DNA of 64,000 nucleotides, taken from positions 1 to 64,000 of the forward strand of contig JAEKLF010000042.1 of the NCBI GenBank assembly GCA_019509985.1. Reading direction: 5' to 3'. The notes below the pieces were generated by a model. The model saw nothing but the letters and a program-made list of their open reading frames with translations. It was not told the origin of the DNA and ran no database searches. Both the position numbers and the translations under genes were made by a program. Origin of the DNA: Burkholderiales bacterium. GTDB lineage: Bacteria > Pseudomonadota > Gammaproteobacteria > Burkholderiales > Burkholderiaceae_C. Below are positions 1-64,000 of the stretch, one piece after another. How positions within the stretch are numbered: position 1 is the stretch's first letter; each line of letters begins with the position of its first letter.

Positions 1-1008
1 CGGCATCATGACCGCGCGCACCTTGTCGGCGCCCAGCGCGTCGACGGCGATGGCCAGCACCAGCGCGGAATCGATGCCGCCGGACAGGCCGATCAGCGCG
101 CCGGGGAAGCCGTTCTTGCCCAGGTAGTCGTGCACGCCGATCACCAATGCCCTCCAGACCTGGGCTTCCATCTCGGGCTCGGGCACGACGTCGCCGCTCA
201 GGCGGTGCCTGGCGTCGACCTCGATGATCGGCAGTGCCTCCTCGAACATCGCCGCGCGCGCGGCGATCGCGCCGTCAGCCTGCACGGCAAACGAGGCGCC
301 GTCGAACACCATCTCGTCCTGCCCGCCGACAAGGTGGGCGTACAGCAACGGCAGGCCGCTCGCCCGCGCGCGTTCGGCCATGCGCTCCTCACGCTCGGCC
401 ACCTTGCCAACGTGAAAGGGTGAGGCGTTGATGACGCACAGCAGCTCGGCGCCCGCGGCCTTGGCGGCGGCGGCGGGTTCCTCGAACCAGGCGTCCTCGC
501 AGATCAGCAGGCCGACCTTGAGGCCGCGCACGTCGAAGACGACGGGACCCAGGCCCGCATCGCGGCCCGAGTAGAAATAGCGGCGCTCGTCGAAGACCTG
601 GTAGTTGGGCAGCTCGCGCTTGGCATAGGTCTGCACGACGTGGCCACCGGCCAGCACGGAGGCCGCGTTCAGGCAGGGCGGCAGCGACCAGCTGCGCTCG
701 CGCACCACGCCGTCCTCGCGCGCCATCGGGTGGCCGACGACGACCTGCAACCCTTCACAGCCCGCCAGCTCGGTCGCGATGCGCGCCAGTTGCGCCTCGC
801 AGCCGGCCAGGAAGGCTGGGCGCAGCAGCAGGTCCTCGGGCGGGTAGCCGCACAGCGCCAGCTCGGGCGTGACGACCAGATCAACCCCAGCCGCATGTGC
901 GGCGCGCGCTTGGGCAATGATGCGGTCCGCATTGCCCGCAAGATCGCCCACGGTGACATTGATCTGGGCGAGGGCGACTTTCACGGACTGCGATGGCATG
1001 GGACTCAT
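1..1008 (-). CDS. nadE: Glutamine-dependent NAD+ synthetase, 3' end outside window
   Basis: Final step of NAD synthesis: amidates deamido-NAD+ using glutamine and ATP, in the cytoplasm. The 336 codons present read from MSPMPSQSVKVALAQINVTV. The N-terminal nitrilase-like glutaminase domain shows the catalytic triad context: Glu near residue 49 (VTPELALCGYPPED), Lys in YAKRELPNYQVFDE, and Cys in LLICEDAWFEEP. The synthetase domain begins near residue 300 and its ATP P-loop SGGIDS is visible just before the window edge, so about 200 residues are missing. A second in-frame ATG at 999 is an alternative start. The start region overlaps that of the divergent gene at 998. Identification is firm; only completeness cannot be judged. 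Confidence 0.95.
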   Translation of the reverse strand, partial: MSPMPSQSVKVALAQINVTVGDLAGNADRIIAQARAAHAAGVDLVVTPELALCGYPPEDLLLRPAFLAGCEAQLARIATELAGCEGLQVVVGHPMAREDGVVRERSWSLPPCLNAASVLAGGHVVQTYAKRELPNYQVFDERRYFYSGRDAGLGPVVFDVRGLKVGLLICEDAWFEEPAAAAKAAGAELLCVINASPFHVGKVAEREERMAERARASGLPLLYAHLVGGQDEMVFDGASFAVQADGAIAARAAMFEEALPIIEVDARHRLSGDVVPEPEMEAQVWRALVIGVHDYLGKNGFPGALIGLSGGIDSALVLAIAVDALGADKVRAVMMP

Positions 1009-2040
1009 TTCAAACGGGGCTGCAAAAAATTATGTCATCCGGGTCGATGCCGACCCGGCAGCATTGCCTTCCCGGTCCTGGGACGCCCTGTTAGCGGCCC
1101 AGGCACGGCCCACGCCCTTCATGCGCCTGGCCTACCTGCAGGCGCTGCACGCGTCGGGCAGCGCGGTGGCCGGCACCGGCTGGCAGCCGCAGTTCGTGTC
1201 GATCTGGTCGGGAGACGACCTGCTGGCCGCCTGCCCGGCCTATCTGAAAACCCACAGCTACGGCGAGTACGTCTTCGACTGGGCCTGGGCCGACGCCTAC
1301 CGCCGCCACGGCCTCAGCTACTACCCCAAGCTGCTGGTCGCGGTGCCGTTCACGCCCGTGCCGGGCAGCCGGCTGCTGGCGGTGGACGACGAGGCGTGCA
1401 ATTCCACTGGACGGCCGAAGGCGATGCCGACTTCACGGCCTTCCTCGCCCGGTTGCAACGAGACAAGCGCAAGAAGATCCAGCAGGAGCAACGCCGCGTG
1501 CGCGAGGCGGGTGTCGTCTTCGAGGCCCGCTCGGGCGCCGACATCACGGCCGAGGACTGGGACTTCTTCTACCGCTGCTACCAGCAGACCTACCGCGAGC
1601 ACCACAGCACGCCGTATCTCAGCCGTGACTTCTTCGCCCGCATGGCCGTCGACATGCCCGAGCACTGGCTGATGTTCACGGCCCGTCGAGGTGAGCAACG
1701 CGTCGCCATGTCGCTGATCGCGCTGGACCCCGAACGCCGAGCCGCCTTCGGCCGCTACTGGGGCGCCGTCGAACACATCCCCAACCTGCACTTCGACGCC
1801 TGCTACTACCAGCCGCTGGCCTGGTGCATCGCCAATGGCTACCAGCGCTTCGAGGGCGGCGCCCAGGGCGAGCACAAGATGGCGCGCGGGCTGATGCCCA
1901 CGCCGACGGCATCGAGCCACTGGCTGGCCCACCCGTCGTTTGCCGATGCCGTCAACGACTTCCTCGCCCGCGAGGGCCAGGCCATGCAGGGCTATGTCAA
2001 CGAATTGGCGGAGCACGGGCCGTTCAAATCGGAAGGTTGA
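998..2040 (+). pseudogene. COG3146 FemAB-like/GNAT acyltransferase, internally deleted and frameshifted
   Basis: Remnant of the COG3146 (PF04339) family, proteins of about 380 residues with a double GNAT/FemAB fold; their substrate is not established. The first part reads in one frame from MGLISNG through typical motifs (FMRLAYLQAL, HSYGEYVFDWAWADAYRRHG, YYPKLLVAVPFTPVPGSRLL). The second part reads in another frame from GVQFHWTAEGDADF through RDKRKKIQQEQRRV, YWGAVEHIPNLHFDACYYQ and GAQGEHKMARG to the stop at 2040. The frames switch between about 1388 and 1405. In intact relatives roughly 45-60 residues separate GPRLL from the G(V/I)Q(F/Y)HW motif; here only about six remain. So a segment is missing and its length is not a multiple of three. 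Either a true deletion or an assembly error. Confidence 0.8.
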
Positions 2041-2182
2041 CCGCCCCCCCTGATTCACGGGGTTTTGGGGTCTTTCTCAGAGGCCCTGCGAACCAGCACA
2101 ACTTTTCTGCAGTTGAGCAAAGGTGGCTGCGGCGGAGTCGGACAGCATGAAGCCCGCCTGAACTGACGCACGAGCCCCCCTC

Positions 2183-5100
2183 ATGAACACCCGCACCATC
2201 GGCAAAGCCCGCCTGACGACGCTGGCGCTGGCCGCCGCACTGGCGCTGGGCGCCACGCCTGCCCAGACCGCAACGATCAGCTACAACGGCATCGGCACAG
2301 TCTGGGACCTGGCCTCCCATTGGGACGGCGGCGTGTTGCCCGGCACGGCGGACGACGCGCTGCTCGGCAGCTACGCAACCCGGGTGCGAAGCGGCATCTC
2401 CTCGGTCCACAGTTTCACGGGGACCGGCTCGCTCGATCTGACGGGCGGCGTGCTGAGCTTTGCGGCCGCCTCCAGCATCGGCAGCCTGAACCTGACCGGG
2501 GGCAGTTTGAGCGGCGCCGGCAGCGTGACGGCGAGCGGGCTCTCCCGCTGGACCGCCGGGTCGATGAGCGGCACCGGCAGCACCGTCTTCAACGGCGGGC
2601 TGGCGATCTACGGCACCACCGACAAGAGCTTGTTTGGACGCCGCCTCGAACTGGCCGGCGCCAGCACCTGGGACGGGGGCAACCTCTTCTTCCACGACGG
2701 CGCGGTGCTGAGCAACAGCGGCAGCTTTGAAGACAAGAACGCCAGCGCGGCCAGCCTGAACATCGTCGGCTCGGGCAACAGTTTCATCAACAGCGGCAGC
2801 GGCAGCTACATCAAGACCGGCACGGGCACGACCACCCTCAACGCGGCCCTCGTCAACGACGGCACGCTGGCGGTCAACAAGGGCACGCTGAACCTGCTTG
2901 GTGAGGTCAGCGGCAGCGGCAGTTTCAGCGCGGCGAGCGGCGCGACGCTGGCGTTTGAGGCGGAATCCAACATCGACAAACTGAACTGGGCCACGGGCAA
3001 CTTGACCGGCGCCGGCACCCTGACCGTGAGCCAGGCCGCCAGCTGGACCGGAGGCACCCTGAGCGGCTCGGGCGTCAGCAACTACAACGGCGGGCTGGAC
3101 ATCGGCGGCAATGGCGTCAAGGTGATCGATCAACGCATCCTCCACATGAGCAACCCAAGCCGTTGGATCGACAACAGCAGCGTCACCCTCCTCAACGGCG
3201 CGGTGATGGTCAACTACAGCACCTTTGACGACCAGAACAGCGGCACCGCCAGCATCAACAGCAACCACGCGGGCAGCTACTTCTCCAATGTCGGCAGCTA
3301 CGTCAAGAGTGGCGCCGGCACGAGCAACTTCGGCGCGTCCTTCTTGAACAACGGCCCGCTGGCGGTGAACGCCGGCACGCTGAACGTGTACGACGAATTC
3401 AGCGGCAGTGGCGATGTCGCTGTCGCCAGCGGCGCAACCCTGGGCTTGTGGGCAGCCTCCAGCATGGGCCGCTTGACGCTGGCTGGCGGCACTTTGGCCG
3501 CAGCCCACGACGTGAGCGTGAGCGGGGACTCCACCTGGACGAGCGGGACGCTGAAAGGCGCGGGCAGCATCAGCTTCAACGACCGGCTGGCGCTCAGCGG
3601 CAATGGCGGCAAACAGCTTGAGCAACTCAGCCTGATCATGCGCGGCGCCAGCACCTGGAGCGACGATGGCGCCCTCACGCTCAGCAACCGTGCGACGCTG
3701 AGCAATATGGGCAGTTTCGATGACCAGAACAAGGGCACGGCCAGCATTCTGAACGGCAACTTCTCGGGCAGCTTCAACAACAACGCCGGCGCCAGCTACA
3801 CCAAGAGCGGCGTGGGCACGACCCTCATCAACACGCCCTTCATCAACGATGGCATGTTGACGGTGAAAAAGGGCCAGCTGAACCTTGCCGGCGGGCTCAG
3901 CGGCAGCGGCAGTGTTGCCGTGAGCGGGGGGGCACTGAATCTTGGCGCCAACGCCAGCCTGGGCAGCCTGACCATGAGCCTCGGCAGCTTGAACGCCAGC
4001 GGCGACCTGACGGCCAGCGGGCCGTCGGCCTGGACGGGTGGCAGCATGAGCGGCACCGGCACCACCAGTTTCAACGCCGGCTTGGCGATCGGCAGCGGGG
4101 CCGGCAAAGTGCTGGATGGCCGCCAGCTGGTCTTGGCCGGTGCGAGCAGCTGGACCGGCAACAGCGCCCTCATCTTCAGCAACGGCGCGACACTGGTCAA
4201 CAAGGGCAGCTTCACCGACGACAGCCCCATTCTGGCCGTGCTGTACAGCGGCTCGGGCAAGGGCTTCAGCAATGAAATCGGCGCCAGCTACATCAAGAAC
4301 GGCGCGGGCGACACCGTCATCGAGGTTCCGTTCACCAACAACGGCACGCTGACGGTGAACGCCGGCAGCTTGATTCTGGAAGCCGGCGCCGGCGGCAGCG
4401 GCAGCTACAGCGCAGCAAGTGCCGCCACGCTGGCCTTTAACGCGCCCACCAACATCGCCCGGCTGGACTGGGGAGGGGGCACCTTGTCCGGCAGCGGCGC
4501 GGTGACGGTGACCAAGCTGTCCAACTGGACGGGCGGGACGCTGAGCGGCATGGGGCCGGCGATGGTCAGCACCAGCTTTAACGGCGGGCTCAACCTCAGC
4601 GGCGCACAGGGCAGGTTCATCGACTATCGCAGCGTGACCCTGAACGGCACCACCACCTGGAGCGACGGCGGCGGCTCTCTCTCATTCAAAACCGGCGCCT
4701 TGCTGATCAACAACGGCAACTTCATCGACCAGACCAACGGCTTTGCCGAGTTCGTCAGCGCCGACACCAGCGGCGGCTTTGTCAACAACGTCGGCGCCAG
4801 CTACACCAAGACCAGCAATACCACGACCATCATCCGCACCAGCTTCACCAACGATGGCAGCGTGGCGGTGAACGCGGGCGTTCTGAGGTTGCTGGGCTCC
4901 GTCAGCGGCAGCGGCAGCTTCAGCGCAGCGCGGGGCGCCACCCTGGCCCTGGAATCGACAGCCAACATCGACACCTTGGATTGGAGCGCGGGCAGGCTTT
5001 TGGGCTACGGCACGCTGACGGTGGCCAAGGCCTCGACCTGGAGCAACGGGTCGATAGAAGGCGGCGGCCGAAAGGTCTTTTTGAGCGGGCTGGAGATCGG

Positions 5101-7315
5101 CGGCGGCCCCATCAAAGCTGTGGGCGACGGCACGCTAACCTTGGGTAGCGGTGCGCTGACCTTGGATGGCGCCAGCAGCTGGAAAGGCAACGGCATCCTC
5201 CAGCTCACAGGCGATGCTTTCCTGAGCATCAACGGCAGTTTCACCGACCAAAACACCGGTGCCGCCTTGTTGGACGCCAACTGGGCCACCAGCCTGTACA
5301 TCAACGGCGGTGCCAGCTACACCAAGAGCGGCGCGGGCACGACCACCGTCAACGCCTCTACCACCAACAACGGCGCCTTGACGGTGAGCGCGGGCAGCCT
5401 GGACTTCAGATACGGGCTGACCAACTACAGCGCCGGCCAGCTCAGCGGCGGCAGCTATACCGTCAGTGGGACCGGCGCGCTGAAGTTGAGTTCAACCGCG
5501 ATCACCGCCAATGCCGCGGCGATCACACTGGACGGCCCTGACGCGAAGTTCCTCAATTCAAGCGGCGACGCGCTCAGCCTGTTGAAAACCAATCAGCAGG
5601 GGGGCAGCTTGGCGCTGCTGAACGGCGCCAGCTTCACCTCGGCCGGCGGTTTCGTCAATGCCGGCGTCTTGAGCATCGGCGCGGGCAGCGGCTTCAGCGT
5701 CACTACCCTCGCCTTGGACAACCGGGCGACCGGCGTGCTGCAGATGCAAGGTGGCACCTTCTACAGCGGCGTCAGCAGCACCGGCCTGGTGAGCGGCTAC
5801 GGCACGCTGATGGGCTTCGTCAACGGCAGCGGCACGGTACGCGCCAGCGGCGGCACGCTGCTGGCCATGTCCGGCATCTATGGCACGAACACGCCGGTGG
5901 CCATCGACACCGGCGCCGCGCTGAGCCTGGGCGCCAACAGCACGGTCAAGCGGCTTGACCAGTCCGGCACGCTGAACCTGGGCAGCCACAATCTCTCGGT
6001 GGCGTTGGACTACAACAACGCGGGCTTCGGCCTCAGCAATGCCTTCAACCGCCGCGCCGGCGTCACCGGCACGGGCCAGATCCTGGCGTTGGGCAGCGTG
6101 CAGCAGATGCTGTGGGGCCCAAACATCCATTTCGGCAGCACCGCCAACGCCGAGCTGGTGCTGCCGGCGCTGCGTGTGAGCAGCACGCCGTTTGCGACTG
6201 CCTTCACGGTCAACAACGTCGCCAGCTTGGGGACGGGCGTCACCCTGCGCGGCGCCGTGCTGACCGGCGGCATCAGCTCGGCGGCCATTGGCAGCAGCCA
6301 ACTCACGGCGCGCAACTGGGTGGCGGCGGCCGGCACGTCAAGCTACGCCTACACCCTCAGCTACAGCGCCGCCACGGCCAGCCAGGCACTCACGGGCCAA
6401 ACGCTGGCCATCGTCAACAACTTCGACAACGTGGCGGGCCAGACGCTCAGCATCACCGGCGGCAAGGTCTACGCGCCGGCCGTGGCGCAGCTGAGCAGCA
6501 GCACGCTGAACTTCGGCATCGTTCACGTCGGCGACACGATTTCGGCGCGCAGCATCGCAGTCGGCAATGCCGCCCCAGTGGCCGCGCTCAACGATGTGTT
6601 GCTGGCCACGGCCAGCGCCGGTGGCGCCTTCAATGCGAGCGGCGCCATCAGCGTGGCCGCCGACGGCGGCGACGAAATCAAGGTCGGCCTCAACACCACC
6701 CAAGCCGGCGTGTTCAACGGCACAGCCACGCTCGCCTTCGCCAGCCACAACGCCGACATGAGCGACCTGGCCCTGGGCGGCCAGCAGGTGGCGCTGAACG
6801 CCCAGGTCAACCACTACGCCGAGCTGGTACTGGCCCAGGCCGGTGGCGACGGCAGCTTTCTTGGCACTGGCGCGGCCTACACGCTGAACTTCGGCACGCT
6901 CACCCAAGGCGCCGCCGGTGTGGCCGCCATCCTTAAGGTGGGCAATGGGGCACCGGACGTGGCCGACCTGCTGAGCCTGCGCTTCGACCTCGGCACGGCA
7001 GAGTCCCATTTCAGCCTGGGCGGCTTCGACGCCATCGACGGGATCGGTGCGGGTGCCGTCCGCAGCCTGCAGATCGGTTTCAGCGGCCTGCTGGTGGGCC
7101 AGTTCGACGAGGTCCTCACGCTGCACGCCATCGGCAGCAATGCCAGCGGCTATGCCGGTGCGCTGGCCGATGTGCAGCTGCATCTGGTGGGCGAGGTGGC
7201 GGCTGTGCCGGAGCCGGCCAGCTGGGCGCAGTTCGGGCTGGGCTTGGCGGGCATGGTGGGCTTCATGGCGCGGCGCCGCATCGGTCGGCGGGAGAGCGCC
7301 CATGCCCGCCATTGA
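2183..7315 (+). CDS. Large repetitive PEP-CTERM surface/secreted protein
   Basis: 1,710-residue exported protein. Residues 1-30 form a signal peptide (basic MNTRTIGKAR start, Ala/Leu-rich core, ATPAQTA cleavage region). The body is rich in Gly, Ser, Thr, Ala and Asn and consists of about six imperfect units of roughly 165 residues with recurring elements such as SGSGS, ASTW, NGGL and N(D/N)GTLxVNxG, a composition expected of a beta-helix or beta-solenoid. Residues about 1440-1680 look like a separate beta-sandwich (LNFGIVHVGDT). The C-terminus is a textbook PEP-CTERM sorting signal: VPEPASWA, a hydrophobic helix (FGLGLAGMVGFMA) and an Arg cluster, recognised by exosortase, whose gene is not in this window. 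Likely role in the extracellular matrix or biofilm; the ligand is unknown. Confidence 0.85.
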   Translation: MNTRTIGKARLTTLALAAALALGATPAQTATISYNGIGTVWDLASHWDGGVLPGTADDALLGSYATRVRSGISSVHSFTGTGSLDLTGGVLSFAAASSIGSLNLTGGSLSGAGSVTASGLSRWTAGSMSGTGSTVFNGGLAIYGTTDKSLFGRRLELAGASTWDGGNLFFHDGAVLSNSGSFEDKNASAASLNIVGSGNSFINSGSGSYIKTGTGTTTLNAALVNDGTLAVNKGTLNLLGEVSGSGSFSAASGATLAFEAESNIDKLNWATGNLTGAGTLTVSQAASWTGGTLSGSGVSNYNGGLDIGGNGVKVIDQRILHMSNPSRWIDNSSVTLLNGAVMVNYSTFDDQNSGTASINSNHAGSYFSNVGSYVKSGAGTSNFGASFLNNGPLAVNAGTLNVYDEFSGSGDVAVASGATLGLWAASSMGRLTLAGGTLAAAHDVSVSGDSTWTSGTLKGAGSISFNDRLALSGNGGKQLEQLSLIMRGASTWSDDGALTLSNRATLSNMGSFDDQNKGTASILNGNFSGSFNNNAGASYTKSGVGTTLINTPFINDGMLTVKKGQLNLAGGLSGSGSVAVSGGALNLGANASLGSLTMSLGSLNASGDLTASGPSAWTGGSMSGTGTTSFNAGLAIGSGAGKVLDGRQLVLAGASSWTGNSALIFSNGATLVNKGSFTDDSPILAVLYSGSGKGFSNEIGASYIKNGAGDTVIEVPFTNNGTLTVNAGSLILEAGAGGSGSYSAASAATLAFNAPTNIARLDWGGGTLSGSGAVTVTKLSNWTGGTLSGMGPAMVSTSFNGGLNLSGAQGRFIDYRSVTLNGTTTWSDGGGSLSFKTGALLINNGNFIDQTNGFAEFVSADTSGGFVNNVGASYTKTSNTTTIIRTSFTNDGSVAVNAGVLRLLGSVSGSGSFSAARGATLALESTANIDTLDWSAGRLLGYGTLTVAKASTWSNGSIEGGGRKVFLSGLEIGGGPIKAVGDGTLTLGSGALTLDGASSWKGNGILQLTGDAFLSINGSFTDQNTGAALLDANWATSLYINGGASYTKSGAGTTTVNASTTNNGALTVSAGSLDFRYGLTNYSAGQLSGGSYTVSGTGALKLSSTAITANAAAITLDGPDAKFLNSSGDALSLLKTNQQGGSLALLNGASFTSAGGFVNAGVLSIGAGSGFSVTTLALDNRATGVLQMQGGTFYSGVSSTGLVSGYGTLMGFVNGSGTVRASGGTLLAMSGIYGTNTPVAIDTGAALSLGANSTVKRLDQSGTLNLGSHNLSVALDYNNAGFGLSNAFNRRAGVTGTGQILALGSVQQMLWGPNIHFGSTANAELVLPALRVSSTPFATAFTVNNVASLGTGVTLRGAVLTGGISSAAIGSSQLTARNWVAAAGTSSYAYTLSYSAATASQALTGQTLAIVNNFDNVAGQTLSITGGKVYAPAVAQLSSSTLNFGIVHVGDTISARSIAVGNAAPVAALNDVLLATASAGGAFNASGAISVAADGGDEIKVGLNTTQAGVFNGTATLAFASHNADMSDLALGGQQVALNAQVNHYAELVLAQAGGDGSFLGTGAAYTLNFGTLTQGAAGVAAILKVGNGAPDVADLLSLRFDLGTAESHFSLGGFDAIDGIGAGAVRSLQIGFSGLLVGQFDEVLTLHAIGSNASGYAGALADVQLHLVGEVAAVPEPASWAQFGLGLAGMVGFMARRRIGRRESAHARH
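2440..5450 (+). repeat. Six imperfect ~500-bp coding repeats in the PEP-CTERM gene
   Basis: The marker N-(D/N)-G-(T/P/M/S/A)-(L/V)-(A/T)-V recurs near 2855, 3345, 3842, 4334, 4848 and 5363, spacing about 490-515 bases (about 165-170 residues). Each unit contains, in order, SGSGS, a W-T/S-G-G/S segment, an NGGL or equivalent, a second STW/SSW, and a FxDxN-type turn. Units are diverged rather than identical. Confidence 0.8.
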
Positions 7316-7407
7316 ACACGGCCGACCTGTCCGCGAGCTGAACGAAGGGGCGCTTCGTCGAATCGGGTGGTGCGCTGCCTCGGCATTGGGCACAACAATG
7401 CGCGCCG

Positions 7408-8196
7408 ATGAACGCCGCCCCTCCCGCACCGAACGACGACCTCACGGCCCCGCCCTGTGCTGCGCGGCTGCTGTTGATCGACGACGTGCCCGAGCAACTG
7501 CGCCAGCTCTCCGAGCTGCTGGCGCGCCACTACCGGCTGCTGCACGCGACAGACGGCGTGTCGGGCTTTCATCGCGCGCAGGCGCAGCGGCCCGACCTGA
7601 TCCTGCTGGACCTGCTGATGCCCGGCCTGGACGGCCACGCCGTGTGCCGGCTGCTGAAGGCTGACGCGGCCACGTGTGAGATTCCGGTGATCTTCCTGTC
7701 TGCCCACGCCGACGCGCAGCAGCGGCTGGAGGGCCTGCGGCTGGGCGCGGTGGACTACATCGGCAAGCCTTTCCTGGCCGACGAGGTGCTGGCCCGCGTC
7801 CACGTCCATCTGCGCCACACGGCCGCGCGCCACGACTCGGACGCCACGGCCGGCGACCCGGAGCTGGCCTTCGTCCATGCCGCCGCGCGGCTCATCAGCG
7901 AGCAGTTGGCGACGCTGCCCGCCGTGGGCGAGATGGCCGAGCGGCTGGGCCTGACCGCGCGGCGCCTGTCGACGCTGTTCCGTAAGCACTTGGGGTTGAC
8001 GGTGTCGGGCTTCGTCAGCGAGGAGCGCATCCGCGTCGGCTGCCAGCTGCTAGCCACAACGCCGATGAGCGTGCAAGACATCGCGCTCGATGTGGGCTTT
8101 GCCAACACGGCCAATTTCTCCACGGCCTTCCGCGAGCGACTGGGGATCACGCCCCATGCCTGGCGCCAGCAGCAACGCGACGGCTGCGGGTCTTGA
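7408..8196 (+). CDS. Response regulator with AraC-type DNA-binding domain
   Basis: 262 residues. An N-terminal receiver domain (about residues 20-140) has the acidic pair in LLIDD, the phospho-accepting Asp in ILLDLLMPGLDGH, and the Lys in IGKPF. The C-terminal part (about 165-258) carries two helix-turn-helix motifs of the AraC family (ATLPAVGEMAERLGLTARRLSTLF and MSVQDIALDVGFANTANFSTAFRERLGITPHAWR), so it is a phosphorylation-controlled transcription factor. Its stop codon overlaps the start of the histidine kinase gene (TGATG), giving a translationally coupled two-component pair. A small stem (7342-7358) precedes it without a T-tract. Receiver-AraC fusions are less common than OmpR or NarL types. 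The signal sensed is unknown. Confidence 0.88.
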   Translation: MNAAPPAPNDDLTAPPCAARLLLIDDVPEQLRQLSELLARHYRLLHATDGVSGFHRAQAQRPDLILLDLLMPGLDGHAVCRLLKADAATCEIPVIFLSAHADAQQRLEGLRLGAVDYIGKPFLADEVLARVHVHLRHTAARHDSDATAGDPELAFVHAAARLISEQLATLPAVGEMAERLGLTARRLSTLFRKHLGLTVSGFVSEERIRVGCQLLATTPMSVQDIALDVGFANTANFSTAFRERLGITPHAWRQQQRDGCGS

Positions 8197-10550
8197 TGCG
8201 GCCTTGGCTGCACCGGATTTTCTGGATCGCGCTGAGCCTGGCGGCCTGCGCGCCGTTGCAGGCGCAGCCCGCACCTCAGCTGGCTTGGCAACTGCTCGAA
8301 GACCCTGGTGGCACCCTGACGCTGGCCGACGTGCAGGCGCGGGCTGGCGAGTTCAAGCCTGACCGGCCGACCGGCCATCTGCGCACTCCCGGCTACACGC
8401 GCACGGCGCTGTGGGCACGGCTGGAGCTGCCCGCCAACGCCCAGCCGGAGACGCTTTGGCTGGTGATGACGCTGATGCGCATCGAGCACGCGCAGCTGTG
8501 GGTCGAGGCGCCCGATGGGCAATGGCGCCATGCCCAGGCCGGCCTGCTGGTGCCGCATGGGCTATGGCCGCTGGACACGAGCGACGTGAGCTTCGAGCTG
8601 CGCCCCGAGCCGGGCCGGCCGCTGCGCCTGATGCTGCGCGAATCAGGCCGCACGAGCGCCTCTTTCGACGCGCTGCTGTGCCGGCCGCGCGACTGCGACG
8701 GCGCCAACCGTGACACCGCCCTGGCCATCGCCGTGCTGGCCGGCAACCAGATGCTGGCCGCCGCCGGCTACCTGCTGCTGTTCTTCTTCTGGCGGCGGGC
8801 GGCCTTCGCGCTGATGGCGGGTTCGGTGGCGGCCTACGGCCTGTACGAGCTGAGCCTGCATGGCCTGAGCTTTCAGTACCTCTGGCCCAACGCCACTGCC
8901 TGGGCGCCGCGCAGCCTGGTGGTGCTGATGGGCGCGGCGCAGCTGCTCAATTCGCTGGCCGTGGCCGCCATCCTGCCCATGCGCCGGGCCACGGCCGCGC
9001 TGCGCTGGGCGCTGGCTGCCGTGTGGCTGGCCATCGGCGCCGCGCTGTTGACCGCCCTGTGGGGCGACTACCGGGCCGTGGCCCCGCTCGTCAACGCGCT
9101 GACGGGGCTGTGCGGCCTGCTGACGCTGGTGCTGACCGGCTGGGCCTGCTGGCGGCGCCTGCCGCTGGCCGGCTGGGCCGCGCTGGTGATGGCGTCCACG
9201 GTGCTGGGCGCGCTGCCGCGCTACGCCTACGTGCTGGGCTGGCTGGGGCTGGGGCCGGTGATGTGGCTGACCACGCCCGTCGTGCTGCTGCTGTCGCACC
9301 TGATCCTGTTGGTAGCCCTGGTGCAAAGGGTCGTGCAGCAGCGCCGCGCCGAGCTGGCCGCGCAGGCGCAGCTGCTGCAGGAGCGGGCCGCGCGCAGCGG
9401 GGAGCTGGAGCGGCAGGTGGCGCAACGCACCGGCGAGCTGCGCGATGCGCTGCAGGAGGCCCGCAGCCAGCACCAGCAGCGCAGCCGCCTGCTGGCCTAC
9501 ATCGGCCACGACCTGCGCGCGCCGCTGGCCGCGACGGTGAGCTATCTGCGCCTGATGGGTGGGAGTGGCGGCGGCGGCCGGCGCGACCAGCAACTGCGCG
9601 CCAGCGTCGAGCAGAGCGTGGGCTACCAGCTGGCGCTGATCGACGAACTGGTGGAGTTCTCGCGCGGCGAGCTGCACGTGCTGGAGCTGGTGCCCGCGCC
9701 GCTCTACATCCACGGCCTGCTGCACGAGCTGGCCGAGCAGGGCGAGCTGCTGGCGCGCCAGCGCCACAACACCTTCCAGGCCCGCATCCACCCCGGGCTG
9801 CCCGCCGTCGTGCTGGCCGATGCCAAGCGCCTGCGTCAGGTGCTGCTCAACCTGCTGTCCAACGCCGCCAAGTTCACGGCCGACGGGCGAATCGAGCTGG
9901 CCGTCATGCCGTGCCCCACGTCCACCGGCTGCTGGCGCTTCGAGGTGGCCGACACCGGCAGCGGCATCGCGCCGCAGGACCAGGCCCAGCTGTTCGAACC
10001 GTTCTGGCGCGCGCCGCCAACCGAGGGCCAGCCGCAACAGGCCGGCTCGGGCCTGGGTCTCGCCGTGACCAGGCACATCGTCGAGGCCATGGGCGCCCGC
10101 ATCGAGCTGCACAGCGCGGTGGGCCAGGGCAGCCGCTTCGTCTTCAGCCTGCCGCTGGCACTGGGCCGCGCCGAGGGCGTGCTGATGCCGGCTGATGGCG
10201 CCGCCACGGCGGCCGACACCTCGGAGCCGGGCCGGCTGGCGTTGCTGATCGAAGCGCCGCAAGGCCATGCCGACCGTGTCGCCGAGCTGCTGTTCACCGT
10301 CAACATCGAGGTCGAGCGCCCCAGCGCCGTCGCAGCGCTACCGCCCGCCGACCTGCTGCTGTGCGACCCGCAGCTGCTGGATGAAACCGGCCTCGCGCAC
10401 CTGGCGCAGTGGCGAGCCAGCGACCCGTCACGCCGCTGCATCGCCCTCATCGATCGCCCGCTGGCGGCCGAACTGGCGGCCCTGTTCGACGCCTCGCTCT
10501 ACAAGCCCGTCAACGCCGCCGCCTTGCTGGCCGAGTGTCTTGCCCAATGA
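8196..10550 (+). CDS. 7TMR-DISM histidine kinase with degenerate C-terminal receiver
   Basis: 784 residues from the ATG at 8196. Signal peptide (about 1-25), a periplasmic sensor domain of the 7TMR-DISM extracellular type (about 30-170), seven predicted membrane helices (about 180-390), a coiled-coil linker (AQLLQERAARSGELERQVAQ), a HisKA box with phospho-His (YIGHDLRAPL, about 440), and a HATPase domain with N box (NLLSNAAKF), G1 (DTGSGIAP) and G2 (GSGLGLAV). Residues about 675-784 resemble a receiver domain: Asp in LLLCDPQ and Lys in LYKPVN remain, but the acidic pair is reduced to IEAP and the Thr/Ser is absent, so phosphotransfer there is doubtful. It likely phosphorylates the upstream AraC-type regulator in response to a small ligand. 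Confidence 0.88.
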   Translation: MRPWLHRIFWIALSLAACAPLQAQPAPQLAWQLLEDPGGTLTLADVQARAGEFKPDRPTGHLRTPGYTRTALWARLELPANAQPETLWLVMTLMRIEHAQLWVEAPDGQWRHAQAGLLVPHGLWPLDTSDVSFELRPEPGRPLRLMLRESGRTSASFDALLCRPRDCDGANRDTALAIAVLAGNQMLAAAGYLLLFFFWRRAAFALMAGSVAAYGLYELSLHGLSFQYLWPNATAWAPRSLVVLMGAAQLLNSLAVAAILPMRRATAALRWALAAVWLAIGAALLTALWGDYRAVAPLVNALTGLCGLLTLVLTGWACWRRLPLAGWAALVMASTVLGALPRYAYVLGWLGLGPVMWLTTPVVLLLSHLILLVALVQRVVQQRRAELAAQAQLLQERAARSGELERQVAQRTGELRDALQEARSQHQQRSRLLAYIGHDLRAPLAATVSYLRLMGGSGGGGRRDQQLRASVEQSVGYQLALIDELVEFSRGELHVLELVPAPLYIHGLLHELAEQGELLARQRHNTFQARIHPGLPAVVLADAKRLRQVLLNLLSNAAKFTADGRIELAVMPCPTSTGCWRFEVADTGSGIAPQDQAQLFEPFWRAPPTEGQPQQAGSGLGLAVTRHIVEAMGARIELHSAVGQGSRFVFSLPLALGRAEGVLMPADGAATAADTSEPGRLALLIEAPQGHADRVAELLFTVNIEVERPSAVAALPPADLLLCDPQLLDETGLAHLAQWRASDPSRRCIALIDRPLAAELAALFDASLYKPVNAAALLAECLAQ

Positions 10551-10571
10551 AAAGAGCGCCCTCAGGCGCTC
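10549..10571 (-). terminator. Intrinsic terminator of ppa
   Basis: On the minus strand a 7-bp GC stem (GAGCGCC/GGCGCTC, loop of four) is followed by TTTT. It starts 21 bases beyond the ppa stop codon and abuts the end of the convergent histidine kinase gene. Confidence 0.75.
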
Positions 10572-10592
10572 CTTGGTGCGTCGGCCCGCTGC

Positions 10593-11132
10593 TTACTTCT
10601 GCAGCGCCTTGGCGTAGTTGTCCATGCCTTCGGTGATTTCGGACTTGGCCTTCTCCGGGCCTTCCCAGCCCTTGATCTTGACCCACTTGTTCGGCTCCAG
10701 GTCCTTGTAGTGCTCGAAGAAGTGCTGGATGGCCTTCAGGCGCATCTGGTTCACGTCGTCGACTGTTTCCCAGTGGCTGTACATGGGCAGGATCTTGTTG
10801 GTCGGCACGGCGAGCAGCTTGGCATCGCCACCGGCCTCGTCGTCCATCATCAGCACGCCCAGCGGGCGGCAGGTCACGACGACGCCGGGCGTCAGGGCGA
10901 ACGGGGTGATGACCAGCACGTCCACCGGGTCACCGTCGTCCGCCAGCGTCCTGGGGATGTACCCGTAGTTGCACGGGTAGTACATAGGCGTCGTCAGGAA
11001 GCGGTCCACGAACAGCGCGCCGCTGTCCTTGTCCACCTCGTACTTGATCGGGTCGGCATTCATCGGGATCTCGATGATCACGTTGAACTCGTCGGGCGCC
11101 TTTGCGCCGGGGGTCACGTTGTGCAGGCTCAT
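10593..11132 (-). CDS. ppa: Soluble inorganic pyrophosphatase (family I)
   Basis: 179 residues, the usual length of the hexameric bacterial enzyme. It hydrolyses cytoplasmic pyrophosphate to two phosphates, pulling biosynthetic reactions forward. Family I signatures are visible: EIPMNADPIKYEVDK near residue 20, the YGYIPRTLADDGDPVDVLV signature with the metal-binding Asp residues (about 56-74), and DVNQMRLKAIQHFFEHYKDLE toward the C-terminus. It diverges from the membrane H+-pyrophosphatase gene at 11295, so this organism has both a dissipating and an energy-conserving pyrophosphatase side by side, separated by about 160 bases that must hold both promoters. Confidence 0.96.
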   Translation of the reverse strand: MSLHNVTPGAKAPDEFNVIIEIPMNADPIKYEVDKDSGALFVDRFLTTPMYYPCNYGYIPRTLADDGDPVDVLVITPFALTPGVVVTCRPLGVLMMDDEAGGDAKLLAVPTNKILPMYSHWETVDDVNQMRLKAIQHFFEHYKDLEPNKWVKIKGWEGPEKAKSEITEGMDNYAKALQK

Positions 11133-11294
11133 GGTCGTCTTTTAAGGGCTAAGGAAAACCCGCATTCTAGGTTTCCCCAACATCGCTGGTAAACGCGCAA
11201 CCCGGGTACGGAGGCGGCCCGTAAGCTCCGCCGCGCAAGCCCGTCCGCAGTCCGCACGGGCCTACAGATGACACGCTAAACAGGAGACTCATAC

Positions 11295-13475
11295 ATGTCG
11301 ACGGAAATGGCGCTGTATTTCGCGCTGGCCTGCGGCCTCGCGGCCGTTCTTTATGGCTTCATCCAACGAAGCTGGATCCTGAGCCAGGATGCCGGCAATG
11401 CCCGCATGCAGGAGATCGCCGCGGCGATCCAGCAAGGCGCGGCGGCCTACCTCGGCCGCCAGTACCGCACCATCGCCATGGTGGGCGTCGTGCTCGCCAT
11501 CGCCATCGCGGTGTCGGGCCTGGGCACGACGACTGCCATCGGCTTCGTCATCGGCGCGGTGCTGTCGGGCATCTGCGGCTTCATCGGCATGAACATCTCG
11601 GTGCGCGCCAACGTGCGCACGGCGCAGGCCGCCTCCAAGGGCATCGGCCCGGCGCTGGACGTGGCCTTCAAGGGCGGCGCCATCACCGGCATGCTGGTGG
11701 TGGGTCTGGGCCTGCTGGGCGTGGGCGGCTTCTACATGGCCATCGGCGGCGGGCATGACAGCACGGCGCTCAAGCCCATGCTGGGCCTGGCCTTCGGCTC
11801 GTCACTGATCTCCATCTTCGCCCGCCTGGGCGGCGGCATCTTCACCAAGGGTGCCGACGTCGGCGCCGACCTGGTGGGCAAGGTGGAAGCCGGCATCCCT
11901 GAAGACGACCCGCGCAACCCGGCCGTGATTGCCGACAACGTCGGTGACAACGTCGGCGACTGTGCCGGCATGGCGGCCGACCTGTTCGAGACCTACGCGG
12001 TGACCCTGATCGCCGCGATGGCGCTCGGCGCCTTGATGATCACCGGCAGCAGCGCGCTGGCCGGCGTCGTCTACCCGCTGGCACTCGGCGGCGTCTCCAT
12101 CATCGCGTCCATCGTCGGCTGCTACTTCGTCAAAGCCAGTCCCGGCATGAAGAACGTCATGCCGGCGCTGTACAAGGGCCTGATCGTGGCCGGCGTGCTG
12201 AGCCTGATCGCCTTCTTCTTCGTCACCAAGGCGATGTTCCCCGGCCCCATCGAGCTGACCGCGGGCGGCACGACGAACGCGATGGCCCTGTTCGGCGCCT
12301 GCGCGGTGGGCCTGGTGCTGACGGCGGCCATGGTCTGGATCACCGAGTACTACACCGGCACGCAGTACCACCCGGTGCAGCACGTCGCACAGGCCTCCAC
12401 CACCGGCCACGGCACCAACGTCATCGCCGGCCTGGGCGTGTCGATGAAGTCCACCGCCTGGCCGGTGCTCTTCGTCTGCGCGGCCATCTATTCGGCCTAC
12501 GCGCTGGCGGGCCTGTACGGCATCGCCGTGGCGGCGACCTCCATGTTGAGCATGGCTGGCATCGTCGTCGCGCTGGACGCCTACGGCCCCATCACCGACA
12601 ACGCCGGCGGCATTGCCGAGATGGCCGAGCTGCCGGCCAGCGTGCGCGACGTGACCGACCCGCTGGACGCCGTGGGCAACACCACCAAGGCCGTCACCAA
12701 GGGCTACGCCATCGGCTCCGCCGGCCTGGCTGCGCTGGTGCTGTTCGCCGACTACACGCACGCACTGGAAGCGCGCGGCGCCCACATCACCTTCGACCTG
12801 TCTGACCATCTGGTCATCCTCGGCCTCTTCCTCGGCGGCCTGATCCCTTTCCTGTTCGCCGCGATGGCGATGGAAGCCGTCGGCCGCGCCGCGGGTGCCG
12901 TCGTCGTCGAGGTGCGCAAGCAGTTTGCCGACGGCGCCATCATGGCCGGCCAGCGCAAGCCGGACTACAGCGCCGCGGTCGACATGCTGACCACCGCCGC
13001 GATCAAGGAAATGATCGTGCCGTCGCTGCTGCCCGTGGTCGCCCCCATCCTGGTTGGGCTGATCCTCGGCCCGGCGGCGCTCGGCGGCCTGCTGATGGGC
13101 ACCATCGTCACCGGCCTGTTCGTGGGCATCTCGATGTGCACCGGCGGCGGCGCCTGGGACAACGCCAAGAAGCTGATCGAGGAAGGCTTCACCGACAGCA
13201 ACGGCGTACTGCACAAGAAGGGCTCGGAGGCGCACAAGGCCGCCGTCACCGGCGACACCGTGGGTGACCCTTACAAGGACACCGCCGGCCCCGCCGTGAA
13301 CCCGCTGATCAAGATCATCAACATCGTGGCGCTGCTGATCGTGCCGCTGCTGCCGCTGCCGGCGGGCAGCAAGGCACCGGAGCCCATGCCGGCCCCCGTC
13401 GCCGCGGTGGCCGCCAGCGAGCCGGCACCGGCGGCCAGCATGGTCGAGATGCCGGCGTCGGCGGCATCCCAGTAA
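11295..13475 (+). CDS. hppA: Membrane-bound H+-translocating pyrophosphatase, K+-independent type
   Basis: 726-residue polytopic membrane protein (about 16 helices) that couples pyrophosphate hydrolysis to proton export. The catalytic region shows [44 protein letters not shown] near residues 175-220, and the C-terminal acidic motif [19 protein letters not shown] near 655-670. The motif [10 protein letters not shown] carries Lys where K+-dependent enzymes have Ala, which by family knowledge predicts the K+-independent form. An Ala/Pro-rich tail of about 40 residues follows the last helix and is longer than usual. A Shine-Dalgarno-like AGGAGAC lies about 8 bases upstream of the start. Confidence 0.95.
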
Positions 13476-13494
13476 ATCCCTGGTAAACCCCGTG

Positions 13495-13533
13495 GCTGAC
13501 GGCCCGTGAATTGACGATTCACGGGCCGTCAGC
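13495..13533 (+). terminator. Perfect 17-bp inverted repeat after hppA
   Basis: GCTGACGGCCCGTGAAT at 13495-13511 pairs without mismatch with its complement at 13517-13533 across a five-base loop. It begins 19 bases after the hppA stop. No T-tract follows on + (CCATCC), so a role as a Rho-independent terminator is uncertain; an mRNA-stabilising 3' hairpin is equally possible. It ends 28 bases before the J-domain gene start. Confidence 0.55.
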
Positions 13534-13561
13534 CCATCCGGGCACGGCAAAATCGCGGCTC

Positions 13562-14413
13562 ATGACGAGCATGGCGATCACCCGGCACGAACTGACACGG
13601 CGGCGTGAGCAATTGCAGGATCTGCAGCGCTACCTCGCCGTGCTGGAAGCCGACCACGACGGCGCCCGCGCCAAGCTGCTGGGTTTCCGGCTGCGCTATC
13701 TCGAAGCGTTAGGCCCGCTGATGCGCGAGCTCGACGAGCTCGAAGCTCAGTTGCAGCAGGCCACCGCCCTGCTCTCCGCGGCGCTGAAGCGCCAGGGCGT
13801 CGACGCCCCGCTGCCAGGCACGCCGCAGGCCAAGGCCTGGCCTGACGTCCCCGCACTGCCCGCCGCCACGCCGCTGCCGCTCGAGCCCACCGGCCCGCTG
13901 ACCGACCTGCCGCCGCCCAGCCTGAAGACGCTGTACCGGCGCGCGGCCATGCGCTTTCACCCCGACCTGGCGCCGCACGGCCCCGAACGCGAAGTCTGTG
14001 AGCAGCGCATGATGGTCGTCAACGACGCCTACGCGAACGGCGACCGCCATCGCCTCGAAACCCTGCTGCTGGCCGCCGGCGAACTGCCCGAACGCGTCAT
14101 CGGCGGCCCGGCCGACGCGGTGCGTGCCTGGCTGGGCCTGTGCGAACACCTCGTGCAGAGCCGCATCCGCATCGTGCAGGCGCAGACAGCCGTGCTGCAC
14201 AACCTGCAGATGCACCAGTTGCGCATCGCCATCGAGCGCGCCGAGACCGGCGGCATGAAACCGCTGGACATCATGGCCATGCGGCTGCGCACGCAGATCG
14301 CCGAGCGCCGCCAGGAGCTCTACATCGGCGAGCGCCTGGGCAGCGACGCCCGCCTCGCGGCGGACTTCCTGCGCAAGCGCTACCAGCGTCTGACGGGGCT
14401 CGGGCTCGGCTGA
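13562..14413 (+). CDS. J-domain-containing protein
   Basis: 283 residues from the ATG at 13562, which is preferred to an upstream in-frame ATG lying inside the preceding hairpin. The N-terminal half (about 5-75) is a predicted coiled coil (RRREQLQDLQRYLAVLEADHDGARAKLLGFRLRYLEAL...ELDELEAQLQQ), followed by a Pro-rich linker. A J-domain lies at about 120-175, with the HPD tripeptide that stimulates DnaK ATPase in RFHPDLAPHG and a helix III-like RMMVVNDAYANGDRHRL. The C-terminus is helical with unknown function. It lacks the Gly/Phe and zinc regions of DnaJ, so it is a specialised co-chaperone (type III). Its client is not evident. Confidence 0.8.
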   Translation: MTSMAITRHELTRRREQLQDLQRYLAVLEADHDGARAKLLGFRLRYLEALGPLMRELDELEAQLQQATALLSAALKRQGVDAPLPGTPQAKAWPDVPALPAATPLPLEPTGPLTDLPPPSLKTLYRRAAMRFHPDLAPHGPEREVCEQRMMVVNDAYANGDRHRLETLLLAAGELPERVIGGPADAVRAWLGLCEHLVQSRIRIVQAQTAVLHNLQMHQLRIAIERAETGGMKPLDIMAMRLRTQIAERRQELYIGERLGSDARLAADFLRKRYQRLTGLGLG

Positions 14414-14432
14414 CGCGCCCGCTGCTGCCAGC

Positions 14433-14825
14433 TTAGAAGTCGCCGCCGCCGTTGGTGATTTCCGGGTCCGCGCTGGCATAGAGGCCATCCACAGTTCCGG
14501 GGTTGGAGAACAGCAGCACGACGCCCTTGGTCACGACGCTGCTGGTGGGCATAGGCACGTCGAGGGAAGACTGGCCGTCCGCGGCGCTGAAGTTGCTGTC
14601 CGTCATCACCGGCGCGTGGCCCAACGTCTTGAAGGACGCGCCCAGCAGCATCAGGTCCGAGTCGTCGGCCTGCTGGATAGTGCAGGCGCCGGCTTCGGTA
14701 GGGATGGCCAAGGTACTGCCTGCCACGGGCAGCTTGGCGGCCTTGTCGTAGAAGTAGCTGCAGTCGGCGTACAGGCCGTCTTCGCTGATGAAGGCCTGAA
14801 CGTAGTAGATGCTTGTTGTGCTCAT
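14433..14825 (-). CDS. Small protein of unknown function in sigma/kinase operon
   Basis: 130 residues starting MSTTSIYYVQAF, chosen because GAGGACG lies about 8 bases upstream; a longer reading frame would overlap the kinase gene. I do not recognise a family with confidence. It is acidic, has no signal peptide or membrane helix, is rich in Ser, Thr, Asp and beta-prone stretches (KGVVLLFSNPG), and ends DPEITNGGGDF, which resembles the tail of small DP-EP-type proteins. It lies 29 bases downstream of a large Ser/Thr kinase and is probably co-transcribed with it and the ECF sigma factor; it could be a kinase substrate or an output of the module. Confidence 0.7.
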   Translation of the reverse strand: MSTTSIYYVQAFISEDGLYADCSYFYDKAAKLPVAGSTLAIPTEAGACTIQQADDSDLMLLGASFKTLGHAPVMTDSNFSAADGQSSLDVPMPTSSVVTKGVVLLFSNPGTVDGLYASADPEITNGGGDF

Positions 14826-14854
14826 GGGAAACGTCCTCTCTGCGGGTGATGGGT

Positions 14855-17560
14855 TCAACGGCGGCTCGACAGCCAGTCCCGGGTCTGGGTCACCTCGGCA
14901 TCCGCCTCGTGGCCCGGGCAGGACTGTGCGGCAAGCCAGGCCGCCGTGACCACGTGATCCGTGCGCAGGAATGCACGCATCTCCCGCATATCGGCAAGGA
15001 CCGCATCGCAAACCTCGCGGCGCGCCTGAGTCGGCGAACGGGTGTTCGTCATCCAGGCCTCATCCAGCAGCGCAAGCGAGCGTGAGAGCCGCTCATCCCC
15101 GGGCCGAGCCTGCAGGGCGGCGCGCAGCCGCTGCCGGGTGTCCCGCAGCGCCTGCCCTCCCAGTTCGACGCGCATGCCGCGCAGGCCGGCATGCAGCCGT
15201 GCCCAGCGCGCGCGCTCGGGCAGGCGGCGCGCCTGCATGGCGGGCCCGCCTGCCTGCTCGATCTGTTCCAGCCGGCCGAGCAGCGAGGCCAACTCGGCGC
15301 CTGAGCCCGGGCGCCCCGCCAATGTCCGCGCCTCCTGGTCTGCCAGATCGACGACGAAGCGGTCGATCTGCCAGGCCTTGTTGGCCGGGTCCTGCGCCGT
15401 CGCCTGCGCCAGCATGCCGGCTGCCGCACTCAGCGTCTCATGCGCCTGCACCGCGCGGCCCTGGGCCAGCAGCGTCTCGCCAGCCCAGTAGCTCAGCATG
15501 GCCTCGCGGTAGATCCACAGCGCATCGGCCGCGTGCTTCTGCCGTACCGGGCCGATCTCGGCCAGCGCCTCGTGGAAGGTGCGCGAGGCCGCCTCGAACT
15601 GGCCTTGCCACAGCAGCGCCTTGCCAAGAAAGCTCAGGCTGTTGGCCAGCTCGGCGGTCGGTGCGTCTCTGCGCGCCGGGTCCAGTGTCAGCAGGGCGCG
15701 GCGCTTGAGGCCGATGGAGCGCGTGAAGGCGGCCTGGGCATCCGTCAGGCGCCCTGCGTCCAGGGCGGTGCTGCCGAGATTGGTGTAAGCGTAGGACAGC
15801 TCCAGCACCGCCTCCATGTCCTGGGGCAACGCGTCGAGCCAGCGCTGGCTGGCGACGCGGTAGTCCTCCAAAGCCGCCAATGCGGATGGCATGTCGCGCT
15901 TGAGCAGCAGCGCTTGGCCAAGCCAGAAGGCCGCCCCACCCTGTGCCTTGCGCCAGGGCGCGGTGAGCGCCAGCTCGGGCGGGTCGCCGTCCAGCAGGGC
16001 ACGGGCGGCGCGCAGCGGTTCGAGGGCGGCATCCAGGTCGCCGCGGCTTACGCGCACCTCGCCGATCACCGTCAGCGCCTTGGCGCGCTGCAGCCGCTCC
16101 GCCGGGCCGGCATGAGGATCCTCGGCCAGGAAGCTCAGCGACTTGGCTCCCACGCTGTCCAGCAGCTCCAGCCGGCCGATCGGGCGCAGCTTGTCGGCGA
16201 AGTCGCCGAGCATGTAGCTGAGCAGGTCCTCGGCCTGCTGGCGCCGCGCCTGGGCCTGCTGCTCGGCCGCTTCGGCGCGCCGGGCCTGCAGCGCGCTCAC
16301 GGCCGTGAGGCCCACCAGCGCCAGCACGGCCATAGAGCCGGCAGCCACCGCCAGCCGGTGGCGCCGCACGAAGCGCCCGAGCACGTAGAGCCGGCTGTCC
16401 GGCCGCGCGCTGATGGGCTCATGGGCCAGCCAGCGCTGCAGGTCGTCGGCCATCGCCTGGGCGTTGGCGTAGCGCTCGGCGGGCGCCTTCTTCAGCGCCT
16501 TGGCGACGATGGTGTCGAGGTCGCCGCGCAGCTGCCGGGCCTGGCGCGCGACGGCCCCGTCAGGCTGCCGGGCGGCGGCGTCGGACAGCCGCCGCGGCAC
16601 ATGCTCCACGACGGCCTTGAGGCGGTCGAGCTGGGTCTGCGTGTCGTCGGCCGTCGGGTGGCTGCCACCAAGCAGCAGGTAGAGCAGCACGCCTAGGGCG
16701 TAGACGTCGGTGGCCGTCGTCACGTCGGCCTGCTGCACCTGCTCGGGGGCGGCGAACTGGGGCGTGAAGGCGCTGCCGGCACGCTGCGTGAGCTCGGTCG
16801 CGGCGGCGCCCTCGCTCGCTTGGCTGGCGTCGTCCAGCAGCTTGGCGATGCCGAAGTCCAGCAGCTTCACCTCGCCCTCGGCCGTCACGAGGATGTTGCT
16901 GGGCTTGAGGTCGCGGTGCAGGATCAGCCGTGCGTGGGCGTGGGCCACGGCGGCCAGCACGTCCAGGAAGAGACGCACGCGGGCCTCGATGTCGAGGCCG
17001 TGCTTGCGGCAGTAGGCATCAATGGGCTGCCCATCCACGTACTCGAGCACGAGGTAGGGCTGCTGGCCATGCATGCCAGCATCCAGCAGGCGCGCGATGT
17101 GGGGGTGGGACAGGCGCGCCAGGATCTCACCCTCGCGCGCGAAACGACCCGCGTCGCCGCGGCCGAGCAGGCCGGCCATCAGGAACTTGACCGCCACCTG
17201 GCCCTCGAAGCGCCCATCGGCGCGGCGCGCCAGCCAGACCGTGCCCATGCCGCCCTGCCCCAGCTGGCGCTCCAGCAGATAGGGGCCGAGGGTCTGGCCC
17301 GACAGGTCGGGCGGCGGCGCCGCGTCGTCGGGCACTGAAGCCAGGGCGTCATGCCACTGCGCCACGACGGGCTCGCTGAGGAAGCCCTGCTGCTCCAGGC
17401 CATCAGCGCGCTCCAGCAGCCGTCGCAGGTGCTCGGCCGCCTCGGGGTTGTCTGCCTGCAGCCGCGTGAGCCGCTCGGCGCGCGCGGGCAGGTCCAGGTC
17501 CAGCAGCTCATCGAGCAGGGGACTCAGCGCGAGCCAGCGTTGCTTGTCGAGAGCGTCCAT
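14855..17560 (-). CDS. Transmembrane Ser/Thr protein kinase with C-terminal helical repeat region
   Basis: 901 residues. Residues about 90-350 form a Hanks-type kinase: Gly-rich loop LGQGGMGTVW, catalytic Lys in VAVKFL, HRDLKPSN, DFG in LLDFGIAK, and APE in FAAPEQV. An N-terminal alpha-helical segment (1-85) carries LLDELLDLDLPARAERL, found in kinases of this subfamily. One membrane helix lies at about 415-440 (LAVAAGSMAVLALVGLTAVSAL), and the C-terminal 460 residues are helical and TPR-like, so the kinase is cytoplasmic and the repeats periplasmic. It lies downstream of an ECF sigma factor, separated by a dispersed repeat element, and upstream of a small unknown protein. Kinases of this architecture next to ECF sigma genes are known in several phyla. 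Confidence 0.9.
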   Translation of the reverse strand: MDALDKQRWLALSPLLDELLDLDLPARAERLTRLQADNPEAAEHLRRLLERADGLEQQGFLSEPVVAQWHDALASVPDDAAPPPDLSGQTLGPYLLERQLGQGGMGTVWLARRADGRFEGQVAVKFLMAGLLGRGDAGRFAREGEILARLSHPHIARLLDAGMHGQQPYLVLEYVDGQPIDAYCRKHGLDIEARVRLFLDVLAAVAHAHARLILHRDLKPSNILVTAEGEVKLLDFGIAKLLDDASQASEGAAATELTQRAGSAFTPQFAAPEQVQQADVTTATDVYALGVLLYLLLGGSHPTADDTQTQLDRLKAVVEHVPRRLSDAAARQPDGAVARQARQLRGDLDTIVAKALKKAPAERYANAQAMADDLQRWLAHEPISARPDSRLYVLGRFVRRHRLAVAAGSMAVLALVGLTAVSALQARRAEAAEQQAQARRQQAEDLLSYMLGDFADKLRPIGRLELLDSVGAKSLSFLAEDPHAGPAERLQRAKALTVIGEVRVSRGDLDAALEPLRAARALLDGDPPELALTAPWRKAQGGAAFWLGQALLLKRDMPSALAALEDYRVASQRWLDALPQDMEAVLELSYAYTNLGSTALDAGRLTDAQAAFTRSIGLKRRALLTLDPARRDAPTAELANSLSFLGKALLWQGQFEAASRTFHEALAEIGPVRQKHAADALWIYREAMLSYWAGETLLAQGRAVQAHETLSAAAGMLAQATAQDPANKAWQIDRFVVDLADQEARTLAGRPGSGAELASLLGRLEQIEQAGGPAMQARRLPERARWARLHAGLRGMRVELGGQALRDTRQRLRAALQARPGDERLSRSLALLDEAWMTNTRSPTQARREVCDAVLADMREMRAFLRTDHVVTAAWLAAQSCPGHEADAEVTQTRDWLSSRR

Positions 17561-17589
17561 GTCAGGGGTCTACGGCGCTCTCGCGCCCG

Positions 17590-17736
17590 CTGCGCATGGG
17601 CCCTGCGGGCCAGGCGCCAGGCCGCTCCCAGGCCGGCCCGCGCCGGCGATGTGCGCGCGGCTCGGCGCCGCGAGCGTCATCTCGGGGATCGACCGGGCTT
17701 GGCCGCGTTCAGCAAGGCCGGACTGGGCGAGGGGCT
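17590..17736 (-). repeat. Dispersed intergenic repeat, copy A (sigma to kinase)
   Basis: Fills the gap between the sigma-factor stop and the kinase start. Read on the minus strand it begins GCCCCTCGCCCAG right after the stop, continues TTGCTGAACGCG, GGTCG, GCACATCGCC, GCGCGGGC and TGGGAGCGGC, and ends GGCCCGCAGGG. The same blocks in the same order occur at 36883-37030 and, with an internal gap, at 61689-61794; a shorter copy is at 37883-37945. Confidence 0.75.
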
Positions 17737-18291
17737 TCATCCCGCCAGGCTCATGGACAGGAAGAGACGCGCCTTCTGCCAGTCGCGCTGCACGGTGCGC
17801 TCGGTCACGCCCAGGGCCTCCGCGATCTCCTGCTCGCGCAGGCCGCCGAAGTAGCGCATCTCGACCACCTGCGCCAGCCGCGGCTCCAGTTGGGCGAGTT
17901 CGTCCAGCGCCTCGTGCACGCGCAGGATGTCCACGTCGCCATCGGGGGTCTGCTCGGCGACGGCGGTGTTGAGCGTCAGGTGGACCTGCCCGCCGCCGCG
18001 GCGCTCGGCCTGGCGGGCGCGCACCAGATCGATGACGACCGAACGCATCGCCTGCGCGGCATAGGCCAGGAAGTGGCGCCGATTCGGGAAGTCGGCCTCC
18101 TGCCCGCCGGACAGGCGCAGCCAGGCTTCGTGCACCAGCGCCGTGGTGTCCAGCAGCGTCAGATGACCCGCCTGGCGCACCTGCCGGCGCGCCAGGCGTT
18201 GCAAGTCCACGTAGAGCTGTGCCACCACCTGGTCGGCGGCGGCGCGGTCGCCTCCCCGGGCGGCCTGCAGCAGTTGGGTGATGTCTTGCAC
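17737..18291 (-). CDS. ECF sigma factor, TIGR02999-like, kinase-linked
   Basis: 184 residues from a GTG at 18291 (alternative GTG at 18300). No ATG fits: relatives begin about (M)xDITQLLQAARGGD, and the frame upstream reads as non-coding. Region 2 spans about 25-90, with HFLAYAAQAMRSVVIDLVRARQAERRGG; region 4 spans about 120-180, with a helix-turn-helix (LREQEIAEALGVTERTVQRDWQKARLFL). The region 2.2 motif that is acidic (DAED-like) in ordinary ECF sigmas is replaced by LLDTTALVHEAWLRL, with neighbouring Thr residues. A 6-bp hairpin (18304-18319) sits just upstream of the GTG. The operon partner is a Ser/Thr kinase, which suggests activation by phosphorylation rather than by an anti-sigma factor. 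Confidence 0.87.
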   Translation of the reverse strand: MQDITQLLQAARGGDRAAADQVVAQLYVDLQRLARRQVRQAGHLTLLDTTALVHEAWLRLSGGQEADFPNRRHFLAYAAQAMRSVVIDLVRARQAERRGGGQVHLTLNTAVAEQTPDGDVDILRVHEALDELAQLEPRLAQVVEMRYFGGLREQEIAEALGVTERTVQRDWQKARLFLSMSLAG

Positions 18292-18515
18292 CGGCCGCAC
18301 TCTAACGGCTGACGCCGTTGGAGCACTGGTCTTGCCAGCGGCTCGGCCTGCGGAACCGCAGATTTTTTTCGTGCCGATGTCGGGTTTGGCCTGCGCGCTG
18401 CGTTCTGAGGAGTGAGGGCTGATGGCGAAGCGGACCTGGGAGGCCGGCATGAGCCGGTCCGCCAAGCCATCAGGCCCTCACCCCGTTTGCACCGAATCCC
18501 CGCCGGAGTGTTGCC

Positions 18516-19019
18516 ATGCCCCACGCCCAACTGCTCGTCGCCGACCCGCCCCTGCCCACCCGCGGCGACATGCCGGAGCCCCTGCCACGTGTGGAGTCGC
18601 TGGCCGCCTACGGCCTGCGCGTGTCGCGCCACTTCGCCCAATGCCGTCGCGAGGGCGGGCAGCTCGCGCTGCTGTGGATAGAGATCGACGTGCCGGCGCG
18701 CCAGGATGGCGGCGCTGGTGACGCAGCGGTCGACTGCCTGGTCCAGATCGTCAGCCTGCGCCTGCGCAACCGGGTGCGCGGCTCCGACGACGTGCAACGG
18801 GTGGGGGAGCGCAGCTTTGCCGTGCTGCTGCTGGCGGCGGGAGAGCGCGAGGCAGAGATCGCCGAGCAGCGGCTGCTGCACACGGTGAGGGGTGCCTACA
18901 ACGTCGATGGGCGGGTGCTGCAGGTGAGTGCCCGCCTGGGGGCGGCGGTGTTCCCGCTGGCCGGGCGAAATGGCACCGAGCTGGCAGAGGCGGCGCGCAG
19001 CAGCCTGGATGCGGCCTAG
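18516..19019 (+). CDS. Stand-alone degenerate GGDEF-like domain protein
   Basis: 167 residues, preceded by CGGAG. Residues about 45-160 follow the GGDEF fold: LALLWIEIDVPARQDGGAGDAAVDCLVQIVSLRLRNRVRGSDDVQRVGERSFAVLLLAA, then AEQRLLHTVRG and VSARLGAAVFP. The signature loop reads VGERS instead of GGDEF, and the substrate-binding Asp/Asn positions are altered, so it is unlikely to make c-di-GMP. There is no membrane segment or sensor domain. It may be a nucleotide-binding or protein-interaction remnant. It is transcribed divergently from the sigma factor, and its stop codon overlaps that of livF (shared CTAG). Confidence 0.7.
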   Translation: MPHAQLLVADPPLPTRGDMPEPLPRVESLAAYGLRVSRHFAQCRREGGQLALLWIEIDVPARQDGGAGDAAVDCLVQIVSLRLRNRVRGSDDVQRVGERSFAVLLLAAGEREAEIAEQRLLHTVRGAYNVDGRVLQVSARLGAAVFPLAGRNGTELAEAARSSLDAA

Positions 19020-19726
19020 ACCTCCAGCCACTCCTTGCGGACATAGGCGTTGGCGCGCAACTCGGCTGGTGTGCCTTCGAAGACGATGCGGCCGTGGCCC
19101 ATCACGTAGCAGCGCTCGGAGATCTCCAGCGCGATGGCGAGCTTCTGCTCGACCAGCAGCACGCCGATGCCGCGCCGCTTGAGCTCCTTCAGGTACTCGG
19201 CCACCAGCTCGACGATCTTGGGCGCCAGGCCTTCGGTGGGCTCGTCGATCATGATGAGGTCCGGGTCGCCCATCAGCGTGCGGCACAGCGTCAGCATCTG
19301 CTGCTCGCCACCGGACAGCACGCCGGCCTCGGTGTGCTGGCGCTCCTTGAGGCGCGGGAACATCTTGTACATGTCGTCGAAGGCCCAGCGGGGGGTCTTG
19401 GCGCCGCTTTTCTGGCCCAGCAGCAGGTTCTGGTGCACGGTCAGCTTGGGGAAGATGTCCCGGTTCTCCGGCACATAGCCCAGGCCCATGTGGGCGATCT
19501 CGTAGGCCTTGCGTCCCACCAGCTCGGCATCGCCGAACTTGACCGAGCCCTTGGCATCGACCTGGCCCATGATGGTCTTGACCGTCGTCGAGCGGCCCGC
19601 GCCGTTGCGGCCGAGCAGGCTGACGATCTCGCCCGGGTTGACCTCCATGCTGACGCCGTGCAGCACGTGGCTCTTGCCGTAGAAGGCGTGGACGTTGTCC
19701 AGCTTGAGAATGCGTCCCTGGGTCAT
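19016..19726 (-). CDS. livF: Branched-chain amino acid-type ABC transporter ATPase LivF
   Basis: 236 residues. Cytoplasmic ATPase subunit of a HAAT-family importer for branched-chain or related amino acids, amides or similar solutes. Visible motifs: Walker A GRNGAGRST, Q-loop region near the PENRDIF segment, signature LSGGEQQ, Walker B LIMIDEPTEG, and switch His replaced by Gln in VLLVEQKL. The Walker A Lys is replaced by Arg. I recall this substitution from other betaproteobacterial LivF proteins, so it may be a lineage trait. The start codon overlaps the stop of livG (ATGA), the last link in the livH-M-G-F chain. Confidence 0.92.
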   Translation of the reverse strand: MTQGRILKLDNVHAFYGKSHVLHGVSMEVNPGEIVSLLGRNGAGRSTTVKTIMGQVDAKGSVKFGDAELVGRKAYEIAHMGLGYVPENRDIFPKLTVHQNLLLGQKSGAKTPRWAFDDMYKMFPRLKERQHTEAGVLSGGEQQMLTLCRTLMGDPDLIMIDEPTEGLAPKIVELVAEYLKELKRRGIGVLLVEQKLAIALEISERCYVMGHGRIVFEGTPAELRANAYVRKEWLEV

Positions 19727-20505
19727 GCCGCTGCTGCCTGCGTTTCAGCCAGGACCGACCCGAGGTAGGCCTCCTGCACGCGCGCATTCGCTCGCACCGC
19801 GTCGGGCGTGTCGAAGGCGATGACCTCGCCATAGACCAGCACGGCGATCTTGTCGGCCAGGCCGAAGACGACGCCCATGTCGTGCTCCACGGTCAGCAGG
19901 GTCTTGCCCACCGTCACGTCGCGGATCAGCTGGATGAAGCGCTTGGTTTCGCTCTTGCTCATGCCGGCCGTCGGTTCGTCCAGCAGGATGACGCTGGAGC
20001 CGCCGGCGATGGTGATGCCGATCTCCAGCGCACGGGCCTCGGCGTAGGTCAGGTTCATGGCCAGCACGCCGCGCTTCTTGTCGAGCTTGATCATTTCCAG
20101 GATCTGTTCGGCGCGGTCATTGGCGTCGTCCAGGTCGGCCAGAAACTTCCAGAACGCGTAGCGGTGGCCCAGGCTCCACAGCACGGCACAGCGGATGTTC
20201 TCGAACACGCTCAAACGCGTGAACAGGTTGGAGACCTGGAAGCTGCGCGACAGGCCGAGACGATTGATCTCGTAGGCCTTCTTGCCGGCTATGCGCTGGC
20301 CGTGCAGGTGGATCTCGCCGGAGGACGGCGCGAAGCGGCCACTGATCAGGTTGAACAGCGTGCTCTTGCCCGCACCGTTGGGGCCGATGATGGCGACGCG
20401 CTCGCCGGCCTGCACGGCCAGGTTGGCGCCGCGAATGATCTCGCTTTTGCCGAAGCTCTTGCGCAGGTCGCGCAGCTCGAGGGCGTAGGACGGGCTCGTG
20501 CTCAC
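19723..20505 (-). CDS. livG: Branched-chain amino acid-type ABC transporter ATPase LivG
   Basis: 260 residues from a GTG at 20505. This start is chosen because a strong GGAGGGAGG precedes it by about 4 bases and because GTGA overlaps the livM stop codon; an upstream in-frame ATG would lie deep inside livM. Motifs: Walker A GPNGAGKST, Q-loop in SRSFQVSNLF, Walker B SVILLDEPTAGMS, and H-loop TVEHDMGVVF. The ABC signature is degenerate: LTYAEAR instead of LSGGQ. The partner ATPase LivF has a canonical LSGGE signature but a changed Walker A Lys, so the pair may have asymmetric ATP sites. Cytoplasmic subunit of the same importer. Confidence 0.92.
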   Translation of the reverse strand: MSTSPSYALELRDLRKSFGKSEIIRGANLAVQAGERVAIIGPNGAGKSTLFNLISGRFAPSSGEIHLHGQRIAGKKAYEINRLGLSRSFQVSNLFTRLSVFENIRCAVLWSLGHRYAFWKFLADLDDANDRAEQILEMIKLDKKRGVLAMNLTYAEARALEIGITIAGGSSVILLDEPTAGMSKSETKRFIQLIRDVTVGKTLLTVEHDMGVVFGLADKIAVLVYGEVIAFDTPDAVRANARVQEAYLGSVLAETQAAAA

Positions 20506-21869
20506 AGCGCCTCCCTCCGCTTGATTTCCTTCTCGATCTCTTCCTGGATCTCGCCCCACTGGTGCGCGTAATGGCGCCGCACCAGCTCGAAGAGTGCGAT
20601 GCCCACGACCAGCAACCAGCTCGCGCCGAACCAGGCGTCCACGCTGGCGCTGTTCAGCGTCGCGCCCATGAAGCGCATCTCGGGGCCGAGGGCCTCGTTG
20701 AGCTGGCGGTGGTAGACCATCTCGATCATGGCCGCCGCACCGGTCAGCGCGGCCAGCGCGGTGCCAGCCAGCGCGAGATAGGACGTCCAGATCCGCCCCA
20801 GCTTGCCGAAGGCCGCCACGCGCAGGTTCATCAGGATGAGGCTGGCGATGCCGCCCGGCGCATACATGACCATGAAGAGGAAGACCAGACCGAGGTAGAG
20901 CAGCCAGGCCTGGGTCAGCTCGGACAGCATCACGCCGGCGAACACCATCAGCACGGCACCGATGACGGGGCCGAAGAAGAAGGTCGCGCCGCCCAGAAAG
21001 GTGAACAGCAGGTAGGCCCCCGAGCGCGAGGCGTGCAGCACCTCGCCGTTGACGATCTCGGTGTTGATGGCACCCAGGCCGCCGGCGACACCGGCGAAGA
21101 AGCCCGAGATCGTGAAGGCCATGAAGCGCACCCAGTGGGTGTCGTAGCCGACGAACTCGACCCGCTCGGGGTTGTCGCGCACGGCGTTGAGCATGCGGCC
21201 CAGCGGCGTGCGCGTCAGCGCGAACATCGCCGCCGTGCAGATGAAGCAGTAGACAGCGACGAGGTAGTAGACCTGGATCTGCGGCCCGAAGCTGATGCCC
21301 AGCAGCGGCTTGCCGATGACGCGGTTGCTGGACACGCCGCCCTCGCCGCCCGAGAACTCAGGCAGCATCAGCGCCAGCGCGAACACCAGCTCGCCGATGC
21401 CCAGCGTGATCATCGCGAAAGGCGTGCCGGCTTTCTTGGTCGACACATAGCCGAGCAGTGCCGCGCACACCAGGCCGGCCAGGCCGCCGACCAGCGGGAT
21501 CAGGCTGACGGGGATGCCCAGCGTGCCGGCCCCGGCCATGTTCAGCGCGTGGATGGCCAGGAAGGCGCCCATGCCGCTGTAGACCGCGTGGCCGAAGCTC
21601 AGCATGCCACCCTGGCCGAGCAGGATGTTGTAGGCCAGGCAGGCGATGACGCCGATGCCCATCTGCGTGAGCATGGTCTGCGCCAGGCCGCTGGTCCAGA
21701 TGCGCGGCGCAACCAGCAGCACCAGCGCGAACAGGCTCCAGATCAGCCAGCGCCCGACGTTGTAGGGCTTGAACTCGTAGAAGGTGGGCTTGGACTCCCG
21801 CCAGGCCGCCCCAAGGGAGGCCGACGCCCCCTCGGGGGGAAGTGAGCGAAGTGAACGTGGGGGCTCCAT
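20502..21869 (-). CDS. livM: Branched-chain amino acid-type ABC permease LivM
   Basis: 455 residues, longer than the usual 300-420. Membrane permease with about ten helices; the family signature region ILLGQGGMLSFGHAVYSGMGAF is at about 83-104 and the EAA-like cytoplasmic loop TPLGRMLNAVRDNPERVEFVGYD is at about 225-247. An extra C-terminal stretch ends in a charged tail (EIQEEIEKEIKRREAL). The only possible start is the ATG at 21869, five bases after the livH stop with GAGGAC upstream. The first about 25 codons after it coincide with a GC-rich repeat-like element, so the N-terminus (MEPPRSLRSLPPEGASASLGAA) is probably not ancestral. Homology resumes at TFYEFKPYNVGRW. Confidence 0.92.
   Translation of the reverse strand: MEPPRSLRSLPPEGASASLGAAWRESKPTFYEFKPYNVGRWLIWSLFALVLLVAPRIWTSGLAQTMLTQMGIGVIACLAYNILLGQGGMLSFGHAVYSGMGAFLAIHALNMAGAGTLGIPVSLIPLVGGLAGLVCAALLGYVSTKKAGTPFAMITLGIGELVFALALMLPEFSGGEGGVSSNRVIGKPLLGISFGPQIQVYYLVAVYCFICTAAMFALTRTPLGRMLNAVRDNPERVEFVGYDTHWVRFMAFTISGFFAGVAGGLGAINTEIVNGEVLHASRSGAYLLFTFLGGATFFFGPVIGAVLMVFAGVMLSELTQAWLLYLGLVFLFMVMYAPGGIASLILMNLRVAAFGKLGRIWTSYLALAGTALAALTGAAAMIEMVYHRQLNEALGPEMRFMGATLNSASVDAWFGASWLLVVGIALFELVRRHYAHQWGEIQEEIEKEIKRREAL
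21797..21866 (-). repeat. Repeat-like element forming the LivM N-terminus
   Basis: On the minus strand it reads GCCCCCACGTTCACTTCGC then TCACTTCCCCCCGAGGGGG, starting a few bases after the livH stop. I know very similar words (CACGTTCACTTCGCTCAC near CCCCCGAGGGGG) as frequent intergenic repeats in Burkholderiales genomes. Only one copy is present here, so the repeat status rests on that knowledge and on its post-stop placement, which matches the other four elements. Confidence 0.5.
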
Positions 21870-21873
21870 GACT

Positions 21874-22890
21874 TCAGTCCTCGCGCGTGCCCAGCAGGCC
21901 CTTGGGCCGAAAGATCAGGATCAGCACCATCAGCAGATAGGGCAGGATCTGCGCCAGATCCTTCAGCGCCAGGCGCAGCACCGGGTAGCCCGGCGTGTCA
22001 GGCGTCACCGTCAGGCCCATGGACGTCAGCGCGGACGCGAGCGACGCGTCCACCGTCAGCGGCAGCGTCTGCAGCAGGCCGATGACCAGCGAGCCGACGA
22101 ACGCGCCGGCCAGCGAGCCGATGCCGCCGACGACCACCACGACGAAGATGATGGAGCCGACGATGATGGCCATGTTGGGTTCGGTCACGAAGGTGATGCC
22201 GCCAATGACGCCGGCCAGCGCGGCCAGCGCGCAGCCGCTGCCAAACACCAGCATCAGCACGCGCGGCACGTTGTGGCCGAGGGACTCGACCATCTCCGGG
22301 TGGGTCAGCGAGGCCTGGATGACGAGGCCGACGCGGGTGCGCGTCAGCAGCAGCCACAGGCCGAGCAGCATCAACAGCGCCACCAGCATCATGAAGGCGC
22401 GTGTCAGCGGGAAGGTGGAGCACAGTGCCGCCGTGCACAGCTCGGGCGCCGCCTTGCCCAGCGCAAAGGACATGCCCTGGCCCGGCGTGGAGATGATGGT
22501 GAACGCGGAGCCCTGCAGCTCCGGCGGCGGCGTGAACGGCACTGCGGTGCGGCCCCAGACGAGCTGCACGAGCTCCAGGATCACGTAGGACAGGCCGAAG
22601 GTGATCAGCAGCTCAGGCACATGGCCGAACTTGTGCACGCGCCGCAGCGCCAGCCGCTCGAAGCCCGCGCCCATCACGCCCACCAGCAGCGGCGCCAGCA
22701 GCAGCGCCGGCCAGAAGCCGATCACACCCGTCAGCGAGTAGGCGACGTAGGCACCAACCATGTAGAAGCTCGCGTGCGCGAAGTTCAGCACACCCATCAT
22801 GCTGAAGATGAGCGTCAGGCCCGAACTGAGCATGAAGAGCAGCAGGCCCGACGACAGGCCGTTCAGCAGACTGATGAAGAGTTGGTCCAA
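21874..22890 (-). CDS. livH: Branched-chain amino acid-type ABC permease LivH
   Basis: 338 residues, permease partner of LivM. Starts MDQLFISLLNGLSSGLLLFMLSSGLTLIFSMMGVLNFAHASFYMVGAYVAY, where GLTLIFSMMGVLNFAH is the family signature. About eight membrane helices follow, with the cytoplasmic coupling loop TRTRVGLVIQASLTHPEMVESLG at about 195-215. A loop of about 40 residues (residues about 120-165, containing two Cys) is longer than in E. coli LivH. The end, FRPKGLLGTRED, is typical. It is the first gene after a hairpin that separates it from the binding-protein gene, so it is likely expressed at a lower level than livK. Confidence 0.92.
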   Translation of the reverse strand: MDQLFISLLNGLSSGLLLFMLSSGLTLIFSMMGVLNFAHASFYMVGAYVAYSLTGVIGFWPALLLAPLLVGVMGAGFERLALRRVHKFGHVPELLITFGLSYVILELVQLVWGRTAVPFTPPPELQGSAFTIISTPGQGMSFALGKAAPELCTAALCSTFPLTRAFMMLVALLMLLGLWLLLTRTRVGLVIQASLTHPEMVESLGHNVPRVLMLVFGSGCALAALAGVIGGITFVTEPNMAIIVGSIIFVVVVVGGIGSLAGAFVGSLVIGLLQTLPLTVDASLASALTSMGLTVTPDTPGYPVLRLALKDLAQILPYLLMVLILIFRPKGLLGTRED

Positions 22891-22910
22891 GAGCTAGCCC
22901 CAGTGGAAAC

Positions 22911-22928
22911 AGCCCGCCGGAGCGGGCT
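22911..22928 (-). terminator. Hairpin between livK and livH (attenuator-like)
   Basis: AGCCCGC and GCGGGCT pair across a four-base loop. On the minus strand only GTTTCC follows, so termination should be partial. This placement would give excess binding protein over permease, as is common in liv operons. Confidence 0.55.
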
Positions 22929-22940
22929 GGTCAACGCGAA

Positions 22941-24191
22941 TCAACCGGGCCTTTTCATTTGGCAGGACGTGGGCGTGGACGAGACATAGCTCTCGAACTG
23001 CTTCACCGGCGCCAGCGTCATGCCCGTGTTCTCGGGGCTGTAGGGGTACTTGGCGTCGGCCTTCTGCCAGACCGAGATGTACAGCGCCTGCTGCAGCTGG
23101 TGGTCGGTCTTGCGCATGGTCACGTCGCCATTGAAGCTCTTGACCGTCAGGCCTTCCATGGCCGCGGCGACCTTGACCGGGTCCGTCGACTTGGCATTGG
23201 CCATGGCCTGGCTCAGCATCAGGAAGATGTGGTCGACGCTCAGCGTGTACATGTCGTCGTTGAACTTGGCCTTGAACTCGTTGGCCAGCTTCTGCGGCTC
23301 GCCGCCCAGGTTGTAGTGGCTGTAGGCCACCTGGTAGACGCGGCCGGCGCCGCCCTGGCCCAGCGCCGTCGGCGTGCCGGTCACACCGGTGTAGTAGGTG
23401 AAGAACTTGCCGTTGTAGCCCGCTTCGTTGGCGGCCTTCACCATCAGCGCCAGGTCGGAGCCCCAGTTGCCGGTGATGACGGTGTCGGCGCCGCTGGCCT
23501 TGATCTTGGCGATGTAGGGCGCGAAGTCGCGCACCTGGGCGAGCGGGTGCAGGTCCTCGCCGACGATCTGCACGTCGGGGCGCTTGCGGCCCAGCATTTC
23601 CTTGGCGAACTTGGCCACCTGGTGGCCGTGGGCGTAGTTCTGGTTCAGCAGGTAGACCTTCTTGACGTCGGGCTGGTCCTTCATGAAGGTGGTCAGCGCC
23701 TCCATCTTCATGGAGGTGTCGGCGTCGAAGCGGAAGTGCCAGTAGCTGCACTTGCTGTTGGTCAGGTCGGGGTCCACCGCCGAGTAGTTCAGGTAGACGA
23801 CTTCCTTGCCGGGGTTGCGCTCGTTGTACTTGCTGACGGCATCACTGAGCGCCAGCGCGACGCTGGAGCCATTGCCCTGCATCACGTAGCGGATGCCCTG
23901 GTCGGTCGCGGCCTTCAAGAGGTTCAGCGTTTCGGCAGGACTGAGCTTGTTGTCGAAGGTGACGATCTCGAACTTCACGCCGGCCGGGTTGCTCTTGTTG
24001 AACTTCTCGGCGAGGAACTGGAAGGTCTTGACCTGGTTCTGGCCGACGGGGCCCATCAGGCCGGAGAGCGCGTCGATGTAGGCCAGCTTGACCGTCTCGC
24101 CTTTCTGGGCCTGGGCACCGGCCGCGGCCAGCACGAGCGTGGCGGCGGCGATGGCGCGCAATGGGGAGCGGATCGAGGTGATGTCGAACAT
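22941..24191 (-). CDS. livK: ABC transporter periplasmic substrate-binding protein, LivK-like
   Basis: 416 residues, preceded by CAGGAGACAAGC. Residues 1-28 form a Sec signal peptide (LRAIAAATLVLAAAGAQAQ). The mature part is a type I periplasmic binding fold (Peripla_BP_6): VKLAYIDALSGLMGPVGQNQVKTFQF, GIRYVMQGNGSSVALALSD, YHFRFDAD-like YWHFRFDADTSMKM, and GADTVITGNWGSDLALMVKAANEAGYNGKFFTYY. It delivers solute to LivHMGF. The exact substrate cannot be read from sequence; branched-chain amino acids, short amides or aromatic compounds are all transported by this family. The neighbouring acyl-CoA ligase leaves open a link to carboxylic acid or amino-acid catabolism. Confidence 0.9.
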   Translation of the reverse strand: MFDITSIRSPLRAIAAATLVLAAAGAQAQKGETVKLAYIDALSGLMGPVGQNQVKTFQFLAEKFNKSNPAGVKFEIVTFDNKLSPAETLNLLKAATDQGIRYVMQGNGSSVALALSDAVSKYNERNPGKEVVYLNYSAVDPDLTNSKCSYWHFRFDADTSMKMEALTTFMKDQPDVKKVYLLNQNYAHGHQVAKFAKEMLGRKRPDVQIVGEDLHPLAQVRDFAPYIAKIKASGADTVITGNWGSDLALMVKAANEAGYNGKFFTYYTGVTGTPTALGQGGAGRVYQVAYSHYNLGGEPQKLANEFKAKFNDDMYTLSVDHIFLMLSQAMANAKSTDPVKVAAAMEGLTVKSFNGDVTMRKTDHQLQQALYISVWQKADAKYPYSPENTGMTLAPVKQFESYVSSTPTSCQMKRPG

Positions 24192-24278
24192 GCTTGTCTC
24201 CTGTTGTGATGGGCTCTGAATGTGAGCGAAAGTTAATCCAGCCGGGCCGCCCTGAAGTCCCGTGCTTACCCGCGACGC

Positions 24279-25925
24279 TCAGGCGCTCGGGAGCTTGTGA
24301 TGCAGGAACTGGTCGCGCAGCTTGAGCTTCTGCACCTTGCCCGTGGCCGTGTGCGGAATCTCATCGACGAAGACGACGTCGTCGGGGATTTGCCACTTGG
24401 CGATGCGGCCGTCGTAGAAGGCCAGCAGCTCTTCCCGCGTGACCATGGCCTCGGGCTTCTTCACGACGACGAGCAGCGGACGCTCGTCCCACTTTGCGTG
24501 CTTGGCGGCGATGACGGCGGCCTCATGCACGCCCGGGTGGGACATCGCCACGTTCTCCAGGTCGATGGAGCTGATCCATTCGCCGCCGGACTTGATGACG
24601 TCCTTGCTGCGGTCGGTGATCTGCATGAAACCATCGGCGTCGATGGTGGCCACATCGCCGGTCGGGAACCAGCCTGGCTCGCCATCCACACTGACCAGCG
24701 GCGACTCGTCGTGGTTGAAGTACTGGGCGATGACCCAGTGGCCACGCACGACCAGGTTGCCCGAGCTGGCGCCGTCCCAGGGCAGCGAGCGGCCCTCGTC
24801 GTCGATGACGGCCATGTCCACGCCATAGATGACGCGGCCCTGCTTCTCCAGCAGGCGCTGCTGTTGGTCGGCGGGCAGGTCGAGCTGGCGCGTCGTCAGC
24901 TTGGACAGCGTGCCCAGCGGCGACATCTCCGTCATGCCCCAGGCGTGAATGACCTCGACGCCGTAGTCCTGCTGCAGCGACTTCATCATCGCCGGTGGGC
25001 AGGCCGAGCCGCCGATGACGGTGCGCTTGAAGGTCGAGAACTTGAGGTTGTTGGCCTTGACGTAGTTCAGCAGGCCCAGCCAGACGGTGGGCACGCCGGC
25101 ACTGAAGTTGACCTTCTCGCCCTCGAAGAGCTCGTACAGGCTCTTGCCGTCCAGATGCGGCCCGGGCAGCACGAACTTGCAACCGACGATGGCCGCGCTG
25201 TAGGGCAGGCCCCAGGCGTTGACGTGGAACATCGGCACGACGGGCAGGATGACGTCGCGGCTGGAGCAGTCCATCGCATCCGGCAGCGCCGCGGCATAGG
25301 CGTGCAGCACCGTCGAGCGGTGGCTGTAGACGGCGCCCTTGGGGTGGCCGGTAGTGCCAGACGTGTAGCAGATGCTGGAGGCGGTGTTCTCGTCGAACTC
25401 GGGCCAGCGATAGTCGCCGGTCTCGGCATCCAGCAGGTCGTCGAAGCACAGCAGGTTGGGGATGCCGCTGCTCGCCGGCATGTGGGCGCGCGAGGTCATC
25501 AGCACGAAGTGCTGCACGCTCTTCAGGAGCGGCGCGATCTTCTCGACCAGCGGCAGAAAGGTCGCATCAAAGCAGAGCACGCGGTCCTGAGCATCGTTGG
25601 CGATCCAGACGATCTGCTCGGGAAAGAGGCGCGGATTGATGGTGTGGCAGACCAGGGCCGAGCCGGAGCTGCCGTAGTAGATCTCGAGATGCCGGTGGCC
25701 ATTCCAGGCCAGCGTCGCGACGCGGTCACCGGGCTGGCAGCCCAGGCGCGTAAAGGCCTGCGCCGCCTGGCGCGAACGGCGCGCGACCTCGCGCCAGTTG
25801 CTGCGGTGCAGGTCGCCTTCGACTCGTTTGCTGACGATTTCGGTGTCGCCCGAATACCGCTCCGCATGCCTCAGCAGCGAAGAGATCAGCAGCGGCCCCG
25901 CCATCATCCGGCCCATCAATGTCAT
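24279..25925 (-). CDS. Fatty-acid/3-(methylthio)propionyl-type acyl-CoA ligase
   Basis: 548 residues, AMP-forming ligase (ANL superfamily) that activates a carboxylic acid to its CoA thioester with ATP. Motifs: the P-loop [20 protein letters not shown] at about 185-205, the aromatic/adenine-binding segment [12 protein letters not shown] at about 320-331, [12 protein letters not shown], the hinge [17 protein letters not shown], and the catalytic Lys in [13 protein letters not shown]. The sequence resembles the AlkK/DmdB subgroup (medium-chain fatty acids, methylthiopropionate). It lies 87 bases upstream of livK on the same strand, so joint transcription with the transporter is possible. Substrate specificity cannot be fixed from sequence. 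Confidence 0.88.
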
Positions 25926-26058
25926 GGTTGTCTCCTGCCGGTCTTATCGACCCAGTCTAGTCCCCAGTACCGGCAGCCGACCGTCACAACCGCGACCCTG
26001 CGCCCCCGGGGAAACACCCGGATCAGTGAGGTGAAACGCCCCTCACTAAACTGGCGTG

Positions 26059-26419
26059 ATGAATCCGCTCGATGGCCTCGCCTGGACCAACCGCTTTGCC
26101 GAACCAGGCCCCGAGTTCTTCACCGAATTACCCGCACGGCGCCTGCCCGACCCGCACTGGGTGGCGCAGTCACGTGTGGCTTCCGCTGCTCGTCGCGGGT
26201 GCTGTCCAACGCTGAGCCGCTGCGCGACCCTTTTATCGACCGCGAGACCCTGGATGCCTGGCTGGCGCGAGCGGGTCGCGCGGCCAAGGGCGGCGATTTC
26301 GGCGAAATCGAGCGCCTGCTGAAAGTTCTGAGCCGCCCGTTTGACGAACCCCTTCTTCCCAGCGACGCGGCCCTGCCGCCCGACTGGCCCAAAGCCTCGA
26401 AGTCTCCTGCTCACCATGA
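26059..26419 (+). pseudogene. selO: Eroded remnant of SelO (protein AMPylase)
   Basis: SelO is a pseudokinase-fold enzyme of about 480-520 residues that AMPylates proteins. Here only about 120 codons remain. The N-terminus is clear (NRFAEPGPEFFTELPARRLPDPHWVAQS). It then jumps, in another frame, to late-protein segments: FIDRETLDAWLAR directly joined to [23 protein letters not shown] and ALPPDW. After DWP a further frame change gives the conserved tail SLEVSCS and the stop at 26417-26419. So there are at least two large deletions and two frame changes; the kinase core, including all catalytic residues, is lost. The tail still overlaps the msrB start (ATGA), preserving the ancestral selO-msrB junction. 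Confidence 0.8.
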
Positions 26420-26832
26420 CCGACAAGCCTGACAAGCCCTATCCCGTTCAGAAGACCGATGCCGAGTGGCGTGAGCAGCTCGACCCCATGCAGTACCAGG
26501 TGGCCCGCCACGCGGCGACCGAGCGCGCCTTCACCGGCAAGTACTGGGATCATTTCGAGAACGGCCACTACAACTGCATCGGCTGCGGCACGCCGCTGTT
26601 CGAGGCCGACACCAAGTTCGATGCCGGCTGCGGCTGGCCCAGCTACTGGGCACCGGTCAACAGCGAGGTCGTCGAACGCGTCGTCGACAAGAGCCACGGC
26701 ATGGTGCGCGTCGAAGTCCGCTGCAACAAATGTGGCTCGCATCTGGGCCATGTCTTCCCCGACGGACCCGAGCCAACCGGCGAGCGTTTCTGCATCAACT
26801 CGGCCTCCATCGACTTCGTCAAGGACAATTAG
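26416..26832 (+). CDS. msrB: Peptide-methionine (R)-S-oxide reductase
   Basis: 138 residues, the typical single-domain size. Repairs methionine-R-sulfoxide in proteins using thioredoxin. Two zinc-binding CxxC pairs are present (CIGC at about 54 and CNKC at about 103), together with the substrate region [18 protein letters not shown] and the catalytic Cys in [12 protein letters not shown] at about 127. The ATG at 26416 is chosen over an upstream frame because [22 protein letters not shown] matches MsrB N-termini and ATGA overlaps the remnant selO stop. Since it was coupled to selO, its expression may have changed when selO decayed. Confidence 0.95.
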
Positions 26833-26890
26833 CCACCGCGCCGGCCTCGCCGCTGGCCTAGCGAAGCCATCCGCCCCGGCGGAACCGACG

Positions 26891-27526
26891 ATGAAACTAC
26901 TGCTCGACTTCCTGCCGCTGATCCTGTTCTTCGCCACCTTCAAGATGGCCGAAGGCCAGGCCGACGCGGCGGCCGCCTTCGCCACCCAGCACTTTGGTTT
27001 CATGGTGTCGGGCGGCACCGTCGGCCCGCAGGAGGCGCCGGTGCTGCTGGCCACCCTCGTCGTCATGGTGGCCACGCTGGCCCAGGCGGCCATCCTGAAG
27101 CTGCGCGGCAAGAAGATCGATCTGATGCTGTGGATCAGCCTGGCCCTGGTCGTCGTGCTCGGCGGCGCCACGGTCTGGTTTCACAACGAGACCTTCATCA
27201 AGTGGAAGCCCTCGGGCCTGTACTGGGGCATGGCGCTCGTGTTCTGGGTCTCGCAGGCCTGGCTGGGCAAGAACCTGATCCAGAACATGCTGGGCAGCGA
27301 GCTGCAATTGCCGGATGCGATCTGGCTGCGGCTCAACCGCGCCTGGGTGCTGTTCTTCGCGGCGCTCGGCATTGCCAACCTCTACGTCGCCTACCACTAC
27401 TCGACGTCGTCCTGGGCCAACTTCAAGGTCTTCGGCGTGACCGGCCTCATCGTCATCTTCACGCTCGCCCAGGGCCTGTACCTGAGCAAGCACCTGCCGC
27501 CCCAGGAAGAGGACAGCAAGCCGTGA
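26891..27526 (+). CDS. yciB: Inner membrane-spanning protein YciB (septation protein A)
   Basis: 211 residues from the ATG at 26891 (MKLLLDFLPLILFFATFKM, a typical YciB start). Five or six membrane helices; conserved segments include GLYWGMALVFWVSQ, NLIQNMLGSELQLPDAIWLRLNRAW and TSSWANFKVFG. Family members contribute to cell-envelope integrity and septation, interacting with division and elongation proteins in enterobacteria and Shigella. It heads the yciB-bolA-ppiC cluster found in many Betaproteobacteria, and its stop overlaps the bolA start (GTGA). Confidence 0.93.
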   Translation: MKLLLDFLPLILFFATFKMAEGQADAAAAFATQHFGFMVSGGTVGPQEAPVLLATLVVMVATLAQAAILKLRGKKIDLMLWISLALVVVLGGATVWFHNETFIKWKPSGLYWGMALVFWVSQAWLGKNLIQNMLGSELQLPDAIWLRLNRAWVLFFAALGIANLYVAYHYSTSSWANFKVFGVTGLIVIFTLAQGLYLSKHLPPQEEDSKP

Positions 27527-27816
27527 GCGCCGCCGCCGTCAGCCTGAGCGCCGACATCGAAGCCCGGCTGCGCGCCGCACTGGCGCCCACCGAGCTCAGC
27601 ATCCGCGACGACAGCGCCCAGCACGCCGGCCACGCCGGCGCCCGCGAGGGCGGGCACTTTCATGTGGCTGTCGTGTCCGATCGCTTTACGGGTCTGCAAC
27701 GATTGGCCCGCCACCGCCTCGTTTATCATTGTTTGTCTGACCTGATGCAGCGCGGTATCCACGCGCTGGCCATCGATGCCCGCGCCCCGGGCGAACCGGG
27801 ATCAGGTCAAGCGTGA
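27523..27816 (+). CDS. bolA: BolA family protein
   Basis: 97 residues from a GTG at 27523, chosen because GTGA overlaps the yciB stop and the downstream sequence leaves no room for a shorter protein. The BolA/KH-like fold is recognisable: IEARLRAALAPTELSIRDDSAQHAGH, the HFHVAVVSDRFTGLQRLARHRLVYHCL segment, and IHALAIDARAPGE. BolA proteins partner with monothiol glutaredoxins in [2Fe-2S] cluster handling and can affect envelope gene expression; the conserved His in GGHFHV is the usual cluster ligand region. An intrinsic terminator follows directly. Confidence 0.92.
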   Translation: MSAAAVSLSADIEARLRAALAPTELSIRDDSAQHAGHAGAREGGHFHVAVVSDRFTGLQRLARHRLVYHCLSDLMQRGIHALAIDARAPGEPGSGQA

Positions 27817-27824
27817 TCGAACCG

Positions 27825-27853
27825 CGCGCCCCGTTGTCGGGCGCGATTTTTTT
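27825..27853 (+). terminator. Intrinsic terminator after bolA
   Basis: A 7-bp stem (CGCGCCC/GGGCGCG, seven-base loop) followed by ATTTTTTT. It lies between bolA and ppiC, so ppiC either has its own promoter or depends on read-through. Confidence 0.85.
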
Positions 27854-27876
27854 AGCCTGATTCACACCCCCATCCC

Positions 27877-28680
27877 ATGAAGAAGCTTGCGCTTGCCGCC
27901 GTCGTTGCGGCCACCATTTCGGCCATGCTGCCGGCTGCAGCAGTTGCGCAGAACATTGCCACCGTCAACGGCAAGCCCGTGCCCAAGGCACGTGTCGAAG
28001 CGCTGATCCAGCAGGTCACCAAGAGTGGCCAGCAGCAACGCTCGCCGGAGCTGGAAGCCCAGGTCAAGGACGAAGTCGTGCGCCGCGAGATCTTCATGCA
28101 GGAAGCCGCCAAGCGTGGCATCCCGCAGAGCAGCGACTACGTCACGCAGATGGAACTCGCCAAGCAGATGCTGCTGATCCGCGGCCTGATGGAAGACTTC
28201 CGCAGCAAGAACCCGGTCAGCGATGCCGACGCGCAAGCCGAGTACGACAAGTTCAAGGCTACCAACAGCGGCCAGGAATACCGTGCCCGCCACATCCTGG
28301 TCGAGAAGGAAGAAGACGCCAAGGCGCTGATCGCCCAGATCAAGGCCGGCGGCAACTTCGAGGAACTGGCCAAGAAGAACTCCAAGGACACCGGCTCCGC
28401 TGAAAAAGGCGGCGACCTGGATTTCGCCAACCCGAACAACTTCGTGCCCGAGTTCAGCAAGGCCATGACGGCGCTGCAAAAGGGTGAGATGACGCAAGAG
28501 CCGGTGAAGAGCCAGTTCGGCTATCACATCATCAAGCTCGAAGACACCCGCCCGGCGAGCTTCCCGGCCTTCGACGACGTCAAGGCCCAGATCAAGCAGC
28601 GCATCGAGCAGCAGAAGATGGCCGAGTTCCAGGACAGCCTGATCAAGAAGGCCAAGACGGACTACACCTTCAGCAAGTGA
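27877..28680 (+). CDS. Periplasmic parvulin-type peptidyl-prolyl isomerase
   Basis: 267 residues. Signal peptide at 1-24 (MKKLALAAVVAATISAMLPAAAVAQ). A SurA-like N-terminal helical domain (about 25-125) is followed by a parvulin domain (about 135-230) with the usual landmarks YRARHILVEKEEDAKALI, KKNSKDTGSAEKGGDLDF, FVPEFSKAMTALQKGEMTQEPVKSQFGYHIIKLED. It acts on prolyl bonds of exported proteins and supports outer-membrane protein folding. It resembles the PrsA/PpiD-like PpiC group that follows bolA in Burkholderiales. The gene stands between two intrinsic terminators and is therefore probably its own transcription unit. Confidence 0.92.
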   Translation: MKKLALAAVVAATISAMLPAAAVAQNIATVNGKPVPKARVEALIQQVTKSGQQQRSPELEAQVKDEVVRREIFMQEAAKRGIPQSSDYVTQMELAKQMLLIRGLMEDFRSKNPVSDADAQAEYDKFKATNSGQEYRARHILVEKEEDAKALIAQIKAGGNFEELAKKNSKDTGSAEKGGDLDFANPNNFVPEFSKAMTALQKGEMTQEPVKSQFGYHIIKLEDTRPASFPAFDDVKAQIKQRIEQQKMAEFQDSLIKKAKTDYTFSK

Positions 28681-28688
28681 TGCCCTGC

Positions 28689-28742
28689 CCGCCGGCTCAG
28701 CCGGCGGCAGCATCGAAAGGCCCGCCTCGGCGGGCTTTTTCT
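28689..28742 (+). terminator. Tandem hairpins and terminator after the PPIase gene
   Basis: A first hairpin at 28689-28707 (8-bp stem CCGCCGGC/GCCGGCGG) is followed at 28720-28735 by a GCCCGCC/GGCGGGC stem and a T-rich tail (TTTTTCTTT). The second is a classical intrinsic terminator for the + strand gene and abuts the end of the convergent ABC ATPase gene. Confidence 0.85.
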
Positions 28743-29414
28743 TTATGCGGCCAGGCGGCCAGCCTCGATGCGCAGCTGGCGCTCGCAGCGCGTGGCGATC
28801 TCTCGGTCATGGGTGACGAGCACCAGCGTCGTGCCGGCCTCGCGGTTCAGCTCGAACATCAGCTCCATCACCGCGCCGCCGGTCGCGAAATCCAGGCTGC
28901 CGGTGGGCTCGTCGGCCAGCAGCAGCGCCGGGCGCAGCACGAAGGCGCGCGCCAGCGCCACGCGCTGCTGCTCGCCGCCCGACAGCACGCGCGGGTAATG
29001 CCCGAGGCGTTCGCTCAGGCCCACGCGCGCCAGCATGGCCGCCGCCTGCTCGCGCGCATCACGGTCGCCGCGCAGCTCCAGCGGCAGCATCACGTTCTCC
29101 AGCGCCGTCAGGTTGGGCAGCAGCTGAAAGCTCTGGAACACGAATCCCAGCTCGCGCGCACGCACCGCGGCGCGCTCGTCCTCGTTCAGCGCGAACAGCG
29201 CCTGGCCGCGCAGCTTGACGGTGCCACCGCTCGGCGTGTCCAGGCCAGCCAGGATGGCCAGCAGCGTGCTCTTGCCCGAGCCCGACGCGCCAACGATGGC
29301 GACCGATTCCCTTGCGGTCAGCTCGAAGCTGATGTCATGCAGAATCGTCAGCTCCCCGGTGGCGTCGCGCACGCGCTTGGTGATCTGGTCAACTTGAACA
29401 AGGACTTCGGGCAT
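28743..29414 (-). CDS. ABC transporter ATPase, YbbA/LolD-like
   Basis: 223 residues from the ATG at 29414 (MPEVLVQVDQITKRV). MacB/LolD-type ATPase: Walker A GASGSGKST, Q-loop FVFQSFQLLPNLTALENVMLPLEL, signature LSGGEQQRVALARAF, Walker B LLLADEPTGSLD, H-loop LVTHD. In E. coli the equivalent ybbA is divergent from tesA and followed by the large permease ybbP; here the divergent TesA-type gene is conserved but no permease follows, so the membrane partner must be encoded elsewhere. The start codon overlaps that of the divergent esterase. Confidence 0.88.
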   Translation of the reverse strand: MPEVLVQVDQITKRVRDATGELTILHDISFELTARESVAIVGASGSGKSTLLAILAGLDTPSGGTVKLRGQALFALNEDERAAVRARELGFVFQSFQLLPNLTALENVMLPLELRGDRDAREQAAAMLARVGLSERLGHYPRVLSGGEQQRVALARAFVLRPALLLADEPTGSLDFATGGAVMELMFELNREAGTTLVLVTHDREIATRCERQLRIEAGRLAA

Positions 29415-30060
29415 GTCGGGACTGCGGCGGCGGGCGGTGGTGGCGCACTTTAGCCTGGGGGTGATCGCCAGCTGGACGTCAGGGTCGGCGGCCGCAGCGG
29501 CCGAGCCACCCGTCATCGTCGTGGTCGGCGACAGCCTGTCGGCCGAATACGGCCTCAAGGCCGGCGACGGCTGGGTGGCCCTGCTGCAGGCCCGCCTGAC
29601 TGAGCAGAAGAAGCCCTACCGCGTCGTCAACGCCAGCATCAGTGGCGACACGACAGCCGGCGGCCGCAGCCGGCTGCCCGCGGCGCTGCGCACGCACAAG
29701 CCGGCCATCGTCATCATCGAGCTGGGCGGCAACGACGCGCTGCGCGGCCTGCCGCTGGCGAGCACCCGCGACAACCTGACGACGATGACGCGCACCGCTC
29801 AGGAAGCCGGCGCCAAGGTCGTCATCGTCGGCATGCAGGTGCCGCCCAATTACGGCTCGGCCTATGGCAAGGAATTCGCGGGCCTGTTCGAGCAGGTCGC
29901 CAAGGACCGCCACGCGGCCCTCGTGCCCTTCCTGCTCAAGGGCGTGGCCGAGCGCGCAGACATGGCGGACTGGTTCCAGCCCGACCGCATCCACCCGCTG
30001 GCCAAGGCGCACCCGCTGATGCTGGACAACGTCTGGGCCGCCCTCAGGCCGCTTCTGTAG
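29413..30060 (+). CDS. tesA: Periplasmic GDSL arylesterase/lysophospholipase, TesA-like
   Basis: 215 residues with an N-terminal export signal (about 1-30, GVIASWTSGSAAAAA). SGNH-hydrolase blocks: block I VVGDSLSAEYGL with the nucleophile Ser, the Gly of block II in NASISGDTTAGG, block III GGNDALRG with Asn, and block V DRIHPLAKAH with Asp and His. Homologues hydrolyse aryl esters, acyl-CoA and lysophospholipids in the periplasm. A GTG further in (near 29437) would still leave a short signal peptide. Its ATG shares two bases with the ATG of the divergent ABC ATPase gene (CATG), so each promoter must lie within the other gene. Confidence 0.92.
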   Translation: MSGLRRRAVVAHFSLGVIASWTSGSAAAAAEPPVIVVVGDSLSAEYGLKAGDGWVALLQARLTEQKKPYRVVNASISGDTTAGGRSRLPAALRTHKPAIVIIELGGNDALRGLPLASTRDNLTTMTRTAQEAGAKVVIVGMQVPPNYGSAYGKEFAGLFEQVAKDRHAALVPFLLKGVAERADMADWFQPDRIHPLAKAHPLMLDNVWAALRPLL

Positions 30061-30080
30061 CGCGCGGCGCGCTTATTTTT
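30059..30080 (+). terminator. Intrinsic terminator after the esterase gene
   Basis: AGCGCG pairs with CGCGCT across CGG, starting inside the stop codon, followed by TATTTTT. It overlaps the stop codon of the convergent FecR-type gene. Confidence 0.7.
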
Positions 30081-32064
30081 CGTTCTGCTTCTGCTGGTCG
30101 CCGCGCTTGTCCTCGCGCCGGCCATCCGGGCGGCTCCTCTGCGGCCCTTCCTCGCGCGGTTGGGCGCGTGGCTGAGCTTGGGGTTGCGGCTGCGGCTGGG
30201 GTTGGGACGGCATCTGCACCCGCGGCGGCTCCGGCATGCGCTGGGGCTCGGCTTGAGGCACGCGGCGCTGCACCTCTTCCCGGCGCTGCTGTTCCTCGCG
30301 GCGTTGCTGCACTTGCTGCATCTCGCTACGGCGCTGCTGCTCTTCGCGCTGCTGCAGCATTTCGTTGCGCCGCTGCTGCTCCTCGCGTTGTTGCAGCATC
30401 TCGTTACGACGCTGCTGCTCCTCACGCTGCTGCTGCATCTCGTTGCGGCGTTGCTGTTCCTCGCGCTGCTGCTGAGCCCGCAAGGGGATGTTGTCGCCGC
30501 CGCGTTGCGGCTGTTCGACGTTCGGCCGCGGCAGCGCCTGCGGCGCGGGCGTTTGCGGTTGCTGGACGACGGCGGGGACCGCGGGCTGAGGCGTCGGTAC
30601 CGCCGGCCTGCCCTCGCGGCGGGGCAGCTGGCCGTCGCTGCGCCAGCCCATGCCGGACTGGCGCTCACGCTCACGTTCGTGCTCACGTTCACGCTGGCGT
30701 TCGGGCTCGGCCGCACGCGTCGGCGCAGCCGGCAGCACGGCGGCGAGGTCATTGCGGCCCGGCGCGACCGGCAGCGGGCGTGCCCAGCCAGGCTCGGCCT
30801 TGCGGTCGGGGCCGCGCACCGGCATGGGCTGGATGGCCGCGCCCGGTGCCGGCAGCATGCTGACGGCGTTGGGCGCATCGCGGTAGCGGTGCGGGCGCTG
30901 CACGGTCACGGGGTCGCGCACGTCGCGCGGGTCGTTGATGCGGCTCACGTAGCGCGGGCTGTGGTGATAGGCCGGCACATAGACTTCGCGAGGCGCCAGC
31001 GGATACCAGCCATAGCGCGGCGGCGGCGGGCGGCTGCCGATGGTGATGCCGACGCTGACGGAGCCCCCACCCACCCAGCCGACCAGCGCCGGCGCGTAGA
31101 CGGGCCGGTGCATGTAAGGCCCCGGCGCCCAGCACCAGCGCCCGCCCCAGCTGACCCAGCGGCCGTAGTGGAAGGGCGCGAAGCCCCAGGGCGCGTCGTC
31201 CACCCAGGTCCAGCCCCAGTGGCGCGACCAGGCCCAGTGGCCATAGCGATACGGCGCCCAGTCGGCGACGATGGTGGTGGTCGGGATCCAGACGGTGCCG
31301 TAGTCAGGCGCGGTCTCCCAGCGGCCGTAGCGGTCCAGGTCTTCGGCGCCCGTCATTTCGGGCGACACGTAGCGGGCCGATCCGGCGTATTGGCGATCGC
31401 CCTCGTCGCGGCTTTCGGCCAGCACCCAGTCGCCGAAGGCATCGCTGTACAGCGGCGAGCGCTCGGCGCGCGGGCTGTCGGGCCACCACAGCTCGACCTG
31501 CTCACCGGTGCCCAGCGCCACCGGCGAGGCGCCGCGCGCCCAGTCGAAGCGCATGCGGCCCTGCCAGACATACAACTTGCTGCCGCGGTCCAGTTGCTCG
31601 ACGCGGTAGAGGCCTTCGCGCTCCGGCTGGGCCGTGCCTTCGCGGGTGCGCACCTGCGTCTCGGCCGCGTTCTCGGGGCTGCGCAGGCGCAGCGCGACAT
31701 CGCCGCGGTCGATCTGCAGCAGGGTCTGGCCCTCGTCGAGCTGGCTCAGCTCCAGGTCGCTGCGCTCGTCGACCCAGATCGTCGTCGAGCCGCTGCGCAG
31801 GCTGATGCGGGCCCGGTCGTCGGTGCGCACGCGGTCACCCTCGCCTATCGTCTGGTTGCGCGTCAGGCGCGTCCATTCGCGGCTGTCGTGGTCAAACAGC
31901 CAGGCGTCGCCAACGACGTCCACGACGCGTGCCGCTCGTGCAGGCGGGTCACGGTCCGTGTCCTGGGCGCGGACGGCCGGGGCGACGGCGATCAGCAGGG
32001 TCAGCGCCAGCATGCGCCAGCGGCGGCGGGACAGAACGAGCTTGGAATCGGCGGGCGTGGCCAT
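30073..32064 (-). CDS. FecR-domain/DUF6600 envelope protein with Gln-rich repeats
   Basis: 663 residues from the ATG at 32064, preceded by GGAG. Signal peptide about 15-38 (WRMLALTLLIAVAPAVRAQ). A FecR-type domain lies at about 45-170 (VVDVVGDAWLFD, IGEGDRVRTDDRARISLRSGSTTIWVDE). A Trp/Tyr-rich middle (about 215-360; YGRWETAPDYGTVWIP, YRYGHWAWSRHWGWTWVDDAPWGFAPFHYGRW) is characteristic of DUF6600 proteins. The C-terminal 250 residues are low-complexity, rich in Pro, Arg, Gln and Glu, with five near-identical 13-residue QQREEQQRRNEM-type units predicted to form a long charged helix. Probably periplasmic or cell-wall associated; the molecular function is unknown. Confidence 0.82.
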   Translation of the reverse strand: MATPADSKLVLSRRRWRMLALTLLIAVAPAVRAQDTDRDPPARAARVVDVVGDAWLFDHDSREWTRLTRNQTIGEGDRVRTDDRARISLRSGSTTIWVDERSDLELSQLDEGQTLLQIDRGDVALRLRSPENAAETQVRTREGTAQPEREGLYRVEQLDRGSKLYVWQGRMRFDWARGASPVALGTGEQVELWWPDSPRAERSPLYSDAFGDWVLAESRDEGDRQYAGSARYVSPEMTGAEDLDRYGRWETAPDYGTVWIPTTTIVADWAPYRYGHWAWSRHWGWTWVDDAPWGFAPFHYGRWVSWGGRWCWAPGPYMHRPVYAPALVGWVGGGSVSVGITIGSRPPPPRYGWYPLAPREVYVPAYHHSPRYVSRINDPRDVRDPVTVQRPHRYRDAPNAVSMLPAPGAAIQPMPVRGPDRKAEPGWARPLPVAPGRNDLAAVLPAAPTRAAEPERQREREHERERERQSGMGWRSDGQLPRREGRPAVPTPQPAVPAVVQQPQTPAPQALPRPNVEQPQRGGDNIPLRAQQQREEQQRRNEMQQQREEQQRRNEMLQQREEQQRRNEMLQQREEQQRRSEMQQVQQRREEQQRREEVQRRVPQAEPQRMPEPPRVQMPSQPQPQPQPQAQPRAQPREEGPQRSRPDGRREDKRGDQQKQNEK
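30261..30476 (-). repeat. 39-bp tandem repeats coding a Gln/Glu/Arg helix
   Basis: About five consecutive units encode QQREEQQRRNEM(Q/L) and variants; the first four keep a 39-base period and the last units drift. Slippage-prone coding repeat; its copy number may vary between strains. Confidence 0.8.
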
Positions 32065-32161
32065 GGAGAGGCTCCTTTGCGCAAAGCTAACGCAGCGGGC
32101 ACGCTGCCGGTGCACGTCACTTACAAAGGTTTCATGTCTTTGCCGGCGCGCGAAAGCCTGA

Positions 32162-32698
32162 TCAATCGTCCGCATTCGGGTCCAACTCGGGGAAGAGCAC
32201 GGCCGTGAAGCCGAAACGCGTGAAGTCGGTGACGCGCATCGGGTAGAGGATGCCGTCGAGGTGGTCGCATTCGTGCTGCACGACACGGGCATGGAAGCCG
32301 TCCACGGTGCGGTCGATCGGTTGGCCTTCCGCGTCGAAGCCGGTGTAGCGGATGCGCTCGTCGCGCGCGACGACGCCACGCAGGCCTGGCACCGACAGGC
32401 AGCCCTCCCAGCCTTCGGTGCGCCCGCCGTCCAGCACCTCGACGACCGGGTTGATCAACACCGTCGGCGGCACCGGCGGCGCGTCTGGGTAGCGCGGGTT
32501 CTTGTCGTAGCCAAAGATGACCAGGCGCAGATCGACGCCGATCTGCGGTGCGGCCAGCCCGGCACCGTTGGCGGCGGCCATGGTCTCGAACATGTCGGCG
32601 ATCAGGGCTTTTAGCTCGGGCGTGCCGAACTCGGCCACTGGCTGGGCCACGCGCAGCAGGCGCGGGTCGCCCATCTTCAGAATCTCGTGCACGGCCAC
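32162..32698 (-). CDS. def: Peptide deformylase
   Basis: 178 residues. Metalloenzyme that removes the formyl group from nascent N-termini. All three motifs are intact: [10 protein letters not shown] (motif 1), EGCLSVPG with the metal-binding Cys (motif 2), and QHECDHLDG with two metal-binding His and the catalytic Glu (motif 3). It is not adjacent to fmt here and may be a second copy; the sequence ([36 protein letters not shown]) matches the stand-alone Def of Burkholderiales. It is divergent from the MBL-fold gene at 32749. Confidence 0.95.
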
Positions 32699-32748
32699 CG
32701 GGGCCTCCTTCGGCTATCGTGATCGGCGATTCTAGGAAGCCTCCGCAA

Positions 32749-33705
32749 ATGCACGACTTCATCGACGACCTCGGCCACGGCATCTACGCCATCGACACCG
32801 GCTTCCAGCGCCCGCGCTTCGATGCGGCCTACCTCGTTGTCGAGAACGGCCGGGCCGCCTTCATCGACACTGGCACCAACCACGCGGTACCGCGCCTGCT
32901 GGCCGCGCTGACGGCGCTCGGCCTCGCGCCCGAGGCGGTGGACTGGGTCATCCCGACGCATGTCCACCTCGACCATGCCGGCGGCGTCGGCCTGCTGATG
33001 CAGCAGCTACCGAACGCCCGCGCCCTCGTCCATCCACGCGGTCTGCGCCACATGGTCGATCCCAAGGCGCTGTGGCTGGGCGCGCTGGCCGTCTACGGTG
33101 AAGAAGAGATGCAGCGCAGCTACGGCAGGCTGGTGGGCGTGCCGGCCGAACGCGCCGAGGCCAGCCACGACGAGCAGCTCGTCCACCTCGCCGGCAGGCC
33201 GCTGCGCCTCATCGACAGTCCCGGCCACGCCAAGCACCACCACGCGATCTGGGATGAAAAGAGCCGCAGCTGGTTCACCGGCGACACCTTCGGCCTGTCC
33301 TACCGCGCCTTCGACGTCGACGGCCGCGCGTGGATCCTGCCCACGAGCACGCCGGTGCAGTTCGATCCCGACGCGCTGAAGGCCACCGTCGCTCGCCTGC
33401 TGGCCACCGAGCCGGTGGCCATGCAGGTGACGCACTACGGCCGCATCGGCGGCTCTGTGGGCGAGGTGCAGCGCCTGGCCGCGCAGATGCTGGAGCAGGT
33501 CGACGAGATGGTCGCGCTTGCCGAATCGCTGCGCACGGCGCCGGACCGGCACGAGCGGCTCAAGGCCGGCCTGCTGGACGGCTATCTCACACGGCTGCGC
33601 GCCCACGGCCACGCGGCCGGCGCGGACGCGGCAGACTGGCTCGCGCTGGACGCCGAGCTGAACGCCCAGGGCCTCGAGGTCTGGCTGGACCGCCCGGCCC
33701 GCTGA
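32749..33705 (+). CDS. Metallo-beta-lactamase fold hydrolase
   Basis: 318 residues from the ATG at 32749 (MHDFIDDLGHGIYAIDTGFQRPRFDAAYLVVENGRAAFIDTG). The metal-binding signature THVHLDHAGG is at about 67-76, with further ligands in SPGHAKHHH (His) and TGDTFG (Asp), and a late His in VTHYGRIGG. The N-terminal 215 residues form the MBL domain; a helical C-terminal region of about 100 residues follows (LAAQMLEQVDEMVALAESLR). Likely a thioesterase or glyoxalase II-like hydrolase; the substrate is unknown. It precedes the nirB leader but no evidence ties it to nitrogen metabolism. Confidence 0.88.
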   Translation: MHDFIDDLGHGIYAIDTGFQRPRFDAAYLVVENGRAAFIDTGTNHAVPRLLAALTALGLAPEAVDWVIPTHVHLDHAGGVGLLMQQLPNARALVHPRGLRHMVDPKALWLGALAVYGEEEMQRSYGRLVGVPAERAEASHDEQLVHLAGRPLRLIDSPGHAKHHHAIWDEKSRSWFTGDTFGLSYRAFDVDGRAWILPTSTPVQFDPDALKATVARLLATEPVAMQVTHYGRIGGSVGEVQRLAAQMLEQVDEMVALAESLRTAPDRHERLKAGLLDGYLTRLRAHGHAAGADAADWLALDAELNAQGLEVWLDRPAR

Positions 33706-33757
33706 CGCCGCCCCGCACTCGCCGCGGGCGGAGCGCCCCGCGCCGGTGCGCGCCATC

Positions 33758-33772
33758 GCACCGCGCCTGTGC
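33758..33772 (+). promoter_or_regulatory. Possible NtrC-binding site upstream of nirB
   Basis: GCAC-N7-GTGC matches the core symmetry of NtrC sites. It lies 40-55 bases upstream of the sigma-54 promoter, closer than the usual 100 bases. A second palindrome (GGTGCG/CGCACC) overlaps it at 33745-33762. Suggestive only, because such GC words occur by chance in this genome. Confidence 0.4.
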
Positions 33773-33813
33773 CGCGCAGGGTTTGCCCCGCGGCCTGCCC
33801 TGGGAAACCGCGT

Positions 33814-33828
33814 TGGCACGTCTCTTGC
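33814..33828 (+). promoter_or_regulatory. Sigma-54 (-24/-12) promoter of nirBD
   Basis: TGGCACGTCTCTTGC matches the sigma-54 consensus TGGCACG-N4-TTGC at every fixed base, with the required ten bases between GG and GC. Transcription should start near 33840, leaving a leader of about 180 bases before nirB. NtrC, the expected activator, is encoded at 40364-41836. Confidence 0.8.
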
Positions 33829-33874
33829 GCTGATCTGTCCGAGACGCCGCGCGTGAGCCGGTGCCTGATGACAT

Positions 33875-33958
33875 TCGCCAACGGCGGCGACCCAGCGCAA
33901 CGGCGCGAATTCCTCTGGCCCCGGTCGAGCAGACAGCTGCTGACGGGGCCTTCTTCTT
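33875..33958 (+). promoter_or_regulatory. ANTAR-target leader RNA with overlapping terminator (NasT/NasR-type antitermination)
   Basis: Two hairpins have the identical hexaloop AACGGC: 33875-33890 (TCGCC/GGCGA stem) and 33896-33907 (CGC/GCG stem, with outer CCAG/CTGG pairing to 33918). A1 and G4 of the hexaloop are the bases known to be needed for ANTAR protein binding. Directly downstream, GGCCCCG (33917-33923) pairs with CGGGGCC (33944-33950), with an inner AGCAG/CTGCT stem, followed by TTCTTCTT: an intrinsic terminator sharing bases with the second hairpin's outer stem. Binding of a nitrate/nitrite-released ANTAR protein would favour hairpin 2 and prevent termination. No nasS/nasT or nasR gene is in the window. 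The rest of the 33706-34020 gap shows no coding signal. Confidence 0.7.
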
Positions 33959-34020
33959 GGTCCCTCCCAACGGCTCGTGCGCGGCCCGGCGGGCGGAGCC
34001 TGCTTCGCTAGAAACAGACC

Positions 34021-36540
34021 ATGCACATCGTCCTCATCGGCCACGGAATGGTGGGCCAGAAATTTCTCGAATCCCTGGCGGAAGGCAGCGCCGGCGCCGA
34101 CGTGCAGGTGACGGTGCTGTGCGAGGAGCCGCGCCCGGCCTACGACCGCGTGCACCTGTCGGAGTTCTTCTCGGGCAAGTCGGCGCAGGACTTGTCGCTG
34201 GTCGCGCCGGGCTTCTTCGAAAAGACCGGCTTCCAGCTGCGCCTGGCGACGAAAGCCGACGCCATCGAACGCCGCAACCACACGGTGACGACGGCCGACG
34301 GCGAGGTCATCGCCTACGACAAGCTGGTGCTGGCCACCGGTTCCTATCCCTTCGTGCCCGCGGTGCCGGGGCGCGAGCGGTCGCACTGCCATGTCTACCG
34401 CACCATCGAGGACCTGGAGGGCATGAAGGCCAGCGGCGCGGTGTCCAAGACCGGCGTCGTCATCGGCGGCGGACTGCTGGGGCTGGAATGCGCGAAGGCA
34501 CTGCGCGACATGGGCCTGCAGACCCATGTCGTCGAGTTCGCGCCGCGGCTGATGGCCGTGCAGATCGACGAGACCGGCGGCCGCGTGCTGCGCACGAAGA
34601 TCGAGGAACTCGGCGTCGAGGTGCACACCGGCCGCAACACGGTGGAGATCACCGACGGTGCGATGGCCCGTCACCGACTGGTCTTCACCGACGGCACCTG
34701 GCTGGAGACCGACATGCTGGTGTTCTCCGCCGGCATCCGCCCGCGCGACGAGCTGGCGCGGCAATGCGTGCTGGCCATCGGCCCGCGCGGCGGCGTCGTC
34801 GTCGACGACCACTGCCGCACCAGCGACCGCAACGTCTACGCCATCGGCGAGGTCGCGGCCTGGAACGAGCAGACCTACGGGCTCGTCGCCCCAGGGTACG
34901 AGATGGCTCGCGTGGCGGCCCGGCACATCACCGGCAATGCGGAGGCGGCCTTCCCCGGCGCGGACCTCTCCACCAAGCTCAAGCTGATGGGCGTGGACGT
35001 GGCCAGCATCGGCGACGCGCACGGCAAGACGCCGCACTGCCGCAGCTACCAGTACGTGGACGAGCGCAAGCAGGTCTACAAGAAGATCGTCACCAGCCAG
35101 GACGGCAGCAAGCTGCTGGGCGCCGTGCTGGTGGGCGACGCGAGCGAGTACGGCACGCTGCAGCAGATGGTCCTCAACGGCATCAAGCTGCCGGCCGAGC
35201 CCGAGTTCCTGATCCTGCCCAGCAGCGACGGCAAGGCCAAGGTCGGCCTGGGCGTGGACGCGTTGCCCGACAGCGCCCAGCTCTGCTCGTGCAACAACGT
35301 CAGCAAGGGCCAGATCTGCGCCGCGGTGGGCGACGGCGCGACGACCATGAGCGCCATCAAGGCCTGCACCAAGGCCGGCGCCACCTGCGGCGGCTGCGTG
35401 CCGCTGGTCACCCAGGTCATGAAGTTCGAGATGGCCAGGCGCGGCATGGCCGTCAACAACCACCTCTGCGAGCACTTCGCGCACTCGCGCCAGGAGCTCT
35501 ACCACCTGGTGCGCGTCGGTGGCATCAAGAGCTTTGGCGAGCTGCTGGGCCGGCACGGCCATGGCCTGGGCTGCGACATCTGCAAGCCCGCGGCGGCCAG
35601 CATCTTCGCGTCCTGCTGGAACGAGTTCGTGCTCAAGCCCGAACTGGCCAGCCTGCAGGACAGCAACGACTACTACCTCGGCAACATCCAGAAGGATGGC
35701 AGCTACTCCGTCGTGCCGCGCATGCCGGGCGGCGAGGTGACGCCAGAGGGCCTGATCGCCGTCGGCCAGGTCGCGAAGAAGTACGGCCTGTACACCAAGA
35801 TCACCGGCGGCCAGCGCGTCGACCTGTTCGGCGCGCGCGTGGAGCAGTTGCCTCTGATCTGGGAGGAGCTGATCGCGGCGGGTTTCGAGAGCGGCCATGC
35901 CTACGGCAAGTCGCTGCGCACGGTGAAGAGCTGCGTGGGCAGCACGTGGTGCCGCTACGGCGTGGGCGATTCGGTCGGTCTGGCCGTGGAGCTGGAGCAC
36001 CGCTACAAGGGCCTGCGCTCGCCGCACAAGATCAAGTTCGGCGTGTCGGGCTGCACCCGCGAATGCGCCGAGGCGCAGGGCAAGGACGTCGGCATCATCG
36101 CCACCGACAAGGGTTGGAACCTCTACGTCTGCGGCAACGGCGGCATGAAGCCACGCCACGCCGAGCTGATCGCCAGCGACCTGGACAAGGCCACGCTGCT
36201 GCAGCTCATCGACCGCTTCCTGATGTTCTACGTGCGCACGGCCGACCGCCTGCAGCGCACCAGCACCTGGCGCGAAAACCTCGAAGGCGGCCTGGACTAC
36301 CTGAAAGACGTGCTGATCGGCGACTCGCTGGGCATCGCCGCCGAGCTGGAGGCGCAGATGCAGCAGGTCGTCGACACCTACCAGTGCGAATGGAAGACCG
36401 CCGTGACCCAGCCCGAGGTGCGCCAGCGCTTCCGCTCCTTCGTCAACAGCGAGACGCCGGACGAGCAGATCGTCTTCGTGAAGGAGCGCGGCCAGATCCG
36501 CCCGGCTCGCGCCGACGAACGCGAAGAAACGCCCGCCTGA
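34021..36540 (+). CDS. nirB: Assimilatory NAD(P)H nitrite reductase, large subunit
   Basis: 839 residues. Cytoplasmic six-electron reduction of nitrite to ammonium. Domains in order: FAD/NAD(P)H-binding pyridine nucleotide-disulfide reductase fold (1-310; GHGMVG at the FAD site, VVIGGGLLGLE at the NAD site), a BFD-like [2Fe-2S] domain at about 415-480 (LCSCNNVSKGQI, CTKAGATCGGC), the nitrite/sulfite reductase ferredoxin-like half-domain, and the siroheme/[4Fe-4S] domain at about 630-700 with CVGSTWC and GCTREC supplying the four cluster Cys. It starts at ATG after a long regulated leader. nirD follows after 14 bases. Expression is probably controlled by NtrC/sigma-54 and by antitermination. 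Confidence 0.96.
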   Translation: MHIVLIGHGMVGQKFLESLAEGSAGADVQVTVLCEEPRPAYDRVHLSEFFSGKSAQDLSLVAPGFFEKTGFQLRLATKADAIERRNHTVTTADGEVIAYDKLVLATGSYPFVPAVPGRERSHCHVYRTIEDLEGMKASGAVSKTGVVIGGGLLGLECAKALRDMGLQTHVVEFAPRLMAVQIDETGGRVLRTKIEELGVEVHTGRNTVEITDGAMARHRLVFTDGTWLETDMLVFSAGIRPRDELARQCVLAIGPRGGVVVDDHCRTSDRNVYAIGEVAAWNEQTYGLVAPGYEMARVAARHITGNAEAAFPGADLSTKLKLMGVDVASIGDAHGKTPHCRSYQYVDERKQVYKKIVTSQDGSKLLGAVLVGDASEYGTLQQMVLNGIKLPAEPEFLILPSSDGKAKVGLGVDALPDSAQLCSCNNVSKGQICAAVGDGATTMSAIKACTKAGATCGGCVPLVTQVMKFEMARRGMAVNNHLCEHFAHSRQELYHLVRVGGIKSFGELLGRHGHGLGCDICKPAAASIFASCWNEFVLKPELASLQDSNDYYLGNIQKDGSYSVVPRMPGGEVTPEGLIAVGQVAKKYGLYTKITGGQRVDLFGARVEQLPLIWEELIAAGFESGHAYGKSLRTVKSCVGSTWCRYGVGDSVGLAVELEHRYKGLRSPHKIKFGVSGCTRECAEAQGKDVGIIATDKGWNLYVCGNGGMKPRHAELIASDLDKATLLQLIDRFLMFYVRTADRLQRTSTWRENLEGGLDYLKDVLIGDSLGIAAELEAQMQQVVDTYQCEWKTAVTQPEVRQRFRSFVNSETPDEQIVFVKERGQIRPARADEREETPA

Positions 36541-36554
36541 CCCAAGGAGCCGAC

Positions 36555-36878
36555 ATGACCTACACCCCCATCTGCGCCGTCGACGACATCCTGCCCAACA
36601 CCGGCGTCGCGGCTCGCATCGGCGGCCGCCACGTGGCCGTGTTCCGCGTCGGCAGCGACGACTTCCACGCCATCGACAACATCGACCCGCGCTCCGGCGC
36701 GAGCGTGCTGTCGCGCGGCCTCGTCGGCAACCTGGGTGAGCGCGTCGTCGTCGCGTCGCCGCTCTACAAGAACCATTTCGACCTCAGCACCGGCGAATGC
36801 CTGGAAGCGCCCGAGCAATCGGTGCAAGCCCACGCCGTGCAGGTGCAGGACGGCCGCGTGCTCGTCGCGCTGAGATGA
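36555..36878 (+). CDS. nirD: Nitrite reductase small subunit
   Basis: 107 residues, preceded by AAGGAGC. Rieske-like fold without the cluster-binding Cys/His residues, as normal for NirD: PICAVDDILPNTGVAARIGGRHVAVFRV, AIDNIDPRSGASVLSRGLVG, VVASPLYKNHFDLSTGECLE. It partners NirB in nitrite reduction. The dispersed repeat copy B begins four bases after its stop codon. Confidence 0.95.
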   Translation: MTYTPICAVDDILPNTGVAARIGGRHVAVFRVGSDDFHAIDNIDPRSGASVLSRGLVGNLGERVVVASPLYKNHFDLSTGECLEAPEQSVQAHAVQVQDGRVLVALR

Positions 36879-36882
36879 ACTG

Positions 36883-37030
36883 CCCCTCGCCCAACCTCGC
36901 ATCGCTGAACGCGAGCGAGTCTGGTCGGTCCCCCGGGGGGACGGCGATGCTTGCCGGCTCGACCGGCAAGCACATCGCCAGCGCGGGCTGGCTTGGGAGC
37001 GGCCCGGCGCTCGGCCCGCAAGGTGCCCAG
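36883..37030 (+). repeat. Dispersed intergenic repeat, copy B (nirD to nirC)
   Basis: Begins GCCCCTCGCCCAACCTCGC just after the nirD stop and continues TCGCTGAACGCGAGCGAG, GGTCGGTCCCCCGGGGGGAC, GCACATCGCCAGCGCGGGC, TTGGGAGCGGCCCGGCGC and TCGGCCCGCAAGG. It matches copy A (17590-17736, minus) and copy D (61689-61794, minus) block by block. An incidental reading frame runs through it, but there is no sign that it is translated. Confidence 0.8.
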
Positions 37031-37070
37031 CCCATGACACCCGAAGACAACTGAATCAAGGAAACAAACC

Positions 37071-37883
37071 ATGGCCTACGTCGTACCCACCGAGTTCGTG
37101 ACCAAGATGGTCGATTCCGGTGAATCCAAGCTGCTGATGTCCACCCGCGACACGCTGATCAGAGCCTACATGGCCGGCGCCATCCTGGCGCTGGCCGCCG
37201 CGTTCGCGGTGTCGGTCAGCGTCAACACCGGCAACCCGCTGCTCGGCGCGGTGCTGTTCCCGGTCGGCTTCATCCTGCTCTATCTGATGGGCTTCGACCT
37301 GCTGACCGGCGTGTTCACGCTGGTGCCGCTGGCCGTGCTGGACAAGCGCCCCGGCGCGACCTGGGCCGGCGTGCTGCGCAACTGGACGCTGGTGTTCATC
37401 GGCAACTTCGCCGGCGCGCTGACGGTGGCCGTCTTCATGGCCATCATCTTCACCTTCGGCTTCAGCGAAGCGCCCAACGCCATCGGCCTGAAGATCGGCA
37501 GCATCGGCGAGAGCCGCACGGTGGGCTACGCCGCCCACGGCGCGGCCGGCATGCTGACCCTCTTCATCCGCGGCGTCATGTGCAACTGGATGGTCTCCAC
37601 CGGCGTCGTCGCAGCCATGATGTCCACGTCGGTCTCGGGCAAGGCCATCGGCATGTGGATGCCGGTGATGGTGTTCTTCTACATGGGCTTCGAGCACAGC
37701 ATCGTCAACATGTTCCTGTTCCCGTCGGGCCTGATGCTGGGCGGCAAGTTCACGCTGATGGACTACTTCATCTGGAACGAGATCCCCACCGTCGTCGGCA
37801 ACCTCGTGGGTGGCATCACCTTCGTCGGCCTCACGCTTTACTCGACGCACTACAAGACGGCGCCCAAGCGCAAGCTCGCGTGA
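37071..37883 (+). CDS. nirC: Formate/nitrite transporter family channel, NirC-type
   Basis: 270 residues with six membrane helices of the FNT pentameric channel family: MSTRDTLIRAYMAGAILALAAAFAVSVSV (helix 1), GFDLLTGVFTLVPLAVLD (first P-loop-like break), the GNFAGALTVAVFMAI helix, IRGVMCNWMVSTGVVAAMMS with the conserved central-pore region, and FEHSIVNMFLFPSGLMLG with the central His. The position directly after nirBD indicates nitrite import or export for the reductase. A truncated copy of the dispersed repeat starts at its stop codon. Confidence 0.93.
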   Translation: MAYVVPTEFVTKMVDSGESKLLMSTRDTLIRAYMAGAILALAAAFAVSVSVNTGNPLLGAVLFPVGFILLYLMGFDLLTGVFTLVPLAVLDKRPGATWAGVLRNWTLVFIGNFAGALTVAVFMAIIFTFGFSEAPNAIGLKIGSIGESRTVGYAAHGAAGMLTLFIRGVMCNWMVSTGVVAAMMSTSVSGKAIGMWMPVMVFFYMGFEHSIVNMFLFPSGLMLGGKFTLMDYFIWNEIPTVVGNLVGGITFVGLTLYSTHYKTAPKRKLA

Positions 37884-37945
37884 GCCCCTCGTCCGGCCGC
37901 GCTCCGCTGAACGAGGGCGTGCCCAGCCGGTCCCCCACGGGGACG
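37883..37945 (+). repeat. Dispersed intergenic repeat, short copy C (nirC to PP2C/kinase)
   Basis: GCCCCTCGTCCGGCCGCGC, TCCGCTGAACGAGGGCG and GGTCCCCCACGGGGAC correspond to the first about 65 bases of copy B. It starts at the last base of the nirC stop codon and ends shortly before the next gene, sense orientation again. Confidence 0.65.
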
Positions 37946-37956
37946 AAGTCATTGAC

Positions 37957-39675
37957 ATGACGCTTCAGATCGCCGTTGGCCAGCACTCCGAGGCCGGCGT
38001 CAAGCCGCTGAACCAGGACTTCCACGGCGTCGCCCAGCCGACCGACGCGCAGCGCCGCTCGCGCGGCATTGCGCTGGCGATTGCCGACGGCATCAGCAGC
38101 AGCGCGGTCAGCCAGGTGGCCAGCGCAGCCGCCGTACGCGGCTTCCTGGAGGACTATTACGGCACGTCGGAAGCCTGGACCGTGCGCCGCGCCGCTCAAT
38201 GCGTGCTGGCCGCCACCAACGGCTGGCTGCATGCGCAGACGCAGCGCGGCGACGGCCGTTTCGACAAGGACCGCGGCCATGTCTGCACCTTCAGCGCGCT
38301 GGTCTTCAAGGGCCGCGAGATGCACCTCTTGCACGTGGGCGACACGCGTGTGTACCGCGTCCACGCCACGGCGCTGGAGCAGTTGAGCCAGGACCACCGC
38401 GTACGGCTGGACGGCGGCCAGACCTATCTGGGCCGCGCACTCGGCATCAGTCCGCACCTGGAAGTCGACCACGCCAGCTGGCCGACCGAGGTGGGCGAGA
38501 CCTTCCTGCTGGCCACGGACGGCGCCTACGAGCGGCTGGATGCGGCGCTGGTGCAGTCCACGCTGGCAAGCCACGGCGACGACCTGCAGGCGGCTGCCGA
38601 GGCGCTGGTGGCGGCGGCGCTGGCCCGGGGCAGCCAGGACAACGCGACCGTCATGCTGGCGCGCGTCGAGGCCCTGCCCGCGCCACTCGCGCCGCGGCGG
38701 CACGAGGGGCTGCGCCTGCCGCCCCGGCTCGCGCCGCGCCAGGAGTTCGAAGGCTACCGCATCGTGCGCGAGCTGCACGCCAGCACGCGCAGCCAGGTCG
38801 TGCTGGCCGTGGACGCGGACGGGCGCGAATGGGCACTCAAGCTGCCCACGGCCGACCTGGCCGGCAACGCGCGCGAACTGGACCGCTTTGCCACCGAGGA
38901 ATGGGTGGCCCGGCGCGTCGACAGTCCGCACATCATCAAGGCCGCGCCGCCCGAACGCAAGCGCGGGCACCTTTTCACCGCCGTCGAGTTCATCCACGGC
39001 CAGACGCTGGCGCAGTGGATGACCGACCACCCACGGCCCGGGCTGGACGAGGTGCGCGGCATTGCCGACCAGATCGCCCGCAGCCTGCAGGCGCTGCATC
39101 GCAAGGAGATGCTGCACCAGGACCTGCGGCCCGAGAACCTGATGATCGACCGCCAGGGCACGGTCATCCTCATCGACCTCGCCTCGGCCCATGTGGCGGG
39201 CCTCAGCGAAGGCCTGGGCGACGCACGCGCGCTGGAGCTGGCCGGCACGCTGCAGTACACGGCGCCGGAATACTTCACCGGCGAAGGCGGCTCACCCGTG
39301 GCCGAGCTGTTCTCGCTGGCCGTGCTGATCTACCAGATGCTGACCGGCGCCCTGCCCTACGGCCTGCAGGTGCCCCAGGTGCGCGGCGTGCGCGACCTGC
39401 ATAAGCTGCAATACGTGCCGCTGCGCACGCGCCGACCGGACCTGCCGGAATGGCTGGATCGCGTGCTGCGCAAGGCCTTGCAGCCGCAGGCGGCGCGCCG
39501 GCAGCAGGCGCTGTCGGAGTTCCTGCATGACCTGCATGCGCCGGGGCCGGAGTTCATGAAGCGGGACCGCACGCCGCTGCAGGAGCAGCATCCGCTGCTG
39601 TTCTGGCGGGGGTTGACGTTGGTGTTTGGGTTGGCGACGGTGGTGCTGCTGGGGTTGAGAGTCAGCGGGTACTGA
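37957..39675 (+). CDS. PP2C-type phosphatase/Ser-Thr kinase fusion of the nitrite cluster
   Basis: 572 residues. Residues 1-245 are a PP2C phosphatase: NQDFHG, IALAIADGISSS, LLHVGDTRVYR, LLATDGAYERL and QDNATVML provide the metal-binding Asp set. Residues about 265-520 are a kinase fold with departures from consensus: no Gly-rich loop (ELHASTRSQVVLAV), Lys in EWALKLP, HQDLRPENL for HRDLKPEN, DLA for DFG, and APEYF. A C-terminal membrane helix follows (LTLVFGLATVVLLGLRV). A similar gene lies between nasA and nirB in Pseudomonas, so it probably modulates nitrate/nitrite assimilation, but the target is unknown. The ATG at 37957 lies just after repeat copy C. Confidence 0.88.
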   Translation: MTLQIAVGQHSEAGVKPLNQDFHGVAQPTDAQRRSRGIALAIADGISSSAVSQVASAAAVRGFLEDYYGTSEAWTVRRAAQCVLAATNGWLHAQTQRGDGRFDKDRGHVCTFSALVFKGREMHLLHVGDTRVYRVHATALEQLSQDHRVRLDGGQTYLGRALGISPHLEVDHASWPTEVGETFLLATDGAYERLDAALVQSTLASHGDDLQAAAEALVAAALARGSQDNATVMLARVEALPAPLAPRRHEGLRLPPRLAPRQEFEGYRIVRELHASTRSQVVLAVDADGREWALKLPTADLAGNARELDRFATEEWVARRVDSPHIIKAAPPERKRGHLFTAVEFIHGQTLAQWMTDHPRPGLDEVRGIADQIARSLQALHRKEMLHQDLRPENLMIDRQGTVILIDLASAHVAGLSEGLGDARALELAGTLQYTAPEYFTGEGGSPVAELFSLAVLIYQMLTGALPYGLQVPQVRGVRDLHKLQYVPLRTRRPDLPEWLDRVLRKALQPQAARRQQALSEFLHDLHAPGPEFMKRDRTPLQEQHPLLFWRGLTLVFGLATVVLLGLRVSGY

Positions 39676-39730
39676 AGGGCGCAACGACCGGCTGGCATCA
39701 TGGACCGTTAGTTGGGTACCGTTTGAACCT

Positions 39731-40318
39731 ATGACGCCTAAAGAACTTGTCGATGCGGCAGTGGCTCCACTCTCGGCAGCACTCCGGGAAGCGGGATTCA
39801 AGAAATCTGGGCGCCGATTCCACAAGGACGCAGGTGAAGCTCGCATGCTCCTGGAAGTTCAAGCCAGCCAGTGGAACCAAGAGAACAGCGCGAGATTCAC
39901 CATCAATCTCGCCGTGTACGTCCCATCCATTCTTCGAAAACTTGGGGAGGAAGTGGGCGCTCCTCCAAAGTCGGAAGTCGGCTGCACCTGGGGCGCGCGC
40001 ATTGGATTCGTGACGCCGGAACGGCTCGATCGCTGGTGGGAACTGGACGGCGTGGAGTCTGTCGCCGGCGTATCGTTGCAGGTCGTCGACACCGTTCGTC
40101 GCTATGCGTTGCCTTGGCTTGAGACTGCAGCGACGTATGAAGGCCTTTGCGGAATCCTTGCGCTGTCGAACGGCATCCCCGCTGCCGACGTGCTCTGGTC
40201 CTTGGGTCTTCACTCTGAAGCAGTCGCCTGCGTAAAGGGCATGCCTCTGACCAGTTCGGGCCGAGTTCAGGCTGCGGCTGAATGGCTCCAAGCCCACGCG
40301 CACGCGCACGCGCCCTGA
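39731..40318 (+). CDS. DUF4304 domain-containing protein
   Basis: 195 residues. The N-terminal 125 residues fit DUF4304: VDAAVAPLSAALREAGFKKSGRRFHKD, LLEVQASQWNQENSARFTINLAVYVP, RWWELDGVESV. The C-terminal region is helical (AADVLWSLGLHSEAVACVKGM) and ends in an alternating Ala-His run. DUF4304 proteins are scattered, often in accessory loci, and are of unknown function. Codon use is visibly less GC-extreme than in the neighbours (more A/T at third positions), hinting at recent acquisition. It sits between the nitrite cluster and convergent ntrC, a position where related genomes often have a nitrate reductase gene. Confidence 0.8.
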   Translation: MTPKELVDAAVAPLSAALREAGFKKSGRRFHKDAGEARMLLEVQASQWNQENSARFTINLAVYVPSILRKLGEEVGAPPKSEVGCTWGARIGFVTPERLDRWWELDGVESVAGVSLQVVDTVRRYALPWLETAATYEGLCGILALSNGIPAADVLWSLGLHSEAVACVKGMPLTSSGRVQAAAEWLQAHAHAHAP

Positions 40319-40363
40319 GCATTTGCTGCAGCGGACGGCGCTGCCGCCCGCTGAGCAGGATCG

Positions 40364-41836
40364 TCAAACATCCAACCCCAACTCCTGAATCTTTCGCGTG
40401 ATCGTGTTCCGCCCGATGCCCAGCTTCTGCGCGGCCTCGATGCGGCGGCCGCGGGTGATGTCCAGCGCCGTCAAGATGAGTTGGGCCTCGAAGCGCTTGG
40501 TCAGCGCGTCCCACACATCCGGCTCGCCGGCCAGCAGGCGGGCGCGGGCGTCGGCGGCCATGTCGGCCAGCCAGCCTTCGCCGCTGCTGGTGCTGGCGGG
40601 TGCGGCGACCGGCTGCGGCGCGACAGCGCCGGGCTGGGCTTGCGGCGCGTTGGTCATCGCCGTGCCGGACGGTGCTGCGACGTAGCCGGGCTGCAGTTCG
40701 TCCGGCAGGTCCTTGGGCTCGACGACCTGGCTGGGCGCCATGACGCTGAGCCAGTGGCAGATGTTCTCGAGCTGGCGCACGTTGCCGGGGAAATCGAAGG
40801 CGGTCAGCACGGTCAGTGCCGCGTCGGACAGACGCTTGGGTTCGACGCCCAGCTCGGTCGCGCTGCGCTGCAGGAAGTGGCGAGCCAGCGAGGCGATGTC
40901 TTCGCGGCGTTCGCGCAGCGGCGGCAGGCGCAGGCGGATGACGTTGAGGCGGTGGAACAGGTCCTCGCGGAACACGCCCTGGCGCACGCGGTCTTCCAGG
41001 TTCTGATGGGTGGCCGCGATGACGCGCACATTGCTGCGCATCGGGCTGTGGCCGCCGACGCGGTAGAACTGGCCGTCGGACAGCACGCGCAAGAGGCGCG
41101 TCTGCAGCTCGAAAGGCATGTCGCCGATTTCATCGAGGAAGAGCGTGCCGCCATCGGCCTGTTCGAAGCGGCCGCGCCGCGAGGCCTGCGCGCCGGTGAA
41201 GGCGCCGCGTTCGTGGCCGAAGAGCTCGCTCTCCAGCAGGTCCTTCGGGATGGCCGCCGTGTTGATGGCGACGAACGGGCCTTCGCCGCGCGGGCTGTGC
41301 TTGTGCAGCGCGCGGGCCACCAGTTCCTTGCCGGAGCCGCTTTCGCCCGTGATCATCACGGTGACATTGCTTTGCGACAGGCGGCCGATGGCGCGGAAGA
41401 CGTCCTGCATCGCCGGTGCCTGGCCGAGCATCTCGGGCACCTGCGCGGCGGCCTCCTGCTCGCCGGCCTCGCGCTGGCTTTCCTCCTGCGCGCGGCGGAT
41501 CAACTCGACGGCACGCGGCAGGTCGAAGGGCTTGGGCAGGTATTCGAAGGCGCCGCCCTGGAAAGCGGATACGGCGCTGTCGAGGTCGGAATAGGCCGTC
41601 ATGATGATGACGGGCAGGGCCGGCAGGCGCGCCTTGACCTTGGCCAGCAGTTCCAGGCCCGAGCCCCCGGGCATGCGGATGTCCGAGACCAGCACCTGCG
41701 GTGAGTCGTCGTCGAGCGCGGCGAGCATGTCGCGCGCATTGCTGAAGCTGCGCACCGGCAGCCCCTCGCGGGCCAGGGCCTTCTCGAGCACGAAGCGGAT
41801 CGAGTGGTCGTCGTCAACAACCCAGATGGATTTCAT
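40364..41836 (-). CDS. ntrC: Nitrogen regulation response regulator NtrC
   Basis: 490 residues. Sigma-54 activator phosphorylated by NtrB under nitrogen limitation. Receiver domain 1-120 with phospho-Asp in VLVSDIRMPGGSG; AAA+ domain about 145-370 with Walker A GESGSGKE, the sigma-54 contact motif GAFTGA, and Walker B GGTLFLDEIGD; C-terminal Fis-type helix-turn-helix (RRIEAAQKLGIGRNTITRKIQEL). Targets within this window probably include the sigma-54 promoters at 33814 (nirB) and 45088 (glnA). It follows ntrB after 34 bases, and the start is supported by a normal NtrC N-terminus (MKSIWVVDDDHSIRFVLEKAL). Confidence 0.96.
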   Translation of the reverse strand: MKSIWVVDDDHSIRFVLEKALAREGLPVRSFSNARDMLAALDDDSPQVLVSDIRMPGGSGLELLAKVKARLPALPVIIMTAYSDLDSAVSAFQGGAFEYLPKPFDLPRAVELIRRAQEESQREAGEQEAAAQVPEMLGQAPAMQDVFRAIGRLSQSNVTVMITGESGSGKELVARALHKHSPRGEGPFVAINTAAIPKDLLESELFGHERGAFTGAQASRRGRFEQADGGTLFLDEIGDMPFELQTRLLRVLSDGQFYRVGGHSPMRSNVRVIAATHQNLEDRVRQGVFREDLFHRLNVIRLRLPPLRERREDIASLARHFLQRSATELGVEPKRLSDAALTVLTAFDFPGNVRQLENICHWLSVMAPSQVVEPKDLPDELQPGYVAAPSGTAMTNAPQAQPGAVAPQPVAAPASTSSGEGWLADMAADARARLLAGEPDVWDALTKRFEAQLILTALDITRGRRIEAAQKLGIGRNTITRKIQELGLDV

Positions 41837-41870
41837 GCGGTTCCTCAGCCCATCCCGTCGGCTTGTGGCT

Positions 41871-42968
41871 TCAAGGCAAGGGCAGCGTGATTCGGAAATT
41901 CGTCAGGCCTGGCTCGCTCTCGCAATCGATCATGCCCTGGTGTTGCTGGGCGATCGTCTGCGCGAGCGTGAGTCCGAGGCCCGAGCCGCCCTCCCGCCCT
42001 GAGACCAGGGGAAAGAAGATGCGATCCCGGATCTCGGCGGGGACGCCGGGACCGTTGTCCTCGATATGCAATTCCAGTGCCAAGCGCCAGCGCTGCTTAC
42101 CAATCGTGACCTGTCGGGCCACGCGCGTGCGCAGCACGATCTGCGCGTCGCCGGCCGCGATGCGCGAACCGAGCACTTGAGCGGCGTTCTGCACGATGTT
42201 CAGCGTCATCTGGATCAGCTGCTCGCGATCGCCGCGGAAATCGGGCAGCGAGGTGTCGTAGTCGCGCGGGATGTCCAGGCCGCGTGGGTACTCGATGAGC
42301 ACCAGCGCCCGCACCCGCTCGCAGATCTCGTGGATGTTGACGTCGCCCACGACATGGGCGCGGCGGTGTGGCGCGAGCAGCCGGTCGACGAGGCTCTGCA
42401 GCCGGTCGACCTCGTGCACGATGACCTGGGTGTATTCGGTCAGCTCCGGGTTGTCGTCCTGAAACTCCATGGCCAGCAGCTGCGCCGCGCCGCGGATGCC
42501 GCCGAGCGGGTTCTTGATTTCATGCGCCAGGTTGCGCGTGAGTTCCTTGGTCGCCTGGACCTGGTCGAGGCTGCGCTCATCGCGGTCCTGGCGCGCCTGC
42601 TGGGCAATCTCGATGAGCTCGACGAGCACACGCGGCTCGCCATCGACGCCGGCGTCCATCTGCGACACGATGACGTGCACCGGCAGGCCGTCCTCGTGGG
42701 CCCAGGCGCCGCGGCGCAGCGATGCATCAAAGCGGCTGCTGGAGTACTGGTTGGCGGCCACGCCGGCCAGGGTTTCGGTCAGGCGCTGGGGATCGTCGAA
42801 CCAGTCGGGCAGCTGGGCGCGCTGCACGGCGCGGCGCGACAGCCGCATGACGTTCTCGAAGGCGGCATTGGCGAACAGGCATTCGCCATCGGCACGGACG
42901 ACGACCACCATGGTCGCCAGCAGATCCAGGCCGGCGAACTCGGCCGGCAGCAAGGAGGTATCAGTCAT
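41871..42968 (-). CDS. ntrB: Nitrogen regulation sensor kinase NtrB
   Basis: 365 residues from the ATG at 42968. Soluble sensor kinase/phosphatase controlled by the PII protein. A PAS domain (about 15-120; TMVVVVRADGECLFANAAFENVM) is followed by a HisKA box with phospho-His (NLAHEIKNPLGGIRGAAQLLAMEF, about 155) and a HATPase domain (NIVQNAAQ, DNGPGVP, GSGLGLTLAQTI). An ATG six codons upstream is less likely. Gene order glnA, DUF4124, ntrB, ntrC on one strand is the usual betaproteobacterial arrangement. Confidence 0.95.
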   Translation of the reverse strand: MTDTSLLPAEFAGLDLLATMVVVVRADGECLFANAAFENVMRLSRRAVQRAQLPDWFDDPQRLTETLAGVAANQYSSSRFDASLRRGAWAHEDGLPVHVIVSQMDAGVDGEPRVLVELIEIAQQARQDRDERSLDQVQATKELTRNLAHEIKNPLGGIRGAAQLLAMEFQDDNPELTEYTQVIVHEVDRLQSLVDRLLAPHRRAHVVGDVNIHEICERVRALVLIEYPRGLDIPRDYDTSLPDFRGDREQLIQMTLNIVQNAAQVLGSRIAAGDAQIVLRTRVARQVTIGKQRWRLALELHIEDNGPGVPAEIRDRIFFPLVSGREGGSGLGLTLAQTIAQQHQGMIDCESEPGLTNFRITLPLP

Positions 42969-42991
42969 GAGGCGCCGAGGCGCCACGCGCC

Positions 42992-43477
42992 TCAGGGAAG
43001 TTTTGCGATCTCGCGCTTGAGCGCTTGCACATCGGCTTCGTAGCGGCCGATGTTGTCCTTGAGTTCGGCCATGCGGTCCAGATACTTCTGGTAGTTGCGC
43101 TCGTCGCCGCGACGCTCGCCCTGGCCGTTGTTGAATTCCTTCTGTGCCGCGGCGAGGCGCTCCTCGGCCTGTTGCAGTTCGGTTTGCAGCACACGGCGGC
43201 GTTCGTCGTCGCGCACGCGCTGCTGGCCGGCGTCGACACGGCTTTCAGCACTGCGGGCCTCCGTGGACGGCGCGGCGGCACCCGTGCGCGGCTTGACGGT
43301 CTGCACGACCGTGATGGGCGTGCCCTCGATCGTGCGGCAACCCTTCTCGTTGGCTTCCTTGGCGGACAGCGCGTCGGTGTAGAGCACCGGCGGGCCGGGG
43401 CAGCGGTAGACCGTGCCTTGCGCCTGGGCACCCAGGCTGGCGACGACGATCAGCAGACCCAGCAATCGATTCAGCAT
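42992..43477 (-). CDS. DUF4124 domain-containing exported protein
   Basis: 161 residues from the ATG at 43477 (MLNRLLGLLIVVASLGAQAQ, a signal peptide of about 20). The short DUF4124 domain (about 21-60; GTVYRCPGPPVLYTDALSAKEANEKGCRTIEG) has two Cys likely to form a disulfide. The rest is a charged coiled coil (RVRDDERRRVLQTELQQAEERLAAAQKEF...YLDRMAELKDNIGRYEADVQALKREIAKL). Periplasmic, function unknown. It is regularly placed between glnA and ntrB in Betaproteobacteria and here lies behind the glnA terminator, 23 bases before ntrB. Confidence 0.85.
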   Translation of the reverse strand: MLNRLLGLLIVVASLGAQAQGTVYRCPGPPVLYTDALSAKEANEKGCRTIEGTPITVVQTVKPRTGAAAPSTEARSAESRVDAGQQRVRDDERRRVLQTELQQAEERLAAAQKEFNNGQGERRGDERNYQKYLDRMAELKDNIGRYEADVQALKREIAKLP

Positions 43478-43528
43478 GGCGGCATTGTGGCGCAGGCCAA
43501 CGGCAAGCCAACGGCATTGCCCCACGCA

Positions 43529-43555
43529 TAAAAAAGGGGCCGCACGGGCGGCCCC
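43529..43555 (-). terminator. Intrinsic terminator of glnA
   Basis: On the minus strand an 8-bp stem (GGGGCCGC/GCGGCCCC, loop of four) is followed by TTTTTTAT. It separates glnA from the DUF4124-ntrB-ntrC unit, so read-through or a separate promoter is needed for ntrBC. Confidence 0.88.
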
Positions 43556-43594
43556 TGTCCGTCGACAAGGCAGCGTCAGTGCTGCCCATGGCGA

Positions 43595-45010
43595 TCACAG
43601 CGCGTAGTACATGTCGAACTCGACCGGGTGGGTGGCCATGCGGAAACGCGTCACTTCCTGCATCTTCAGTTCGATGTAGGCGTCGATGTACGAGTCGGTG
43701 AACACGCCGCCCTTGGTCAGGAAGGCGCGATCCTTGTCCAGGTAGTCCAGCGCCTGGTCGAGGCTGTGGCAGACGGTCGGGATCTTCGCGTCTTCCTCGG
43801 GTGGCAGGTGGTACAGGTCCTTCGTGGCGGCTTCGCCCGGGTGGATCTTGTTCTCCACGCCGTCCAGGCCGGCCATCAGCAGCGCGCTGAAGGCGAGGTA
43901 GGGGTTGGCGGAAGGATCGGGGAACCGCGCTTCGATGCGGCGGCCCTTGGGGTTGCCGACGTAGGGGATGCGGATCGATGCCGAGCGGTTCTTGGCCGAG
44001 TAGGCCAGCTTCACCGGGGCTTCGAAGCCAGGCACCAGGCGCTTGTATGAGTTCGTGCCGGGGTTGGTGATGGCGTTCAGCGCGCGGGCATGCTTGATGA
44101 TGCCGCCGATGTAGTACAGCGCGAACTCGCTCAGGCCGGCATAACCGTCACCCGCGAACAGGTTCTTGCCGTCCTTCCAGACCGACTGGTGCACGTGCAT
44201 GCCGGAGCCGTTGTCGCCGACCAGCGGCTTGGGCATGAAGGTCGCGGTCTTGCCGTAGGCGTGGGCGACGTTCTGGATGATGTACTTCTGCAACTGCAGC
44301 CAGTCGGCGCGCTGGACCAGCGAGCTGAACTTGGTGCCGATTTCCATCTGGCCCGCGTTCGCCACTTCGTGGTGATGCACTTCGACCGGGATGCCACACT
44401 GCTCGAGGATCAGGCACATTTCCGAGCGCATGTCCTGGCCGCTGTCGACCGGGGGCACGGGAAAGTAGCCGCCCTTGACGGTGGGGCGGTAGCCGGAGTT
44501 GCCGTGCTCGTATTCCTTGGCCGAGTTCCAGGCGCCTTCTTCGGACTCGATCTTGAAGAACGAGCCGGACATGTCATTGCCCCAGCGCACGCTGTCGAAG
44601 ATGAAGAACTCCGGCTCGGGGCCGAAATAGGCGGTGTCGCCCAGGCCGGAGGCCTTGAGATAAGCCTCGGCGCGCTTGGCCAGCGAACGCGGGTCGCGCT
44701 CATAGGCCTTGCCGTCCGCGGGGTCGACCACGTCGCAGGACAGGATCAGCGTCGGCTCTTCGAAGAAGGGGTCGACGTTGGCGGTGTTGGGATCGGGCAT
44801 GAGCAGCATGTCCGAGGCTTCGATGCCCTTCCAGCCGGCGATCGAGGAGCCGTCGAAGGCGTGACCCGACGTGAACTTGTCTTCATCGAAATGGGAGACG
44901 GGCACGGAGACGTGCTGCTCCTTGCCACGGGTGTCGGTGAAGCGGAAATCAACGAACTTGATTTCGTTTTCCTTCACCATGTTCATCACATCGGCGACGG
45001 TCTTGGCCAT
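43595..45010 (-). CDS. glnA: Glutamine synthetase, type I (GSI-beta)
   Basis: 471 residues, typical of the dodecameric, adenylylation-controlled form. ATP-dependent amidation of glutamate, taking the ammonium made by NirBD. Motifs: beta-grasp region [37 protein letters not shown], the ATP-binding [16 protein letters not shown], and the region around the adenylylated Tyr, [10 protein letters not shown] (about 397). The ATG at 45010 is preferred to a TTG one codon upstream. Transcription probably starts from the sigma-54 type promoter at 45088-45102. Confidence 0.97.
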
Positions 45011-45087
45011 CAATAGCTCCTAGCGGAATCGAGAGGGTGGGTTGCTGCCGCCAACGCACACGCGCCAGCGGCCACGGGGGAATCAAA

Positions 45088-45102
45088 GCAGGTTGCATGC
45101 CA
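45088..45102 (-). promoter_or_regulatory. Probable sigma-54 promoter of glnA
   Basis: Minus strand TGGCATGCAACCTGC fits the -24/-12 pattern (TGGCAY-N5-YTGC) with correct spacing, 78 bases upstream of the start codon. A TGCACC NtrC half-site lies immediately upstream (45106-45111). Confidence 0.6.
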
Positions 45103-45172
45103 GAGTGCACCGACATGGGTTGTCGCCGCAGGGCGGGGCATTATGTGGCGGACGCCAGTTACAGCGGAACGA

Positions 45173-45964
45173 CTATCGCACCAGCTCAGTGCTGATTGAT
45201 GCACCAAACTGAATCACGCCCTGCTTCAGGGCGCCGTAGGCCAGGTCGAGCTGACCCGCCTCACCTTTGACACCCAGCTCGATGCAACGGCCCCACTGCG
45301 GGTGGTCGACGCTGGGCAGGCTGAAGACCTTGATGCCGGCGAACTCGGCCTCGATGGCCACCATCAGCGGCGTGAGGCTGGCTTCCATCGCACCTTGCAC
45401 GATCAGCGAGCGTTCGATGACGTCGACCTGGCGGTGCAGTTGCGGGTAGCGGTCCAGCACCCAGGCCATCATGGGATGGGCCATGACCGGGAAGCCGGGC
45501 ACGAAGTGCACATCCCCGACGAAGAAGCCGGGGATCTTGTTGTAGGGGTTGGGGACGATGCCCGCGCCTTCGGGAAAGACGCCCATTTCGAACCGGCGGT
45601 GGTTGTCGGGGTGGTCGGGGTCGGCCGACGTACCCTGGTCGGCCGCGGTCTGCTGGATGCGCTGCCAGATCAGTTCGCGAGCCTCTGGGTGCAGCGCCAG
45701 CGGCCGGCCCAGGGCCGCGGCGGCGGACTGGCGCGTGTGGTCGTCCGGCGTTGCGCCGATGCCGCCGCAGCTGACGATGAGGTCACCGCTGGCAAAGGCC
45801 TCGCGCAGCCGGGCGATCAGCAGCTCGCGGTCGTCGCCAAGGTACTGAGCCCAGGCTAGTTGCATGCCGCGGGCGGACAGCAGCTCGATGAACTTGGCCA
45901 GATGCGAGTCCTGGCGTTTGCCGGACAGGATCTCGTCGCCAATGATGATCAGTCCGACTTGCAT
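45173..45964 (-). CDS. CinA/MoaB-like molybdopterin-binding domain protein
   Basis: 263 residues: MQVGLIIIGDEILSGKRQDSHLAKFIELLSARG and VSCGGIGATPDDHTRQSAAAALGR are the MoCF-biosynth (MoaB/CinA N-terminal) signatures. Proteins of this stand-alone type lack the CinA nicotinamide-deamidase domain; related COG1058 enzymes act as ADP-ribose/FAD pyrophosphatases. The C-terminal 90 residues (SLTPLMVAIEAEFAGIKVFSLPSVDHPQWGRCIELGVKG) are typical of the proteobacterial subgroup. It is the last of five tightly packed genes, four bases after the EI24 gene. Confidence 0.85.
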   Translation of the reverse strand: MQVGLIIIGDEILSGKRQDSHLAKFIELLSARGMQLAWAQYLGDDRELLIARLREAFASGDLIVSCGGIGATPDDHTRQSAAAALGRPLALHPEARELIWQRIQQTAADQGTSADPDHPDNHRRFEMGVFPEGAGIVPNPYNKIPGFFVGDVHFVPGFPVMAHPMMAWVLDRYPQLHRQVDVIERSLIVQGAMEASLTPLMVAIEAEFAGIKVFSLPSVDHPQWGRCIELGVKGEAGQLDLAYGALKQGVIQFGASISTELVR

Positions 45965-45968
45965 GGAT

Positions 45969-46799
45969 TCAGGTTCCCGACAGAACTTCGGAGATGGCGA
46001 CCGGCTCCCTCGCCCGCCGCGCCTGCAAGGCCGCCAGCGCGTAGTGCGCGAACCAGGCCGTGGAGAAGGCGAACACGAGCGTGTAAAGCCAGATGGACAC
46101 CAGCACGAGGAACGGAGCCAGCGCCATGGCCATGGCGCTGAAGGCCCAGATCAACGACGGCGCCGCGCCCAGGTAGCCGCACACGACACCCATGGCCAGC
46201 ATGGGCACGCGATGCTCCTTCAGCAGCGCGCGTCGCTCTTCGGCCGACGCATGTTCGGCCAGCACGTCGAAGCCGAAGACGCGATAGGTCAGCCAACCCC
46301 AGATCAGCGGCGGCAACACCATCACCAGCGGCGGGATCAGCCACAGCGGGATGGACAGCACGAGCAGCACCAGCGCGATCAAGGTGGCGGCGAGCGAAGC
46401 GCCGACGCTCTGAATCAGCGTGCCGCCACGCTTCTTCTCCAGCAGCGGGAAGCGCCGCTCGGCCACCAGCCTGACGATGGCCGGCGTCATGCACAGCGCC
46501 ACCAGCAACAGGCTCAGCAGGATGACCACCGGCAGCACACCGGCCAGCACGATGATGATCGTCAGCACGCTGCGGAAGGCCTGCAGGCCCATCGTGTCCA
46601 GCCATTGCAGCAGGCTGTCGACGAGGTGCCAGCCTTCAAGCGTCGCACGCACCGCGGCATTGGCGTCCGCCCAGAAGAAGTACATCAAGCCGAACACCAG
46701 CCCACCCGACACCACCAGGGGCAGCAGCGACAGCGCGATGACGCGCGGATGCAGGCAGTAGGCGGCGGCGCGCCAGAAGGAATCGGCGAGACCTTGCAT
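45969..46799 (-). CDS. EI24 domain-containing membrane protein
   Basis: 276 residues from the ATG at 46799 (MQGLADSFWRAAAYCLHPRVIALSLLPLVVSGGLVFGLMYFFW). About six membrane helices; the EI24/CysZ-like family pattern includes TPAIVRLVAERRFPLLEKKRGGTLIQS and FGFDVLAEHASAEERRALLKEHR. CysZ members transport sulfate, but this Burkholderiales group is uncharacterised. The start overlaps the stop of the fatty-acid hydroxylase-type gene (TGATG). Confidence 0.82.
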   Translation of the reverse strand: MQGLADSFWRAAAYCLHPRVIALSLLPLVVSGGLVFGLMYFFWADANAAVRATLEGWHLVDSLLQWLDTMGLQAFRSVLTIIIVLAGVLPVVILLSLLLVALCMTPAIVRLVAERRFPLLEKKRGGTLIQSVGASLAATLIALVLLVLSIPLWLIPPLVMVLPPLIWGWLTYRVFGFDVLAEHASAEERRALLKEHRVPMLAMGVVCGYLGAAPSLIWAFSAMAMALAPFLVLVSIWLYTLVFAFSTAWFAHYALAALQARRAREPVAISEVLSGT

Positions 46800-47776
46800 C
46801 AGGCAGACTTTCTGAAGGACGTGACCAGGCGCGTCAGCCCCAGCCATTGCTGGCGCCAGAAACCGGCGCCGTAGTCGCGGCCACCCTCATCCGGCAACTG
46901 GTCGCGCACGCCGGTGGCATCGAAGCGATGCTCGAAGTCGCCGGTGCGAAAGAGCAGGTCCCAGACCGGCAGCAGCACGCCGAAGTTGTGTCCGCCCAGC
47001 GTGCCGCGGCCGCCGGACTCGTGGCCGACGCCGATGCTGTGGTGGCGGCGGTGAAAGCGCGGGCTGATCAGCAGCCGCTCGCCGACGGCGCCGAAGGTGA
47101 TCCGCGCGTTGGCGTGCTGCAGGCTTTCCAGCAGCTGCGTGATGACCGTGATGGCGACGAACTGCCCCGGCTCGACGCCGATGAAGCGGGCCAGCAGCGC
47201 AAACGCAGTCGCAATCAGAACGTCGTCCAGCAGGTGGTTGCGGTTGTCGCTCCACATCGTCATCTGGCGTTGGCTGTGGTGCAGGCTGTGCAGGGCCCAC
47301 CACCAGTTGAACTGGTGCTGGAAGCGATGCAGCCAGTAGCCGACGAAGTCGAAGACGACGAGGTACACCGCCAAGCTGACCCAGGCGATGTCGGTCACGC
47401 CGGGCCAGAGGCTGTCCAGATGCCAGGTCGGCAGGCCGGCCAGGCGCAGCTCGCTGGCGATGGCGTCCCAGACCGGGTCGATGCTGAAGAACATCAGCAA
47501 GCGCACGAGACCCAGGCGGTGGATCAGCGTGTAGACAACGTCGACGCGCACGGCGCCATGGTCGGTGACCGGCTCCACCGGCCAGCGTCGCTCCAGGATG
47601 CCGATGCCCACCAGGATGACGACCACCTGGATGACACCCCACAGCAGCCAGCCGGTCGCGTCGAAGGCGTCTTCCAGCAGGTTGCCGAAACCGAGGGCGA
47701 ACACCACCGGCTGCACGACGGTCTCGTACAGCGCCTGCTGTGCGGCGTCGAAGGCGTTGGCAATCCAGTCGATCAC
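46799..47776 (-). CDS. Sterol desaturase/fatty acid hydroxylase family membrane protein
   Basis: 325 residues from a GTG at 47776, chosen because GTGA overlaps the stop of the deacetylase gene; no ATG fits. The di-iron His clusters of the family are present: HRFQHQFNWWW and HSLHHSQRQM at about 140-160, NHLLDD, and RRHHSIG near 225, embedded in about five membrane helices. Members hydroxylate or desaturate lipids (fatty acids, hopanoids, carotenoids). The substrate is unknown; neighbouring envelope genes suggest a lipid-modifying role. Confidence 0.88.
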   Translation of the reverse strand: MIDWIANAFDAAQQALYETVVQPVVFALGFGNLLEDAFDATGWLLWGVIQVVVILVGIGILERRWPVEPVTDHGAVRVDVVYTLIHRLGLVRLLMFFSIDPVWDAIASELRLAGLPTWHLDSLWPGVTDIAWVSLAVYLVVFDFVGYWLHRFQHQFNWWWALHSLHHSQRQMTMWSDNRNHLLDDVLIATAFALLARFIGVEPGQFVAITVITQLLESLQHANARITFGAVGERLLISPRFHRRHHSIGVGHESGGRGTLGGHNFGVLLPVWDLLFRTGDFEHRFDATGVRDQLPDEGGRDYGAGFWRQQWLGLTRLVTSFRKSA

Positions 47777-48564
47777 GGCTTGTTGGGTTCCGGCGTCTTG
47801 AACAGGTTCGCGTAGCGCGGATGCTCGCGCAGCGGCGCAAAGCATAGGCCGCGCTGCTCCAGCCCCGTCATCAGCGGCTCCAGCACCGCAGGCGCCCAGG
47901 GGTCTTGGCGCTCCCAGATGCCGAGGTGGGCGATGAGGATGTCGCCGGGCTTGACGTCGCGCAGCGCCTTTTCCAGCAGCTGCGCGTTGGGCGAACTCTG
48001 GCTGGACAACTCGTCGCCAAGGAAGCCGGCGCGGCTCCAGCCCACGTGCGCGAAGCCACAGGCCTTGGCCGCGTTCAGCAGCGCCGCGGACGTGCGGCCG
48101 GCCGGCGCGCGAAAGATCGGTGCGAGCGGCTTGCCCGTCATCGCCGTGAAGCGCGCGGCGACCTTCTTCAGGCTTTCGCAGTACTGCTCGGGCGTCACCT
48201 CGTGCACGACGGGCGGGTTCACGCCCGCCTGGGTGCGCACCTTGAAGCGCACCACCTTGCCGTCGGCGTCCGGCACGTCTTCCATGAAGATGTCGTGGTC
48301 CCACGTGTGGGCGCCAAAGTCATGGCCCTCGGCCGCACGCTCGCGCCACCACGGTGCCCAGGTCTCGTCGAGCGTCGTGCCGCCGGTCAGCGTGGGCTCG
48401 CTGGCCAGGAAGAACGTGGCCTTGGCGTTGTGCTTCTTCAGCGTCTCGGCAATCAGCGGCGCGACACCCATGTGGCCGGTGTCGAAGGTGAGGTAGACCG
48501 GCTTGTCGCAAGGCGGCTGCGCTGCTGCGGTGGTCACCGCCAGCGCCAGGACAAAAGCTTTCAT
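47773..48564 (-). CDS. Secreted polysaccharide deacetylase family protein
   Basis: 263 residues. Signal peptide 1-17 (MKAFVLALAVTTAAAQ). NodB-homology domain: VYLTFDTGHMGVAPLIAETLKKHNAKATFFLASEP (motif 1, TFDTGH where typical enzymes have TFDDG), HDFGAHTWDHD (motif 2, H-x3-H metal site), APIFRAPAGR (motif 3), and GDILIAHLG (motif 5). It removes acetyl groups from cell-wall or extracellular N-acetyl sugars. Asp of TFDTG fits the catalytic base; the second metal-binding Asp is replaced by Thr, so activity needs testing. Its start overlaps the propeller gene stop (ATGA). Confidence 0.85.
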   Translation of the reverse strand: MKAFVLALAVTTAAAQPPCDKPVYLTFDTGHMGVAPLIAETLKKHNAKATFFLASEPTLTGGTTLDETWAPWWRERAAEGHDFGAHTWDHDIFMEDVPDADGKVVRFKVRTQAGVNPPVVHEVTPEQYCESLKKVAARFTAMTGKPLAPIFRAPAGRTSAALLNAAKACGFAHVGWSRAGFLGDELSSQSSPNAQLLEKALRDVKPGDILIAHLGIWERQDPWAPAVLEPLMTGLEQRGLCFAPLREHPRYANLFKTPEPNKP

Positions 48565-49550
48565 TGGCGCGGCTGATGGTCCAGCGTCCAGATGCCATGC
48601 GGCGACTTGCCCACCTTGACCTGGCGCACGACCTTGCGCGTGACCGTGTCGATCTGCGTCAGCTTGCCGGCCCAGCGCGACGTGACCAGCAGCGTCTTGC
48701 CATCGGTCAGCAATTCCATGTCGTCCGGCCCGGCGGGCGCCGGGAACTGGTCGACGACGGTGAACGTCGTGATGTCGATCTTGCTGATCGTGTTGGCCGC
48801 GCGGTTGGACACCAGCACATGGCGCTTGTCGCCCCAGGCGCGGAAGGAGTGCGTGCCCGCCGCCGTCGGGATGCGCTTGACCAGCTTGGGCAAGCCACCG
48901 CCGCTGACGTCCCAGACCTCGACGAGCTTGTCGCCCGTCAGCGCGACGAGCAGGAACTTGTCGTCAGGAGTCAGGTAGATGTCGGCGGGCATCTTGCCGA
49001 CCGGCGCCTTCCACTTGACGTTCTGCGTAGCCAGGTCGATGGCCAGCAGTTCGTCGCTGTCCTGCAGGCTGGCGTAGACCGTCGTGCTCTTGCTGTCGAT
49101 GCTGAGGTGGCTGGGTGTCTTGGGCGCGGGAATGCGCTTGACGAGCTGTAGCGGCTCGGCCGCGGTGCTGCCCTGCCAGCGGTACAGCACGACGTAATCC
49201 AGCCGGTTGGACGCGGTGACGAACCACTTCATGTCCGGCGAGAAGCGCAGGTGATAGGGGTCGGAGATGCCGCGCACGACGCGCTGGACCTCGGCCGTGC
49301 GTGGGTCGACGAAGGTCAGCGAATCACCCAGCGCGTTGGCGACGATGAGGGACTTTTCGTCGGGCGACAGGTAGAGGTGATGGGGCTCCTTGCCGGTCGG
49401 GATGCGCTTGACGACCGTGAAGCTGACCGGGTCGACGACCGAGATGTCGGCGTCCAGGGAATTGAGCACGAAGACCGGCGGATGCGCCTGCTGGGCCTGG
49501 GCGCCGAAGGTCGCCAAGCATCCCAAGATCACCGCCCATTTGCGAAACAT
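48561..49550 (-). CDS. Exported YncE-like beta-propeller protein
   Basis: 329 residues from the ATG at 49550 (MFRKWAVILGCLATFGAQAQ, signal peptide). Six or seven blades with recurring patterns: VFVLNSLDADISVVDPVSFTVVKRIPTGKEPHHLYLSPDEKSLIVAN, YVVLYRW, LLAIDLATQNVKWKAPVGKMPADIYLTPDDKFLLVAL, VSNRAANTISKIDITTFTVVDQFPAPAGPDDMEL. It resembles the YncE/cytochrome cd1 C-terminal propellers that act as binding scaffolds in the periplasm. First gene of the five-gene run, likely headed by a promoter in 49551-49673. Function unknown. Confidence 0.85.
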   Translation of the reverse strand: MFRKWAVILGCLATFGAQAQQAHPPVFVLNSLDADISVVDPVSFTVVKRIPTGKEPHHLYLSPDEKSLIVANALGDSLTFVDPRTAEVQRVVRGISDPYHLRFSPDMKWFVTASNRLDYVVLYRWQGSTAAEPLQLVKRIPAPKTPSHLSIDSKSTTVYASLQDSDELLAIDLATQNVKWKAPVGKMPADIYLTPDDKFLLVALTGDKLVEVWDVSGGGLPKLVKRIPTAAGTHSFRAWGDKRHVLVSNRAANTISKIDITTFTVVDQFPAPAGPDDMELLTDGKTLLVTSRWAGKLTQIDTVTRKVVRQVKVGKSPHGIWTLDHQPRQ

Positions 49551-49673
49551 CCAGCTCTCCAAAGGAAAGGGCGGCACGCCGCCGCCCTGCCCTTCGAGTT
49601 TACCCGGGGGGTCTGCCCCGTCCCTGTCCTGCATCAAGCCGGATTGACGAGTCTGACGCACCCGATGGATTCG

Positions 49674-50486
49674 TTACTCTTCGTCGCCACCCAGGATGCC
49701 GCCCAGCAGCCCGCCGGCACCGAAGCCGCCCAGCACCGAGCCTTCTTCCTTGTGGCCGCCGTTCTGCGGCGCGGCCGCGAAGATGCGCGAGGCCAGGCGC
49801 GAGAACGGCAGGCTCTGCAGCCAGACGTCCCCGGGGCCGGTCAGCTTGGCCAGGAAGAGCCCTTCGCCGCCGAACAGCGCCGTCTTGATCTTGCCGACGT
49901 ACTGGATCTCGAAGTTCACGTTGGGCGTGTAGGCCACGACGCAGCCGGTGTCCACCAGCAGCGTCTGGCCCGGCTGGAGGCTGCGCTTGACGATGGTGCC
50001 GCCGGCATGCACGAAGGCCAGGCCGTCGCCGTCCAGGCGCTCCATGATGAAACCCTCGCCGCCGAAGAAGCCGGTGGAAAGCTTCTGCTGGAAGGCGATG
50101 CCCAGGGACACGCCGCGCGCGGCGCACAGGAAGGCGTCCTTCTGGCAGATCAGCGTGCCGCCGAGCTGCTTCAGGTCCATCGCGATGATCTTGCCCGGGT
50201 AGGGCGCCGCGAAGGCGACGCGCTGCTTGCCCGCGCCCTGGTTGGTGTAGACCGTCGTGAACAGCGACTCGCCCGTCAGCAGCCGCTTGCCGGCGCCCAG
50301 CAGCTTGCCAAAGAAGCCACCCTGGTTGGCCGAGCCGTCGCCGAAGACGGCGTCCATGCTGATCGTCGAGTCCATGAAGAACATCGACCCGGCCTCGCCG
50401 ATGGCCGCCTCGCCGGGATCGAGTTCGATCTCGACAAACTGCATCTCGGCGCCCTTGATCTCGTAATCCACCACGTCCATGGCCAT
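49674..50486 (-). CDS. AIM24/TIGR00266 family protein
   Basis: 270 residues. The TIGR00266 double beta-helix-like fold is clear: [110 protein letters not shown] Gly-rich tail ([18 protein letters not shown]) ends the protein. Bacterial members are uncharacterised; the yeast homologue is mitochondrial. It is divergent from the GbsR-type regulator, with about 100 bases between the starts that also hold an operator at 50550. Confidence 0.88.
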
Positions 50487-50549
50487 GCGGCTCTCCAGCT
50501 GAAAGAAAAACGGCCGGAATGATAGCTATCGCCTGTCTTGCTCGATACA

Positions 50550-50569
50550 ATTTCTCTGTTGACAGAAAT
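50550..50569 (+). promoter_or_regulatory. Candidate operator 1, overlapping the regulator promoter
   Basis: ATTTCTCTGTTGACAGAAAT. It overlaps a TTGACA -35 box (50559-50564) with TAGGCT 16 bases further on. The same ATTTC-N10-GAAAT pattern, including CAGAAAT, recurs at 51235-51254, ahead of the next operon. Confidence 0.6.
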
Positions 50570-50593
50570 TTCAGACGATGTAGGCTTTCTCCC

Positions 50594-51193
50594 ATGGAAC
50601 TCACCGACATCAGCCGCCGCTTCATCGTCCATTGGGGCGAAATGGGCTCCAACTGGGGCGTCAACCGCAGCGTCGCGCAGATCCACGCGTTGCTCTTCGT
50701 GCACGGCCAGCCGCTGCATGCCGAGGAACTGGCCGACACCCTGGCGCTGGCCCGGTCCAACGTCAGCAACAGCCTGAAGGAGCTGCTCAACTGGCGCCTG
50801 ATCCGCGTCGCCCATGTGCTGGGCGACCGGCGCGATTACTACGAGACTTCGGGCGACGTCTGGGAACTGTTCCGCACCATCGTGCGCGAGCGCAAGGAAC
50901 GCGAGTTCGACCCCACCGTGCGCCTGCTGCGCGAGCTGGCCGCCGACCCGGCGCTGAGCCGCGAGCCGCCAGCCATGCAGGACCGCCTGAACAGCACGCT
51001 CGAATTCATGCAGACGCTGGGCAGCTGGAGCGACGAGATGCTGCGCCTGACGCCGGCCACGCTGGAAAAGATCCTGCGGCTGGGCGCCCAGGTGCAGCGC
51101 TTCGTGCGCCCGGGCGACCCGGCCGACACCGGCGGCGAGGCGGCCGCGCCCAGTGTCTTCCCCGTCACGCCGCCGATTCCGCCAATGGGATAG
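50594..51193 (+). CDS. GbsR/MarR family transcriptional regulator
   Basis: 199 residues from the ATG at 50594 (MELTDISRRFIVHWGEMGSNWGVNRSVAQIHALLFVHGQPLHAEEL). The winged helix has its recognition helix at ADTLALARSNVSNSLKELLNWRLIRV and a wing at VLGDRRDYYETSGDVWELF. The C-terminal half is helical and ends in a Pro-rich tail. GbsR proteins are local repressors; in Bacillus GbsR senses choline, but the proteobacterial ligands are mostly unknown. The operators at 50550 and 51235 suggest autoregulation and control of the DCC-SDR-DoxX operon. Confidence 0.88.
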   Translation: MELTDISRRFIVHWGEMGSNWGVNRSVAQIHALLFVHGQPLHAEELADTLALARSNVSNSLKELLNWRLIRVAHVLGDRRDYYETSGDVWELFRTIVRERKEREFDPTVRLLRELAADPALSREPPAMQDRLNSTLEFMQTLGSWSDEMLRLTPATLEKILRLGAQVQRFVRPGDPADTGGEAAAPSVFPVTPPIPPMG

Positions 51194-51200
51194 CGGCCAC

Positions 51201-51227
51201 GAGGCGCCAGCCAGGCCTCTTTTTTTG
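51201..51227 (+). terminator. Intrinsic terminator after the GbsR-type gene
   Basis: GAGGC pairs with GCCTC over a nine-base loop, followed by a run of seven or eight T. The stem is short, so termination may be partial. Confidence 0.6.
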
Positions 51228-51234
51228 CTCCTTA

Positions 51235-51254
51235 ATTTCACTTCAAACAGAAAT
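51235..51254 (+). promoter_or_regulatory. Candidate operator 2, upstream of the DCC operon
   Basis: ATTTCACTTCAAACAGAAAT, ending seven bases before the start codon of the DCC gene. It shares ATTTC, CAGAAAT and length with operator 1 and would block ribosome access or a promoter hidden in the preceding terminator region. Confidence 0.55.
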
Positions 51255-51261
51255 AACCGCC

Positions 51262-51689
51262 ATGACAGTCAAACCTCTTCCACACACCGTCTACTACGAC
51301 GGCGCCTGCCCGCTGTGCAGCGGCGAAATGGCGCTGCTGATGCAGCGCAACGCCGCCGGCCTGCTCGAGTTCGTCGACATCAGCGCGCCCGGCTTCGACC
51401 CGGCGCCGCTGGGCCTGAAGTTGGACGCGATGCTGAACTCGATGCACGTGCGCCGGCCCGACGGCGGATGGCTGGTCGGCATCCCCGCCTTCGAGCTCAT
51501 CTACGCCGCCACCGGTCATGCCGCGTCGCCCGCTGGCTAGGCGTGCCCTCGATCGCCCGCATTGCCGCGCGAGCCTATCCCTGGCTGGTGCGCAACCGCT
51601 ACCGCCTGCCGCATGCGCTGGTGCACGGCGTCTTCCGCATCCAGGACCGCCTCAGCCCCTGCCCCGGCGGCACCTGCCGCAGCCGCTGA
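51262..51689 (+). pseudogene. DCC-family thiol-disulfide oxidoreductase-like gene, frameshifted
   Basis: Starts MTVKPLPHTVYYDGACPLCSGEM, the diagnostic DxxCPLC of PF04134, and runs normally through VGIPAFELIYAATGHA before hitting TAG at 51538. The next frame continues the family pattern without a break: VARWLGVPSIARIAARAYPWLVRNRYRLPHALVHGVFRIQDRL, stop at 51689. One base appears to be missing near 51521-51525. The repaired protein would be about 142 residues, normal for the family. A sequencing error, a strain-specific mutation or a frameshift site are all possible. It is the first gene of the operon behind operator 2. Confidence 0.75.
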
Positions 51690-51713
51690 ATCTTTCACCC
51701 CAAGGAGACCACC

Positions 51714-52109
51714 ATGTCTGAACTGAATTTCGTCTTCACCCTCGTCATCGCCATCGTCGGCCCCATCGTCGCCATCAGCTATCTGCGGTCCATCCTGCTC
51801 GTCGTGCTGGACTCGCTGTGCATCGCGCCGCTGCCCGGCAAGGCCGGGGCGCACTTCTGGGTGCGCAGCGCCTACGTGCTGGCCGTGGCCGGCACGCTGG
51901 TGCTGGCGCTGCTCTTCGGCGAGTTCCAGGGCGAGCCGCTGGCCGCCGTGCACCGCGCGCTGCTGCTGACGGCGGCAGGCTGCTTCGTCAGCATTGCCAT
52001 CATCACGCGCCGCGTCTGGGCGCCCGTACAGGACCGGTTGGTGGCGCCCGCCAAGCCCGTGGCACCCCTCGGTCCCATCGCCGCAGCGGCAGCCAGGGCG
52101 GGAGCCTGA
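51714..52109 (+). CDS. Small membrane protein of unknown function
   Basis: 131 residues, preceded by AAGGAGACCACC. Three predicted membrane helices: about 6-30 (FVFTLVIAIVGPIVAISYL), 52-70 (YVLAVAGTLVLALLFG) and 83-98 (ALLLTAAGCFVSIAIIT). No family recognised. It lies 24 bases after the DCC gene and three bases before the SDR gene, so it is part of the same operon of membrane and redox proteins. Confidence 0.8.
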   Translation: MSELNFVFTLVIAIVGPIVAISYLRSILLVVLDSLCIAPLPGKAGAHFWVRSAYVLAVAGTLVLALLFGEFQGEPLAAVHRALLLTAAGCFVSIAIITRRVWAPVQDRLVAPAKPVAPLGPIAAAAARAGA

Positions 52110-52112
52110 GCC

Positions 52113-52931
52113 ATGAAGATCCTTGTCGTCGGCGCCGGCGGCTTCATCGGCCGCCACCTGCTCGCGGCGCTGGCCGCGGCCGGCCACGAGGCCGTGCGCG
52201 CCGAACTGCGGCCGGTCGAGCACTGGGACCGCGCCGAGGCCTGGGCGCCGCTGCTGCGCGACGTGGCCGGTGTCGTCTACGCGGCCGGCTGCCTGCGCGA
52301 CCAGGCCGGTGGCGTGGGCGACCTGCTCGACCTGCTGCACCACCGCGCGCCCGCCGCGCTGGCCGATGCCTGCGAGGCTGCGGCCGTCGCCCGCTTCGTG
52401 CACGTCTCGGCGCTGTGCGGCGGCGTCAGCGCCTATGCACGCAGCAAGCAGGCCGGCGAAGTCGCCCTGGCCGGGCGCGCCCGCATCGTGCGGCCCAGCC
52501 TCGTCATCGGGCCGGGCGGCATCAGCAGCCGCATGCTGGATCGCCTGGCTCGCCTGCCCTGGCTGCCCTTGCCCGAGGCCGTGGCACGCTGCCGCGTGCA
52601 ACCCATTCGCGTGGAGGACCTGGCAACGGGCATCGTCACTGCGCTGCAGAGCCGCGACTGGCCCGCCAGCTGGGACGCCGTCGGCCCCGAGGACGGCAGC
52701 GTGGCCGGCTGGATCGCGCGCCGCCGCGCGGCCCTGGGCCATGCCGCCGCCCGCGCGCTGACACTGCCGGCCGCGTGGACCCAGGCCTCGGCCCGGCTCG
52801 GAGACCTGCTCGCCATCGGCCCCTGGTGCAGCACGGCGCTGGAGCTGCTGGCCCATGACAGCACGGCGCCCGACGCAGTGTCGCCACTGGGTCGGCCGCT
52901 GCGCCCCGTCCTCGAAGGAGCCTGGGTATGA
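52113..52931 (+). CDS. NAD(P)-binding extended-SDR/NmrA-like protein
   Basis: 272 residues. Rossmann fold with the nucleotide motif VVGAGGFIGRHLLAAL at the N-terminus (GxxGxxG), FVHVSAL as the strand with Ser, and YARSKQAGE with the Tyr-x3-Lys pair of SDR enzymes. The C-terminal half (IRVEDLATGIVTALQ) follows the NAD-dependent epimerase/complex I NDUFA9-like group. In many Proteobacteria this domain is fused to a DoxX-like domain; here the DoxX-like protein is a separate gene whose start overlaps this stop (ATGA). Substrate unknown. Confidence 0.85.
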   Translation: MKILVVGAGGFIGRHLLAALAAAGHEAVRAELRPVEHWDRAEAWAPLLRDVAGVVYAAGCLRDQAGGVGDLLDLLHHRAPAALADACEAAAVARFVHVSALCGGVSAYARSKQAGEVALAGRARIVRPSLVIGPGGISSRMLDRLARLPWLPLPEAVARCRVQPIRVEDLATGIVTALQSRDWPASWDAVGPEDGSVAGWIARRRAALGHAAARALTLPAAWTQASARLGDLLAIGPWCSTALELLAHDSTAPDAVSPLGRPLRPVLEGAWV

Positions 52932-53287
52932 AAGATCGTGACTTCGCCCGCCTGTCGCTGGCCGCGGTGTGGCTGGGCACCGTGGTGGTCAGCCTGCATG
53001 ACGGCGGCCGCGCCGGCGCGGCACTGCTGCAACCGCTGGGCCTGAGCGCGGCGGCAGCGCTGGCCGTCGTCTGGGGGGCCAGTGCCTGGGATGGGGCGCT
53101 GGGCCTGGCGCTGCTGTTGCGCCCGAGCGCCCTCGTCTACCGCGTCGCCGCGCTCAGCACGGTGGCACTGACCATCGCCGCCACGTTGGTGCTGCCCGCG
53201 CTGTGGCTGGACCCCTTCGGCGCGCTGCTGAAGAACCTGCCCGTGCTGGCGCTGCTGCGGCTGCTCACCCACGAGGCCCAGACATGA
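52928..53287 (+). CDS. DoxX-like membrane protein
   Basis: 119 residues with four membrane helices (about 8-25, 35-58, 62-75, 85-105). It matches the DoxX-like family that often forms the C-terminus of SDR-DoxX fusion proteins, and it overlaps the SDR gene by four bases. The next gene start overlaps its stop (ATGA). Function unknown; DoxX relatives are linked to redox or oxidative stress. Confidence 0.75.
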   Translation: MKDRDFARLSLAAVWLGTVVVSLHDGGRAGAALLQPLGLSAAAALAVVWGASAWDGALGLALLLRPSALVYRVAALSTVALTIAATLVLPALWLDPFGALLKNLPVLALLRLLTHEAQT

Positions 53288-53760
53288 ACACCTACCTGCT
53301 CGTCAAATGGCTGCACGTCGTGTCCAGCGTGCTGCTCGCCGGCACCGGCTTCGGCTCGGCCTTCTACCTGTTCTCCGCCAACCGCAGCGAGAGCCTGCAA
53401 GCCCGCGCCGTCGTCGCCCGCCTCGTCGTGCGGGCGGACCTGTGGTTCACGACGCCGGCCGTCATCGTGCAACCGTGCAGCGGCCTGTGGCTGGCACACA
53501 CCGCCGGCTGGCCGCTGTCCACGCCCTGGCTGATCGCTTCGCTCGCGCTCTACGCGCTGGCCGGTGCCTGCTGGCTGCCGGTGCTTTGGCTGCAGCTGAA
53601 GATGGCCCGCGAGGTCGAGGCCGCTCTGCTCGAAGGCCGGCCGCTGTCGGTGCAATACCGGCGCTGGCAACGCGCCTGGGAGTGGCTGGGCTACCCGGCC
53701 TTCGCGGCCATGCTGGCGGTGTTCTTCCTGATGGTCAATAAACCGCGGCTCTGGGCGTGA
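53284..53760 (+). CDS. DUF2269 family integral membrane protein
   Basis: 158 residues from the ATG at 53284. Four membrane helices: YLLVKWLHVVSSVLLAGTGFGSAFYLF, DLWFTTPAVIVQPCSGLWLAHTAGW, WLIASLALYALAGACWLPVLWLQLKM and YPAFAAMLAVFFLMVNKPRLW. The KWLHV and GS-x-FY pattern is typical of DUF2269 (PF10027). The family is uncharacterised; conserved His and Arg in the membrane recall haem or quinone binding. Last gene of the operon, four bases from the convergent sigma-factor gene. Confidence 0.85.
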   Translation: MNTYLLVKWLHVVSSVLLAGTGFGSAFYLFSANRSESLQARAVVARLVVRADLWFTTPAVIVQPCSGLWLAHTAGWPLSTPWLIASLALYALAGACWLPVLWLQLKMAREVEAALLEGRPLSVQYRRWQRAWEWLGYPAFAAMLAVFFLMVNKPRLWA

Positions 53761-53764
53761 CGCC

Positions 53765-54688
53765 TCAGCGCACGGCGCCCTGCGTCAAGGCGACCTCGGC
53801 GTCGGCGATGACGTAGCGCACATAGCGGTAGTCGCGGATGAACGCGATCCGGCCGTCCACCCATTCGAGCCACATCACATAGCTCGGCCGGACCTCGCCG
53901 CGACTCTCGAACACGGCGATGACCTCCTGCCCCTCCAGCCACGCCGGCACCAGCCAGACCTCCGGGCTCTCGGCATAGATCGTGAAGAACAGGCCCACGT
54001 CCTCCCGGCCGACGCGCAAGGGATGCCCGGACTGGCTGAGCCGGACGTCGTCGGCCAGCAGCGCGCGCAGCGCCGCCCAGTCCCGCTGGTTGAACAGCCG
54101 GACATAGCGCGCCACGGCCTCGGATGGCGGCGCCGCATCGCCAGCCGCAGCCGCCTGCGCGTTGATCTGCCGCAGCCCCGCGCGGCCGCGCGCCAGATGG
54201 GCCTTGACGGCATCGATGGAAAGATCGAGCAGCGCTGCGATCTCGGCCAGCGATTCGTCGAGCACGTCCTTCAGCACGACCACGCTGCGCTGCAGGATGG
54301 GCAAGGCCCCAAAGCGCGACACCGCCGTCGCGACGGCTTCCTGGCGCATCAGCGCCTCCAGCGGGTCGGGCTGAGCGACGTCGGCGATCTCCGCCGCGTC
54401 GTCCAGCGTGTCGGCCTGTCGGACGGAGCGCCCGCGCAGCAGGTCGATGGCGCGGTTGTGGGCGACTCTGAACAACCAGGGCCGCAGTGGCGGCAGGTCC
54501 TGCGGATCGTCCACATCCTGCAGTGCCACGAGGGCCCGCAGCAAGGTGTCCTGCACGACGTCCTCGCCGTCGATGACCGAGCCCATCAGCCGGGCGCAAT
54601 AACGGTGCAGCTCCGGCCTGACGTCGGCGGCCAGGGCCATCAGCCGTGCCTGCCGGTCGTGGCCGGCCGAGGATACGGTCGTGCTCAA
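53765..54688 (-). CDS. ECF sigma factor with C-terminal SnoaL-like domain
   Basis: 307 residues. Region 2 (about 20-90: RPELHRYCARLMGSVIDGEDVVQDTLLRAL, PWLFRVAHNRAIDLLRGRS) has the ordinary acidic motif. Region 4 (about 125-180: LPILQRSVVVLKDVLDESLAEIAALLDLSIDAVKAHLARGRAGL) carries the promoter -35-binding helix-turn-helix. Residues about 195-305 form an NTF2/SnoaL-like domain (RYVRLFNQRDWAALRALLADDVRL), which in ECF41/ECF56-type factors regulates the sigma activity in place of an anti-sigma factor. Co-transcribed with the SDR upstream (ATGA overlap), which by analogy may be both target and signal source. Confidence 0.88.
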   Translation of the reverse strand: MSTTVSSAGHDRQARLMALAADVRPELHRYCARLMGSVIDGEDVVQDTLLRALVALQDVDDPQDLPPLRPWLFRVAHNRAIDLLRGRSVRQADTLDDAAEIADVAQPDPLEALMRQEAVATAVSRFGALPILQRSVVVLKDVLDESLAEIAALLDLSIDAVKAHLARGRAGLRQINAQAAAAGDAAPPSEAVARYVRLFNQRDWAALRALLADDVRLSQSGHPLRVGREDVGLFFTIYAESPEVWLVPAWLEGQEVIAVFESRGEVRPSYVMWLEWVDGRIAFIRDYRYVRYVIADAEVALTQGAVR

Positions 54689-55440
54689 GCCGCGGCCTCC
54701 TCCAGCACGGTGATGCCGGTGTCGCCCCTGAGCCCGAACGCCACGCCCTGCGCATATTGCGCGTCCGTCAGCAGGCTCACCACCTTCGCGCCGAAATCGC
54801 TCGGCGGCATGTCCGGATTGCGAGCCAGGAACTGCGCCTTGCTGATTCCCAGCGCCTGGGCATAGGCCTCGGCTCCTGTGTCGCCCACGCCGGTGCCGCC
54901 CACCATCTGCTGCGGCACGATCACCTGGAAGCGAATGCCGAGGTCCGCCTGCGTCGACACGCCGTTCGCATACCGGGCCATCAGCCAGAGCATGCGCTTG
55001 GCGCCGGCATAGCCGCCCGACAGCGGTGAGCCATTCACCGCCGCGCCACTGGAGCCCACCAGCACGCGGCTGCCGCGCTTGAGCGGCAGCGTGAGTGCCG
55101 CCTGCAGCCAGTGGAAGCCGGCCTTGACATCGGCTTCCCAGGGAGCCGTGAAGTCAGCCCAGCTCATCCGGTCCAGCCGGCCCATCGGCGGTTTCGCACC
55201 CGCGTTGAGCACGAGGATGTCCGGGCGGGTCAGCGCGAGCACGCGCTCGGCCGCAGCCGCCTCCGTCACGTCGGCGGTGATCGTGTCGACCCCGTGCTGC
55301 GACCGCAAAGCGTCAAGTGCCTGCGCATCGCGGGCGACGACCGTCACCTTCGCGCGCTGGGCGACGAGAGCTTCGACCAGCCCGAGCCCCAGGCCCTTGC
55401 TGCCGCCGGTGACGACCACGCTCATGTTTTCGAGTTCCAT
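54685..55440 (-). CDS. Short-chain dehydrogenase/reductase
   Basis: 251 residues from the ATG at 55440, with GGAG upstream. Classical SDR pattern: VVVTGGSKGLGLGLVEAL (cofactor, about 8-25), LVLNAGAKPPMG (NAG), VLVGSSGAAVNGSPLSGGYAGAKRML with catalytic Ser, Tyr and Lys (YxxxK). The C-terminal substrate loop gives no clear specificity. It forms an operon with the SnoaL-type ECF sigma factor, an arrangement seen for oxidoreductases controlled by such factors. Confidence 0.88.
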   Translation of the reverse strand: MELENMSVVVTGGSKGLGLGLVEALVAQRAKVTVVARDAQALDALRSQHGVDTITADVTEAAAAERVLALTRPDILVLNAGAKPPMGRLDRMSWADFTAPWEADVKAGFHWLQAALTLPLKRGSRVLVGSSGAAVNGSPLSGGYAGAKRMLWLMARYANGVSTQADLGIRFQVIVPQQMVGGTGVGDTGAEAYAQALGISKAQFLARNPDMPPSDFGAKVVSLLTDAQYAQGVAFGLRGDTGITVLEEAAA

Positions 55441-55512
55441 CGGATGACTCCAGAGTTGATGTACCGCCAAGACGATCCAGCAACGCAAAAGGAGTCAGCC
55501 AGCGCGCCGCGC

Positions 55513-55550
55513 AAACAAAAGCCGGCCCCACGCAAGGCACGGGCCGGCTT
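55513..55550 (-). terminator. Intrinsic terminator of the phaCAB operon
   Basis: On the minus strand a perfect 10-bp stem (AAGCCGGCCC/GGGCCGGCTT, loop of 12) is followed by TTTTGTTT. It lies about 20 bases after the phaB stop. Confidence 0.85.
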
Positions 55551-55570
55551 GTGTGCTGACGTGCAGCGGT

Positions 55571-56308
55571 TCAACCCATGTGCATGCCGCCGTTGCAGGA
55601 GAAGTCGGCGCCGGTCGAGAAGCCCGAGTCACCACTGGCCAGCCAGGCGACGATGGAGCCGATCTCCTCGGGCGTGCCCAGGCGCTTGACGGGGATGGTC
55701 GCGACGATCTTCTCCAGCACTTCGGGCTTGATCGCGCGGACCATGTCCGTGCCGATGTAGCCGGGGCTGACAGTGTTGACCGTCACGCCCTTGCTCGCCA
55801 GCTCCTGCGCCAGCGCCATCGTGAAGCCATGCATGCCGGCCTTGGCGGCCGAGTAGTTGGTCTGGCCGGCCTGGCCCTTCTCGCCGTTGACCGACGAGAT
55901 CTGGATGATGCGGCCCCAGCCCTTTTCCACCATGCCCGGCACGACCTGCTTGGTCACGTTGAACATGCTGTTGAGGTTGGTGTCGATGACGGCGTGCCAG
56001 TCGTCGGGCGTCATCTTCAGGAACATGCGGTCCTTGGTGATGCCGGCGTTGTTGACCAGCACGTCGATGGCACCGTGCTCGCCGATGGCCTTCTGGAAGG
56101 CCTCGACGGTTGAGTCCCAGTCGGCCACGTTGCCCACCGAGGCGTGAAAGCCGTAGCCAAGCGCCTTCTGCTCGTCGAGCCACTTCTGGTAGTCGCGGCT
56201 CGGGCCGCAGCCCGCGATGACCTTGAAGCCCTCCTTGTGCAGGCGCTGGCAGATGGCGGTGCCGATACCGCCCATGCCGCCGGTGACGTAGGCAACTTTC
56301 TGGCTCAT
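55571..56308 (-). CDS. phaB: Acetoacetyl-CoA reductase (NADPH)
   Basis: 245 residues, same size as the Cupriavidus enzyme. Reduces acetoacetyl-CoA to (R)-3-hydroxybutyryl-CoA for PHB synthesis. SDR motifs: VTGGMGGIGTAICQRL, VLVNNAGITKDRMF, IIQISSVNGEKGQAGQTNYSAAKAGM with the catalytic Ser, Tyr and Lys, and VSPGYIGTDMV. The ending FSCNGGMHMG is diagnostic for PhaB. Third gene of phaC-phaA-phaB, ahead of a strong terminator. Confidence 0.97.
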   Translation of the reverse strand: MSQKVAYVTGGMGGIGTAICQRLHKEGFKVIAGCGPSRDYQKWLDEQKALGYGFHASVGNVADWDSTVEAFQKAIGEHGAIDVLVNNAGITKDRMFLKMTPDDWHAVIDTNLNSMFNVTKQVVPGMVEKGWGRIIQISSVNGEKGQAGQTNYSAAKAGMHGFTMALAQELASKGVTVNTVSPGYIGTDMVRAIKPEVLEKIVATIPVKRLGTPEEIGSIVAWLASGDSGFSTGADFSCNGGMHMG

Positions 56309-56339
56309 GGTTTGTCTCCTGTTGTGATGGGTGAGGGTA

Positions 56340-57524
56340 TCAACGTTCGACGGTCAGGGCGACGCCCATGCCGCCGCCGATGCACAGCGAGGCGATGCCC
56401 TTCTTGGCATCGCGCTTGATCATCTCGTGCAGCAGCGTGACCAGCACGCGGCAGCCGCTGGCGCCGATCGGGTGGCCCAGCGCGATGGCGCCGCCGTTGA
56501 CGTTGACCTTGCTCATGTCCCAGCCCATCTCGTTGTGCACGGCACAGGCCTGAGCCGCGAAGGCCTCGTTGATCTCCAGCAGGTCCAGGTCGGCCGGCTT
56601 CCAGCCGGCGCGCTCCAGCGCCTTCTTGGCCGCGGGCACGGGGCCCATGCCCATGTAGGCCGGGTCGAGGCCAGCCGAGGCGTAGGAGGCGATGCGCGCC
56701 AGCGGCGTCAGGCCCAGTGCGGCCGCCTTGGCGGCGGTCATGACGACGACGCCGGCGGCGCCATCGTTCAGGCCCGACGCATTGCCGGCGGTCACGCTGC
56801 CGGCCTTGTCGAAGGCGGGGCGCAGGCCGGCCAGGGCTTCGGCGTTGGATTTGCGGTTGATGAACTCGTCGGCGGCGAAGACGACCGGCTCGCCCTTCTT
56901 CTGCGGGATCGTGAAGGGCACGATCTCATCCTTGAACCTGCCGGCGTCCTGCGCGGCGGCGGCCTTCTGCTGGCTGCCCAGCGCCAGCGCGTCCTGCTGC
57001 TCGCGCGTGATGCCGTACTTCTTGGCCACGTTCTCGGCGGTGATGCCCATGTGGTACTGGTTGTACACATCCCACAGGCCGTCGACGATCATCGTGTCGA
57101 CCATCTTCCAGTCACCCATGCGCTGGCCATCGCGCGAGCCGTTGAGCACGTGCGGGCTCATGCTCATGCTCTCCTGGCCGCCGGCGATGATGATCTCGCT
57201 GTCGCCATCGCGGATGGCCTGGGCCGCCAGCATGACGGCCTTCAGGCCCGAGCCGCAGACCTTGTTGATGGTCATGGCCGGCACGACGTTGGGCAGGCCC
57301 GACTTGATGACCGCCTGGCGCGCCGGGTTCTGGCCGACGCCGGCGGTCAGCACCTGACCGAGGATGACCTCGTTGATCTGGTCGCCGGCCAGGCCGGAGC
57401 GGCGCAGCAGGTCCTGAATGACGGCGGCGCCCAGTTCGCTGGCGGGCGTTTTGGCGAGGGTGCCGCCGAACTTGCCGATGGCGGTGCGCGCGGCGGCGAC
57501 GATGACGATGTCTTGCTGGCTCAT
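56340..57524 (-). CDS. phaA: Acetyl-CoA C-acetyltransferase (beta-ketothiolase)
   Basis: 394 residues from the ATG at 57524, preceded by GAAGGAGACCACC. Condenses two acetyl-CoA to acetoacetyl-CoA. Thiolase signatures: [18 protein letters not shown] with the acyl-accepting Cys (about 90), EINEAFAAQ and [19 protein letters not shown] with the catalytic His, and [10 protein letters not shown] with the second catalytic Cys near the C-terminus. The longer open frame running upstream belongs to phaC in another frame. It lies 11 bases after the phaC stop. Confidence 0.97.
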
Positions 57525-57535
57525 GGTGGTCTCCT

Positions 57536-59221
57536 TCAGGCTTTGACTTTGACGTAACGGCCCGGTGCGGGCTCGATGGCTTTGAATTTGCGATTGCCCG
57601 GCGTCTTGGGCGCGGGCTTGCTGGCGCCGGCATGCGAAGCCAGCCAGGCGGACCAATCCGGCCACCAGCTGCCCGCGTGCTCCACGGCACCCTGCAACCA
57701 GGCGTCCGCGTCGGCCGGCAGCGTCGCACCCTTGGCGATCCAGTGGCTGCGCTTGGGCGGCTTGCCGGGCTTGGGCGGCGGGTTGATGACGCCGGCGATA
57801 TGGCCCGAGGCACCCAGCACGAAGCGCTTCTTGCCCTTCAGGATCTGGGTGCTGCGGTAGGCACTGGTCCACGGCACGATGTGGTCCTCGCGCGAGCCGT
57901 AGATGTAGACCGGCGCATCGATGGCACCGAGGTCGAGCTTCTCGCCGCAGACGGTCAACTTGCCGGGCTGCTTCAACTCGTTCTGCAAATAGGTGTGGCG
58001 CAGGTACCAGCAGTACATCGGGCCCGGCAGGTTGGTCGAGTCGCCGTTCCAGTACAGCAGGTCGAAGGCCGGCGGCGCCTCGCCCTTCAGGTAGTTGCCG
58101 ACGACGTAGTTCCACACCAGGTCATTGGGGCGCAGGAAGCTGAAGGTGGTGGCCAGCTCCTGGCCGTGCAGCAGCTGCGGACCCTTGGGCGAGTCGGGGC
58201 CCAGCGTGGCCTCACGCAGCCGCACGCTGGCCTCGTCGACGAAGATGTCCAGGATGCCGTTGTCGGCAAAGTCCAGCAGCGTGGTCAGTAGCGTGACGCT
58301 GGCGGCCGGCTGCTCGCCGCGTGCGGCCAGCACGCCCAAAGCGGTGGCAAGGATGGTGCCGCCGACGCAGAAACCGAGCGTGTTGATCTTGTCCTGGCCC
58401 GAGATCTCCTGCGCGACGCGGATGGCCTGGATGGCGCCGGTCTCGATGTAGTCGTCCCAGCCCAGCTGCTTGATGGACTCGTCGGGGTTGCGCCAGCTGA
58501 CGACGAAGACGCGATTGCCCTCGGCCACCGCATAGCGGATCAGCGAGTTGTCGGGCTGCAGGTCGAGGATGTAGAACTTGTTGATGCAGGGCGGCACCAT
58601 CAGCAGCGGCCGCGCCTTGACCTCGGCCGTCAGTGGCGCGTATTCGATGAGCTGGAAGAGCTCGTTCTCGAAGACGATGCTGCCGGCCGTCGTGGCCACG
58701 TTCTTGCCGACCTCGAAGGCGCTCTCGTCCGTCTGCGACACATGGCCGCGCTGCACGTCGCCCCACAGATGCTGCAGGCCGCGCGCCAGCGTCTCACCCT
58801 GGCTGTCGAGCGCGAGCTTCATCGCCTCGGGGTTCAGCGCCAGGAAGTTGCTCGGCGACGCGGCGTCGACGAACTGCTGCACCGCGAAACGGATGCGCGC
58901 CTTGGTCTTGTCGTCGGCCTCCACGCTGGATGCCATCTGCGCCAGCGTGCGGCCGTTCAGCAGATAGAGCTGGGTCATGAAATTGGCGGCCGGGTTGGCC
59001 CGCCATTCGGGCGCGGCGAAGCGTCGGTCGCCGAGCGCGGGAGCCTCGCCTTGCCCCAGCGACGAGTTCCACAGCGCGGTGGCCTGCTTCAGGTAATCGG
59101 CCTGCAGCTCGGCCAGTGCGGCGGGTGAGATCTGCGGCAGATGCGCCATCTGCTGCATCAAGTCCGCAAAGGCGCCGGCCTCGGCTGCGGGCGGCGTGTC
59201 GTTCTTCTTGCGTGTGGCCAA
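57536..59221 (-). CDS. phaC: Class I poly(3-hydroxyalkanoate) synthase
   Basis: 561 residues if started at the TTG at 59221, which follows AGGAGGA by six bases and gives [20 protein letters not shown] at 59260 would include the Shine-Dalgarno as codons and is less likely. Polymerises (R)-3-hydroxybutyryl-CoA at the granule surface. The alpha/beta-hydrolase core has the lipase-like box GFCVGG with nucleophilic Cys (about 310), Asp in the SREDHIVPW region and His in [13 protein letters not shown]; the N-terminal domain shows [13 protein letters not shown]. First gene of phaCAB. Confidence 0.96.
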
Positions 59222-59315
59222 GCGGAATCCTCCTAGCGGGTCTGAGCTTAAGCTTGCCACACCCGGTTGACATCACGTTGTAACCCGGGCCACTGACAAC
59301 GGATTGACAAAGATC

Positions 59316-59594
59316 ATGTATCTCGTCGCCCTGGCCTGGGGCTATGTCGCGCTGATGATGGCCGCCGCCGAGGCGGTCAGCCCACAGGGCACGATCTTCG
59401 GCGCCTTCGTCACGCTGGTGCTCTATGGTGTGCTGCCGCTCGGGCTGCTGCTCTACATCCTGGGCACGCCGGGGCGCAAGCGGCGCCGGCGGACGGCGGA
59501 GTCAGCGGCTGTGTCAGCGGCTGAGGGCGATGCAGGCAGCCATGCGGCCGCGCGGCCGGCCGAGCGCCTCGCCGCGGAACGAGAAGAACCGTGA
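59316..59594 (+). CDS. Small membrane protein of unknown function
   Basis: 92 residues from the ATG at 59316. Two membrane helices (about 2-20 and 28-50; TLVLYGVLPLGLLLYIL), then KRRRR and an Ala/Glu-rich tail. The last 81 bases overlap the 3' end of the convergent pgeF gene. It resembles short conserved membrane proteins found next to phaC in Burkholderiales, but I cannot assign a family. Confidence 0.6.
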   Translation: MYLVALAWGYVALMMAAAEAVSPQGTIFGAFVTLVLYGVLPLGLLLYILGTPGRKRRRRTAESAAVSAAEGDAGSHAAARPAERLAAEREEP

Positions 59595-60245
59595 GTCCTC
59601 GGTCAGCGTGCACCAGTTGCCGCCGCTGATTTGCGTGACACCTGCGGTGGCCAGGCGCTCGCGCGCCAGCCAGGGCAGGTCCGCACGCCAGCGCGGTTCC
59701 GGGTTGGGGCGGTAGAGAAAACCGGGCTGATCCCGCTCGACGGGCTCGCGGCCGAAGGCGGCCACGACCTCGGGGCCGACCTCGAAGGCTGCGTGGCCGA
59801 TGCAGGCGCCGAGCCAGGCCTTCACGTCACCCGGCTGGCAGCCGGCCGCGTTGCACAACTCCGCGACCGTGTTCTCCAGCACGCCGGCCGCCAGGCCTCG
59901 CCAACCGGCATGCGCGCCGGCCACGCCGCCCGGCGCGGCGAACAGCACGGGCAGGCAGTCGGCCACGAGGATGGCGACGGCCAGTTCGGGGTCGGTGGAC
60001 ACCGCCGCGTCGGCCTGGGGTGCGTTGTCGTCATGCCAGCCGGGCTGCAGGCGCACGACCTGGGCGCCATGGACCTGGTCGAGAAAGACCGGCCTCGCGC
60101 CAAGCAGCCCGGCCAGTTCCGCGCGGTTGGCCCTGGCCAGCTCGGGGCCGCCGGCCTTGCGACCGAAGTTGGGACCCAGCGTCGTCATGAAGGCGGTGAC
60201 GCCGGGCCAGTCAGGCCGCAGCCAGTTCGTCGGATCAAGCGGCAT
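59514..60245 (-). CDS. pgeF: Peptidoglycan editing factor PgeF (DUF152/laccase-domain)
   Basis: 243 residues. Cu-oxidase_4/DUF152 fold with metal-binding motifs: VFLDQVHGAQVV (His), AILVADCLPVLFA (Cys) and GGVAGAHAGWRGLAAGVLENTV (His). The C-terminal FFSFRGEALGRPRGRMAACIAL is characteristic. PgeF/YfiH removes wrongly incorporated Ser from muropeptides; purine nucleoside phosphorylase activity is also reported for the family. Its start overlaps the maiA stop by 11 bases. In many genomes it lies next to rluD; that is not the case here. Confidence 0.93.
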   Translation of the reverse strand: MPLDPTNWLRPDWPGVTAFMTTLGPNFGRKAGGPELARANRAELAGLLGARPVFLDQVHGAQVVRLQPGWHDDNAPQADAAVSTDPELAVAILVADCLPVLFAAPGGVAGAHAGWRGLAAGVLENTVAELCNAAGCQPGDVKAWLGACIGHAAFEVGPEVVAAFGREPVERDQPGFLYRPNPEPRWRADLPWLARERLATAGVTQISGGNWCTLTEDSRFFSFRGEALGRPRGRMAACIALSR

Positions 60246-60870
60246 CGGGGCAGGCGCTCGGATGGGTGTTCACAAACGCCGGCAGCGCCAGGCAGGCGGC
60301 GTTGACGCGCATGACCGTCGGATAGTCCCCCAGCGGGCACTCGAAGCGCTGTGCGTTGTAGACCTGGGGCACCAGCAGGCAGTCGGCCAGGCCGGGCGTG
60401 TCGCCGAAGCAGAACTGCCCGGCCGTCTGTGCCAGCCGCTGCTCGACGATGGCCAGGCCGGTCGCCACCCAATGCCGGTACCAGCGGTCCACCGTGGCCT
60501 GCTCCTGGCCGAGCTCGTGCTTCAGGTAGCGCAGCACGCGCAGGTTGTTGATCGGATGGATGTCGCAGCCGATGTCCTGGGCCAGCGCCCGCACCTGCGC
60601 GCGGGCCACCGGGTCCCTGGGCAGCAGCGGCGGCTCGGGGTGGGCCTCGTCCAGGTATTCCAGGATGGCCATGGACTGGCTCAGCCAGCGGCCGTCGTCC
60701 AGCACCAGGGCTGGCACCAGGTGTGAGACCTGCCGGTTCGCGAAGGGCTCGGCAAACTGCTCGTTCTTGGCCAGGTGAATGGACGCGTAGTCGTAGTCCA
60801 GCCCCTTCAGCGCGAGGCCGATGCGCACGCGCCAGGAGGCCGAAGAGCGGAAGTAGTTGTAGAGCTTCAT
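60235..60870 (-). CDS. maiA: Maleylacetoacetate isomerase (zeta-class GST)
   Basis: 211 residues. Glutathione-dependent cis-trans isomerisation in tyrosine/homogentisate catabolism. The active-site signature SSASWRVRIGLALKGLDYDY is at 9-28; the thioredoxin-like part includes PALVLDDGRWLSQSMAILEYLDE, and the helical domain has QDIGCDIHPINNLRVLRYL and GDTPGLADCLLVPQVYNAQRF. No fumarylacetoacetate hydrolase gene is adjacent, so its pathway partner lies elsewhere. Confidence 0.92.
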   Translation of the reverse strand: MKLYNYFRSSASWRVRIGLALKGLDYDYASIHLAKNEQFAEPFANRQVSHLVPALVLDDGRWLSQSMAILEYLDEAHPEPPLLPRDPVARAQVRALAQDIGCDIHPINNLRVLRYLKHELGQEQATVDRWYRHWVATGLAIVEQRLAQTAGQFCFGDTPGLADCLLVPQVYNAQRFECPLGDYPTVMRVNAACLALPAFVNTHPSACPDAA

Positions 60871-60903
60871 GGCCTGATTTTGGCGCCTCTATAAACTGGC
60901 CCG

Positions 60904-61458
60904 ATGCCTTTCCCCAGCCGCTTCAAACACTGCCCCAGCTGCGGCACTGCCGTGGACTACCGCGTCCCCGCAGACGACAACCGCGAGCGCGCGGTCTGCC
61001 CGTCCTGCTCGGCCATCCACTACCAGAACCCGTTGAACGTCGTCGGCACGCTGCCGGTGTGGGAAGAGGACGGGCGCGTGTTGCTGTGCCGCCGTGCCAT
61101 CGAGCCGCGCCATGGGCTGTGGACCTTGCCGGCCGGTTTCATGGAGCTGGGCGAGACCCTCGCCGAGGGGGCGCTGCGCGAGACCCAGGAAGAGGCCGGC
61201 GCCGACGTCGAAATGGGGCCGCTGTACACCGTGTTGAACGTCGTGCGCGTCGGCCAGATCCACCTCTTCTACCGCGCCCGGCTGCGCTCGCCCGAGTTCA
61301 ACCCGGGGCCGGAGTCGCTGGAAGCGCGGCTCTTTGCCGAGCACGAAATTCCCTGGGATGACATCGCCTTCAAGACGACGCGCGAGACGCTGCGCTTCTT
61401 CTTCGACGACCGTCGTCACCGGCGCGGCTTCGGCCTGCACGAGCTCGACATTCCCTGA
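60904..61458 (+). CDS. Nudix hydrolase with N-terminal zinc ribbon
   Basis: 184 residues. The N-terminal CPSCG...CPSC pair (about 10-35) forms a zinc ribbon like that in NudC-type and ADP-ribose pyrophosphatase relatives. The Nudix box is intact: GFMELGETLAEGALRETQEEAGA matches Gx5Ex7REUxEExGU. Homologues are annotated as NUDIX proteins acting on nucleoside diphosphate derivatives such as FAD, NADH or ADP-ribose. Substrate unknown. Divergent from maiA with 33 bases between the starts. Confidence 0.9.
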   Translation: MPFPSRFKHCPSCGTAVDYRVPADDNRERAVCPSCSAIHYQNPLNVVGTLPVWEEDGRVLLCRRAIEPRHGLWTLPAGFMELGETLAEGALRETQEEAGADVEMGPLYTVLNVVRVGQIHLFYRARLRSPEFNPGPESLEARLFAEHEIPWDDIAFKTTRETLRFFFDDRRHRRGFGLHELDIP

Positions 61459-61464
61459 TCGCGG

Positions 61465-61656
61465 CTAGCGGCCGCCCAGCACCCGTGCCGGCAGCGTGAC
61501 GATGGCGCGCAGCAAGCCAAAGACGCCGTCGACCGCGATGCCCAGCAGCCTGAAGGGCAAGGTGATCAACCAGACCAACGGCCACAACAACAGGGCCAGG
61601 ATGGCCAGCGGCCAGCAGATCACGAACAGGATGCACCAGAGCAGGAAGCTGAACAT
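61465..61656 (-). CDS. Small hydrophobic membrane protein (63 aa)
   Basis: MFSFLLWCILFVICWPLAIL then LALLLWPLVWLITLPFRLLG: one long or two adjacent membrane helices, followed by GIAVDGVFGLLRAIVTLPARVLGGR. Trp and Pro spacing as in conserved small Burkholderiales proteins; function unknown. GAGGAGT lies upstream of the start. It is downstream of the S9 peptidase gene on the same strand, separated by repeat copy D. Confidence 0.75.
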   Translation of the reverse strand: MFSFLLWCILFVICWPLAILALLLWPLVWLITLPFRLLGIAVDGVFGLLRAIVTLPARVLGGR

Positions 61657-61688
61657 CGCGGAACTCCTCAGAGGTGTTGCATTGGGTT

Positions 61689-61794
61689 TTCGGGCCGAGC
61701 GCGCGGCCGCTCCCGAGCCGGCCCCCCGTCCCCGCGAGGGACCGACCGGACGCGCCCGCGTTCAGCGAGGCTGCGGCTGGGCGAGGGGCTTCAG
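61689..61794 (-). repeat. Dispersed intergenic repeat, copy D (S9 peptidase to small protein)
   Basis: On the minus strand it begins AGCCCCTCGCCCAGCCGC inside the last codons of the peptidase gene, continues CTCGCTGAACGCG, GGTCGGTCCCTCGCGGGGAC and GGGAGCGGCCGCGCGC, and ends TCGGCCCG. Same block order as copies A and B, lacking the GCACATCGCC block. Confidence 0.75.
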
Positions 61795-63690
61795 GTATTT
61801 GTCGAGGAACTCCACCATGCGGCGATTGGCCTCCAGCGTGTTCTTCTTCTTGGAGAATCCGTGGCCCTCGTCGTCGAACACGAGGTAATCCACCGGCACG
61901 CCGTTCTTCTTGACGGCCGCGACGATGTCGTCGCTCTCGGGCTTGATGACGCGCGGGTCGTTGGCACCCTGGACGACCATCAGCGGCTTGCGGATCTCGC
62001 CGGCATGGAAGAGCGGCGACGTGGCCATCAGGCGCTCGCGGTCCTTCACCGGGTCGCCGATCTCCTGGTAGAGCGCCAGGCGGAAGCTTTCCCAGTAGGG
62101 CGGGATGCTTTCCAGCGTGCGGATCCAGTTGGCGACGCCGAAGATGTCGATGCCGACCTTGAAGGCCTCGGGCCGGAAGGCCAGGGCCGACAGCACCATG
62201 TAGCCGCCGTAGCTGCCACCGACGATGCCGATACGCTCGGGGTCGATGACGCCGGTGCCGGCCAGGAAGGTCTTGGCCTCGATGCAGTCCCACAGCGGCT
62301 CGCGGCCATGCTTGCCGTCATCGGCCGTGAAGAAGCTCTTGCCGTAGCCCGAGCTGCCGCGGTTGTTGATGCCCAGCACCGCGTAGCCGTTGTTGACGAA
62401 ATACTGCATCAGCGCCGAATAGCCGCGTGTCGTCTGCCCGCCGGGGCCGCCGTGCACCCACACGATGGCCGGCACCTTGTGCGTCGGCGAGGCTTCCTTG
62501 GGCAGCATGTAGACCGACGGGATGACCATGCCGTCGAAGCTCTTGAAGCGGGCAATGCTCGCGTCCACCAGCTCGTTGGGGTCGATGTCCTTGGACAGGC
62601 TTTGCGTCAGCTGCCTGGGCGCCGCGGAGGAGCCGACGTCGGCGACGAAGAGGTTGCTCGGCGAGCGGTCGCCGTTCACGTAGAAGGCCATGCGCTTGCC
62701 GCTGCGCGAGAAGGTCACGCCGCGCACCTCGCCGCCGGGCAGCCTGGGCAGGGCGATGAGCTTGCCGTCGCGGTACAGGCGCAAGGCGATGCTGGCGTCG
62801 GCATTGACGCCGGTGACGCGGTGGTGGCCGTCTTTCGAGAACGCGGTGTAGGCCACGTCCCAGTCGGCCTTCTCGACCTCGCGCGTCTTGCCTTGGCCCA
62901 AGTCGTAGGCGATGACTCGTGTGAACTCGCCGCCGTCGTTGCTCGTCATCAAGAGTTCGTGGCTGTCGGGCGTGAAGTCCTGCGCCGCGTACTGGGCCAC
63001 GCCCTCGTGCTTGGTGATGTGCTTGATCTCGCCGCTCTTCAGGTCGGCCAGGTGCACGTCGGTGTCGGCCGTGGTGTTGACCTTGCCGAGCGCCAGCCAG
63101 CGGCCGTCGCGGCTGATGTCGGCGATGTCCCAGCCGGCCTCGTTCTTGAAGACCATGGTGCGGGCATAGGTCTTGGCGTCGAAGCGGTAGAGGTCGAAGA
63201 AGCGGGCGTCGCGCTCGTTGGTGGCGACGTAGAAGGCCGTGTCGTCGCCGCTCCAGCCGGCGAACTGCGCCTTCAACTTCTCGCCCGGCGTCAGGTCCTT
63301 CTCGCTGCCGTCCAGCTCGCGCACGTAGAGATGGTTGAGCTCGTTGCCCGACTGATCGCGGGTGTAGAGGAAGCGGTCGTCGCCGGGGAAGAAGCCGATG
63401 GCGTAGTGGCTGTCGGTCTTGGAGCTGGTCAGCTGCACGGGCTTGCCACCGCCCACGGGCATCGCGTAGACGTTATAGATGCCGGTCTCGTTGCTGTGGA
63501 ACAGGATGCGGCTCTCGTCCGCCGAGAAGCTGGCGCCGCCGATGTTGACGGTGGCCATGAACTGCTCGATGGTGTAGCGCTTGGCCGGCTTGGGCGCGGC
63601 GACTGCGGGCTTGTCGGCAGCGACGGCGGCCTGAGGCGCACCGGCCAGCAATGCGAGGGACGCAACCAGGGTCAGCAGAGGTCGGCTCAT
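61762..63690 (-). CDS. S9-family prolyl oligopeptidase-like serine peptidase
   Basis: 642 residues from the ATG at 63690, with GGAGA upstream. Signal peptide about 1-25 (LLTLVASLALLAGAPQAAVAA). Beta-propeller of TolB-like blades at about 40-390 (SFSADESRILFHSNETGIYNVYAMPVGGG), then an alpha/beta-hydrolase domain with HGGPGGQ, nucleophile GGSYGGYM, Asp in QGANDPRV and His in DEGHGFSKKKN. Exported aminopeptidase/dipeptidyl peptidase type (S9C). The final residues PLAQPQPR are encoded by repeat copy D, so the element has altered the C-terminus slightly. Confidence 0.93.
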   Translation of the reverse strand: MSRPLLTLVASLALLAGAPQAAVAADKPAVAAPKPAKRYTIEQFMATVNIGGASFSADESRILFHSNETGIYNVYAMPVGGGKPVQLTSSKTDSHYAIGFFPGDDRFLYTRDQSGNELNHLYVRELDGSEKDLTPGEKLKAQFAGWSGDDTAFYVATNERDARFFDLYRFDAKTYARTMVFKNEAGWDIADISRDGRWLALGKVNTTADTDVHLADLKSGEIKHITKHEGVAQYAAQDFTPDSHELLMTSNDGGEFTRVIAYDLGQGKTREVEKADWDVAYTAFSKDGHHRVTGVNADASIALRLYRDGKLIALPRLPGGEVRGVTFSRSGKRMAFYVNGDRSPSNLFVADVGSSAAPRQLTQSLSKDIDPNELVDASIARFKSFDGMVIPSVYMLPKEASPTHKVPAIVWVHGGPGGQTTRGYSALMQYFVNNGYAVLGINNRGSSGYGKSFFTADDGKHGREPLWDCIEAKTFLAGTGVIDPERIGIVGGSYGGYMVLSALAFRPEAFKVGIDIFGVANWIRTLESIPPYWESFRLALYQEIGDPVKDRERLMATSPLFHAGEIRKPLMVVQGANDPRVIKPESDDIVAAVKKNGVPVDYLVFDDEGHGFSKKKNTLEANRRMVEFLDKYLKPLAQPQPR

Positions 63691-63787
63691 GGAGTCTCCG
63701 TTCAATGAAGTGGGCAGACTCTAGCCAGCCTCGGAGCCCTCCCCTATCAGGGTTGTGACGAAGCGGCGGATTCGGGGGACAGGCCGT

Positions 63788-64000
63788 TCAGACGCGCTGC
63801 TGGCCCGCAACGTAGCAGGCCGCGAGGTTGCGCTCGTCGGCCAGCGTCATCCACGCGAACACGCGCTCATGCAGCTCGCGGGCCACCGCGTCGCGCGCCA
63901 GGGCGACCGAGCCCCGGGCCCAGTCCCACACGCACAGGTCCGCCGTCTGGCCGACCGACAGCCCGCCGATCTCGCCGCCTAGCTGCAGCGCCTCGGCCGC
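63788..64000 (-). CDS. guaD: Guanine deaminase, 5' part outside window
   Basis: Only the last 70 codons are visible: AAEALQLGGEIGGLSVGQTADLCVWDW, then LARDAVARELHERVFAWMTLADERNLAACYVAGQRV. This is the typical C-terminus of the amidohydrolase guanine deaminase (VFAWMTLxDxRxxxxxYVAG). It converts guanine to xanthine in purine catabolism. The metal site lies beyond the window edge, so the call rests on this tail alone. Confidence 0.8.
   Translation of the reverse strand, partial: AAEALQLGGEIGGLSVGQTADLCVWDWARGSVALARDAVARELHERVFAWMTLADERNLAACYVAGQQRV

Follow-up and report, generated by a model that had tools for sequence, protein, structure and literature searches.

The DNA upstream of nirBD analysed here very probably forms a two-gate control element, in which NtrC and sigma-54 polymerase start transcription and an ANTAR-type attenuator then decides on its continuation; the case for it is built on sequence comparison. 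Throughout this text, the window is the whole stretch of DNA under analysis, 64,000 nucleotides from a member of the Burkholderiales. The sigma-54 site, the two AACGGC hairpins and the terminator that an earlier note on this DNA had claimed were read directly where the note had placed them, and are listed here together with the surrounding genes.

33758–33772, + strand: NtrC-like enhancer site GCAC-N7-GTGC, lying 56 bases 5' of the sigma-54 site
33814–33828, + strand: sigma-54 -24/-12 promoter TGGCACG-N4-TTGC, TGGCACGTCTCTTGC
33840–33866, + strand: expected 5' end of the transcript, its start placed from the -12 position; P1 position
33875–33890, + strand: hairpin 1, TCGCC-AACGGC-GGCGA, with ANTAR-type hexaloop; P2 position
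33896–33907, + strand: hairpin 2, CGC-AACGGC-GCG, with a stem of 3 bp; lies in a 16-base insertion specific to the clade
33917–33958, + strand: intrinsic terminator, consisting of a 34-base hairpin GGCCCCG...CGGGGCC (33917–33950) and TTCTTCTT (33951–33958)
34021–36540, + strand: nirB, large subunit of NADH nitrite reductase, 839 aa (Pyr_redox_2, Fer2_BFD, NIR_SIR)
36537–36878, + strand: nirD-like Rieske_2 protein
37071–37883, + strand: formate/nitrite transporter family protein, nirC-like (from Pfam; NCBIfam matches all below cut-offs)
37810–39675: protein combining PP2C phosphatase and kinase domains, immediately 3' of the nirBD-transporter genes
40364–41836, - strand: ntrC (TIGR01818 above cut-off)
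41871–42986, - strand: ntrB (glnL) (NF008293 above cut-off)
43595–45013, - strand: glnA

According to the model that we favour, nitrogen limitation would allow NtrC, near 33758–33772, to activate sigma-54 polymerase at 33814–33828, as the conserved DNA sites suggest. By default, to judge from the conserved RNA, the leader would then fold the terminator at 33917–33958 and transcription would end before nirB. In response to nitrate or nitrite, an ANTAR protein would bind the hexaloop of hairpin 1 and polymerase would pass; in the window's clade, hairpin 2 is probably bound as well. The reader may be either a NasT-like protein encoded beside nrtA or an ANTAR-PilJ-PilJ protein encoded beside a NarK-type transporter.

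Window-type nirB genes (86–100% identity) are present in 15 of the 20 genus genomes searched. In all 15 leaders the GGCA and TTGC of the sigma-54 site are invariant, which bears out the promoter proposed in the earlier note, and TGGCACG-N4-TTGC matches what we take to be the sigma-54 consensus. By itself such a site is unremarkable in 64 kb, because two matches with at most one mismatch (one of them exact) were found against 2.74 expected. The NtrC link, likewise proposed earlier, is strengthened by an element that the earlier note did not mention: the inverted repeat GCAC-N7-GTGC, presumably the NtrC consensus, lies 55–78 bases upstream of the promoter in 15/15 genus leaders, with an extra copy at 88 bases in L107. 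In dinucleotide-shuffled genus leaders it occurs in a mean of 0.19 out of 15, and in two at most. Furthermore, ntrC, ntrB and glnA lie 3.8–8.5 kb past the end of nirB on the opposite strand, and the ntrC product is the likely activator of the nirB sigma-54 promoter.

Two other genes may be mentioned at this point. The PP2C/kinase protein behind the transporter gene could possibly act in nitrogen-related Ser/Thr signalling. A second NirB paralogue in the same genome is 37% identical; its sigma-54 site stands only about 50 bases 5' of the start codon (C85:88072-88128), and there is hence little space for a leader RNA.

Downstream of the promoter, hairpin 1 occurs in 15/15 genus leaders. Its stem is invariant, and for this reason gives no covariation either way; its loop, AANGNN, is C:G-closed, with positions 1, 2 and 4 (A, A, G) fixed while positions 3, 5 and 6 vary. 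Fourteen of the 15 also retain the terminator hairpin; L107 (G004) has hairpin 1 and no such terminator. The earlier note is supported in placing an ANTAR-type hexaloop followed by an intrinsic terminator before nirBD. Hexaloop positions are counted here from 20 bases beyond the first base of the sigma-54 site. Related families have P1 mostly at 15–21 and P2 mostly at 42–58 or 73–88. Hairpin 1, at 46, therefore occupies the P2 place.

The two clearest sister leaders in the window's own genome both serve nitrate-uptake genes, which adjoin the two genes for ANTAR proteins described below. A sigma-54 site followed by an AANGGN hexaloop is matched exactly twice in 6.5 Mb (reversed control, 0), before nrtA (C85:74350) and before the gene of a NarK-family transporter (C85:84116; TIGR00886 with 237 bits, below the cut-off of 311.7). 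Two wider patterns were matched 20 and 18 times (reversed controls 11 and 8); among these matches, stems of at least 5 bp are found only before nrtA and nirB, the transporter stem has 4 bp, and three further matches (L182, L190, L192) also have 4-bp stems. Behind the NasT-like gene, which in our own genome, where the neighbour was checked, is followed by nrtA, a sigma-54 promoter is present in 14 of 16 genus loci; the P2 hexaloop accompanies it in 14/14 and the P1 hexaloop in 11/14. As for the NarK-type leader (C85:84116-84260, L122, with genus loci L123–L132), we observe a sigma-54 site, an invariant AATGGT hexaloop and a variable stem: GCAATGGTGC is present in 11 of 12 genus loci and an uninterrupted hairpin of at least 3 bp in 10 of 12. 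Neither a T-run terminator nor a second hexaloop was seen in this leader. The exact GCAC-N7-GTGC repeat was found within 130 nt of none of the nrtA promoters (0/14) and none of those of the NarK-type transporter (0/11).

An ANTAR-domain protein, which the earlier note presupposed, is encoded in the genome (97.8% complete, 358 contigs) at least twice: PF03861 has two strong matches, both on contig C85, and a weak third. One strong match is the NasT-like protein adjoining nrtA, whose N-terminal part has no Pfam match. The other (P0001; L004:16807-18240 on C85, minus strand) is an ANTAR-PilJ-PilJ gene divergent from the NarK-type transporter gene; it comprises 477 codons from a TTG, though its true start may be later, and Pfam places ANTAR at 189–240 and PilJ at 244–333. 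Among the regulators that the earlier note had named (NasS, NasT, NasR), a NasT-like protein was thus found, while neither strong ANTAR protein contains a NIT domain and no cytoplasmic NasS was recognised among eight NMT1_2 matches, of which the two best were inspected; both of these begin, by eye, with Tat-like signal peptides.

A profile of 14 P0001-type proteins matches NasR (4akk) over the ANTAR domain, transducer 6gcv at profile positions 63–178 (E 6.5e-5) and PilJ structures at positions 185–296 (E 2.5e-5), with only a weak match to NarX (E 0.14). Because the matches to 6gcv, which we take to be McpN, and to the PilJ structures fall on separate stretches, we assign two PilJ modules to this protein. 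The first module carries GxxRMLSQR or GxxRMLAQR in 17/17 aligned sequences; the second reads GRQRM in three distant members (L171, L172, and L135 from G018) and TRLRLLSQ in the 14 close ones. Homologues of P0001 are present in 17 of the 20 genus genomes, the copies of G018 and G019 having only 38–46% identity in the C-terminal part. Of 40 other relatives, five have a homologue, two of these being short and interrupted by a stop. Across the order, at least 3 of 300 genomes have one at E <= 1e-20, own genome included; this is a lower bound, as at most five first-look candidates were scored per genome. According to the available text of PMC8199190, NasR too has another residue in place of a glycine in its paired GxxR motifs, and a paper cited there names nitrate binding by the PilJ domain of McpN in its title. 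Like NasR, the ANTAR-PilJ protein joins ANTAR and a nitrate-sensor-like module with GxxR boxes in one chain; unlike NasR, in which an N-terminal NIT sensor precedes a C-terminal ANTAR domain, it has two PilJ modules, and these are C-terminal. Among the titles listed by a literature search, none evidently reports an ANTAR-PilJ protein, with subscription papers mostly outside its coverage.

Which of the two proteins reads the nirB leader cannot be told from their presence, since they occur together: P0001 is found in 14 of the 15 nirB genomes, and G015 (draft, 95% complete) has the leader and neither strong ANTAR gene. We give a little less than an even chance to the view that the NasT-like protein is the reader, as in Pseudomonas, and that the ANTAR-PilJ protein has other targets. 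The available text of PMC12830290 describes NasT as reading NalA, the nirBD leader of Pseudomonas, and the NasT-like gene is itself followed by the leader with sigma-54 site and P2 hexaloop in most genus loci, often with both hexaloops. On the other hand, the failure to recognise a cytoplasmic NasS partner and the N-terminal part without Pfam match both speak against this view.

A second question concerns the layout of the RNA. In the window, hairpins 1 and 2 are joined by the five-base linker CCCAG, and an outer stem of hairpin 2 (CCAG 33892–33895 with CTGG 33915–33918) has two G in common with the terminator. The earlier note took the two hairpins for a standard ANTAR P1-P2 pair, with formation of the terminator opposed by the outer stem of hairpin 2. 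This we regard as unlikely, even though both loops read AACGGC and are C:G-closed, the linker is short and a pair with the same loop twice would seldom arise by chance: among 20,000 dinucleotide-shuffled versions of 33839–33962, a single A..G.. hexaloop with a stem of at least 5 bp appeared in 5.2%, a hexaloop pair (stems of at least 5 and 3 bp) in 0.66%, and a pair with identical loops in 0.01%. Conservation tells against it. Both hexaloop hairpins with A1 and G4 are found in the window and three relatives, where hairpin 2 forms part of the 16-base insertion (L096, which is the window, L098, L099 and L103), and thus in 4/15 genus leaders, compared with 15/15 for hairpin 1. The loops are identical in three of these four and differ in L098. 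The CCAG/CTGG stem, and with it the sharing of two bases with the terminator, is real in the window and absent from all other genus leaders; at 4 bp it is moreover weak against a terminator of -23.5 kcal/mol. Finally, hairpin 1 occupies the P2 place of other families. Among the 11 genus leaders that lack the insertion, seven have at the P1 place a hairpin with the loop GCYGMA, which is without A1 (8 pairs, with 91% of cells paired over 10 sequences); this hairpin is degenerate in the window and degenerate or different across the window's clade. Since hairpin 1 sits at the P2 place and the P1-place hairpin is degenerate or different in this clade, the two identical hexaloops of the window are, on this comparative reading, P2 and a newcomer, not P1 and P2. 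The evidence for the leader lies mainly in the comparison across the genus.

The terminator dominates the fold of the full leader, with -53.7 kcal/mol compared with -49.9 when hairpins 1 and 2 are formed; 'off' is therefore likely the default state. The segment 33866–33962, folded alone, shows no unusual stability (z -1.42), and hairpin 1 is missing from its minimum-energy structure. The alignment of 14 terminator sequences includes three pairs that are changed on both sides and still pair, all in the inner stem of L105; the T tract is weaker, TTCCTACTGG, in L098 and L103. A mechanical terminator scan of the window listed nothing at 33917–33958, in our view owing to an internal loop in the stem.

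Hairpin 1 and the terminator share no bases in the genus. The gap between them is 10–12 bases in eight of the genus leaders scored and 26–27 in the window and L099 (L098 and L103, which have no T run, were left out); an overlap scored for L110 and L016 is an artefact of an over-long fold window. Alignment and folding of the genus leaders revealed no conserved antiterminator or competing helix. Two candidates were considered and rejected. The antiterminator CCGGTGCC/GGCCCCGG reaches a pairing probability of about 0.99 while the 3' arm of the terminator is absent; with that arm present it is 15.5 kcal/mol worse (-38.2 vs -53.7), and as a general mechanism it fails because it is found in the window only and is not conserved. 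A long-range helix P0 (GAGG/CCTC), with 85% of cells paired and two pairs changed on both sides, clashes with the outer stem of P1 and lacks robustness. Without overlap, a bound protein might stop termination by blocking nucleation of the terminator hairpin, or by contact with polymerase.

To see how far the arrangement extends, we considered 80 nirB loci of named relatives, the best 80 of 591 relatives found and thus close to the query; this set and the genus set share one member, L016 and L109 (G017) being apparently one contig. A sigma-54-like site lies within 500 nt in 53 of the 80 and in none of the remaining 27. Among these 53 leaders, an A..G.. hexaloop hairpin falls within the P2 window (38–95) in 45 and within both the P1 (8–32) and P2 windows in 25, and 8 have no hexaloop. 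Any closing pair was allowed, since many P2 loops are closed by U:G; if a C:G pair is demanded, the P2 count is 32/53. Over 200 shuffles of the 53 leaders, P2 hexaloops have a mean of 1.6 (maximum 5) and P1 with P2 a mean of 0.015 (maximum 1), and 15 other loop letterings occur in 0–5 of 53 in either window. The A1/G4 loops emphasised in the earlier note are accordingly far above chance among relatives. That the hexaloops are chance GC-rich hairpins, and that nothing more is present than a sigma-54 promoter and an attenuator that works constitutively, would fit the GC-rich leader and the absence of hairpin 1 from the minimum-energy fold, but is most improbable given A1/G4 conservation in 15/15 genus and 45/53 named leaders and the same loops in the sister leaders.

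In 11 of the 80 named loci, a long ANTAR reading frame is found no more than 3 kb away from nirB, and L065 has a partial one; all 11 have the P2 hexaloop in their leaders, and each of the eight frames that were scanned combines NIT and ANTAR (NasR type). The attenuator half is either less general than the hexaloop or often of another type, for a T-run terminator 3' of the hexaloop was detected in 20 of the 45 leaders and none in 25, by a detector that also missed the weak-tract terminators of L098 and L103. Scored for the relation of hexaloop and terminator, the 45 divide into 17 with overlap, 3 with a gap and the 25 without T-run terminator; several of the 17 are artefacts of over-long fold windows, and we rely on the 11 in which the P2 arm visibly is the terminator arm (L057, L058, L064, L066, L067, L076, L079, L084, L086, L087, L095). 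These Paraburkholderia/Comamonas-type leaders, like 11 of the RF03032 loci described next, are a classical exclusive switch.

The same elements recur in the Rfam narK RNA (RF03032), whose model consensus, GGCaCA...cUUGCU followed by CC-AACGGC-GG, corresponds to a sigma-54-like site with a hexaloop, as in the window leader. Judged from its sequence, RF03032 looks like a sigma-54 promoter with a dual-hexaloop ANTAR leader. The window itself scores 14.2 and 12.4 bits, below the gathering score of 43.2; at gathering, Rfam gave nothing in the window and only a tRNA over 17 related loci. In the own genome, 14 weak matches at E <= 10 include none over the cut-off, and 13 of 14 control genomes match as well. 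At E <= 1e-4, 13 of 200 genomes of the order have a locus (L212–L224), three of them above the family cut-off. The sigma-54 site, P1 and P2 were located in 12 of these 13, L219 not being found by pattern on either strand, and in 11 of the 12 P2 is complementary (at least 6 pairs) to the arm preceding the T run. Unlike the window leader, these loci have both the P1 and the P2 hexaloop and a terminator that mostly overlaps P2. By short sequence motifs, the genes downstream or near are NrtA-like in 10 loci, NirB-like in one and EAL in one. In the last (L224), the leader stands before a frame with GHEALLR, which we read as an EAL-domain protein; nitrate antitermination may possibly be linked there to c-di-GMP.

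Several observations count against the two-gate model. One canonical hexaloop is conserved in the genus, compared with two in described ANTAR targets; there is no overlap between the conserved hairpin and the terminator, and a T-run terminator was not detected in 25/45 named leaders. G015 has no strong ANTAR protein, L107 has no terminator, and the fold disfavours hairpins 1 and 2. Among named relatives, 27/80 have no sigma-54-like site and 8/53 no hexaloop, and the GCAC-N7-GTGC repeat is missing at the nrtA and NarK-type promoters. From the hexaloop in 45/53 promoter-bearing named leaders, it would seem that a sigma-54 promoter followed by nitrate-gated antitermination is a frequent arrangement at nirBD in Burkholderiales. 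The genus leader offers a natural layout without hairpin–terminator overlap, an overlap that is thought to be central to ANTAR action. An ANTAR protein with two PilJ modules in tandem also emerges from this work, as does a possible explanation of the Rfam narK RNA.

Beyond the two-gate model, a further proposal is tentative, and we think it doubtful: the nitrate leaders of the genus may be read by the ANTAR-PilJ-PilJ protein, which would then represent a third design of nitrate-sensing ANTAR regulator, a single chain in which the sensor follows the RNA-binding domain. The terminator that this protein would override at nirB has no bases in common with the conserved hairpin that it would bind, and the window's clade would have gained a downstream hexaloop in place of the decayed upstream one. 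If true, ANTAR-PilJ-PilJ antitermination at nirB would differ from the usual choice between two exclusive RNA folds.

The published systems allow a comparison, limited in each case to the available text of the sources. In NasR and EutV targets, two hairpins with A1 and G4 are described, the second overlapping the terminator (PMC7496416, PMC8934654), and in SELEX NasR favours hexaloops that are closed by C:G and have A at position 1 and G at position 4 (PMC7496416). In the Paracoccus nasA leader, a change in HI abolished expression and HII mattered little (PMC5424462). Like nasF/NasR and eut/EutV, the window leader has a C:G-closed A1/G4 hexaloop followed by an intrinsic terminator; unlike them, as far as these descriptions go, the genus leaders have a single conserved canonical hexaloop that lies 10–12 bases clear of the terminator, and the second hexaloop of the window's clade is confined to that clade and placed downstream. 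NalA, the Pseudomonas nirBD leader, is started by sigma-54/NtrC and opened by NasT (PMC12830290, citing Romeo 2012 and Nie 2024). With NalA of P. aeruginosa and P. putida, known to us by description, the window leader shares a start at sigma-54 and NtrC-like sites 5' of nirBD (15/15 in the genus, where NtrC control is what we infer), a terminating hairpin and a putative ANTAR reader; it differs in that no NasS was recognised, two ANTAR candidates are encoded and the hairpin layout is another. The control principle is thus already published for NalA, and the window leader is an altered layout of a known control.
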